Assembly: GCA_021201315.1 (NCBI GenBank)
Contig: JAJQFG010000088.1
Span: forward strand, 1-37,297
Direction of reading: 5' to 3'
Source of the DNA: Erysipelotrichaceae bacterium
Lineage (GTDB): Bacteria > Bacillota_I > Bacilli_A > Erysipelotrichales > Coprobacillaceae
Length of the DNA: 37,297 nucleotides
The notes under the pieces are model-generated. The model did no database searches. It saw only the letters and a list, made by a program, of their open reading frames with translations, and was not told the DNA's origin. Shown piece by piece: positions 1-37,297 of the stretch; the first letter of the stretch is position 1, and each line of letters begins with the position of its first letter. The position numbers and the translations under genes are program-made.

Positions 1-49
1 TCAACTTTTTTTCACTTTTAAAGCATTCTAGTTATCTTTTTTTGGCAAG

Positions 50-757
50 TTAACGAAGTATAAAATATTGTGTTGTAACATCATAATTTAATTGTTTATC
101 AACAGTTAATTTAAGAGATTGGATATATAAGTTTTCATCGCATAGACGTGCTAAAGCATTGCTTTGCATCTTTGTAATAGAAATCATATAGATACCTTTC
201 ATTTTCATTTCTTTAGCAAATTCTATCATTGCTGATGATTCACCATTTAAAGAAATAAAGAAGACGACATCATTGACATTTATAAAATGAGTAAGTGATG
301 GTATCATATCATCACCATAAGCATCATAAATAATTTTACCAGTTGCTAAAAATATCCTTTTCATTTCTTTAGCTACTCTACCTTGAAAATAACCTTCACC
401 AAAAAGAATCATACGCTGTGCATCATACATTCTTTCAAACATCATTGAACAATCTTTTTTGTCTATATCGTCTATAACCTTATTATAGCAATTCATCAAT
501 TGATCAACATTTTGGTGTTCGTCATTTTGTTCATATTCATTCAAACGTATCATTGCTCTTAATTCACTATATCCAGGTAAATGCAATTTTTGAGCAAAGC
601 GTGAAAGTGTACTAGTAGAAATATGATATTTATAAGCAAATTCATCTATAGATAAGTGAACACAATCATTTTGATGATTAAGTATACATTCACATATATA
701 TTTGTCATTAGATGTAAAAGTATCATAATATTTATTTAAAAGTTCATCAATTTTCAT
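50..757 (-). CDS. MurR/RpiR family transcriptional regulator (downstream copy)
   Basis: A 235-residue regulator. An N-terminal RpiR-type helix-turn-helix (about residues 35-70, with the pattern ISTSTLSRFAQKL) is followed by a SIS sugar-phosphate-binding domain (about 105-225, with ILFGEGYFQG and the phosphate loop FFISLNGESS). Members of this family sense phosphosugars and control nearby sugar or amino-sugar catabolic genes. The start is the ATG at 757, preceded by GAAGGAG. It overlaps the end of the neighbouring RpiR gene by 11 nt, so the two are co-transcribed and probably translationally coupled. No target operon is visible: the window ends just downstream. The C-terminus is slightly shorter than its neighbour's but ends at a clean stop with no sign of a frameshift. 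The family is clear; the ligand cannot be told from sequence. Confidence 0.88.
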   Translation of the reverse strand: MKIDELLNKYYDTFTSNDKYICECILNHQNDCVHLSIDEFAYKYHISTSTLSRFAQKLHLPGYSELRAMIRLNEYEQNDEHQNVDQLMNCYNKVIDDIDKKDCSMMFERMYDAQRMILFGEGYFQGRVAKEMKRIFLATGKIIYDAYGDDMIPSLTHFINVNDVVFFISLNGESSAMIEFAKEMKMKGIYMISITKMQSNALARLCDENLYIQSLKLTVDKQLNYDVTTQYFILR

Positions 758-1502
758 ACTTACTCCTTCTATAATTTATATAATTTACATAAAGTAAGTC
801 TAATAATGCATAAAATGCTCCCACAACTTCATATGATGTCACTTGTAATGTTTCTAACTTCTGTGTTGATACATATAAATTATTTTCACAAAGTGATGAA
901 ATGGTATTACTATCCAGTCTCGTCAAAGAAATTGTATGAACATAGTTATGAATAAGTTTAACAATTTCAATACCTTCTTTAGTTTCACCTGATAGAGAAA
1001 TAATGATAAATACATCATTATTTTTAAATGTATCTTTCATAAATTCAACTTCTCCTTTGTCAAACAAATCTACAACACATTTTTTAAGTGAAAGAAATAT
1101 TCTTTTGAATTCTTGAGCCAAGCTCTTTTGTTCATTTCCCGTTCCATATATATAAATCACATCCGCATGATATAAAAGTTCACATATAGAATTAAAAGAT
1201 AATTTTTTTAAATCATTGATCAACAAACGATAATCATCGCAAACCTCATGAAAGTCATTATTGTTATTTTTTAATTCAAGTTGGTTATTATTAAGTAAGT
1301 ATTTAAGTTCAGAAAATGAATTCAATCCTATTTTTCGACATATTCTAAGCAAAGTTGCTCTAGAGATATGACATTCATTAGCCATTTTTTCGCATGAATA
1401 ATTGGCATATTCTCTTTGAAAAATCAATATTTGTTTAACCACTAATTTATCATTTTCATTTAACTTATCATAATTTTGATTTACTAATGATACCAGTTCC
1501 AT
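747..1502 (-). CDS. MurR/RpiR family transcriptional regulator (upstream copy)
   Basis: A 251-residue regulator with an N-terminal helix-turn-helix (about residues 36-65, CHISRATLLRICRKIG) and a C-terminal SIS domain (about 110-230; IYIYGTGNEQ and VFIIISLSGET form the phosphosugar site). It is the first gene of a two-gene unit with the RpiR gene at 50-757. The two proteins share architecture but differ considerably in sequence, so they look like an old duplication or a hetero-pair rather than a recent copy. The SIS loop SLSGET is closer to the family consensus than the SLNGES of its partner. The likely role is DNA binding controlled by a sugar phosphate. No sugar gene is adjacent, so the target is unknown. 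Confidence 0.88.
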   Translation of the reverse strand: MELVSLVNQNYDKLNENDKLVVKQILIFQREYANYSCEKMANECHISRATLLRICRKIGLNSFSELKYLLNNNQLELKNNNNDFHEVCDDYRLLINDLKKLSFNSICELLYHADVIYIYGTGNEQKSLAQEFKRIFLSLKKCVVDLFDKGEVEFMKDTFKNNDVFIIISLSGETKEGIEIVKLIHNYVHTISLTRLDSNTISSLCENNLYVSTQKLETLQVTSYEVVGAFYALLDLLYVNYINYRRSKYEN

Positions 1503-1568
1503 TCTCCCACCTCTATATTAAAGTTTATCAAAAAATATCATGTCATTTCAACCATAACAATCTCAATT

Positions 1569-1591
1569 TAAAAAAAGAGTCCGAAGACTCA
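1569..1591 (-). terminator. Rho-independent terminator of the PAP2 gene
   Basis: Read on the minus strand, a 5-bp GAGTC/GACTC stem is closed by a UUCG tetraloop and followed by seven T residues. It begins at the stop codon of the PAP2 gene. The opposite strand also has A/T flanks, so weak bidirectional activity is possible. Confidence 0.8.
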
Positions 1592-2215
1592 AAAATCAAA
1601 CTTCCATTTACCTATCGCATAAATAATGACACATAATATTAAAGCAAAGACAATATCTAGGAAAGCATGTTGTTTAATCATGACTGTTGATAAGCAAATC
1701 ATAAATGCTAAAATAATAAGGAATATAGATATACCTTTTTTGTTTTTTAAACTATCACATTTAATAAGTGATAATGCAAGCATAACCGCATTATATACAT
1801 GAATACTTGGACATACATTCGTTGAAGTATCTACCGAATAAATAAAACTAACAAGTTGTTGAAAGATGTTATCATCAGTAAGTACTGGTCTTAAATCTTG
1901 AGCTGTAGGATAAATAACATAAATAATTAAACATGTTGTCATGCCTGTAAACAAATAAAAGCATGTACGTTTAAAGCCACTTGTATCAAAGAATATAACA
2001 TAACAAAAACCGCAAAATAAAAATACAAACCATAAAACATAAGGGATTACAAAATATTCATTAAAAGGAATACAATCATCAACCCATGTACTTGTCATAA
2101 CAACATTATCAGTAGAGACAAACGATTCTAGTATAAAAAAGAAACATAAATAAAAAATCATATAATAGACAACATACATTCCATGTTTATATTTTTCGTA
2201 AAATGCTTTCATCAT
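1589..2215 (-). CDS. PAP2-superfamily membrane phosphatase
   Basis: A 208-residue protein with about six hydrophobic segments. The three conserved PAP2 regions are recognisable: DLRP (about residue 107), CPSIHVYNA (about 136-144, the PSxH signature) and the C-terminal KQHAFLDI (about 182-189), which supplies the catalytic His and Asp. Members hydrolyse lipid phosphates such as phosphatidate or undecaprenyl pyrophosphate, or transfer head groups, at the membrane. The ATG at 2215 follows GGAGGTAG. The gene stands alone, divergent from the HAD gene and closed by its own terminator. The exact substrate is not predictable. Confidence 0.8.
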   Translation of the reverse strand: MMKAFYEKYKHGMYVVYYMIFYLCFFFILESFVSTDNVVMTSTWVDDCIPFNEYFVIPYVLWFVFLFCGFCYVIFFDTSGFKRTCFYLFTGMTTCLIIYVIYPTAQDLRPVLTDDNIFQQLVSFIYSVDTSTNVCPSIHVYNAVMLALSLIKCDSLKNKKGISIFLIILAFMICLSTVMIKQHAFLDIVFALILCVIIYAIGKWKFDF

Positions 2216-2290
2216 TTCTACCTCCGTGATAGAATATATACTAACATAATGACTTCCTTATGTGAAGTAAAAATGAACGGAGAAAAAATT

Positions 2291-2887
2291 ATGAAGAATA
2301 TTATTTTTGATATTGGTAATGTTTTATTGAACTTTCAACCAGATGCCTATCTAGATAAATATTATGATAAACAAACTAAAGAAGATTTAATGATGATTAT
2401 TTTTTCTAGTGATGAATGGGAACTATTAGATTTAGGAAATCTCATGATAGATGATGTTATTGAAGTATTATGTCAAAGATATCCTCATTATACAAATGAA
2501 ATTACTTTTGTTTTAAAAACATGGACAAATATGTTAACACCTATTAAAGAAAATGTTGATATAGTATATAAGCTTAAAGAAAAAGGATATAAGTTATATT
2601 TATTATCTAATTTTCACTATGAAGCGATTCAAACTATGTTTGATAAATATGATTTCTTTAACTTATTTGATGGAGAAGTGATATCAGGTTTTGAGCATAT
2701 GATGAAACCAAATTATAAGATTTTTGAATTATTATTAGATAGATATAATTTAAAAGCATCTGAATGTTTATTCATTGATGATATGGCTGGTAATATAGCT
2801 ATTGCTCATACTTGTGGAGTTGATGGTATTCATTTAGGTTTAGATGTTGTATTAGAGGATGAATTAAGGAAAAGAAATATTATTTAA
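2291..2887 (+). CDS. HAD-family hydrolase (HAD-IA, YihX-like)
   Basis: A 198-residue HAD phosphatase. Motif I is FDIGN with the nucleophile at D7, followed by a helical cap; motif II is LLSN (about residue 105), motif III is the Lys in KPNYKIFE (about 137), and motif IV is FIDDMAGN (about 160). The Gly at the +2 position after the nucleophile matches the DxGN form of YihX-type and epoxide-hydrolase-like HADs. An upstream in-frame ATG at 2183 lies inside the divergent PAP2 gene and has no ribosome site; ATG 2291 has GGAG eight bases upstream, so it is the chosen start. It probably dephosphorylates a small sugar phosphate or similar metabolite in the cytoplasm. Confidence 0.85.
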   Translation: MKNIIFDIGNVLLNFQPDAYLDKYYDKQTKEDLMMIIFSSDEWELLDLGNLMIDDVIEVLCQRYPHYTNEITFVLKTWTNMLTPIKENVDIVYKLKEKGYKLYLLSNFHYEAIQTMFDKYDFFNLFDGEVISGFEHMMKPNYKIFELLLDRYNLKASECLFIDDMAGNIAIAHTCGVDGIHLGLDVVLEDELRKRNII

Positions 2888-2890
2888 TGA

Positions 2891-2918
2891 TTGATTTTAT
2901 ATCAATTCGTTTTATAAT
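2891..2918 (+). promoter_or_regulatory. Sigma-A type promoter for the DUF3592-like gene
   Basis: TTGATT and TATAAT are separated by 16 bp, just after the HAD stop codon and 23 bp before the next start. This suggests separate transcription of the downstream gene. Confidence 0.55.
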
Positions 2919-2941
2919 AAATATATTACAAGGAGGTTTTT

Positions 2942-3310
2942 ATGAGTACAACACAGTTTTATATTATGGCAATACCTTTTATTATAGGCGTTTTATTCAT
3001 TTTAAAGGGTGGTCTTACATATATGTCATTTAAAGAAGAAATTACCCATTGTTCTAAAGAAATGGAATGTGATGTAGAGGATGGTATCGCAACATTTGAA
3101 GAAAAAGGTGAAACATATACAAAAAAAGTAAAGGATAAAGAAATCAAACATATTACTGTTTTTTATAATCCTAACAACCCAAAGACATCTATGACGATTG
3201 AAGAAAGAAATGCAACAAGATCAGGTATGACTAGAGATTTGATGATTGGATTTTTCTTTGTGATTGTTTGTCTTGTGATATATCTTTTATTTGCTTATGA
3301 AGTTATTTAA
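2942..3310 (+). CDS. DUF3592-like small membrane protein
   Basis: A 122-residue protein with a transmembrane segment at each end (about residues 7-28 and 98-118) and a polar beta-rich middle part. The middle ends in VFYNPNNPKTS, the YxPxNP pattern typical of DUF3592 membrane proteins. Function is unknown for the family. A strong AAGGAGG lies six bases before the ATG. It has its own likely promoter and is closed by the hairpin at 3309-3338. Confidence 0.65.
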   Translation: MSTTQFYIMAIPFIIGVLFILKGGLTYMSFKEEITHCSKEMECDVEDGIATFEEKGETYTKKVKDKEIKHITVFYNPNNPKTSMTIEERNATRSGMTRDLMIGFFFVIVCLVIYLLFAYEVI

Positions 3311-3338
3311 AAAAGTTCAGATTGAATCTGAACTTTTT
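3309..3338. terminator. Bidirectional rho-independent terminator
   Basis: A 9-bp perfect stem GTTCAGATT/AATCTGAAC is flanked by A6 on the left and T5 on the right. It lies between converging genes and can terminate both the gene ending at 3310 and the minus-strand operon ending at 3317. Confidence 0.85.
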
Positions 3339-3985
3339 AATATTGTCTTTTGGAAATGACGATATAGTAGATATAGAATAATACTTAAAATAATCACTAT
3401 AGCAATGATCATCATAAAACAATGCATAAAGAATGTTTCTGGTAAAGCTTCAATAATAGGATCAGTTGTAGCATCAAATATCCAATAATTATTATTAAAG
3501 AAAATTTGATGAAAAATAACAAACGCTCTATCAAAATCCAAAGCTGCTAAAAAACCTAGAATAGCAGGTATACCAATAGAGAATATCGGTGTTATTTTAA
3601 GATAACGATATTCTTTTTGTTTAGCATTTTGATAAATCATAACACCTGATGCCACACCACTCACAACCATCAATACTTGCACTACTTCAAATATGCGTTT
3701 AACTTCTTCAAAATGAATACGTCCAGTTTCTGACATGACAAAATCATTAAGAATAAGTTCCCCTTGATAAAAAATACTTTGATAAGCTATGAGACTATCA
3801 TAATTTGCTTTCAATGTTTCCTTGCTCATACCAACTAATTGATCAATATGTAAATAATCAATATCAAAATAATATAACGGTTTAAAAAACACTGTAAAAG
3901 TGACTGCAAAACAGATTAAAAATACGGTTAAAAGTAAAGCTAAAACAATATCTCTTAAACGATTATTTGTAAAGAAAGTCTTCAC
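3317..3985 (-). CDS. TIGR01906/DUF1461-family integral membrane protein
   Basis: About 222 residues with roughly five hydrophobic segments. Family-typical conserved patches are visible: PLYYFDIDYL, then MSETGRIHFEEVKRIF, then DFDRAFVIFHQIFFNNNYWIFD followed by a DPIIEALPE patch. Family function is unknown. The reading frame stays open upstream to an ATG at 4042, but that would overlap trmL by 80 nt. The GTG at 3985 has GAGGTG seven bases upstream and overlaps trmL by only 23 nt, so it is preferred. It is the last gene of the minus-strand operon starting near 6397. Confidence 0.75.
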   Translation of the reverse strand: MKTFFTNNRLRDIVLALLLTVFLICFAVTFTVFFKPLYYFDIDYLHIDQLVGMSKETLKANYDSLIAYQSIFYQGELILNDFVMSETGRIHFEEVKRIFEVVQVLMVVSGVASGVMIYQNAKQKEYRYLKITPIFSIGIPAILGFLAALDFDRAFVIFHQIFFNNNYWIFDATTDPIIEALPETFFMHCFMMIIAIVIILSIILYLLYRHFQKTILKSSDSI

Positions 3986-4466
3986 CTTTTTGCACCTCGA
4001 CTTTCGATAATTTAGGATAATTTTGTTGACGTAATACTTCATAGATACCTATAGCTACACAATTAGATAAATTCAAACTTCTAGCATGAGGATCCATTGG
4101 TATTCTCACACATTGATCTAAATGATCTTTTAAGATATCATGTGGAATACCATCATGTTCATGTCCAAAGATAATATATTGATCATTATCAGATACATAA
4201 TTTTGATCACTATAACAAAGCTTTGAATAGCGCGTAAAGAAATGATAGTCACCTTGATTTAATGAAACAAATTCTTCCCAATCTTCATATATTTGCATCT
4301 CTAAATCTTTGATATAATCTAATCCTGCACGTTTCATGTGTTTATCATCTAATGAAAATCCCATAGGTTTAATAATATGTAGTTTTGAACGGGTAGCTAC
4401 ACATGTACGCATAATATTTCCTGTGTTTTGAGGAATCGCAGGATGAACTAAAACAATATGATTCAT
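3963..4466 (-). CDS. trmL: tRNA (cytidine(34)-2'-O)-methyltransferase TrmL
   Basis: A 167-residue SPOUT methyltransferase with the three knot motifs in order: PAIPQNTGNIMRTC (about residues 9-22), IIFGHEHDGIP (about 109-119) and RIPMDPHARSLNLSNCVAIG (about 127-146). TrmL adds a 2'-O-methyl group to the wobble C/U34 of tRNA-Leu isoacceptors using S-adenosylmethionine. Length matches the family. Its ATG overlaps the rdgB stop codon as ATGA, showing translational coupling. The family call is firm; tRNA specificity is inferred from the family. Confidence 0.92.
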   Translation of the reverse strand: MNHIVLVHPAIPQNTGNIMRTCVATRSKLHIIKPMGFSLDDKHMKRAGLDYIKDLEMQIYEDWEEFVSLNQGDYHFFTRYSKLCYSDQNYVSDNDQYIIFGHEHDGIPHDILKDHLDQCVRIPMDPHARSLNLSNCVAIGIYEVLRQQNYPKLSKVEVQKGEDFLYK

Positions 4467-5050
4467 GATAAACGCTCCTTTAAAATGTTGTAAAGCTTAC
4501 GCAATGCTTTACCTCGATGAGATATTTGATTCTTTTTATCAGGTGAAATTTGCGCTGATGTTTGACCTAATTCTGGTACATAAAAGATTGGATCATAACC
4601 AAAACCATTTTCACCTTCAATACAATCATTGATTTCACCATTAAAGTATTCTTCAATAATAATAGGTTCTTCATCAGGAATACATAAAGCCATTGCACAA
4701 ACAAAGCGCGCTGTTCTATCTTTATCTTTAACTGCATCAATAATATATTGATTCTTAATATCATAACTAGTATCATGGCCTAAAAATCTGGCTGAATAGA
4801 TTCCTGGTGCACCATCTAAGGCTTTGACTTCCAAACCCGAATCATCTGCTAAAACTGGTTTATGTATGATATCACAAACAGTTTTTGCTTTAATGAGGGC
4901 ATTTTCCTTAAATGTTTTACCTGTTTCTTCTATTTCTATATCTTGTCCAATATCTTTTAATGATTTCACTTCTATGCTTATATCACTTAACATACTACAT
5001 ATTTCTTTGATTTTTCCTTCATTTGAAGAAGCAACAACAATTTCTTTCAT
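4463..5050 (-). CDS. rdgB: XTP/dITP diphosphatase (RdgB/HAM1 family)
   Basis: A 195-residue house-cleaning pyrophosphatase that hydrolyses dITP, XTP and ITP to monophosphates, keeping deaminated purines out of nucleic acids. Signature motifs are present: VVASSNEGKIKEI (about residues 5-17), ADDSGLEVKALDGAPGIYSA (about 68-87, with the metal-binding acidic pair), GENGFGYDPIF (about 145-155) and SHRGKAL (about 177-183). Length is standard. It lies 12 nt after the SDR gene and overlaps trmL by 4 nt, in the middle of the five-gene operon. Confidence 0.95.
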   Translation of the reverse strand: MKEIVVASSNEGKIKEICSMLSDISIEVKSLKDIGQDIEIEETGKTFKENALIKAKTVCDIIHKPVLADDSGLEVKALDGAPGIYSARFLGHDTSYDIKNQYIIDAVKDKDRTARFVCAMALCIPDEEPIIIEEYFNGEINDCIEGENGFGYDPIFYVPELGQTSAQISPDKKNQISHRGKALRKLYNILKERLS

Positions 5051-5062
5051 ATAAACACCTCT

Positions 5063-5815
5063 TTATTGAATTTTTCTTCTTTGTTGTATGGATACACACA
5101 TTAGATAGATATTTCTAGGTATAAATCTTTCTAAAAATATAACTAGTTTCATGGTGATTGTTGGTACAATCACAACTTTTCTTAATTTCATCATTTTAAG
5201 GGCATATTTGGCGCATCGCTTAGCACTTATACCAGGCATAGCAAATTTTACGTTAGCCACCTTATTGAACTCTGTTCTGACTGGTCCAGGACATAAACAG
5301 CCAATATAAGTTGGTGATAATTTCTCTTTAAGTTCCATGGCAATTCCTTGCGTAAAGCTTGTGACATAAGACTTTGTGGCATAATAAGTTGCCATATAAG
5401 GACCACCATAGATTAAACCAGCCGATGAAGCAACATTCAACAAATAAGCTTTTTTTCTTTCTACTTTTTGTAAATAAAGTTTCGTTAATATATGCATAGC
5501 TTCAATATTAACACTTATCATATCTAATTCTTTATTTAAATCCGTTTTTAAGAAATAACCACAATCCCCAAATCCTGCATTATTAATAAAAACCTCAATA
5601 TCTAAATCTTTCACTTCATCCATCAAACGATAACATTCTTCTTTTTTAGATAAATCAGCACTAATAATCTTACATTCAACATTTAGCTCCTTAGCTAATT
5701 CCTTTAAACGTTCTTCTCTTCTAGCTACTAATATCAATGCATAATCATTCGATAATAATCTTGCAAATTCTTTACCTATTCCTGAACTAGCACCTGTAAT
5801 AAGGGCATATTTCAT
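5063..5815 (-). CDS. Short-chain dehydrogenase/reductase (SDR) family protein
   Basis: A 250-residue classical SDR. The Rossmann motif TGASSGIG (residues 7-14) binds the cofactor, NNAG lies at 78-81, the catalytic Ser is near 131 (VASSAG), and the YxxxK motif is at Y144-K148. VARREER after the second strand suggests NADP(H) preference. A hydrophobic C-terminal stretch (about 222-240) may associate with the membrane, as in DltE/YqjQ-like SDRs. Substrate is unknown. It sits 12 nt from its neighbours on both sides, in the operon 6397-3317. Confidence 0.88.
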   Translation of the reverse strand: MKYALITGASSGIGKEFARLLSNDYALILVARREERLKELAKELNVECKIISADLSKKEECYRLMDEVKDLDIEVFINNAGFGDCGYFLKTDLNKELDMISVNIEAMHILTKLYLQKVERKKAYLLNVASSAGLIYGGPYMATYYATKSYVTSFTQGIAMELKEKLSPTYIGCLCPGPVRTEFNKVANVKFAMPGISAKRCAKYALKMMKLRKVVIVPTITMKLVIFLERFIPRNIYLMCVSIQQRRKIQ

Positions 5816-5827
5816 TATAACACTTCC

Positions 5828-6397
5828 TTATAATATTGTTTCTATTTGATCTAATAAACCAGGACAATCATAAGCTGCAAATACTGATGCTTCTATACTT
5901 TCTATTGGTATAGGAGCATATTTAGCTTTCAATTCAACCAATTGATGTCGTAATTGTGGTGCAATCAATATCAATTCCTTACCCTGATAAACATCATCCA
6001 AATGATAACTACCAGCTGCATTAAAATGATAAGGGCTATGATTCAATTCACAATAACGATTCATCTTTTGGGCAAAGAAAGTTGTTGTCATACCACCAGT
6101 ACAACATAGCAGTATTTCATGAATCTTTTGGTCTTCCTTCGTAAGAACTAAAATCATACGCTTAAAAAAATCACTGGCATACTTATAATCATGAAATTCA
6201 TAGTGTAAATAAAATATTACATCATCCCCCTCTTTGATGCTTTCTTCTATAATACCTTTAGGCCAAATTGTAAAATGTCCTACTTTATTTTTATAATATA
6301 TATGATAAGTATTATCATCAATTTCTAATTTTAATCTATCATCACTAATAATTTGATAATAAACCCATTGTCTGAAAATATCAATATTACTATTCAA
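5828..6397 (-). CDS. Orphan PTS EIIB-like (lactose/cellobiose type) domain protein with unknown N-terminal domain
   Basis: About 189 residues. The C-terminal half (about 90-189) resembles a lactose/cellobiose-family EIIB: it opens with ILLCCTGGMTTTFFAQKM, the Cys-containing phosphorylation loop, and has ILIAPQLRHQLVELK, matching the conserved APQ segment. The N-terminal about 85 residues (QWVYYQIISDDRLKLEIDD and on) match no domain I know and are not an EIIA or EIIC. No other PTS subunit is adjacent, so this may be a sensor or regulatory phosphoacceptor rather than a transporter part. The frame allows GTG at 6406, but that overlaps GAGGTG; TTG at 6397 is six bases after GAGGTG and is preferred. 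It is the first gene of the operon. Confidence 0.6.
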   Translation of the reverse strand: MNSNIDIFRQWVYYQIISDDRLKLEIDDNTYHIYYKNKVGHFTIWPKGIIEESIKEGDDVIFYLHYEFHDYKYASDFFKRMILVLTKEDQKIHEILLCCTGGMTTTFFAQKMNRYCELNHSPYHFNAAGSYHLDDVYQGKELILIAPQLRHQLVELKAKYAPIPIESIEASVFAAYDCPGLLDQIETIL

Positions 6398-6474
6398 ATC
6401 CCTCACCTCAATAAAGGTATTATACTAGATTTTTTATCAGATTTAAACTATACTTTTTATAGGAGTTGATAAAA

Positions 6475-7440
6475 ATGAAGATTGTTTTCTTTAGTGTGAG
6501 AGAAGATGAAATAAATTTTGTATATGATTGTGCAAAGAAATATAATGTAGACATTGAAATATGTCCTTATGCTTTTAACAATAGAAATATAAAATATTGT
6601 AAAGATGCTGACGCCATTAGTATTGTTACTACGCCTGTTAATGAGGAAATGATTCAAATATTACATGAATATGATATTCATTATATATCTACGAGAACGA
6701 TTGGTTATGATCATATTGATTTAAATGCTTGTCAAAAATATGATATTCATGTTTCCCATGTAACTTATTCGCCTTATAGTGTGGCCGAATATACGATTAT
6801 GATGATACTTATGAGTTTAAGAAAGATGCAAAGTATCATGTATAGATATGATAAGCAAAATTTTTCACTACAAGGAATAAGAGGAAAAGAGCTTAATGAT
6901 TTAACGGTTGGTGTAATTGGTACAGGCAATATTGGTAGTGTTGTAATTGATTTACTCAATGGTTTTAAAGCCAATGTTATAGCTTATGATATTAATCATA
7001 AAGATAATATCAACTATGTAACACTTAATGAACTCTATCAAAAATCCGATATTATAACATTACATACACCACTAAATGATGATACCTATCATTTATTAAA
7101 CAACGATAGTTTTAACCAAATGAAAGATCATGTCATTATTATTAATACTGCTAGAGGTGCCTTAATCAATTCCAAAGATCTTATCCCCTTCTTACAAAAT
7201 CATCCTGCTTACGCAGCTTTAGATGTCATTGAAAATGAATCAAGAATATATTATCGTGATTTTACTAATAAAACCATTCCTCATGATGATTTAAATACAT
7301 TAAGAAATATGTCCAATGTTTTATTAACACCTCATGTTGCTTTTTATAGTGATCATTCGGTTTATGATATGGTAGAAAATTCTATTATATCTATTATCAA
7401 TATGATTAATCATAAAGAGAATCCATTTAAAGTCATATAA
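6475..7440 (+). CDS. D-2-hydroxyacid dehydrogenase (D-lactate dehydrogenase-like)
   Basis: A 321-residue NAD-dependent D-2-hydroxyacid dehydrogenase. It has the substrate-side motif STRTIGYDHIDL, the Rossmann GTGNIG (about residues 145-150) with a following Asp (AYDIN), catalytic R227 in NTARGAL and H287 in TPHVAFYSDH. The C-terminal pattern ALDVIENES with YYRDF and TPHVAFY follows fermentative D-lactate dehydrogenase and VanH. Reduction of pyruvate or a branched 2-oxoacid is the likely role. AGGAG at 6461-6465 fits ATG 6475; the in-frame TTG at 6466 is too close. No van ligase or dipeptidase genes are nearby, so a fermentative role is more likely than glycopeptide resistance. Confidence 0.85.
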   Translation: MKIVFFSVREDEINFVYDCAKKYNVDIEICPYAFNNRNIKYCKDADAISIVTTPVNEEMIQILHEYDIHYISTRTIGYDHIDLNACQKYDIHVSHVTYSPYSVAEYTIMMILMSLRKMQSIMYRYDKQNFSLQGIRGKELNDLTVGVIGTGNIGSVVIDLLNGFKANVIAYDINHKDNINYVTLNELYQKSDIITLHTPLNDDTYHLLNNDSFNQMKDHVIIINTARGALINSKDLIPFLQNHPAYAALDVIENESRIYYRDFTNKTIPHDDLNTLRNMSNVLLTPHVAFYSDHSVYDMVENSIISIINMINHKENPFKVI

Positions 7441-7445
7441 AAGAG

Positions 7446-7475
7446 GGAGTTTGCTAAGTATACTTAGCAAACTCC
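7446..7475. repeat. Perfect 30-bp palindrome, possible terminator of the dehydrogenase gene
   Basis: The 15 bases from 7446 (GGAGTTTGCTAAGTA) are followed at once by their exact reverse complement. As RNA this would be a 13-bp hairpin with a four-base loop. It starts six bases after the dehydrogenase stop codon. The downstream sequence is only moderately T-rich, so termination is plausible but not typical. Confidence 0.6.
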
Positions 7476-7573
7476 ATTGATTTTAAGTGTATTTTAATCA
7501 TAATGTCACAAATAATACAACTAGCTAATTATTATTTGCTGAATTTTTTTACAATATATATCTTTAAGCTTAC

Positions 7574-7597
7574 AAAAAGAGACAAATTAATGTCTCT
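7574..7597 (-). terminator. Rho-independent terminator of the broken ATPase/nuclease gene
   Basis: On the minus strand an AGAGAC/GTCTCT stem with an 8-base loop is followed by five T residues, just after the stop codon at 7601. Confidence 0.75.
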
Positions 7598-7600
7598 GTA

Positions 7601-9229
7601 CTAATCTACAACAACCCATTGCATACCAGCTTTTTTACCATGGACACCTAAACCAATATGAATAATACGACCTGTTAATTCAATACCATATCGTTCTCTA
7701 TCAATTTGATTGAGTGCAATTTGAGCTAAACGTTCTACATTTTCACTCTCTTTATCATATTTAAATTCAATAACATAAGATGGATATCTTGGAGATTTTG
7801 ATTTTAATATAATATCAGATCTGCCATCTCCAGATTCTCGATTTGATAAAGCTTTATGAGTAGCTTGCATATAAATACACAATGATAAAAACAACATATG
7901 ATAACTATTTTCACTTGTATAATCATAGTATGAAGGAATAAGTAGAATTTGTTCAAAAGCCTAGAAAAATAATTTTTGATTTTCAGTTAATAATCCCTTA
8001 GATACTCTATCCAATAACTTTTCAGAAACATCAAAATATCCTGCCACCAAATTTTTAAATTCCTTCACAATTTCATTATTAGGTATTTTTACTCGAAACT
8101 TATCATATTCCATTTCATCTATAATTGTTAGATAACCAGCATTGACAAATAGTCCCCATAATGTAGAAGTATCAAATTCTTCATAAAAGCTTGTTCCTAA
8201 GGTCACTGTGGTATCAAGGTAACCTTGTTCAAGTAACAATTCAAAATCATCTTTAAAAAATATATCGGCTTTTTGCATCGCATTCTTTATCATAACATTT
8301 GAACTTGTATTAACCCAATACGGTCTTAATTTTTGATAAGATGCATAATTAAGGATTGACCATGGATTATAAACATCTGTATTACCAATATGATAGCCAT
8401 CATACATATCTTTAACCTCTTGATTAAACTCTAAATGATAATCATCTAATAATTGTCTTGTTTCATTTTCAGTGAAACCAAAGTATTGTGAATATTGATT
8501 ATCTGCTACTGTGTATATAGCTAAATTATTAAGATCACTAAAAATATTTTCATTAGCGACTCTTTGAATACCTGTCAATACAGCATATTCTAAAGGATCA
8601 GCATCTTTTAGAGCATTATGAAGCAAGGAAGCAAGCTGTTCTTTTATATCATCATAATACCCTTTAACATGAGCTTCAATGAAAGGAGTATCATATTCAT
8701 CAATAAATAGCATAACTTTTTTGCCATAATATTTATAAAGCATATTCATTAAAAATAATATGGATTTTTCGATACCATCAAGAGTAGGATTTTCGTTATC
8801 TAATGCTCTATTTAATTTAATAACATCTTTTTCTTCACGTTGTGTCATGTTATGAAAGATATAATCATATTTATCATATGCTTCTTTTATACTATCTTTT
8901 ATACTATTGATTGTATTTTGTTTAGTTCCTTTTGCATTAGCGAATGATAAGAAAATAGTAGGGTATTGATTGATATTGTTCGCATATTCAGTTTTCATGA
9001 TTTTAGTATCATGAAATATATTCTTTGAATCTTTAGTGATATCAAAAAACTCTGCCATCATAGACATATTTAATGTTTTACCAAATCGTCTAGGTCTTGT
9101 TATTAAGGTTATCCAAGTACCTCGATCATCTAAAAATTCTTTAATCATCAAAGTTTTATCAACGTGATATAGTTTTCGTTCTTTTAATGTTCTATAATTC
9201 GAGATTCCAATTGGTATATCCTTCTTCAT
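7601..9229 (-). pseudogene. AAA-ATPase / PD-(D/E)XK nuclease-superfamily protein (DUF1703 type), interrupted by an in-frame TAG
   Basis: The N-terminal part (9229-7964) is an AAA-like ATPase: GISNYRTL and YVDKT-like YHVDKTLMIKEF, a P-loop-like TRPRRFGKTLNMSM, and LFIDEYDTPF as Walker B. The C-terminal part (7960-7601) is the PD-(D/E)XK domain, with SNRESGDGRSDI and VIEFKY carrying the acidic and Lys residues. The two parts are in the same frame and separated by one TAG codon at 7961-7963. Reading through gives AFEQILLIPSYYDYTSENSY, the linker normal for this family, for a total of about 540 residues, the family's usual size. ATG 9229 follows GAGGTGAG. So it is a full-length gene with one nonsense mutation. 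Family function is unknown, though it is common in gut bacteria. Confidence 0.85.
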
Positions 9230-9353
9230 ATGTCTCACCTCAAGAGAATTATACCATAAAACAAACCAATTATATAGAAATACAAATTAAAAATTATTGA
9301 GTTTATACTTTAACTTCTTTTTGGTGATTGTTATAATAAAACAAGGTGATAAT

Positions 9354-10349
9354 ATGAGCAAAAATAAACTAACAATGGGTGATATTGCAAAAATGGCAGG
9401 TGTGGGTAAAACAACTGTTTCTCGTTATTTTAATGGTGGTTATGTTAAAGATGAAACTAGAGAAAAAATTAGAAAAGTCGTGGAAGAAACACATTATGAA
9501 CCAAATCAAGTGGCACAATTAATGAAAGCAAAACAAACAATGGTTATGGGGATTATTACACCTACTATGGACTCAACAACTTCAGCGAGAATGATTATGA
9601 TGTTAGATGAATATGTTAGACACTATGATTATACACCACTCATTATTAATACCAATCATAATGAATTAAGAGAAATAAAATCTATTGAAAATTTATGGAA
9701 ATTAAATGTAGATGGTATTGTATTACTTGCAACTGATATTACAAAAGCTCATGAAGATATGGTTTCTAAGTTAGATATTCCTATTATTTTTGTAGGACAA
9801 GAATATAAAAATGGATATTCAATTATATATAATGATTATCAAGCAGGTTATGATGTAGGATGTTACGCAGCTAAAATGGGACATAAGGATATTGTTTATA
9901 TGGGGGTTAATCCTAAGGATGAAGCTGTTGGTATAATACGTAAGAATGGGGTTATCGATGGATTGAAGGCATCAGGTGTTGATAATATTCAATATTTGGA
10001 AACTGATTTTACTTTTGAAACTTCTGGAAGAATTATTTCAAAATATTTAAATGATAAAATACCTACATTAATTATATGTGCAACGGATAATATAGCTTTA
10101 GCTTGCTATAAAGAGATTAAAGATAGAGGTTTGAACATTCCTGATGATATATCATTGATTGGTTTTGGTGGTTATGAATATTCGCAGTTGGTTTCTCCTA
10201 GTATTACAACTATTAGATATGATAATGAGGATGCAGGATATTTTGCAGGTGAGTCTTTATTAAAACTTATTAATGGTGAAGAAATAGAAAAAAAGCAAGT
10301 TGTTTCATATATATTTATGGAAGGTGAAAGTGTTAAGAAGATATCTTAA
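9354..10349 (+). CDS. scrR: LacI-family repressor of the sucrose operon
   Basis: A 331-residue LacI/GalR regulator. The helix-turn-helix is at the N-terminus (TMGDIAKMAGVGKTTVSRYFN, residues about 6-27), with a hinge helix near NQVAQLM, then a periplasmic-binding-protein-like sensor domain (about 60-331). ATG 9354 has AAGGTGAT upstream; the frame extends to 9297 but without a ribosome site. It lies directly upstream of the sucrose PTS and GH32 genes, with two LacI-type palindromes between, so it almost surely represses them and responds to sucrose, sucrose-6-phosphate or fructose. The gene name rests on context; the family is certain. Confidence 0.88.
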   Translation: MSKNKLTMGDIAKMAGVGKTTVSRYFNGGYVKDETREKIRKVVEETHYEPNQVAQLMKAKQTMVMGIITPTMDSTTSARMIMMLDEYVRHYDYTPLIINTNHNELREIKSIENLWKLNVDGIVLLATDITKAHEDMVSKLDIPIIFVGQEYKNGYSIIYNDYQAGYDVGCYAAKMGHKDIVYMGVNPKDEAVGIIRKNGVIDGLKASGVDNIQYLETDFTFETSGRIISKYLNDKIPTLIICATDNIALACYKEIKDRGLNIPDDISLIGFGGYEYSQLVSPSITTIRYDNEDAGYFAGESLLKLINGEEIEKKQVVSYIFMEGESVKKIS

Positions 10350-10368
10350 TACTTTTTTTAACAAAAAT

Positions 10369-10384
10369 ATGGAATTGGTTCCAT
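10369..10384. promoter_or_regulatory. Upstream LacI-type operator
   Basis: The palindrome ATGGAATTGGTTCCAT has 6-bp half sites ATGGAA/TTCCAT around a TTGG centre. It is 7 bp upstream of the -35 box of the scrA promoter. It lacks the central CG of the downstream site, so it may be a weaker or auxiliary site. Confidence 0.65.
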
Positions 10385-10391
10385 AAAAGTA

Positions 10392-10420
10392 TTGACAAGT
10401 CACTTATGAAATGATATATT
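10392..10420 (+). promoter_or_regulatory. Strong sigma-A promoter of the sucrose operon
   Basis: TTGACA at 10392-10397 and TATATT at 10415-10420 are separated by exactly 17 bp. Transcription would start near 10427, inside the downstream operator. Confidence 0.85.
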
Positions 10421-10427
10421 ATAGATG

Positions 10428-10441
10428 TGGAACCGATACCA
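10428..10441. promoter_or_regulatory. Downstream LacI-type operator over the transcription start
   Basis: TGGAACCGATACCA is a near-perfect palindrome with the central CG typical of LacI-family operators. It covers positions +1 to +15 of the predicted transcript, the classic place for repression. Confidence 0.75.
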
Positions 10442-10470
10442 TATTATAAATAATAAGGAGGCAAAAAGGT

Positions 10471-12351
10471 ATGGATTACAATAAGATTGCAAAAGACATT
10501 ATTAAAAATGTTGGTGGTGAAAGCAACATTACAAGTGCTATGCGTTGTGCCACAAGATTACGCTTAACTTTAAAAAATTATGATTTAGTGAACGAAGAAA
10601 ATTTAACAGATATTCCTGAGGTTAAAGGTGTATTTAAATCTGGTAACCAATATCAAATCATTTTGGGATCTGGTTTAGTGAATTTGGTTTGTGATGAAGT
10701 TAAAAAGATTCTTGGTTTAGATGAAAATGAAGTCGTTGAAATTACCGAAGAAGAAGGCTCTATTATTCAACGAGCTGTTAAATTATTAAGTGATATATTT
10801 GTACCTATTATTCCTGCGATAGTTGCAGGTGGTCTATCGATGGGTATCTATAATGTATTAACTGCACAAGGTTTATTTGTAGCTGATAAATCAGTTATTG
10901 ATTTATATCCACAATTTACTGATATTGCATCTATGATTAATATTTTTTCAAATGCAGCATTTACATTCCTACCTGTCCTTATTGGTTTTAGTGCTACTAA
11001 AAAGTTTGGTGGTAATCCTTATTTAGGAGCAGCCATGGGTATGATTATGGTACATCCAGATTTATTAAGCGCTTATTCTAGAGGAACTGGTGTAGAAATA
11101 CCAGTTTGGAATGTATTAGGATTGACTGTTGAAGCTGTTGGTTATCAGGGAACAGTTCTACCAGTACTTGCTGTTTCATGGATTCTTGCCAATATTGAAA
11201 AAAGATTACATAAAGTAACGCCTACATGGTTAGATAATTTATCAACACCTCTTTTATCTATATTAGTGACTGGTTTTCTAACATTTATCTTAGTAGGGTC
11301 TATTTTAAGAACTGCTGGTGATTTACTAGCAACTGGTATTACATGGGTTTATAGTTCTTTAGGATTTATCGGTGGTGCACTCTTTGGGTTGTTTTATGCA
11401 CCAATATGTTTAACAGGTATGCATCATAGTTTCATTGCGATAGAAACGCAATTAATTGCAGCTGCTGAAACAACAGGTGGATCATTTATCTTCCCTACTG
11501 CTGCAATGAATAATGTTGCTCAAGGGGCAGCGGTTATGGCTGTACTTGTTTGTACAAAAGATAAGAAAATCAAATCTATTTGCTCAGCTTCTGGTATTTC
11601 AGCTTTCTTAGGTATTACTGAACCAGCAATGTTTGGTGTTACATTAAAATTACGTTATCCTTTCTATGCTGCAATGATTGGTTCAGCTTGTGGTAGTGCT
11701 TATATTGCAGCCACTAATACTTTAGCCGTTGCATTAGGTACAGCAGGGCTTCCAGGTTTTATATCTATTGCACCACAAAGTTGGGGAAATTACTTTATTG
11801 GTATGGGTATTTCAATTGCAGTAGCCTTCATTGTTACAGTTATACTATTTAAAAGATTCATCACTCCTGAAGAAAATAAAAAATTTGCCTTAACAACAAA
11901 AAACGTTGAACACAATGTTATCTATGCACCTTTAAAAGGCAAAATGAAACCTATTAGTGCTTGTAGCGATCCTATGTTTGCCAAAAAAGCTATGGGTGAT
12001 GGTGTTGTTATTGTGCCAAATGATAGCTTATTAAAATCACCTGTCAATGGTCAAATAACAATGGTATTTCCAACAAATCATGCTATCGGCTTAATGAGCG
12101 ATGATGGTGTTGAAATACTTATTCATATTGGTTTAGATACAGTTAATTTAGAGGGTAAGCCATTTAAATTATTGGTTGAAAATAATCAAACTGTTACAGT
12201 TGGTCAACCACTAATACAAATAGATTTAGATATGATTAAAAAAGAAGGATTATCAACTGAAACACCTGTTCTTATTACAAATCAAAAAGAATTTGATATA
12301 ATAGGGAATGAAATAATAAATTATGAAGATCAAATAATGAAGGTGAAGTAA
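10471..12351 (+). CDS. scrA: Sucrose/beta-glucoside-type PTS transporter EIIBCA
   Basis: A 626-residue three-domain permease. EIIB is first (about 1-90) with the phosphorylation Cys26 in RCATRLRL; EIIC follows (about 105-460) with about ten membrane segments and the conserved ITEPAMFGVTLKLRYPF; EIIA is C-terminal (about 480-626) with H537 (TNHAIG) and H552 (LIHIGLDTV), spaced 15 as in EIIA-Glc. It imports and phosphorylates a disaccharide, most likely sucrose given the GH32 partner. AAGGAGG at 10455-10461 is a strong ribosome site. The stop codon overlaps the GH32 start by 1 nt. Because EIIA is fused, no separate EIIA is needed. Confidence 0.93.
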   Translation: MDYNKIAKDIIKNVGGESNITSAMRCATRLRLTLKNYDLVNEENLTDIPEVKGVFKSGNQYQIILGSGLVNLVCDEVKKILGLDENEVVEITEEEGSIIQRAVKLLSDIFVPIIPAIVAGGLSMGIYNVLTAQGLFVADKSVIDLYPQFTDIASMINIFSNAAFTFLPVLIGFSATKKFGGNPYLGAAMGMIMVHPDLLSAYSRGTGVEIPVWNVLGLTVEAVGYQGTVLPVLAVSWILANIEKRLHKVTPTWLDNLSTPLLSILVTGFLTFILVGSILRTAGDLLATGITWVYSSLGFIGGALFGLFYAPICLTGMHHSFIAIETQLIAAAETTGGSFIFPTAAMNNVAQGAAVMAVLVCTKDKKIKSICSASGISAFLGITEPAMFGVTLKLRYPFYAAMIGSACGSAYIAATNTLAVALGTAGLPGFISIAPQSWGNYFIGMGISIAVAFIVTVILFKRFITPEENKKFALTTKNVEHNVIYAPLKGKMKPISACSDPMFAKKAMGDGVVIVPNDSLLKSPVNGQITMVFPTNHAIGLMSDDGVEILIHIGLDTVNLEGKPFKLLVENNQTVTVGQPLIQIDLDMIKKEGLSTETPVLITNQKEFDIIGNEIINYEDQIMKVK

Positions 12352-13730
12352 TGAAAGAAAAATTCAAATCATATGAATTGAAATATAAAAATATAGTTAA
12401 TAGCGATTCATGGCGACTTAAATATCATTTAATGCCTCCTGTTGGTTGGCTTAATGATCCTAACGGACTGTGTCAATTCCATGGCATCTATCATATCTTT
12501 TATCAATATTCTCCACTAAGCCCTTATGGTGCACATAAGGGTTGGGGACATTATTCAACAAAAGATTTTATAACCTTTAAACAAGAAGATATTCCTATAG
12601 TACCTGATAGTGACATAGATAAAGACGGTGCTTATTCTGGTAGTGCTTTTATTGATCATAATCGTATCCATTTCTTCTATACAGGTAATATTAAGTTTGA
12701 AGGTCATTATGATTATATTAATGAGGGTAGAGGTCATTATGTGAATTATTTTTATTCTGACGATGGTTTCCATTTTTCTAATAAAGAATGTTTATTAAAA
12801 AATGAAGATTATCCTGATAATATGAGTTGTCATGTAAGAGATCCAAAAATAATAAAAAAAGATAATCAATATTATTTAGTTTTAGGGGCTCGTACAAAAG
12901 ATAGTGTTGGATGTATCATGTTATATCAATCAAATGATTTAAAACATTGGATATATGATAAAACTCTTACAACACCACAAAAATTTGGTTATATGTGGGA
13001 ATGTCCAGATTTATTTGAATTAGATAATCATATTGTCTTAATTACTTGTCCACAAGGTGTGAATCAAGATGGCTATAAGTATGAAAATGTCTATCAAAAT
13101 GGTTATTTCTTTTATGATAATGGTTTTAGTAATTTTCATGAATTAGATCATGGCTTTGATTTCTATGCTCCACAAACGTTTGAAGATGAAAATGGTAGAA
13201 GAATATTAATAGGTTGGATGGGATTACCTGATACAGATTATATCAATCCTACAGTAGAATTTTATTGGCAACATGCCCTAACACTTCCAAGAGTACTATC
13301 TATCAAAAATAATCATATTTATCAATTTCCAATAGCTGAAACTCAACAGTTAATGAATCCTATTGAACATATCCAATTAAGTAAGAATCAACCCTATCAT
13401 TATAATAATCATGTTTGTCATATACATTTTTTAACTCCTTCCTTATTTCATATAAAACTTAGAAAAGATGTGATACTTACTTATGATGGTATAATTCTTA
13501 CATTATCATTAGGTGAATCCGGCTACGGTCGAAAAGATCGACATATTAAAATCAATCATATTGATGAAATCGATATTTATTCTGATACCTCTTCATTAGA
13601 AATATTTATCAATCATGGTGAAGAAATCTTCACTACAAGAGTTTATGATAATCCTGAAGATACTAATATAACCTTTGATCAAGATATAACAATAGATTAT
13701 CATACAATGAATAGTTATCATATAACATAA
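12351..13730 (+). CDS. scrB: Glycoside hydrolase family 32, sucrose-6-phosphate hydrolase
   Basis: A 459-residue GH32 enzyme. The nucleophile is D36 in GWLNDPNG; the transition-state stabiliser is in HVRDPKI and the acid/base Glu in MWECPDLF. A short beta-sandwich domain follows from about residue 330. There is no signal peptide, so it acts in the cytoplasm, cutting the sucrose-6-phosphate delivered by the PTS into glucose-6-phosphate and fructose. It overlaps scrA by 1 nt (TAATG), and the unit ends at the hairpin at 13730-13757. No fructokinase gene follows, so fructose must be phosphorylated by an enzyme encoded elsewhere. Confidence 0.93.
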   Translation: MKEKFKSYELKYKNIVNSDSWRLKYHLMPPVGWLNDPNGLCQFHGIYHIFYQYSPLSPYGAHKGWGHYSTKDFITFKQEDIPIVPDSDIDKDGAYSGSAFIDHNRIHFFYTGNIKFEGHYDYINEGRGHYVNYFYSDDGFHFSNKECLLKNEDYPDNMSCHVRDPKIIKKDNQYYLVLGARTKDSVGCIMLYQSNDLKHWIYDKTLTTPQKFGYMWECPDLFELDNHIVLITCPQGVNQDGYKYENVYQNGYFFYDNGFSNFHELDHGFDFYAPQTFEDENGRRILIGWMGLPDTDYINPTVEFYWQHALTLPRVLSIKNNHIYQFPIAETQQLMNPIEHIQLSKNQPYHYNNHVCHIHFLTPSLFHIKLRKDVILTYDGIILTLSLGESGYGRKDRHIKINHIDEIDIYSDTSSLEIFINHGEEIFTTRVYDNPEDTNITFDQDITIDYHTMNSYHIT

Positions 13731-13757
13731 AAGAATTCAGTCAACTGAATTCTTTTT
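13730..13757. terminator. Bidirectional terminator between scrB and the converging membrane gene
   Basis: A 9-bp AGAATTCAG/CTGAATTCT stem with a TCAA loop is flanked by A and T runs. The last codons of the minus-strand gene lie within the hairpin. Confidence 0.85.
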
Positions 13758-14363
13758 ATTCATCAAGTATGTTTTTCTTTCTAAACTTACAAAGAAATGA
13801 TTTTTCTTATCCTGATCATAATGAATCAAATATAAACTCAATAATAAACCACCAATAGTTGCCACCATCATATCGGTAATCGTATCATAAACACCTGTAC
13901 TATTTCTTATTGCATCATATTGAAAGAAATACAACATTAAGAATTCATAAAACTCCCATAACATAGCAGTTGCCATATTAAGACCATTAATAAATATAAA
14001 CATCAAACTCTTTCGCTTATCATCTCTAAGATAATACTTATACAGCAAATAAAACAATTCGGCAAATATAACACCACAAAACGTATGTACAACCTTATCA
14101 AAATAAGGAATCTGATAGCCACCTAAGCAACTACCCCATAAACTTGCCATAAAAACAAATACAATATTGACAATATAAAATTCAATGGGTAGTTTAACTT
14201 TTAAAATACGTACTACTAGTGGAGCCATAAAAGGCAAATAACAAGAACTAATTGTTACAAAAAAATACTTTCCCATCCAATTTCTATATAATGCATAAAT
14301 AAGAAATATAATGTATATAACACAACATACTTTATAAATCATATTAAGTTTCTTATCATTCAT
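13737..14363 (-). CDS. Multi-pass membrane protein, DUF2238/YjdF-like
   Basis: About 208 residues with six hydrophobic segments. Conserved polar residues sit in membrane helices: FDKVVHTFCG (about residues 88-97), MLWEFYEFL (about 135-143) and YDTITDMMVATIGG (about 161-174), the Asp/His, Glu and D..D pattern seen in DUF2238 proteins. Function is unknown. The frame opens at 14390, but ATG 14363 has AGAGGTG upstream and is chosen. It is a single-gene unit ending at the shared hairpin. Confidence 0.6.
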   Translation of the reverse strand: MNDKKLNMIYKVCCVIYIIFLIYALYRNWMGKYFFVTISSCYLPFMAPLVVRILKVKLPIEFYIVNIVFVFMASLWGSCLGGYQIPYFDKVVHTFCGVIFAELFYLLYKYYLRDDKRKSLMFIFINGLNMATAMLWEFYEFLMLYFFQYDAIRNSTGVYDTITDMMVATIGGLLLSLYLIHYDQDKKNHFFVSLERKTYLMNKKNSVD

Positions 14364-14404
14364 AATAACACCTCTAAGAGATTGTATCATTTATAATCAG
14401 AATT

Positions 14405-14432
14405 TAAAAAAGACATTGTTTAAGCAATGTCT
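14405..14432 (-). terminator. Rho-independent terminator of pepF
   Basis: On the minus strand an 8-bp AGACATTG/CAATGTCT stem with a 6-base loop is followed by six T residues. It overlaps the pepF stop codon. Confidence 0.85.
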
Positions 14433-16170
14433 ATTTCTTTAGTAATCTTTCAAATAAATCAATATCTTCTTTAATCATATCAATAGAGTTTTGCCAGAAA
14501 GCTTCATCTTCTAAATCGATGCCTACACTCTTACCGACATCAACCAAATCATTTTTACCAGTTAATGATAAGAATTTTTCATAAGTCTCTGCGAAGCTAG
14601 GACCTTGTTTTTGATATAAACCATATAATCCTTTAGCTAGCAATAAACCAAAAGCATATGGGAAATTATAGAAAGCATAATCAGCTTCATAGTAATGAGG
14701 TTTCCAAGTCCACATATAAGGATGAAGATAGTTATGATCTAAACCATTTCCATAAGCTTCTTTTTGTGCTTGAATCATGAGTTCTTTGATTTCATCTACT
14801 GATAGTGGTCCGTTCTTTCTTTGTTCAATAAAACGACTTTCAAATAAGAAACGTGAATAAATATCAACAATAACTTGGGCACAATCTGTTAATTCCGTTT
14901 CTAGAATATTGAGTTTTTCTTGATCATCAACTTCTTTTAAAGCAGCTTTTTTCACAATGGTTTCACAAAAAGTTGAGGCTGTTTCAGCGATTGGCATTGG
15001 ATAATCAGAGTTAATAGCATACTCATTATTGAGACATTCACCATGGAACCCATGTCCTAATTCATGAGCCATTGTCACCACATCACTAAATTGATTACCA
15101 TAATTCAATAAGAAACGACTTTCACCAATACAGTGAAGATTGTGACAGAAAGCTCCACCTACTTTACCCTCTCTAGGATAAACATCTAACCATTCATTTT
15201 CAATAGCCTTTTTAGCAAATTCACCTAAGTGAGTAGAGAAAGTAGAAAATTGTTTAATGACATATTGACATCCTTCTTCATAAGGATACTCTTTATCACT
15301 TTTACCTAAAGGTGCATATAAATCATACCAAGGTAAGCCATTTTGATATCCTAAAGCTTCTGCTTTTAATAAACAAAATCTTTCAAACAAAGGTAATGCT
15401 TTTTGCATTGTTTTTAATAAAACATCTAATGTCTTTTGAGACATCCTAGAATCCTCTAATGTTCTAGCAAGAACGGAATCATAACCTCTTAAACTTGCGA
15501 CAGTAATAGCTTCGCCTTTAATGGCATTGAGGCTACTGGCAACGCCTTGTTCTACTGGACCATAGCTATTAACCTCAGCCTCGTATGCTTTCTTTCTTAC
15601 ATTAACATCTTTATCATAAGCCATATTAAGAACTTCAGTTAATGGATATGATTTATCATCAATATTGACTTTCATGGAAGAAATTAATTGATCTTTATAT
15701 TTAAGCCAAGCTGAAGATCCTGTTGTTTTCATTTTAGCTAATACTTCTTCACTTTCATCATCTAATAAGTGAGTATTATTCTTTTGTGTTTCCTGTAAGA
15801 AATACATATGTTCCAAGATATAAGGATCTTTGATAGTATTTAAGTCAAATTTTCCTAGCCATTTTTGAATTTTAGAGCTTGTTGCAGCAAATGAAGCTAA
15901 CATATTTTCAATCACTGATGCATATTTAATAGCATTTTGATCTTGTGTATTGGCATTCATTGTTAGAGAAATAAAAGCATAGACTTTACCTACCAAATCA
16001 TCTAATTCATTTTCTGTTTCTAAGTATTGTTTAAGATTTTCTTCATTGATATCACTATCAGGAATATCTTTCATACTATTCAATGTAGTTTGAATACATT
16101 GAATATCATTCAAAAACTTTTGATTTTCAAAACTCTCATATAATTCTTTTAAACTCCACTGTTTATCCAT
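14431..16170 (-). CDS. pepF: Oligoendopeptidase F (M3 family metallopeptidase)
   Basis: A 579-residue cytosolic zinc peptidase of the M3B group that degrades short peptides. The HExxH site is MAHELGHGFH, with H369, E370 and H373; the third ligand Glu lies in IAETASTFCET about 25 residues later. The N-terminal oligopeptidase F domain spans about residues 110-180. Length is near the family norm of about 600. It starts at ATG 16170 after AAAGGAG, three bases after the rlmI-like gene, so the two are one operon. No signal peptide. Confidence 0.93.
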   Translation of the reverse strand: MDKQWSLKELYESFENQKFLNDIQCIQTTLNSMKDIPDSDINEENLKQYLETENELDDLVGKVYAFISLTMNANTQDQNAIKYASVIENMLASFAATSSKIQKWLGKFDLNTIKDPYILEHMYFLQETQKNNTHLLDDESEEVLAKMKTTGSSAWLKYKDQLISSMKVNIDDKSYPLTEVLNMAYDKDVNVRKKAYEAEVNSYGPVEQGVASSLNAIKGEAITVASLRGYDSVLARTLEDSRMSQKTLDVLLKTMQKALPLFERFCLLKAEALGYQNGLPWYDLYAPLGKSDKEYPYEEGCQYVIKQFSTFSTHLGEFAKKAIENEWLDVYPREGKVGGAFCHNLHCIGESRFLLNYGNQFSDVVTMAHELGHGFHGECLNNEYAINSDYPMPIAETASTFCETIVKKAALKEVDDQEKLNILETELTDCAQVIVDIYSRFLFESRFIEQRKNGPLSVDEIKELMIQAQKEAYGNGLDHNYLHPYMWTWKPHYYEADYAFYNFPYAFGLLLAKGLYGLYQKQGPSFAETYEKFLSLTGKNDLVDVGKSVGIDLEDEAFWQNSIDMIKEDIDLFERLLKK

Positions 16171-16173
16171 AAT

Positions 16174-17382
16174 TTACTCCTTTATAATCTGCATAATATA
16201 AAATTTTAAATAAGATGTTTCTTCCATAGTCCATAATATTGGATGATCAACATTTTGTTGTGTCATCGAAACTTGTTTTAATATAACACCTGCTTCTTGA
16301 GCCGATTCTTTCAACATCTTTTCAAAATTATCCACTTCCATAAAACGTGAACAGCTACATGTTACTAAATAGCCACCATTGTTTAATAATTCCATAGCCT
16401 TCTTGTTTATTTTCTTATATCCAAAATATGCACTTTGAATCGTCTTTCTAGACTTAGTAAAAGCTGGTGGATCAAGCACAATAATATCAAAATCCCCCAC
16501 ATTTAATGTATCCAAATAATCAAACACATCTGCCTTTGCAAAGGTTATCTTATCTTCTAAATGATTAAGTTTGGCATTTTCATAGCCTTGATCTAAAGCC
16601 GTTTGCGAGACATCTACAGCTACTACTTCTTTAGCTCCACCTTTAGCAGCATTTAAAGCAAATCCACCTGTATGACTAAAACAATCTAATACTTTCTTAC
16701 CATGGGCCATTTTTCTAAGTAAGTATCTATTAGCTTTTTGATCTAAAAAATAACCTGTTTTTTGACCATTTTCAAAATCAACATGAAGTAAAATATCGTT
16801 TTCATTAATGATTGTTTGAGTAGGTAAATGCGTATCTTTCCAAAATCCTTTATATAACTCTAAACCTTCTTTAGTTCTTACTTGAATATCATTTCTTTCA
16901 TAGATACCATGAATTTCCTGATTATCTTCTTGTAATACCTCTATCAATAATTCATAAATCATATCTTTATGTTTATCCAAACCAAAAGAACTTATTTGCG
17001 TTACTAATATATCATTATAGCGATCAACTGTTAATCCAGGTAATCGATCAGCTTCACCAAATACTAAACGACAATTAGAAATATTATTAATATCTAATGT
17101 TTTACGATAATCATAAGCTTCTTGTATTCTTCTTTTAAAGAAAAATCTATCAATCAATTCTTTTTTATTCTTAGATAATATACGTACATTAATATGAGAA
17201 ATTCTGGATAAAAATCCAGTCCCCATATATCTTCCTTTCTTGGTATATATATCAACGATTTCACCATTTTCTATAGAATCATGTATTTTTATTACATTAT
17301 TATTATAAAGCCACATTTGGCCTTTATCCAACCATTTTTCTCCTTCTTTAGAAATAATAATTCTAGGATAATTTCTTTCCAT
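16174..17382 (-). CDS. Class I SAM-dependent rRNA methyltransferase, RlmI-like (PUA + methyltransferase)
   Basis: A 402-residue protein with an N-terminal PUA RNA-binding domain (about 1-75), a middle EEHEE-like region, and a C-terminal Rossmann methyltransferase (about 205-402). In the latter, VLDCFSHTGGFALNAA binds SAM, VAVDVSQTAL follows strand 2, and IVLDPPAFTKS is the catalytic DPPxF motif of m5C23S enzymes. RlmI makes m5C1962 in 23S rRNA; in Firmicutes the target of the paralogues is less certain. The frame opens at 17403, but ATG 17382 has GGAGG at the right distance and is chosen. Co-transcribed with pepF. Confidence 0.88.
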   Translation of the reverse strand: MERNYPRIIISKEGEKWLDKGQMWLYNNNVIKIHDSIENGEIVDIYTKKGRYMGTGFLSRISHINVRILSKNKKELIDRFFFKRRIQEAYDYRKTLDINNISNCRLVFGEADRLPGLTVDRYNDILVTQISSFGLDKHKDMIYELLIEVLQEDNQEIHGIYERNDIQVRTKEGLELYKGFWKDTHLPTQTIINENDILLHVDFENGQKTGYFLDQKANRYLLRKMAHGKKVLDCFSHTGGFALNAAKGGAKEVVAVDVSQTALDQGYENAKLNHLEDKITFAKADVFDYLDTLNVGDFDIIVLDPPAFTKSRKTIQSAYFGYKKINKKAMELLNNGGYLVTCSCSRFMEVDNFEKMLKESAQEAGVILKQVSMTQQNVDHPILWTMEETSYLKFYIMQIIKE

Positions 17383-17456
17383 GATATACCTCCAATCTGA
17401 CACGATTATATCAAATAGTATTTATTTTATCAATGAACAATTATATTCTCATTTCA

Positions 17457-17485
17457 TTGTATTTTAAGAATAAATTATGTAAAAT
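17457..17485 (+). promoter_or_regulatory. Sigma-A type promoter of the aminopeptidase P gene
   Basis: TTGTAT and TAAAAT are separated by 17 bp, ending 16 bp before the chosen ATG. The leader would be very short. Confidence 0.55.
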
Positions 17486-17501
17486 AAACATGGTGATAAA
17501 A

Positions 17502-19250
17502 ATGATAAAGGATTTTCAAAAAATATTAAAAGAAAAACAAATTGATTATTATATAGTTCCTACCGATGATGATCATCAATCAGAAATGGTTGGAGATTAT
17601 TATCAGGTACGTGCTTATTTAAGTGGTTTTGATGGCAGTGCAGGTACATTATTAGTAACACCTGATAATGCCTATTTATGGACAGATGGACGTTATTTTA
17701 TTCAAGCTGCCAAGCAATTAGAAGATGGTATTACTTTAATGAAGATGCGTCAAAAAGGTGTACCTACTATTTTAGAATTCTTAAGTGAACATGTAAGTGA
17801 TGGTGATGTGATTGGTTTTGATGGACAAACGATGACTTATCAGTTTGTTGAGGAATTAGATGATGTATTGGATGTTGATTATGAAATTGAATGTATTGAT
17901 TTGGTTAAAGATTTTTGGAAAGATAGACCAGAACGTTCACATGAAAAAGCTTATATCTATGACATTCAATATCATGGTATGAGTGAAGCAGAAAAGATTG
18001 AAATCATTCGTGAATATATGAAAGAGAATGATTGTCAATCTCATATTATTACAACTCTAGATGATATTGCCTGGACATTTAACTTAAGAGGTAATGATAT
18101 ACCTTGTTCTCCTGCTGCTTTAGCTTTTGCATTAATTACATTGGATAAATCTTATTTATACTTGCAACAAGGGACATATGATTTAGATTTAGTAAAAGCT
18201 TATCAACAAGAGAATATCTTAATGAAAGATTATTTAGATATTTATCAGGATGCTGCTTCTTTAAAAGGAAGAGTGCTATTAAGTACAAATAATGTCAACT
18301 ATGAATTGGTTAATCAAATACAATGTGAAATTGTTGATGGTACAAATCCATCCCAAGCTTTTAAAGCTATCAAAAATGATGTAGAAATAAAAAATACCAA
18401 GAATGCGCATATCAAAGATGGTGTCGCTGTGACGAAATTTATGTATTGGTTAAAGAATAACTATGGAAAAATAGATATGGATGAAATATCAGTATCTGAT
18501 AAGTTATTAGCTTTTAGAGCTCAACAGGAGTTATTTGTAGAACCAAGTTTTACCACCATTTGTGCTTATCAAGAAAATGCTGCTTTAATGCATTATCATG
18601 CGACAAAAGAAGATTATTCTAATATTCATGATGGATTATTATTGATTGATAGTGGTGGACAATATCTAGATGGGACAACGGATATTACTAGAACATTTGT
18701 ATTAGGTAGCGTTACTGATAAGCAAAAGTATCATTTTACCAAAGTATTACAAGGTTTCTTAGCACTGCAAAATGCTCATTTCTTATATGGTGCTACAGGT
18801 TTAAGTTTAGATATTCTAGCAAGATATCCAATATGGGCTGATAATATTGATTATCAATGTGGTACAGGCCATGGTGTAGGGCATTTCCTTAATGTTCATG
18901 AAGGTCCTCATGGTATTCGTCCAGTTGTAAGAACGACAGAAAATACACCATTAGAAGCTGGTATGGTTGTCACCGATGAACCAGGTGTTTATTTAGAAGG
19001 CGAATATGGTATTCGTCACGAAAATGAGTTATTAGTTGTAGAAGGTGTAGAAAATGAATATGGACGATTTATGCATTTTGAAACTTTAACTTATGTACCG
19101 ATTGATTTAGATGGTATTGATACTAATATTCTTACATATCAGGAAAAGAAATGGTTAAATAATTATCATAAAGATGTTTATGAAAAGATTTCACCATATT
19201 TAACAGATGATGAAAAAGAGTGGTTAAAAGAATATACTAGAGAGATTTAA
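17502..19250 (+). CDS. Aminopeptidase P family protein (M24B, Xaa-Pro aminopeptidase)
   Basis: A 582-residue long-form aminopeptidase P with two creatinase-like N-terminal domains (about 1-290) and a C-terminal pita-bread metallopeptidase. Dinuclear-metal ligands are visible: the two Asp in LIDSGGQYLDGTTDITRT, the His in GTGHGVGHFLNVHEG, Glu in VTDEPGVY and Glu in RHENELLVVE. It removes N-terminal residues preceding proline. The frame extends to 17433, but ATG 17502 has GGTGAT just upstream and its own promoter and is chosen. The C-terminal FLxxYHK-type tail typical of the long form is present as WLNNYHKDVYEK. Confidence 0.92.
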   Translation: MIKDFQKILKEKQIDYYIVPTDDDHQSEMVGDYYQVRAYLSGFDGSAGTLLVTPDNAYLWTDGRYFIQAAKQLEDGITLMKMRQKGVPTILEFLSEHVSDGDVIGFDGQTMTYQFVEELDDVLDVDYEIECIDLVKDFWKDRPERSHEKAYIYDIQYHGMSEAEKIEIIREYMKENDCQSHIITTLDDIAWTFNLRGNDIPCSPAALAFALITLDKSYLYLQQGTYDLDLVKAYQQENILMKDYLDIYQDAASLKGRVLLSTNNVNYELVNQIQCEIVDGTNPSQAFKAIKNDVEIKNTKNAHIKDGVAVTKFMYWLKNNYGKIDMDEISVSDKLLAFRAQQELFVEPSFTTICAYQENAALMHYHATKEDYSNIHDGLLLIDSGGQYLDGTTDITRTFVLGSVTDKQKYHFTKVLQGFLALQNAHFLYGATGLSLDILARYPIWADNIDYQCGTGHGVGHFLNVHEGPHGIRPVVRTTENTPLEAGMVVTDEPGVYLEGEYGIRHENELLVVEGVENEYGRFMHFETLTYVPIDLDGIDTNILTYQEKKWLNNYHKDVYEKISPYLTDDEKEWLKEYTREI

Positions 19251-19254
19251 ATAT

Positions 19255-19283
19255 TTGACATATCGTTTTATATTTGCTAGAAT
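19255..19283 (+). promoter_or_regulatory. Strong sigma-A promoter driving the candidate structured RNA
   Basis: TTGACA at 19255-19260 and TAGAAT at 19278-19283 with an exact 17-bp spacer, right after the aminopeptidase stop codon. The predicted start is about 19290, and no open reading frame with a ribosome site follows until 19457. Confidence 0.8.
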
Positions 19284-19289
19284 ACTTGT

Positions 19290-19404
19290 AACAACTTCAA
19301 TAAAATGCAAAGGAGCTTTCCTTGCTGAAGTGATTAATATGTAGATGCTATTTTTAGCATGCTCAAATATTAATAGCTTACGGCATCGATAGCTCCTTTT
19401 TATA
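19290..19404 (+). ncRNA. Candidate structured small RNA or leader RNA with built-in terminator
   Basis: From the promoter at 19255-19283, a transcript of about 115 nt would end at a T5 run. It folds as one long rod: AAAGGAGCT (19309-19317) pairs with AGCTCCTTT (19391-19399); GCTG/CGGC and AAG/CTT (19324-19330 with 19377-19384) pair around one bulged A; ATTAATAT (19333-19340) pairs with ATATTAAT (19367-19374); and ATGCTA (19345-19350) pairs with TAGCAT (19355-19360) over a TTTT loop. Internal loops separate the helices. I do not recognise it: SRP RNA, 6S, T-box and common riboswitch core sequences are absent. It could be a free small RNA or a terminating leader for the small gene at 19457. Confidence 0.55.
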
Positions 19405-19456
19405 TATATTCAAAAGATAAATATTGATGTCGTTTGCCAGAAAGGAAGGAAAACGT

Positions 19457-19723
19457 ATGTCACAAAAACAAATTACAGCTTACACGATTGTCATGCAGAA
19501 TTACAACTCTTATATGTGTGTAAAGGTCAACAAACGAATCTATGCATTTAAATATCGTTGGTATCCTACTTCACAAAAGGTTATTGAAAAAATATCAAGA
19601 GATTTTATCTTAAATGATAAACAAAAAGAGTTTATCAAAAATTGTCATCATGAATTTTATGATGATATGAATAAACAAATCAATTATGCTAAACTCTATT
19701 CCTGGATTGATTCACACAAGTAA
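19457..19723 (+). CDS. Small basic protein of unknown function
   Basis: An 88-residue protein that I do not recognise. It is rich in Lys, Tyr and aromatic residues (KVNKRIYAFKYRWYP), with no membrane segment or Cys motif; a beta-rich N-terminal half and a helical C-terminal half are likely. ATG 19457 has GGAAGG six bases upstream; the frame opens at 19424 without a ribosome site. It follows the structured RNA by about 50 bases and is closed by the terminator at 19732. The ribosome site lies between CGTTT and AAACG, which could form a weak masking hairpin. Being the only gene behind the RNA, it may be controlled by it. Confidence 0.6.
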   Translation: MSQKQITAYTIVMQNYNSYMCVKVNKRIYAFKYRWYPTSQKVIEKISRDFILNDKQKEFIKNCHHEFYDDMNKQINYAKLYSWIDSHK

Positions 19724-19731
19724 TGAAATAG

Positions 19732-19760
19732 CCAAGGCAATTATACTGTCTTGGTTTTTT
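19732..19760 (+). terminator. Rho-independent terminator after the small unknown gene
   Basis: CCAAGGCA pairs with TGTCTTGG (one G-T pair) over a 7-base loop and is followed by six T residues. Confidence 0.85.
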
Positions 19761-19761
19761 A

Positions 19762-19790
19762 TTGACATTTTTAATATTTATGATTAATAT
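19762..19790 (+). promoter_or_regulatory. Sigma-A promoter of the cysteine desulfurase-ttcA operon
   Basis: TTGACA and TAATAT with a 17-bp spacer, about 30 bp before the start codon and immediately after the preceding terminator. Confidence 0.8.
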
Positions 19791-19819
19791 ATTTCTTAGT
19801 CTTAAAGGAGGTTATCTTC

Positions 19820-20947
19820 ATGATTTATTTGGATTATACAGCCAATTGTCCTACTGATAAAGAGGTATTAGATACATATATCAATACTACAAATAATTAT
19901 TTTGCGAATCCTAACTCATTTCATGACTTAGGGTTGCAAGCTAATGAATTACTCAATAAAAATAGTTTAGAAATATTACGATTATTACATAAAGAAGATG
20001 CTGATATAATTTATACTTCTGGAGCAAGTGAATCTAATAACTTAGTTATTAGAGGTATTGCTGAAAGATATAAAAGTAGAGGTAAACATATTATTATTGG
20101 AAGTTTTGAGCATAATTCTATTACTGTTCCTATTTCTAAGTTACAACAATCAGGTTATGAAGTAGATATTGTTCCTGTTGATAAAGATGGTATTGTAGAT
20201 TTAGAAGAATTAGAATATCTTCTTAGAGATGATACAATATTGGTTAGTATATGTAGTGTTGATAGTGAATTGGGTATTCGCCAACCGATTGAAAAAATTG
20301 GTAAAATACTAAAAAATTATTCATGTTATTTTCACACTGATGCTTCGCAAGCTATTGGAAAAACAGAAATAGATTTTAGTGAAGTGGATTTGATGACTAT
20401 GACACCTCATAAGTTTTATGGTATTAATGGTAGTGGTGCGTTAATAAAGAATAAGAATGTTGGTTTAGTTCCAATCATTGATGGTGGCAAAAGTACAACA
20501 GAATTTAGAAGCGGTACACCTGTACTTGCCAATGTCACAGCTATGGAAAAAGCATTAGATCTTGCAGTCAATAATTATAATGAAAGATATAACATTGTTA
20601 AAGAATATCATGATTACCTTATCAACTTCTTTAAACAATATCCTGATATTCATATCAACAATACAAAATACTCTGTTCCCCACATCATTAACATCTCTAT
20701 CCCAAGTATCCCATCTATGACATTTGCTGATAAACTCAATGAACAACAAATCTATATATCAACAAAGACCTCATGTTGTCCAACTGCCACACCATCTAAA
20801 CTCGTCTATGCTTTAACTCATAGTAAGCAATTAGCATCATCATCTTTACGTATTAGTTTATCTCATCTTACAACAAAAAATGAATTAAAAATATTTACAC
20901 AAACATTTGATCAAATATATAAGGAATTAAAAAATGGAAAAATATAG
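19820..20947 (+). CDS. Cysteine desulfurase (NifS/IscS family)
   Basis: A 375-residue PLP enzyme that removes sulfur from cysteine as a persulfide. Family motifs are YLDYTANCP (N-terminus), TSGASESNN, the PLP-contacting HTDASQAIGK, K198 in MTPHKFYGINGSG, and a persulfide loop at C319/C320 in TSCCPTATPS. RISLSHLTT near the C-terminus fits the family. AAAGGAGG precedes the ATG. It overlaps the next gene by 14 nt, so it most likely supplies sulfur to the TtcA-type thiolase encoded there. It is closer to the short-loop NifS-like group than to housekeeping SufS. Confidence 0.92.
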   Translation: MIYLDYTANCPTDKEVLDTYINTTNNYFANPNSFHDLGLQANELLNKNSLEILRLLHKEDADIIYTSGASESNNLVIRGIAERYKSRGKHIIIGSFEHNSITVPISKLQQSGYEVDIVPVDKDGIVDLEELEYLLRDDTILVSICSVDSELGIRQPIEKIGKILKNYSCYFHTDASQAIGKTEIDFSEVDLMTMTPHKFYGINGSGALIKNKNVGLVPIIDGGKSTTEFRSGTPVLANVTAMEKALDLAVNNYNERYNIVKEYHDYLINFFKQYPDIHINNTKYSVPHIINISIPSIPSMTFADKLNEQQIYISTKTSCCPTATPSKLVYALTHSKQLASSSLRISLSHLTTKNELKIFTQTFDQIYKELKNGKI

Positions 20948-21773
20948 AGAAATAGAAAGAAGTATTATAAAAACTTATCGTAAACAAATATGGAAACCTT
21001 TTATTAAGGCATTACAGAATTATGAGCTTATTAATGAAAATGATAAAATTATGGTTTGTATTAGTGGTGGAAAAGATTCATTTTTAATGGCTAAATGTAT
21101 TCAGGAACTACAAAGACATGGACAAGTTCATTTTGAAGCTAGATATGTAGTCATGGATCCAGGTTATAATCAATATAATCTAGATTATATTAAAGATAAT
21201 GCTAAAATCATGAATGTACCTATTGAAATCTTTGAAAGTCCTATTTTTGATGTAGTTGAAAAATCTGAAGGCAAGAGTCCTTGTTATTTATGTGCAAGAA
21301 TGCGTAGAGGTTATTTATATGCACATGCGCAAAAGTTGGGTTGCAATAAAATAGCATTAGGACACCACTATGATGATGTGATTGAAACAACATTATTATC
21401 GATGTTTTATGGTTCCGAAATAAAAACTATGATGCCAAAATTACATAGTGATAATTTTCCAGGTTTAGAGCTCATTAGACCTTTGTATATGGTTAAGGAA
21501 GCCAGTATTATTCATTGGCATGATGCCAATGAATTGACTTTTATTAATTGTGCATGTCGTATGAGTGAAGGATGTTCTATTATTGATGATGGAACTTCTA
21601 AACGCAAAGAAGTAAAAGAATTAATCAAACGTATGCGTCGCAATAATCCTGATGTTGATCAGCATATTTTTACAAGTATGCATAATGTCAATTTGGATTG
21701 TATTGTTGGCTATCGAAAAGGAAAAGAAAAACACAGTTTTTTAGAGAATTATAATAAAGAAAACGAGATGTAA
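20934..21773 (+). CDS. ttcA: tRNA 2-thiocytidine biosynthesis TtcA-type ATPase
   Basis: A 279-residue PP-loop ATPase. The nucleotide loop SGGKDS is at residues 44-49; the Fe-S cysteines are C117 and C120 in CYLCARMRRG plus C206/C208 in INCACRM; ALGHHYDDVIET is the TtcA-type motif downstream. TtcA adenylates C32 in tRNA and installs sulfur, using a 4Fe-4S cluster. The coding overlap with the cysteine desulfurase gene supports a two-protein thiolation unit. The specific position C32 is inferred from family resemblance. Confidence 0.87.
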   Translation: MEKYREIERSIIKTYRKQIWKPFIKALQNYELINENDKIMVCISGGKDSFLMAKCIQELQRHGQVHFEARYVVMDPGYNQYNLDYIKDNAKIMNVPIEIFESPIFDVVEKSEGKSPCYLCARMRRGYLYAHAQKLGCNKIALGHHYDDVIETTLLSMFYGSEIKTMMPKLHSDNFPGLELIRPLYMVKEASIIHWHDANELTFINCACRMSEGCSIIDDGTSKRKEVKELIKRMRRNNPDVDQHIFTSMHNVNLDCIVGYRKGKEKHSFLENYNKENEM

Positions 21774-21785
21774 AATCTCGTTTTT
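21761..21785. terminator. Bidirectional terminator after ttcA
   Basis: AAACGAGAT and ATCTCGTTT pair over a 5-base loop, with flanking A and T runs. It includes the ttcA stop codon and also serves the converging gene ending at 21784. Confidence 0.85.
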
Positions 21786-23010
21786 ATATAACATTAACTG
21801 ACATAACAAATACATCTGAACTTAATGGGTAATTCTTTTCGGTATTGCATAAAATACATGATTCTTTAATTTTATACTGACTATTTTTCAATAATTGAAA
21901 TGCTGATACATCCTTCAAATCAAAACTTACACCCTTCTTTATTTCAACAAGAGTAAGTTGAGCATTTTCCATCATTATCAAATCAATCTCATTTTGATTA
22001 TTATCACGATAATAATAAGCATCAAATTCTTTGTTATTATTAAGATAACTCTTTCTAATTTCATTAACAACATATGTTTCCATAAATGCACCTGCAAAAT
22101 TACTTGCAAGTAATGATTCAGAATCTTTCAGCTTTGCCAAATAACAAGCCAAACCTGTATCTACAAAATATACTTTAGGAGATTTAACAACTCTCTTTTT
22201 AATAGAAGTTTCATTATAAGGTTGAAGCAAAAATATAATACCACTTGCTTGTAAAACAGATAACCATTGTTTAATGGTTACAGCACTTACTTCTACTTCT
22301 TTAGACAAAGAAGCATAATTGATTTGTTGAGCTGTTAGACTTGCTAAGATTTGCATAAAATTATGAAACTTTAGTTTATCTTTAACATTTACTATTTCTG
22401 ATATATCTCTATCAATATATGTAGTCACATAATCTGAATAGTATTTTTCAGCAGAATGTCCTGGTCTGTTATACAATTCAGGGAAATAACCTCTTTGTAT
22501 TTCCTGAAAAATTTGATGAACATCTCTATATTCAAATTTTTTCTTCATTTTATCCATATTCACAACAAATGGCTCATCATTGGTTCCTCTTATTTCATTA
22601 GATGATAAAGGACTCATATTGATAATAGTCGCTCTACCAGCTAAAGATTGACTAACACCTTTCATCATCTGAAATATTTGTGAACCCGTAATAATAAAAA
22701 GACCAGTAGATTTTTCGTTATGAATTCTTGCATTATTACATATAGATTCAATAACTTCAAAGAGTATTAGAGCATATTGTGCTTCATCGATAATCAATGG
22801 ATATCCAAAATACTGAATAAACATTTTAGGATCCTCTAAAGCCATTCTACGATTATCTATATCATCTAATGAAACATAATTAAAGTGAAACTCTTCTACC
22901 AATGATGCTGCCAATGTCGATTTACCTACTTGTCTTGCACCTGTAATAACGACAACTGGATATAAATCTAATGAATCTACAACATATTTTCTAATAGTTC
23001 TATTTATCAT
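21784..23010 (-). CDS. ATP-binding protein, AAA_14 plus DUF4143
   Basis: A 408-residue protein. The N-terminal AAA_14 ATPase has Walker A GARQVGKST (residues 20-28) and Walker B PLIIDEAQYA (about 71-80), then sensor-like ITGSQIFQMM. The C-terminal DUF4143 domain (about 190-350) holds a winged-helix-like part (VSAVTIKQWLSVL) and a PD-(D/E)XK-like end with DNNQNEIDLIM and LVEIKKG. This pattern recalls a nuclease-like fold, but activity is unproven. Such genes are abundant in gut bacteria and archaea, often near mobile regions. It is a single-gene unit with GGAGATG before the ATG. Confidence 0.88.
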   Translation of the reverse strand: MINRTIRKYVVDSLDLYPVVVITGARQVGKSTLAASLVEEFHFNYVSLDDIDNRRMALEDPKMFIQYFGYPLIIDEAQYALILFEVIESICNNARIHNEKSTGLFIITGSQIFQMMKGVSQSLAGRATIINMSPLSSNEIRGTNDEPFVVNMDKMKKKFEYRDVHQIFQEIQRGYFPELYNRPGHSAEKYYSDYVTTYIDRDISEIVNVKDKLKFHNFMQILASLTAQQINYASLSKEVEVSAVTIKQWLSVLQASGIIFLLQPYNETSIKKRVVKSPKVYFVDTGLACYLAKLKDSESLLASNFAGAFMETYVVNEIRKSYLNNNKEFDAYYYRDNNQNEIDLIMMENAQLTLVEIKKGVSFDLKDVSAFQLLKNSQYKIKESCILCNTEKNYPLSSDVFVMSVNVI

Positions 23011-23095
23011 TTTATCATCTCCTATACATTTCTAAACTCTAACTTTAGTTTTGTATATTATATCATAAAATTAAACTTCTGTATATAAATTTCCT

Positions 23096-23851
23096 TTAGA
23101 TAACTGTCAAATCCTTAATAACTTCTGAAGCAATAATAAGTCCTACAACCGAAGGTACAAAAGCTGTACTGCCAGGTATATCTCTACGATCAGTGCATTT
23201 GCGTTGTGTTCCAGGAGGGCAGACACAATGATAACGACAGCTAATAGCCATATCTTCTAATGGCTTTGTAGGCTTTTCTTTAGAATAAACAACTTTTAAA
23301 TCTTTTATATTTCGTTTTCTAAGTTCATGACGCATAACTCTAGCTAAAGGATCAACGGAAGTATCATAAATATCAGCAATTTCAAAAGCAATAGGATCCT
23401 TTTTATTGCCAGCACCCATTGAACTAATTACAGGTATATTATAAGCTTTCGCTTGCATAATAATAGATATTTTAGCCGTTACTGTATCAACAGCATCCAC
23501 AACATAATCATAGGATGCAAAATCAAATTCATCTTTATTTTCAGGCAAAAAGAAACATTGTCTTATTTCAACATCAGCTTTAGGATTAATACTCAAGATT
23601 CTATCCTTCATAACTTCTACTTTATATTTTCCGACAGTTTGTATAGTGGCAATAATTTGACGATTAATATTTGTCACACAAACTTTATCATCATCTACTA
23701 AAACAAAATGACCTATTCCTGATCTTGCTAAAGCTTCGACTGTATATCCACCTACACCACCAATACCAAATATGGCCACTTTCGTATTTTCAAGTTTATT
23801 CATTGCCTCTTTACCATATAATAATTCCGTCCTAGAAAACTGATTCAACAT
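23096..23851 (-). CDS. tcdA: tRNA threonylcarbamoyladenosine dehydratase TcdA
   Basis: A 251-residue E1-like enzyme. The N-terminal ThiF/MoeB Rossmann motif FGIGGVGGYTVEALARSGIG (about 29-48) binds ATP, and LVDDDKVCVTNINRQ and DAVDT follow. A C-terminal CPPGT patch with further Cys completes the family pattern. TcdA (CsdL, YgdL) cyclises t6A37 of tRNA to ct6A using ATP. Length matches the family. GAGGTGAT precedes ATG 23851. The promoter and two tandem 27-bp repeats lie just upstream. Confidence 0.93.
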   Translation of the reverse strand: MLNQFSRTELLYGKEAMNKLENTKVAIFGIGGVGGYTVEALARSGIGHFVLVDDDKVCVTNINRQIIATIQTVGKYKVEVMKDRILSINPKADVEIRQCFFLPENKDEFDFASYDYVVDAVDTVTAKISIIMQAKAYNIPVISSMGAGNKKDPIAFEIADIYDTSVDPLARVMRHELRKRNIKDLKVVYSKEKPTKPLEDMAISCRYHCVCPPGTQRKCTDRRDIPGSTAFVPSVVGLIIASEVIKDLTVI

Positions 23852-23870
23852 ACTATCACCTCGTTAAAAT

Positions 23871-23899
23871 ATGTTAATATATATAAATCTTATTGTCAA
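23871..23899 (-). promoter_or_regulatory. Sigma-A promoter of tcdA
   Basis: On the minus strand TTGACA (23899-23894) and TAACAT (23876-23871) are separated by 17 bp, 19 bp ahead of the tcdA start codon. Confidence 0.7.
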
Positions 23900-23953
23900 T
23901 GAAACTTTTACCATGAATAATCATTGTGAAACTTTTACCATGAATAATCATTG
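23900..23953. repeat. Two tandem 27-bp direct repeats beside the tcdA promoter
   Basis: Positions 23900-23926 and 23927-23953 are identical. Each copy ends in TCATTG, and CAATGA precedes the first, so each unit can also form a short inverted repeat. The array abuts the -35 box of tcdA at its upstream side. Confidence 0.9.
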
Positions 23954-24006
23954 CTTTTGATTAATATTTTGCATTATGCTAATATCGTTTACAGGAGGTA
24001 AATAAA

Positions 24007-24542
24007 ATACACAGAGGAAAAGCGATTATAATTACTAAGGATCAAAGAAATGATGAATTTGTTATCTACGAATCAACTGAATTTAATGGTGGAATGGGAA
24101 TGGATAATAATGATAGAAAATTTTTTAAAATGTTGAAAACAATTAACGATATTATAACATTTGATACATTGATTAGAAGATTTGATGAGAATTATTACCA
24201 TTATTATGATAAAGCAATAATATATATTGCTTATCCAGAAAACAATGCTTACTGTTGAACAATATGATAGAAATCGATACAATTATTATAAAGAAGATAA
24301 TCAATTCATTTTTTAAAGATAGTCATAATGAATATATTTATACTAGTGATAGTAACTATATCAAAAATCTAACTAATGAAGATGTCATTATTATTTGTGA
24401 AAATGGAAAATTCATTCTTAAACCAGATCAAATTATTATTACAGATTTTGCAAAATGTATCAATAATACTGAAAAAAGTTATGATGAAATCTTTGAAGAA
24501 AATGCATTCGCTGATGTTAATACATTAACAGAAATTGAATAA
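24007..24542 (+). pseudogene. Decayed gene of unknown function (lost start codon plus two frameshifts)
   Basis: A near-ideal AGGAGG (23993-23998) is followed eight bases later by ATA instead of ATG at 24007. The frame then runs HRGKAIIITKDQRNDE to a TGA at 24256. Removing one A from the A4 run at 24239-24242 shifts into a frame reading MLTVEQYDRNRYNYYKED up to the T6 run at 24309-24314; removing one T there joins FKDSHNEYIYTSD and on to the stop at 24540. The repaired protein would be about 177 residues, acidic, with no membrane segment or domain I recognise. The last 95-codon frame alone begins at TTG 24255 without a ribosome site, so it is not an independent gene. Confidence 0.72.
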
Positions 24543-24546
24543 TTTA

Positions 24547-24574
24547 AAAACATGTGTATTAAAACACATGTTTT
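24547..24574 (+). terminator. Rho-independent terminator after the decayed gene
   Basis: AAAACATGTGT and ACACATGTTTT pair over a short AT loop. The hairpin is intact although the gene before it is not. Confidence 0.75.
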
Positions 24575-24596
24575 CTTATAAATTAATTTTTACTAG

Positions 24597-24618
24597 TCAA
24601 AACAGAGTTACTACTCTG
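24597..24618 (-). terminator. Rho-independent terminator of the AI-2E family gene
   Basis: On the minus strand CAGAGT/ACTCTG pair over a 4-base AGTA loop, followed by TTTT. It contains the TAG stop codon of the gene. Confidence 0.7.
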
Positions 24619-25732
24619 CTTCCCTTTCTGCTATACGATCATTCGTCCAACGTCTTACTAATTCATAAATAACAGAAAATGTTGGTAATCCTAAAACCAT
24701 ACCTGGTATACCAAACAATCCCCCGCCTAAAGAAACAGCCAATAAAACCCATAAAGGTGAAAGTCCTATCGCTCCACCTACAACATGAGGATAAATCAAA
24801 TTACACTCAAACTGTTGTAAACAAGTAGAGAAAATGAGGAATACAACCGCCTGGAATGGATCTACTAAAAAGATAATCAAAAAATCAATTACAGCACCAA
24901 TGATTGGTCCAAAATATGGAATAACATTCGTTACACCAATAACCAATGAACATATAAGTCCATAAGGAATATTTAAAATCAAACATCCTATATAACACAT
25001 AACACCAATAATAACACCTTCAATGACTTGTCCAAATATAAAATCACCAAAAGTCACAGCCACTAAAGATACAAAATCACCCAACCACTCATATTGTTTT
25101 GGTTTAAAAATAGCTTTTGCCAATTTACCTAATTGTCTAAACAACATATCTCTTGATAACAAAATATAAAATGACATAATCAAACCAATAAACAAATCGA
25201 TAACACCTGTAGATAAACTTGTTAAATAATCTATAATATTAGGTATCCAATTAGAAGCACCAGTAAGCAATGTATTTGTAATATCTGTTTCATAAGCTTC
25301 GATATTACTCATAACTTCTGGTGGTAAATTCAATTGAATTAACAGATCTTCCATAAGAGGTTGAATATTATTAATAAGTGTAGAAGAATTACTAATAAAA
25401 TTATTCATATTCTCTATAATCTGTGGTATAACTGCCACTAAAACAACAACTACAAATAACAGTACAGTAACAATCGCTAAAACAGCTGAAACTCTATTTC
25501 TTATAACATCATTCTTAATAGGTAGTTTTGCTTCATATAAACACATAGGCATATTAAATATAAAAGCCAAAATAACCCCAATAAAAACAGGCATAAAAAC
25601 ATCAATCAATGTCATTATAAACTTTATAATCGCATTAAAATAAACTAATGCCAATATCATAATAACTACAATAACTGCAAGATGTATAAAACCTCTAATA
25701 TCCAAATCTCTTATTTTCTTTGAAAAGTTCAA
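24611..25732 (-). CDS. AI-2E family transporter (PerM/YtvI-like membrane protein)
   Basis: A 373-residue protein with about eight membrane helices, arranged as in the AI-2E exporter superfamily: a helical N-terminal pair, a long extracytoplasmic amphipathic region (about residues 100-165), then a helix-rich C-terminal half. Conserved segments are FIFGQVIEGVIIGVMCYIG, GVTNVIPYFGPIIGAV and LSPLWVLLAVSLGGGLFG. Functions range from autoinducer-2 export to Na+/H+ antiport or cell-wall-related roles in Firmicutes, so the substrate is open. The start is TTG 25732 after GAGGTGATG. It is transcribed after queT but separated from it by a terminator. Confidence 0.85.
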   Translation of the reverse strand: MNFSKKIRDLDIRGFIHLAVIVVIMILALVYFNAIIKFIMTLIDVFMPVFIGVILAFIFNMPMCLYEAKLPIKNDVIRNRVSAVLAIVTVLLFVVVVLVAVIPQIIENMNNFISNSSTLINNIQPLMEDLLIQLNLPPEVMSNIEAYETDITNTLLTGASNWIPNIIDYLTSLSTGVIDLFIGLIMSFYILLSRDMLFRQLGKLAKAIFKPKQYEWLGDFVSLVAVTFGDFIFGQVIEGVIIGVMCYIGCLILNIPYGLICSLVIGVTNVIPYFGPIIGAVIDFLIIFLVDPFQAVVFLIFSTCLQQFECNLIYPHVVGGAIGLSPLWVLLAVSLGGGLFGIPGMVLGLPTFSVIYELVRRWTNDRIAEREAE

Positions 25733-25773
25733 CTAACATCACCTCGCTATATCTAATAAATTAAGCATATCAC

Positions 25774-25803
25774 AAAAAGCTACATCTAACAAGAGTGTAG
25801 CTC
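25774..25803 (-). terminator. Rho-independent terminator of queT
   Basis: On the minus strand GCTACA and TGTAGC pair over an 11-base loop and are followed by TTTTT. Confidence 0.75.
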
Positions 25804-25840
25804 GTTTTTCTGTTCCTGTAATTTTTATTGATTAATACGA

Positions 25841-26320
25841 TTATTCTTTAATATAACGATTCATAAATGTGGTATTTTTTTCCAATAATTTAAATAAAAT
25901 AGCACCAATAATAAGAACTGCTACTTCACCTAAAAATACTGTAAAAGCATTAAATAAAAATGGTAAATCTAAAATAAAATATAATTCTGCGCCAACAATC
26001 GAACCATTAATAATACCACCTAATATTGCTCCTACATAAAGATTGTTTGCTTTATACATGGCAACACACGCTAAAGCAGTTGCTAATGTCCCAAAAACCA
26101 TATCATAAATTCCTAATGATGATGGTATATTAGCTAAAAAGCAACCAATAATCAGTCCTGGAAAGTATTTTTTATTGTAGAAAGCCAAAAATATTAATAC
26201 TTCTGAAATTCTAAATTGAATACCTCCATAAGAAATAGCAGAACAAGCAATCGTCATAACCGCATAAACGCATGCAACCATAGCATTTAACGCAATCATC
26301 TTTACATCAAGTTTCTTCAA
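25841..26320 (-). CDS. queT: Queuosine precursor transporter QueT
   Basis: A 159-residue membrane protein of the QueT/DUF988 group with about five helices. IQFRISEVLIFLAFYNKKYFPGLIIGCFLANIPSS (about residues 31-65) is the family's signature region, including the conserved RxSE. It is thought to be the substrate-binding S component of an ECF importer for preQ1 or a related queuosine precursor. The start is TTG 26320, eight bases after GGAGG. A preQ1-I riboswitch lies in the leader, which supports the substrate strongly. Other queuosine genes are not in the window. Confidence 0.92.
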   Translation of the reverse strand: MKKLDVKMIALNAMVACVYAVMTIACSAISYGGIQFRISEVLIFLAFYNKKYFPGLIIGCFLANIPSSLGIYDMVFGTLATALACVAMYKANNLYVGAILGGIINGSIVGAELYFILDLPFLFNAFTVFLGEVAVLIIGAILFKLLEKNTTFMNRYIKE

Positions 26321-26324
26321 TTTT

Positions 26325-26353
26325 CATTCCTCCTTCTCAAGAACAGTGAGAAG
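26325..26353 (-). promoter_or_regulatory. Hairpin near the queT ribosome site (riboswitch expression platform)
   Basis: Downstream of the aptamer, CTTCTC pairs with GAGAAG just ahead of GGAGG on the queT transcript. No T-run follows, so control is more likely at translation than at termination. The mechanism is inferred. Confidence 0.5.
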
Positions 26354-26368
26354 CCAGATGCAATGCAT

Positions 26369-26404
26369 CCTTAGTTTTTTATACTGGGTGTGCTCTCAAA
26401 CCAG
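26369..26404 (-). promoter_or_regulatory. preQ1-I riboswitch aptamer upstream of queT
   Basis: On the minus strand a CTGG/CCAG P1 stem encloses the loop, with the core GCACACCCAG followed by the A-rich tail TATAAAAAACTAAGG, matching the class I preQ1 consensus (for example the queC leader of Bacillus). The A-rich tail forms the H-type pseudoknot that binds preQ1. The downstream gene is the preQ1-type transporter queT, as expected. Confidence 0.9.
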
Positions 26405-26449
26405 TTGAAAACAATATATCATTTTTATAATATAAATGCAATTTATAAT

Positions 26450-26478
26450 TTGAGTGTTTATTATTTCTTTGATATAAT
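26450..26478 (+). promoter_or_regulatory. Sigma-A promoter of the amidohydrolase operon
   Basis: TTGAGT and TATAAT with a 17-bp spacer, 25 bp ahead of ATG 26504 with a TGGAGG ribosome site between. Confidence 0.75.
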
Positions 26479-26503
26479 ACTTATACTTTTTGGAGGTTAA
26501 AAA

Positions 26504-27298
26504 ATGAAATTAGGGATGTTACAGATGTGTATGTCAAATGATATGCATAAAAATCAGCATAAAATATTACAATATGTAGATAAAGCTCAAGATTGTGATT
26601 TATTATTTTTTCCAGAAATACAATATTCACTTTTCTTTCCTCAATATAAAGATAAAAATGCTTCTTCCTATCTGATGTCTATCAATCATCCTTTCATCCA
26701 ACAATTATCTCAAAAATGTCAGGATTATCATATGTATATATCACCTAATATCTATCTAAAAGAAAACAACAAATGCTATGATGCTTCTCTTTTTATAAAT
26801 CCCTTAGGAAAGATAGTAGATATTTCAAAAATGGTTCACATTATACAAGCAAAATATTTTTATGAAAAAGATTACTATACACCTTCTGATGATGGATTTA
26901 AAGTCTATGATACACCATTTGGAAAAATTGGGATTGTAATATGTTTTGATCGTCATATTCCTGAAAGCATTCGTACTTGTGTTTTAAAAGGAGCAGATCT
27001 TATTATTATACCTACAGCTAATTGTAAACAAGAAGATATGACAATGTTTGAATGGGAAATAAGAGTTCAAGCTATGCAAAATCAAGTGTTTATTGCAATG
27101 TGTAATCGTGTTGGAATAGAAGATTGTATGAATTTTGCTGGAGAATCATTGATTGTTAACCCAAATGGTGATATTTTATATAAAGCAACCGATCAAGAAG
27201 AATTAATTCAATATGATATTCAATTATCACTAACACAACAATATAGAAATGAAAAAACATATCTTTATGCTAGAAGAAAAGATATGTATGAGGAGTAA
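26504..27298 (+). CDS. Carbon-nitrogen hydrolase (nitrilase superfamily)
   Basis: A 264-residue alpha-beta-beta-alpha hydrolase with the Glu-Lys-Cys triad visible: E38 in FFPEIQYS, K109 in ISKMVHI and C147 in IVICFDRHIPES. This family cleaves non-peptide C-N bonds, for example N-carbamoylputrescine or omega-amides. The MVHI context after the Lys differs from the usual KxHL, so substrate is uncertain. It is the first gene of a two-gene operon, five bases before the phosphatase gene. Confidence 0.87.
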   Translation: MKLGMLQMCMSNDMHKNQHKILQYVDKAQDCDLLFFPEIQYSLFFPQYKDKNASSYLMSINHPFIQQLSQKCQDYHMYISPNIYLKENNKCYDASLFINPLGKIVDISKMVHIIQAKYFYEKDYYTPSDDGFKVYDTPFGKIGIVICFDRHIPESIRTCVLKGADLIIIPTANCKQEDMTMFEWEIRVQAMQNQVFIAMCNRVGIEDCMNFAGESLIVNPNGDILYKATDQEELIQYDIQLSLTQQYRNEKTYLYARRKDMYEE

Positions 27299-27303
27299 AA
27301 CAA

Positions 27304-27780
27304 ATGAAACGTGTTTTAGTAAAATCAGTATTTGATGCTTTTGATTATGTAATGGATCATTATTATCCTTATGATTTAGATAATCTTGCAAAGAAAAAAG
27401 ATACTTATGTTGTCATATCTATTCAAGATACACATACAAATGGTTTTGGTATACAATTTTGTGAAAATATATTTTGTAAGGGCGTTTTAACACTTTATTT
27501 TGATGATATTGTTAAGGATGTTGATGGTGCTGTATTGTTTAATGAAGAACATGCACGAAAGATTATTGATTTTATTAGTAATCATAAGGATGTTGATACT
27601 TTGTTAATTCACTGTTATGCAGGTATGTCAAGATCAAAAGCTGTTGGTGCTTTTGCAGTAAAGATGCTTGGTGGTGATAATTCAGATTATTTTAAGTATG
27701 GATCGCCTAATCCTTATGTTTATGAGTTATTAAATAATACTTGGTTAGAAAAGCTTTTTTTTGAGGCTTTGCCTGATTAA
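27304..27780 (+). CDS. Protein-tyrosine/dual-specificity phosphatase-like protein
   Basis: A 158-residue protein with the CX5R phosphatase loop IHCYAGMSRSKA, catalytic C104 and R110. A candidate general acid Asp lies in the loop around residues 66-75 (YFDDIVKDVD). The fold is similar to small bacterial dual-specificity phosphatases. It is co-transcribed with the nitrilase-family gene; GAGGAG within the end of that gene serves as ribosome site. The partner kinase is not in the window. Phosphoprotein or phosphoinositide substrates are both possible. Confidence 0.8.
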   Translation: MKRVLVKSVFDAFDYVMDHYYPYDLDNLAKKKDTYVVISIQDTHTNGFGIQFCENIFCKGVLTLYFDDIVKDVDGAVLFNEEHARKIIDFISNHKDVDTLLIHCYAGMSRSKAVGAFAVKMLGGDNSDYFKYGSPNPYVYELLNNTWLEKLFFEALPD

Positions 27781-27820
27781 CGCAACCAATGGTTGACAAA
27801 GTTCAAGGTCATCATGGTGG

Positions 27821-27854
27821 TGTTTCCACTATAAGATTATATATAATGGAAACA
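27821..27854. promoter_or_regulatory. Inverted repeat around the promoter of the XRE regulator gene
   Basis: TGTTTCCA (27821-27828) and TGGAAACA (27847-27854) are exact reverse complements separated by 18 bp. The TATAAT at 27842-27847 lies between and touches the right half. This arrangement suggests autoregulation by the XRE protein encoded 17 bp downstream. Confidence 0.6.
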
Positions 27855-27870
27855 TCAAGGAGGAATTTAA

Positions 27871-28485
27871 ATGAATTTAGCAGATCGTATTCAAACACTT
27901 AGAAAAGCCAAAGGTATTTCTCAAGAAGAATTAGCTGATAAGATTGGTGTTTCTAGACAAGCTGTATCAAAATGGGAAAGTGAACAAAGTTCGCCTGATT
28001 TAGATAAGATTATATTATTAAGTGATTATTTTAATGTGACAACAGATTATTTACTTAAGGGTATTGAACCAACAAGTAAAAGAATTAAAACAGACGCAGG
28101 GATCTTTAGTATCACAGCTACAGCGATTAATTTTATGGGGTTGGTAATATCCGTTGGTATTTGGATTGATAAACAGGATATGATAGCTATTATACTTGGA
28201 TTATTTTTTATGGCTATGGGATGTATGATATTTGGTATTGGATATGTTATAGGAGAAAATAAGAAAAAGGCATTGAAATTTTTTATAAGTATAAATGTAT
28301 GGTTATTAACGCTTATTCCGATTTCATGTATTTTTAATGTTTTAGACGGATTATTTGGAGGATTTTCATGGGAGTTATCTCCTATTCCTATATTAAGTAA
28401 TTCTTTTATTACGTATTTTATGTGTTGGGTTATTTATGTTGTTATTTGTATAACAACTGATATTATTGTTTTAAGACGTGGTTAA
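27871..28485 (+). CDS. XRE-family transcriptional regulator with membrane C-terminus
   Basis: A 204-residue protein. The Cro/C1-type helix-turn-helix occupies residues 5-62 ([20 protein letters not shown] then [10 protein letters not shown]). The C-terminal half has four hydrophobic segments (about 78-98, 103-127, 137-157, 175-200), so it is anchored in the membrane. This architecture is common in Firmicutes; it may sense a membrane or envelope signal. AAGGAGG precedes the ATG. An inverted repeat over its promoter suggests it controls itself. Targets are unknown. Confidence 0.87.
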
Positions 28486-28502
28486 TCCATGTTTTTTAAT
28501 TC

Positions 28503-28531
28503 TTGTGAGGTTCATAATACTTTGATATAAT
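28503..28531 (+). promoter_or_regulatory. Sigma-A type promoter of the patatin-EFR1 operon
   Basis: TTGTGA and TATAAT are separated by 17 bp, 20 bp ahead of ATG 28552. Confidence 0.65.
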
Positions 28532-28551
28532 TACTTTTACGAGGTGATTAG

Positions 28552-29391
28552 ATGAAAGTAGGATTGGTTTTAGAAGGTGGCGCTATGCGTGGTATGTTTA
28601 CGACTGGTGTTTTAGATACTTTTTTAGATAATGATATTATGGTTGATGGTGTTATTGGTGTATCAGCAGGTGCTTTATTTGGCGTGAATTATGTTTCTAA
28701 ACAAAAAGGCAGAGTTATACGTTATAATAAACGTTTTAATGGTGATAAGGATTATATGGGTATTAAACCTTTATTAAAAGAAGGTAATATTGTAAGTACA
28801 CAATATGCATATGATGAAGTTCCTACTAAATTAGACCCTTTTGATGATAAAACTTATATGGAATCTGATATTCCTTTTTACGCAGTGGTCACAAATATAC
28901 AAACTGGAAAGCCTGAATATATACTTATTCAAAGTGTATTTAGACAAATGGATACACTTCGTGCATCAGGATCAATGCCTTTTGTATCTAAACCTGTAGA
29001 GATTAATAAACAATATTATTTAGATGGTGGTATTTCTGATAGTATTCCTTTTGTATGGATGAAAAAACAAGGCTATGATAAATTAGTTGTTATTCTTACA
29101 AGAGACATGAGTTATCGTAAAGAACCTATGTCTAAATCATTGATTAATATGTTTTATCATAAATATCCTAACTTAGCTAAACAAATGATTGAAAGACATA
29201 AAGTATATAACGAATCTGTAGAATTATTAAGTCAATGGGAAAAAGAAAGAAAAGCCTTTGTGATAAGACCATCAATGCCTATTGAAATTGGCAGAATAGA
29301 AAGTGATCCTGATAAACTAGAAGAGGTTTATCAATTAGGAGTGAAAGATGCTCTTAGTAATTTAGAAACTTTAAAAGAGTATATATCATGA
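28552..29391 (+). CDS. Patatin-like phospholipase family protein
   Basis: A 279-residue serine lipase-like protein of the RssA/YjjU type. The oxyanion-hole motif is LEGGAMRGMF (residues 7-16), the nucleophile S38 is in GVSAG, and the catalytic Asp158 is in LDGG. So the Ser-Asp dyad is intact. There is no signal peptide; it acts in the cytoplasm on phospholipid or other acyl esters. GAGGTGATTAG precedes the ATG. It overlaps the next gene by 4 nt (ATGA), indicating coupled translation with the EFR1-type protein. Confidence 0.9.
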   Translation: MKVGLVLEGGAMRGMFTTGVLDTFLDNDIMVDGVIGVSAGALFGVNYVSKQKGRVIRYNKRFNGDKDYMGIKPLLKEGNIVSTQYAYDEVPTKLDPFDDKTYMESDIPFYAVVTNIQTGKPEYILIQSVFRQMDTLRASGSMPFVSKPVEINKQYYLDGGISDSIPFVWMKKQGYDKLVVILTRDMSYRKEPMSKSLINMFYHKYPNLAKQMIERHKVYNESVELLSQWEKERKAFVIRPSMPIEIGRIESDPDKLEEVYQLGVKDALSNLETLKEYIS

Positions 29392-30122
29392 TACTCTACT
29401 TTTCAGCAACCAATAATAGTCAATATGTGGCAGAAATGATAGCTGATCAAACGCATGATTATGCTTACTCAATATTGGATATTCAAAATATACAAATTAT
29501 GGATCAATATTTAGGTTTTGTATTTCCAACATACTTATGGGGATTACCATCAATTGTAGATGAATATATGAAGAATGTTTTTATTACCATAAATAATGGT
29601 ACTTACGTTTATTTTGTAGCTACTTATGGTACTACAAGTGGACAAACTGGTACATTTATAAAAAATTATTTAAAAAATAAGAACATCAAATTATCTGCTA
29701 TGTATGGTGTTAAAATGGTTAATAATTATACACCAATATTTAATTCAAGTAATAAGGATAAAATCAAAGAAATCCAACAAAAGGAAACATATCAAATACA
29801 AGAAATTATTAACCATATCAATCATAAAGATATAGGAAATTATATGCAATATAGAATACCTATGCCATTGGTAAAAATTGGACATACTATCTATGAACCC
29901 GTAAGAAAAACAAAACATTTTCATGTAGAAAAATCATGTATTGGTTGTAGTTTATGTACTATTAATTGTCCTATTCAAGCTATTAAAATGAAAAACAATA
30001 AACCCACATGGGTCAAAGATAAATGTGTTATGTGTTTACGTTGCCTTCATCATTGTCCTACGTTTGCGATTCAATATGGTAATACAACTAAAAAACATGG
30101 TCAATATAAACATTCAATATAA
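29388..30122 (+). CDS. EFR1-type flavodoxin/ferredoxin fusion protein
   Basis: A 244-residue redox protein. The N-terminal flavodoxin-like domain (about 1-150) starts with ILYFSATNNSQYVAE, the phosphate loop for FMN, and holds YGTTSGQTG. The C-terminal domain (about 183-235) carries two 4Fe-4S motifs, CIGCSLCTINCP and CVMCLRCLHHCP. Such proteins transfer low-potential electrons in anaerobes. The first gene of the operon is a patatin, an unusual partner. Start ATG 29388 overlaps the patatin stop. Confidence 0.9.
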   Translation: MILYFSATNNSQYVAEMIADQTHDYAYSILDIQNIQIMDQYLGFVFPTYLWGLPSIVDEYMKNVFITINNGTYVYFVATYGTTSGQTGTFIKNYLKNKNIKLSAMYGVKMVNNYTPIFNSSNKDKIKEIQQKETYQIQEIINHINHKDIGNYMQYRIPMPLVKIGHTIYEPVRKTKHFHVEKSCIGCSLCTINCPIQAIKMKNNKPTWVKDKCVMCLRCLHHCPTFAIQYGNTTKKHGQYKHSI

Positions 30123-30152
30123 AAATCAGTTATCATTAAGATAACTGATTTT
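30122..30152. terminator. Bidirectional terminator between the EFR1 gene and deoC
   Basis: AAAATCAGTTATC and GATAACTGATTTT pair over a 5-base loop between converging genes, with A and T runs at the ends. Confidence 0.85.
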
Positions 30153-30816
30153 CTTTATCAAAACCTTCTAAAATTTTAAATGATGAACTAGTACCAATTC
30201 TAGTAGCGCCTGCTTCAATCATTGCCTTACAAGTTTTCCAGTCTCTAATACCACCTGCTGCTTTAACTTGAACATCATCACCAACAGTTTCTTTCATCAG
30301 TTTAACATTTTCAACTGTAGCACCATTGGTACCAAAACCAGTACTTGTTTTAACAAAGTTAGGTTTTACTTTTTTCGCAATCTTGCAAACTTCAATAATT
30401 TCTTCTTTTGTGAGATAGCATGTTTCTAAAATAACCTTAGATAAAACATCACTTTCTTTACAAATAGATACTATTTGTTTCATTTCATCTTCTATATAAT
30501 CAAGATTACCTGTTTTTAATTCTCCAATATTAATAACATAATCTATCTCATTTGCACCATCTTGAATAGCTTGCTTTGTTTCAGCAACCTTTGTTTCAAT
30601 AGTCGTTTGTCCTAGTGGAAACGAAATAGCAGCTCCTACATGAACCTTTGAATCCTTAAGAAACTCTCTGCACCATTTGACTGGCGAAGAATTAATGGCT
30701 ACCATTGCGAAACCATTTTCATCGGCTTCTTGACATAATTGTTTAAAATCTTCTTTGGAAGCATATGGTTTTAATAAAGTATGATCAAACATACTGACAA
30801 GTTGTTTTCTATCCAT
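30136..30816 (-). CDS. deoC: Deoxyribose-phosphate aldolase
   Basis: A 226-residue class I aldolase that splits 2-deoxyribose-5-phosphate into glyceraldehyde-3-phosphate and acetaldehyde in nucleoside salvage. MFDHTLLKPYA at the N-terminus, DYVINIG near residue 90, and the Schiff-base K156 in FVKTSTGFG are all present; the second family Lys is in VKAAGGIRD. Length is normal. It lies 1 nt after the broken alpha/beta hydrolase gene, last in its operon, with no other nucleoside genes nearby. Confidence 0.95.
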   Translation of the reverse strand: MDRKQLVSMFDHTLLKPYASKEDFKQLCQEADENGFAMVAINSSPVKWCREFLKDSKVHVGAAISFPLGQTTIETKVAETKQAIQDGANEIDYVINIGELKTGNLDYIEDEMKQIVSICKESDVLSKVILETCYLTKEEIIEVCKIAKKVKPNFVKTSTGFGTNGATVENVKLMKETVGDDVQVKAAGGIRDWKTCKAMIEAGATRIGTSSSFKILEGFDKENQLS

Positions 30817-30817
30817 T

Positions 30818-31718
30818 TTATTTCTCCAATATTTCTTTTATAAATTCATTAATTGATAATGAATAATCATCATCTTTACCTTCTAATTCATAGAAATGAT
30901 CTTCTTTTAATGGAAATAACATATTATGAGATGCATCGTTGTTGTAAAGTGAAAATACACTTTTAAATAACACTTCTTTATCATCTTTAGAATGAATATA
31001 TATTGTTGGTATTGTATTTTTTTTAACAAAATTCTTAGTATCTAATTTTCTAATATCAATATCTATTTCTTTTTTAATAACTTGACGTATAACTGGTCCA
31101 CAAATAGATGCATTAATTTTAGTATCTCTTTGGCATCTCTTAGATAAATAAGTATATCCATTATCATAAGCACCTTCGCTAATAATTAATTGAACATTCT
31201 TTAATTTGCCTAAACTAGATGTATTTAATATAGCATTTGCTCCAACACCATGACCATACATAATAATTGGATGATCCTCTCCATATTTATTAACAATATA
31301 AGCATTAAAAAAACATCAAATCACTAATATCACGGTACCCAAAACCTCTGATATAACCATCACTTAATCCATGAGCACTACTATCAATCATCAAAATATT
31401 AGCATTATCTATAATAGATTGTAAATAATGTACAGTTTTAACCAAATGATAAGCTGATTCCATTAGTCCATGTAAACAAATAATCGTTTTATCAGCATTT
31501 TCTTTTTCAATCAAATATCCAGATAAATACAAACCCTTATGATTCTTAATTTGTATTCTTTGAGCATTGATATCCTCATACCAATTTTCCTGTTCAATCT
31601 TATTTAAATGTTCACGATATATGACTTTCTTGCCATAATCATACGCCAAAGCCACACTTGAAGATGCAGCTGCTGTTAATGTCACTGCTGTACCAATATA
31701 AACATTTTTCTTTTTCAC
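30818..31718 (-). pseudogene. Alpha/beta hydrolase, frameshifted and lacking its nucleophile Ser
   Basis: Two frames make one hydrolase. The N-terminal part (31718-31305) has a hydrophobic anchor (about residues 5-28), ICLHGLMESAYH as the oxyanion strand, and DSSAHGLSDG. It ends at TAA right after a T7 run (A7 at 31307-31313 on the plus strand). With six T the frame continues through FFNAYIVNKYGEDHP into the C-terminal part, giving about 300 residues. That part has YGHGVGAN, where the family has GHSxG: the nucleophile Ser is Gly (codon at 31247-31249). The Asp (HSKDD) and His (KEDHF) positions remain. The start is taken as GTG 31718, overlapping the upstream stop as GTGA. Confidence 0.82.
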
Positions 31719-32935
31719 TTTAAATACCACTCCTTAAAATTATCCATTAATAAATTATTTATATTCATTACTTGTTCAAAAGAACTCAAACGATAATTGT
31801 CATTTTCCATTCTTGCACCAAAGAATTGAATAGCACCAACCAATTCATCTTTTACTTTAAGCTTCATAGAAGCAGGCATTTCTTCTATTGGAAAACATGT
31901 AAAGATAAATGTATTATAATCACGATGGAATAAATCTAACAATATGTCATAGCCTTCTGCTTTAATTAAAGAATTACCTAAAGCTAAATCTAAATCATGA
32001 TTAGCTACTGTCATCATATTATTAATAAGCATTCTTAACAATTTTAATACAACTTCATAATATTGATCAAAATTATTATGATAAATATAATATATATAAG
32101 AAAATATAAGATTTTCATTTTCCTTCTCTTCATCTTTTTCACATAATACAAATTCTTTTTCTAATCTTTCCATAATAATTTGAGATATACGATATTGAGA
32201 TAATAAAACTTTCCCAAAGTCAGTCATAATTGCCAATGTAAAACGTGTATGCATACATAATGTTTTCAAGGACTGCAATAATTCATTAGGAACAGCTTCA
32301 TAAAATTGATCTAAATGTCTATATACCTTTCGTATAATTTTTCTTATAAAATAAAGATGATATTGATATTCTGTATCAAGGTATTGAAAGTTAATACCAT
32401 CCCAATAGTGTTCGTAGAGTATGACATCAAATAATAAATTCATTGTATCTATAAATTTTTTATATTCTTTATGTTTTAATTGATTATCCAAATAAGGTAT
32501 TAATAATCCATAAAATTGATCTATTGTATTTTGGTTAATACCTTGATGATATTTCATATAATTAAGGACATCTCTAAAATCCATTGGTTCCAATACAAAT
32601 GTTTCATCTTTAGTGTGTTTAATAAATTTTTCATACAATGAGTAGTGCAAAAGTCTTTTTTGATTATTTTGTTTTAATATTCTTTGAACTACATCTTTAA
32701 CAATAAAGGTTTGTTCCTGTTCATGAAGATTTTCAGAAAAGGTATAGGTGATTTTATTTTCACAGGAAACATCTAAATAAATATCAATTTGACGAAAGTT
32801 TGTATCTAACATATAGTAATGAAACTTAAATTCATTATTACCTATACGATAGCCACTATGGAAACAATATTTGCCTCTATATTGGGCCCAATTTGTATCT
32901 AAGTAATCTTGTAGTACTTTCTCATCTAATGGCAT
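31715..32935 (-). CDS. Hypothetical 406-residue protein
   Basis: I do not recognise this protein. It is soluble, without signal peptide or membrane helices, rich in Tyr, His, Leu and Ile, and mainly alpha-helical beyond residue about 95 (several amphipathic helices, resembling a helical-repeat layout). The N-terminal about 90 residues look beta-rich (YRIGNNEFKFHYYMLDTNFR and KITYTFSENLHEQEQTFIV). No catalytic motif stands out. It lies 10 nt after an 82-residue gene and overlaps the broken hydrolase gene by 4 nt, so it is part of an operon ending in deoC. AGGAG precedes ATG 32935. Confidence 0.7.
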   Translation of the reverse strand: MPLDEKVLQDYLDTNWAQYRGKYCFHSGYRIGNNEFKFHYYMLDTNFRQIDIYLDVSCENKITYTFSENLHEQEQTFIVKDVVQRILKQNNQKRLLHYSLYEKFIKHTKDETFVLEPMDFRDVLNYMKYHQGINQNTIDQFYGLLIPYLDNQLKHKEYKKFIDTMNLLFDVILYEHYWDGINFQYLDTEYQYHLYFIRKIIRKVYRHLDQFYEAVPNELLQSLKTLCMHTRFTLAIMTDFGKVLLSQYRISQIIMERLEKEFVLCEKDEEKENENLIFSYIYYIYHNNFDQYYEVVLKLLRMLINNMMTVANHDLDLALGNSLIKAEGYDILLDLFHRDYNTFIFTCFPIEEMPASMKLKVKDELVGAIQFFGARMENDNYRLSSFEQVMNINNLLMDNFKEWYLK

Positions 32936-32945
32936 AAAACTCCTC

Positions 32946-33194
32946 CTAATCTATATGATGGGCTTTTTTAAATCTTGGATAAAAATCGCTTCTTACATAT
33001 TGAACAGCAATGTTCCTAATAACTTCTCTTGAATAATCTCCTCCCATAGAAATAGCTGTATCCATAATTTCTTCAGTAAGAATAGTTAAATATTCATCAC
33101 TTAATACTATATTTTCTAAAGCAATAGTTGTTCTAACAATTTCTTTACATTCATCTATGTAATCCTTTTTATCAATATTAGTTATATGATCCAT
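32946..33194 (-). CDS. Hypothetical 82-residue protein
   Basis: A small acidic helical protein that I do not recognise (KDYIDECKEIVRTTIALENI, then SDEYLTILTEEIMDTAIS). It has no membrane segment. It starts the operon that continues with the 406-residue protein 10 nt downstream. The start ATG is preceded by AAGGATG. It could be a partner of the larger protein. Confidence 0.65.
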   Translation of the reverse strand: MDHITNIDKKDYIDECKEIVRTTIALENIVLSDEYLTILTEEIMDTAISMGGDYSREVIRNIAVQYVRSDFYPRFKKAHHID

Positions 33195-33246
33195 TTTTTC
33201 ACATCCTTGTAGTTATTATAACATTTTAAATGAACTTTAAAATGAA

Positions 33247-34005
33247 TTATTGAAAAAATCTTATCTCTTCTGTTAATTCTATACCTAAATTCTCTAAATA
33301 TGCTTTAGCTTTATTGTAAGTTTGCATATCTGATAAAACTAGAGGATCATGAGCATCACTACCAATAATAACTTTGTTTCCCATCTCTTTAGCTAATTCA
33401 AAAAATACTTTACTAGGATAATGACGATGATATTTATATCCTAATAAATTAAATTCCAATGGTGTATCTGTATCTAAAGCCGCTTGACATAAACGTTTCA
33501 TTTGCGTTTTATAGTAATGAATATCTTTATCATAATATGCCAAATCAGGATGAGCTAAATAACTGTATAAACCAGTATTTAATCCTTCAATACATAAATC
33601 AATATATTTATTTAATTGTTGCTTAGTAAGTTCTCCGCCAAAATATATACCATATTCATCGCTTTCATCATAATGATTACCCAAAATAATATAATCTAGC
33701 TTGTAATCTTTAATGGTTTGTTGAAGCCAAGGCATATATTTTGGAAAGTATTCACATTCTAAACCTATTTTTATATTAATTTGACCTTTATATTTTTCTT
33801 TTAATTGACGTAATGTATTTACATAATCTAATAATTTATCTTCTTCCATACGCATTGTTGCATGATAAGAAGAATCATATCTCCAAGGAGTATGATCGCT
33901 AAATCCTAATTCTGTATATCCACCCTTTATAGCATTAAGTATATAGTCTTCTTCATTTCCTATAGCATGATAACAGCGCTTAGTATGTGTATGATAATTT
34001 TTCAT
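33247..34005 (-). CDS. PHP-domain histidinol-phosphatase-like protein
   Basis: A 252-residue metal-dependent phosphoesterase of the HisJ/HisK type. The N-terminal YHTHTKRC is the first metal-binding motif, FSDHTPW the second, and the C-terminal VIIGSDAHDP the last; a further ligand set is GLECEYFP and LAHPDL. In histidine synthesis this enzyme dephosphorylates L-histidinol phosphate, but no his genes lie nearby, and several PHP proteins of this type act on other phosphoesters. It is a single gene with AAGGAA before its ATG. Confidence 0.85.
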   Translation of the reverse strand: MKNYHTHTKRCYHAIGNEEDYILNAIKGGYTELGFSDHTPWRYDSSYHATMRMEEDKLLDYVNTLRQLKEKYKGQINIKIGLECEYFPKYMPWLQQTIKDYKLDYIILGNHYDESDEYGIYFGGELTKQQLNKYIDLCIEGLNTGLYSYLAHPDLAYYDKDIHYYKTQMKRLCQAALDTDTPLEFNLLGYKYHRHYPSKVFFELAKEMGNKVIIGSDAHDPLVLSDMQTYNKAKAYLENLGIELTEEIRFFQ

Positions 34006-34104
34006 AATATTCCTTCTTTCGATGAAATTATAACATGTTTTATAACTTTCTCAAGATTTTCAGTGATAGAAACATTGTATAAAACAAAACATGTATTATG
34101 AATG

Positions 34105-34138
34105 AAGGCTCAATCTGAATATTCAAATTGAGCCTTTT
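34105..34138. terminator. Rho-independent terminator of the sulfur/metal operon
   Basis: AAGGCTCAAT and ATTGAGCCTT are complementary over a 12-base AT-rich spacer and run into AT-rich flanks. It follows the last gene of the minus-strand operon. Confidence 0.75.
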
Positions 34139-35417
34139 ATACTACAGTTATTGTATTTTTTAGCATACCCATCCAGCAAGTATAGATAAATGTACCTTCT
34201 TGTGTTGGAATAAATTCAATAGTGTTTTCACCCTCATACAATTTTATCTCTATATCATATTCAGCAATAACAATTTCATTGTTACAACCATTTAAAATAT
34301 TAGAATCAACCGTTAAAGTCCAAACCACAGGTATACCAGCTTGCACTTCTATATCATCAAATCCATTCGAATGAAGGGAAGATGTTACATATTGTTTATC
34401 ACCATTTACCATAGCAGTTATGACATCATTGTTAGATGATTGCGAAAACGATGGCAAAGAAATTCCTGTAAGTGCAAAATTATTTTGAAGCATATATATT
34501 CCAAATACCATAACAAGCACAGCGCTTATTTTTAACATAATAGCTTTTGCTTTTTTCTCTAAAACTCCTGCTACTAAGGAAAATATAAACATAAGTGGTA
34601 TTGTGCCAAGACAGAAAAAGAACATTGAAAGAGCACCAGATATCATACTTCCACAAGCAATTGCATAAAGTTGCATGGATTGTAAAGGACCACATGGCAT
34701 AAAGGCATTAACAATACCTACAGTAAAAGAATTGTAACGACAGAATTTTGATATTGTTATCGATACTTTTTTTGGCAACTTAAATGTTATTTTTTTTAAA
34801 AATCCAAAATTACCAAACATATTTATTCCAGTCAGTATCATAAACATACCTGCAACTATACCAATTATTCCTCGAATTTTAAGAGTAATAGCAATTTCTT
34901 CACCTATAAGGCCAAGAAAACCACCAATAGTCGTATAACCAACAAGTCTACCAAGATTATAAGATAAAGCTTTTATTACTGGTCTTTTATTTGATTGACT
35001 AACACTTTGAGCCAAGTTAATTCCTGAACACATAGCAATACAATGTACTGATGTCAAAAGCCCAATGGAAAACAAAAAGATATAACTCACTCTTTCATCA
35101 TTGATAACAGGAAATTTTTGAAAGATTGCCGTTAATCCCGTTTGCGTTGCAATAACATAGAGTCCTAATATAATCACTAATATATATATTGTATCTCTGT
35201 TATTATCTTGTTTATCTATAATATCATATCCAACACTAATAACAGCTTTTTTTATCAAATCCTCACTTGCAGGTTTTTCATATTCAACAATTAAAGAGTT
35301 TTTTGTACAATCCGCTTTAGCAAATTTTACGCCTTCAACATTTTTAACGGCCTTTTCTACACTCATTTCACAAGCTTCACATTTCATAGAACCAACATTC
35401 ATGTATATTTTTTTCAC
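34137..35417 (-). CDS. HMA - DsbD_2/TauE-like membrane - cupredoxin fusion protein
   Basis: A 426-residue three-part protein. Residues 1-68 form a heavy-metal-associated domain with the C13/C16 metal site in MKCEACEMS. Residues about 76-315 are a six-helix membrane core of the DsbD_2/UreH_2 'sulfite exporter' type with SVHCIAMCSG. Residues about 335-426 form a cupredoxin domain with a Cys in NGCNNE and the copper-binding TCWMGM near the end. The layout points to copper capture in the cytoplasm, transfer through the membrane, and handling on the outside, as for copper homeostasis or assembly proteins. It lies 10 nt after the DUF2318 gene. Transport direction and metal are inferred. Confidence 0.85.
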   Translation of the reverse strand: MKKIYMNVGSMKCEACEMSVEKAVKNVEGVKFAKADCTKNSLIVEYEKPASEDLIKKAVISVGYDIIDKQDNNRDTIYILVIILGLYVIATQTGLTAIFQKFPVINDERVSYIFLFSIGLLTSVHCIAMCSGINLAQSVSQSNKRPVIKALSYNLGRLVGYTTIGGFLGLIGEEIAITLKIRGIIGIVAGMFMILTGINMFGNFGFLKKITFKLPKKVSITISKFCRYNSFTVGIVNAFMPCGPLQSMQLYAIACGSMISGALSMFFFCLGTIPLMFIFSLVAGVLEKKAKAIMLKISAVLVMVFGIYMLQNNFALTGISLPSFSQSSNNDVITAMVNGDKQYVTSSLHSNGFDDIEVQAGIPVVWTLTVDSNILNGCNNEIVIAEYDIEIKLYEGENTIEFIPTQEGTFIYTCWMGMLKNTITVV

Positions 35418-35427
35418 AATAAATCAC

Positions 35428-35952
35428 CTAAAAACTTTTCCAATTTGAAAATTGCTCTTCATATTTTGCCAAGAAATCGGAAGAAACAGTTATCACACCA
35501 TTCTCAGATGAATAATTATCGTCTGTTATTGGTACAGGATTACAGCCACCTTGCTCTATCCCAATATTATCGATGTCAAAATGATTTTTACAATTTTGGC
35601 ATATAAAATCATCACCATTTTGCACAAAATAAGCATATGGTGAACCCATACATACTTGACAAGTATTAAGTGCAAGCCTAATAGTTCCATCTGATGCCTT
35701 AACTGCGAAAAGTTCTACAATTGTATTATTTGAATCATAATCATAATATGTTGCTATTTCACTAATATCACTTTCGACAATCTGGACATCACTCGAAAAA
35801 ACAGCAATGTCTAAATCACTTGTGGCAGTATCAACCAAATTATCTGTTTCAGAATGACTATTTATTTTAGGAACAATGATTGTCAATATGGCTGCAATAA
35901 CAACAACTATTGCAATAATAGGTAAAATCATACTTTTTACATCAATTTTCAT
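35428..35952 (-). CDS. DUF2318 membrane-anchored Cys-rich protein
   Basis: A 174-residue protein with an N-terminal membrane anchor or uncleaved signal (about residues 8-29) and an extracytoplasmic domain. The family's conserved Cys motifs are present: NTCQVCMG (about 96-103), FICQNCKNHF (about 115-124) and GGCNPVPI (about 134-141), likely to bind metal. The family is often found next to iron or heavy-metal transport genes; activity is unknown. Its start overlaps the stop of the upstream gene as ATGA, and the HMA fusion gene follows after 10 nt, so all three are one operon. Confidence 0.88.
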   Translation of the reverse strand: MKIDVKSMILPIIAIVVVIAAILTIIVPKINSHSETDNLVDTATSDLDIAVFSSDVQIVESDISEIATYYDYDSNNTIVELFAVKASDGTIRLALNTCQVCMGSPYAYFVQNGDDFICQNCKNHFDIDNIGIEQGGCNPVPITDDNYSSENGVITVSSDFLAKYEEQFSNWKSF

Positions 35953-37142
35953 GATAATAATCCTACCTTTTGCAAAGCTTGGTTCAAGTCAGCAATGATA
36001 TCTTCCTTGTCTTCAATACCAACACTAAAACGGAAAAATCCGTTACTAAATCTATCAGGATAAAGATATTGTCTTTCATCATCTTCACCAATAAATACAA
36101 TGAGACTTTCATCATGGCCAAGTGATACAGCAGATGTTATAATTTTTAAATAACTGACAAATTTGTTATGAGTATCGTGATCTGCTTTTAAGCCAAATGA
36201 TAAAACACCTCCAAATCCAGGTGACATTTGTTTTTTGGCTACTAAATAACCAGGATCACTTTTAAGTCCTGGATACGCAACAAAACTAACACACGGTTGT
36301 TTTTCAAGCCACTGAGCAACAGCCAGTGCATTTTCGTTATGCTGTTTCATTCTTAGCGAAAGCGTGACACTTCCTCGCATGATAAGCCATGCATTAAATG
36401 GGCTAATTGTACCACCTAAATTCACTTGAGATATAGCACGAATTTTATCAAGATATTCTGTTTTACCTACAATCGCACCACCCATTGAATCCCCATGTCC
36501 ATTAATAAATTTCGTCAAACTTTCAACAGAAAAATCCGCACCAAGTTCAATAGGTCGTTGGTTATAAGGAGAAGCAAATGTATTATCAACACTCAACAAT
36601 ATGTTATGTTTGTGTGCCAATTCAGCTACGGCTCTTATATCTGTAATACTAAGTGTTGGATTACCAGGAGTTTCAATATGAATAAGTTTTGTATTACTAC
36701 GGATTTCAGATTCCAATTTATCTAAATCAGTAGTATCAACAATTGTTGTCTCCACACCAAACTTATTATTAAAAAGCTCATTCAGCAAACGATAAACTGC
36801 AATATATGTCACACTTGAAAAAATAACATGATCACCCTTATTAAGCAACGCAAAAAACAATCCACTCAGTGCAGCAACACCAGAGGCTAAAACAATACAA
36901 TCCTCACCACCTTCAAGTGAAGCTATTCTTTCCTGTAAATACTTTTGATTTGTTCCACCATTTCTAGTATAGAGATTTCCATTTGCACTTGACCAATTCA
37001 TATCTGTTGGATCATATGGCAATGCATAGCTGTTTGCCATTGTTATAGGTCGCTTAATTGCACCACTTTCACTATCTATATCATTACCAACGTGAACCGC
37101 TCTAGTTTGAAATCCATATTCTTTTTCATTAAAACTATCCAT
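35949..37142 (-). CDS. Trans-sulfuration family PLP enzyme (cystathionine/methionine gamma-lyase or synthase type)
   Basis: A 397-residue PLP enzyme of the Cys/Met metabolism family. TRAVHVGND is near the N-terminus, YTRNGGTNQKYLQERIASLEGG covers the cofactor-phosphate region, D186 pairs with the pyridine nitrogen (SVDNTFASPYNQ), and K211 is the Schiff-base Lys in SLTKFINGHGD. It could split methionine, cystathionine or homocysteine with release of a thiol or sulfide, or make cystathionine. The usual LYGxT segment reads TYIAVYRLL, so it is not a standard member. It is the first gene of an operon with two metal-type membrane proteins, not with methionine genes. Confidence 0.87.
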   Translation of the reverse strand: MDSFNEKEYGFQTRAVHVGNDIDSESGAIKRPITMANSYALPYDPTDMNWSSANGNLYTRNGGTNQKYLQERIASLEGGEDCIVLASGVAALSGLFFALLNKGDHVIFSSVTYIAVYRLLNELFNNKFGVETTIVDTTDLDKLESEIRSNTKLIHIETPGNPTLSITDIRAVAELAHKHNILLSVDNTFASPYNQRPIELGADFSVESLTKFINGHGDSMGGAIVGKTEYLDKIRAISQVNLGGTISPFNAWLIMRGSVTLSLRMKQHNENALAVAQWLEKQPCVSFVAYPGLKSDPGYLVAKKQMSPGFGGVLSFGLKADHDTHNKFVSYLKIITSAVSLGHDESLIVFIGEDDERQYLYPDRFSNGFFRFSVGIEDKEDIIADLNQALQKVGLLS

Positions 37143-37186
37143 TATAAATACACCTCAAATAATTCATCTTTCATTAGAATGAAATG

Positions 37187-37215
37187 AATATAACATTTAT
37201 TTCCTATTTTGTCAA
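37187..37215 (-). promoter_or_regulatory. Sigma-A promoter of the sulfur/metal operon
   Basis: On the minus strand TTGACA (37215-37210) and TATATT (37192-37187) are separated by 17 bp. The leader would be about 38 nt, too short for a SAM riboswitch or T-box. Confidence 0.8.
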
Positions 37216-37219
37216 TAGG
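37203..37219. promoter_or_regulatory. Inverted repeat over the -35 box (possible operator)
   Basis: CCTATT (37203-37208) and AATAGG (37214-37219) are complementary and cover the -35 box of the sulfur/metal operon promoter. A further ATAGG copy lies at 37224-37228. A bound regulator there would block RNA polymerase. The regulator is unknown. Confidence 0.45.
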
Positions 37220-37297
37220 TTATATAGGATAAATGCTGCGTATGTGATTCAAATATGATAATGTCTTAATGTACCCAGATTGATTCTGTCCCAGCTA

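Follow-up and report, generated by a model that had tools for sequence, protein, structure and literature searches.

A conserved, genus-specific rod-shaped RNA as a candidate terminating leader of an orphan gene in Coprobacillaceae

Introduction

Does the rod-shaped RNA encoded downstream of an M24 peptidase gene and upstream of a small ORF in an Erysipelotrichaceae bacterium act on its own, or does it control the gene that follows it? The question is raised by the layout of the locus within the window (the whole stretch of 37,297 nucleotides that we analysed). The stop codon of the M24 gene lies just 5' of the rod, with a conserved promoter between the two, and the small ORF (19427/19457-19723) lies on the 3' side.

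Results

Layout of the locus

The following features make up the unit:

19255 to 19283, plus strand: promoter, TTGACA-17-TAGAAT with a TG (extended -10), from the promoter scan and four-species conservation
19290 to 19404, plus strand: rod RNA, from the fold (z -6.5) and covariation; putative start at about 19290 and putative end at about 19402-19408
19427 to 19456, plus strand: region before the ATG at 19457; it holds the Shine-Dalgarno sequence (SD) AAAGGAAGG in a weak hairpin (CGUUU/AAACG) or, with 19427 as the start, the first 10 codons; from alignment and folds
19457 to 19723, plus strand: orphan ORF, 88 aa (98 aa from 19427), from dN/dS and the lack of family matches
19730 to 19760, plus strand: closing terminator of the unit, from the terminator scan, with an equivalent hairpin in G001 and G002

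The promoter-like sequence at 19255-19283, with its TG ahead of the -10 element, scored 11/12, which places it among the top three of 33 promoter-like sites in the 5 kb scanned, and it is kept in 4/4 related species. No other terminator was found by the terminator scan between the M24 stop codon and the rod, and a good promoter between the rod and the orphan ORF was not evident in the promoter scan. As no promoter is evident there and the ORF is closed by its own terminator, read-through of the rod is probably the simplest route by which the orphan ORF is expressed. Two further species have the same order of ORF, terminator (19730) and separate promoter of the next gene; in the third species the contig stops at this point. 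A TTGACA-17-TAATAT promoter-like site (19762-19790) precedes a gene for an IscS-like cysteine desulfurase, which is followed by a TtcA-like tRNA thiolation gene (20934-21773).

The orphan ORF is under purifying selection (dN/dS 0.07-0.17), and nothing in Pfam, NCBIfam, PHROGs, PADLOC or PDB matched it convincingly. Weak matches to possible distant relatives (a terminase, an HTH protein and a glycosidase-like protein) were judged by inspection to be due to chance and were rejected, and the AlphaFold model (pLDDT 54) was too low in confidence to use. All four species retain an in-frame ATG at 19427, 10 codons 5' of 19457 (M-S/L-FARKEGK-R/H-M), which overlaps the strong SD.

Fold of the rod RNA

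Computed folding of the RNA of about 110 nt yielded a single rod with internal loops at -40 kcal/mol, compared to -19.7 ± 3.1 kcal/mol for 200 dinucleotide shuffles (z -6.5), none of which was equally stable. Its outer helix comprises 9 bp (AAAGGAGCU/AGCUCCUUU), with 19309-19317 paired to 19391-19399, and the U tract (19397-19401) is short, lies partly within this helix and is followed by ATATATATT. The rod terminator is absent from the list of a simple hairpin scanner because of its long structured 'loop'. Sequence repeat searches revealed no tandem or direct repeats in the rod RNA, and there is no conserved ORF inside it, its short frames varying in length among the four species. A leader peptide was likewise rejected: an SD-like AAAGGAG is followed 6-7 nt on by a TTG, but the frame runs for 2, 3 or 11 codons depending on the species. 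The first-pass annotation had described an ideal TTGACA-17-TAGAAT promoter driving about 115 nt (19290-19404) without an ORF, with a 9-bp outer helix around a rod of helices split by internal loops. The promoter score and its conservation in four species, the computed fold and the species-dependent frame lengths all bear this description out, and its extent agrees with the putative start and end.

Distribution and conservation

BLAST searches revealed the rod element once in the genome of the window and in three other species of the same genus, and a covariance model built from these four sequences matched them and no others when run on 148 genomes of the order. The model also scores 54.7 bits on the minus strand (19293-19415), because the rod is nearly symmetric. 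The whole promoter-rod-ORF unit is present in 4/4 genus members and in 0/144 other genomes of the order, and the orphan ORF occurs in the same 4 of 43 family genomes as the rod. M24 peptidase relatives are found in all 43 family genomes; among the sister genera listed, neither the rod nor the small ORF is present behind the M24 gene, where short simple hairpins occur or none is evident. The unit is chromosomal and single-copy in the four species, without signs of mobility, and no regulon was seen, the motif occurring once per genome. We rejected a mobile or repeated element on the basis that the rod is single-copy in the genome; searches of phage and plasmid collections gave no match, and a motif match in one viral contig was discarded because it sits in unrelated GC-rich DNA. 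Judged from these sequence comparisons, the rod RNA is a real, conserved and genus-specific element.

In an alignment of the four sequences, at least three of which come from draft MAGs and on which both covariation and conservation rest, 97% of the cells stay paired in the rod. Two-sided pair changes were observed at 4 of the 33 rod pairs, a number reached by 6 of 500 shuffles, and slid structures gave 0 or 1. Three of the four changes fall in the middle helix and stem from a single divergent species (G003). As the covariation comes mostly from G003, we regard it as supportive, not conclusive, of a rod conserved by compensatory pairing. The first-pass annotation had named covariation in homologues as a check on the structure, and covarying pairs are indeed present among these four sequences.

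A competing 5' hairpin

Within the rod RNA the following elements can be told apart:

19294 to 19331, plus strand: early 5' hairpin, from prefix folds
19307 to 19325, plus strand: invariant 5' block GCAAAGGAGCTTTCCTTGC, antiterminator-like hairpin plus terminator 5' arm, with 19/20 columns invariant
19333 to 19374, plus strand: apical helix with the invariant ATGCTATTTTTAGCAT (19345-19360), with 30/36 columns invariant
19383 to 19401, plus strand: terminator 3' arm and U tract, from the fold, prefix folds and repeat check

Two stretches of the rod are nearly invariant: the apical hairpin and the 5' hairpin with its bulged A (GCAAAGGAG..TTTCCTTGC). Taking the four-fold sites of the M24 gene as neutral reference (47% invariant among the four species), the invariance of the 5' block (GCAAAGGAG..TTTCCTTGCT) has a binomial P of 7e-6 against the four-fold site rate and that of the apical block a binomial P of 8.5e-6. 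Columns of the middle helix (3/9 and 2/9 invariant) and of the terminator 3' arm (10/18) change about as often as neutral sites, with pairing kept. Since the 5' block is nearly invariant while the middle helix and the 3' arm are nearly neutral, it bears a constraint beyond rod pairing. That constraint could stem from something other than a switch, for instance the binding of a protein or base pairing in trans. Searches for further copies of the 5' block found none (it is single per genome and confined to the genus), nor was a second copy of the apical block with at most 1 mismatch found in the genome.

Prefix folds of 40-90 nt contain the 5' hairpin in 4/4 species, and it vanishes once the 3' arm is made. 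Its inner stem (GCAA-A-GGA/UCCUUGC, with the bulged A) forms in all four species, its outer stem (ACUUCA/UGAAGU) only in G000, the genome of the window, and in G002. In the predicted folds of the four species the 5' hairpin and the 5' arm of the terminator share one strand and are mutually exclusive. As modelled, the rod RNA has the antiterminator/terminator geometry that has been stated in general terms (PMC3369936), i.e. a terminator with an upstream competing hairpin that shares a strand with it. The final rod is predicted to exceed the 5' hairpin alone in stability by about 30 kcal/mol; a switch would therefore need a strong stabiliser or kinetic control.

Comparison with known RNAs

No Rfam 15 match at the gathering score was found for the rod, the weak matches lying far below the cut-offs (chance-level), and the rod sequences of the relatives had no Rfam match either. 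This bears out the first-pass annotation, in which the RNA could not be matched to SRP RNA, 6S RNA, T-box or riboswitch cores. It resembles 6S RNA in being rod-shaped with its own promoter and differs in its length of only about 110 nt and in the lack of an RF00013 match at the rod. Identity with 6S RNA was rejected because the only RF00013 match of the genome is on another contig. This 6S RNA lies at G000:C51:41124-41286 on the minus strand; with 51.4 bits it narrowly passes the threshold of 46.4 set in Rfam.

In the rod RNA, as in the BglG/SacY/LicT RAT elements and the ANTAR targets (PMC3369936), which are protein-controlled antiterminator leaders, an intrinsic terminator before a gene has a 5' arm that overlaps with a hairpin, so that only one of the two can form. 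Unlike these leaders, the rod RNA has no Rfam match, no known regulator gene adjoining it and an orphan as its downstream gene. The antiterminator hairpin of the LicT/SacY RAT is bound by the CAT domain of a BglG-family protein; no BglG-type gene was found among the six neighbouring genes scanned. ANTAR target RNAs have hairpin loops with a critical A1 and G4 (PMC3369936), whereas the loops of the rod are tetra- to pentaloops, GCUU/GUUU-like and UUUU(U), and lack the A1/G4 pattern. By the tests applied, the rod belongs to no described class, yet its predicted structure is that of an RNA working like an attenuator.

Discussion

Our best reading, to which we give roughly even odds (a probability of about 0.5), is that the rod RNA precedes the orphan gene (19427/19457) as its terminating (attenuator-type) 5' leader. 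This reading is favoured because the unit is conserved, the ORF co-occurs with the rod, no promoter is evident between them, a terminator lies behind the ORF and a 5' hairpin competes with the rod; the shortness of the U tract of the rod argues against it. Of the two options named in the first-pass annotation, a small RNA acting alone and a terminating leader, the second is now preferred on the strength of unit conservation, ORF co-occurrence and the competing hairpin, a stand-alone or dual use being less favoured.

Under the leader reading, transcription would start near 19290 and the nascent RNA would form the small 5' hairpin with the bulged A first and the apical hairpin next, an order taken from prefix folding only. 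Once made, the 3' arm would capture the strand AAAGGAGCU and zip the RNA into the rod, leading to termination at the U tract. Termination would be the default state, and read-through would depend on a factor acting on the 5' hairpin: with this hairpin held, the polymerase would continue into the orphan gene. The hairpin might be held by a ligand, by a ribosome sitting on the SD-like AAAGGAG or by a protein, be it an RNA-binding regulator or the product of the gene itself. Termination and read-through at the rod, as well as its signal, are inferred.

The strong conserved promoter, the compact stable rod and the two invariant blocks would also suit a stand-alone small RNA acting in trans, the neighbouring gene having an undetected promoter or living on leak-through. 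We hold this to be unlikely, though worth keeping in mind, as the rod is invariably accompanied by the same ORF and shares its distribution, and as the invariant blocks are mostly double-stranded within the rod. Control could instead be exerted on translation, with UUUCCUUGCU, a pyrimidine stretch in the 5' block, pairing with the SD of the gene (AGAAAGGAAGG) in read-through transcripts, which could add to attenuation. The predicted duplex reaches -11 to -14 kcal/mol in 4/4 species versus a best value of -10.3 for 34 start sites of the window, and it is the minimum-energy fold in G003. Shuffled leaders nonetheless pair equally well in 13-80 of 500 cases, since an SD pairs with any run of pyrimidines, and such control is a possibility that we rate as distinctly unlikely. 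The rod might also be no more than the terminator of the M24 gene, neither regulatory itself nor served by the promoter other than by accident, which would fit the stop codon just 5' of the rod and the lack of another terminator before it. We find this improbable, given that a conserved promoter separates the stop codon from the rod, that the length of the rod goes well beyond what termination requires, that it carries invariant blocks, and that the sister genera listed have only short simple hairpins at this place or none evident.

The order of parts further recalls toxIN, in which promoter, RNA, terminator and gene follow one another with read-through (PMC4147584), an order that the type III loci ToxIN, CptIN and TenpIN (PMC4147584) share with the rod unit. 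In a pair of this kind an abundant terminated RNA would bind and restrain a protein made from rare read-through transcripts, and the restriction of the unit to one genus is in keeping with it. Such a pair is very unlikely in our estimation: the rod RNA, unlike those of the three systems, has no tandem repeats; the ORF is smaller (88-98 aa versus 171 aa for ToxN) and unrelated, matching none of the families in PADLOC, Pfam or PHROGs and, by sequence, no ToxN/CptN/TenpN-type endoribonuclease; and the unit is a chromosomal single copy in four species without mobility signs. Equally slim is the chance of a new RNA-protein pair made up of the non-repeat rod RNA and the orphan protein of 88-98 aa, with the RNA limiting the gene by termination and also binding its product.

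As a terminating leader, the rod would be a terminating RNA not listed so far, confined to one lineage, whose antiterminator/terminator geometry is clear and which is matched by an orphan protein. Should this protein or a ribosome hold the 5' hairpin, the locus would be a compact and easily tested switch; otherwise it would be one more narrow leader RNA.
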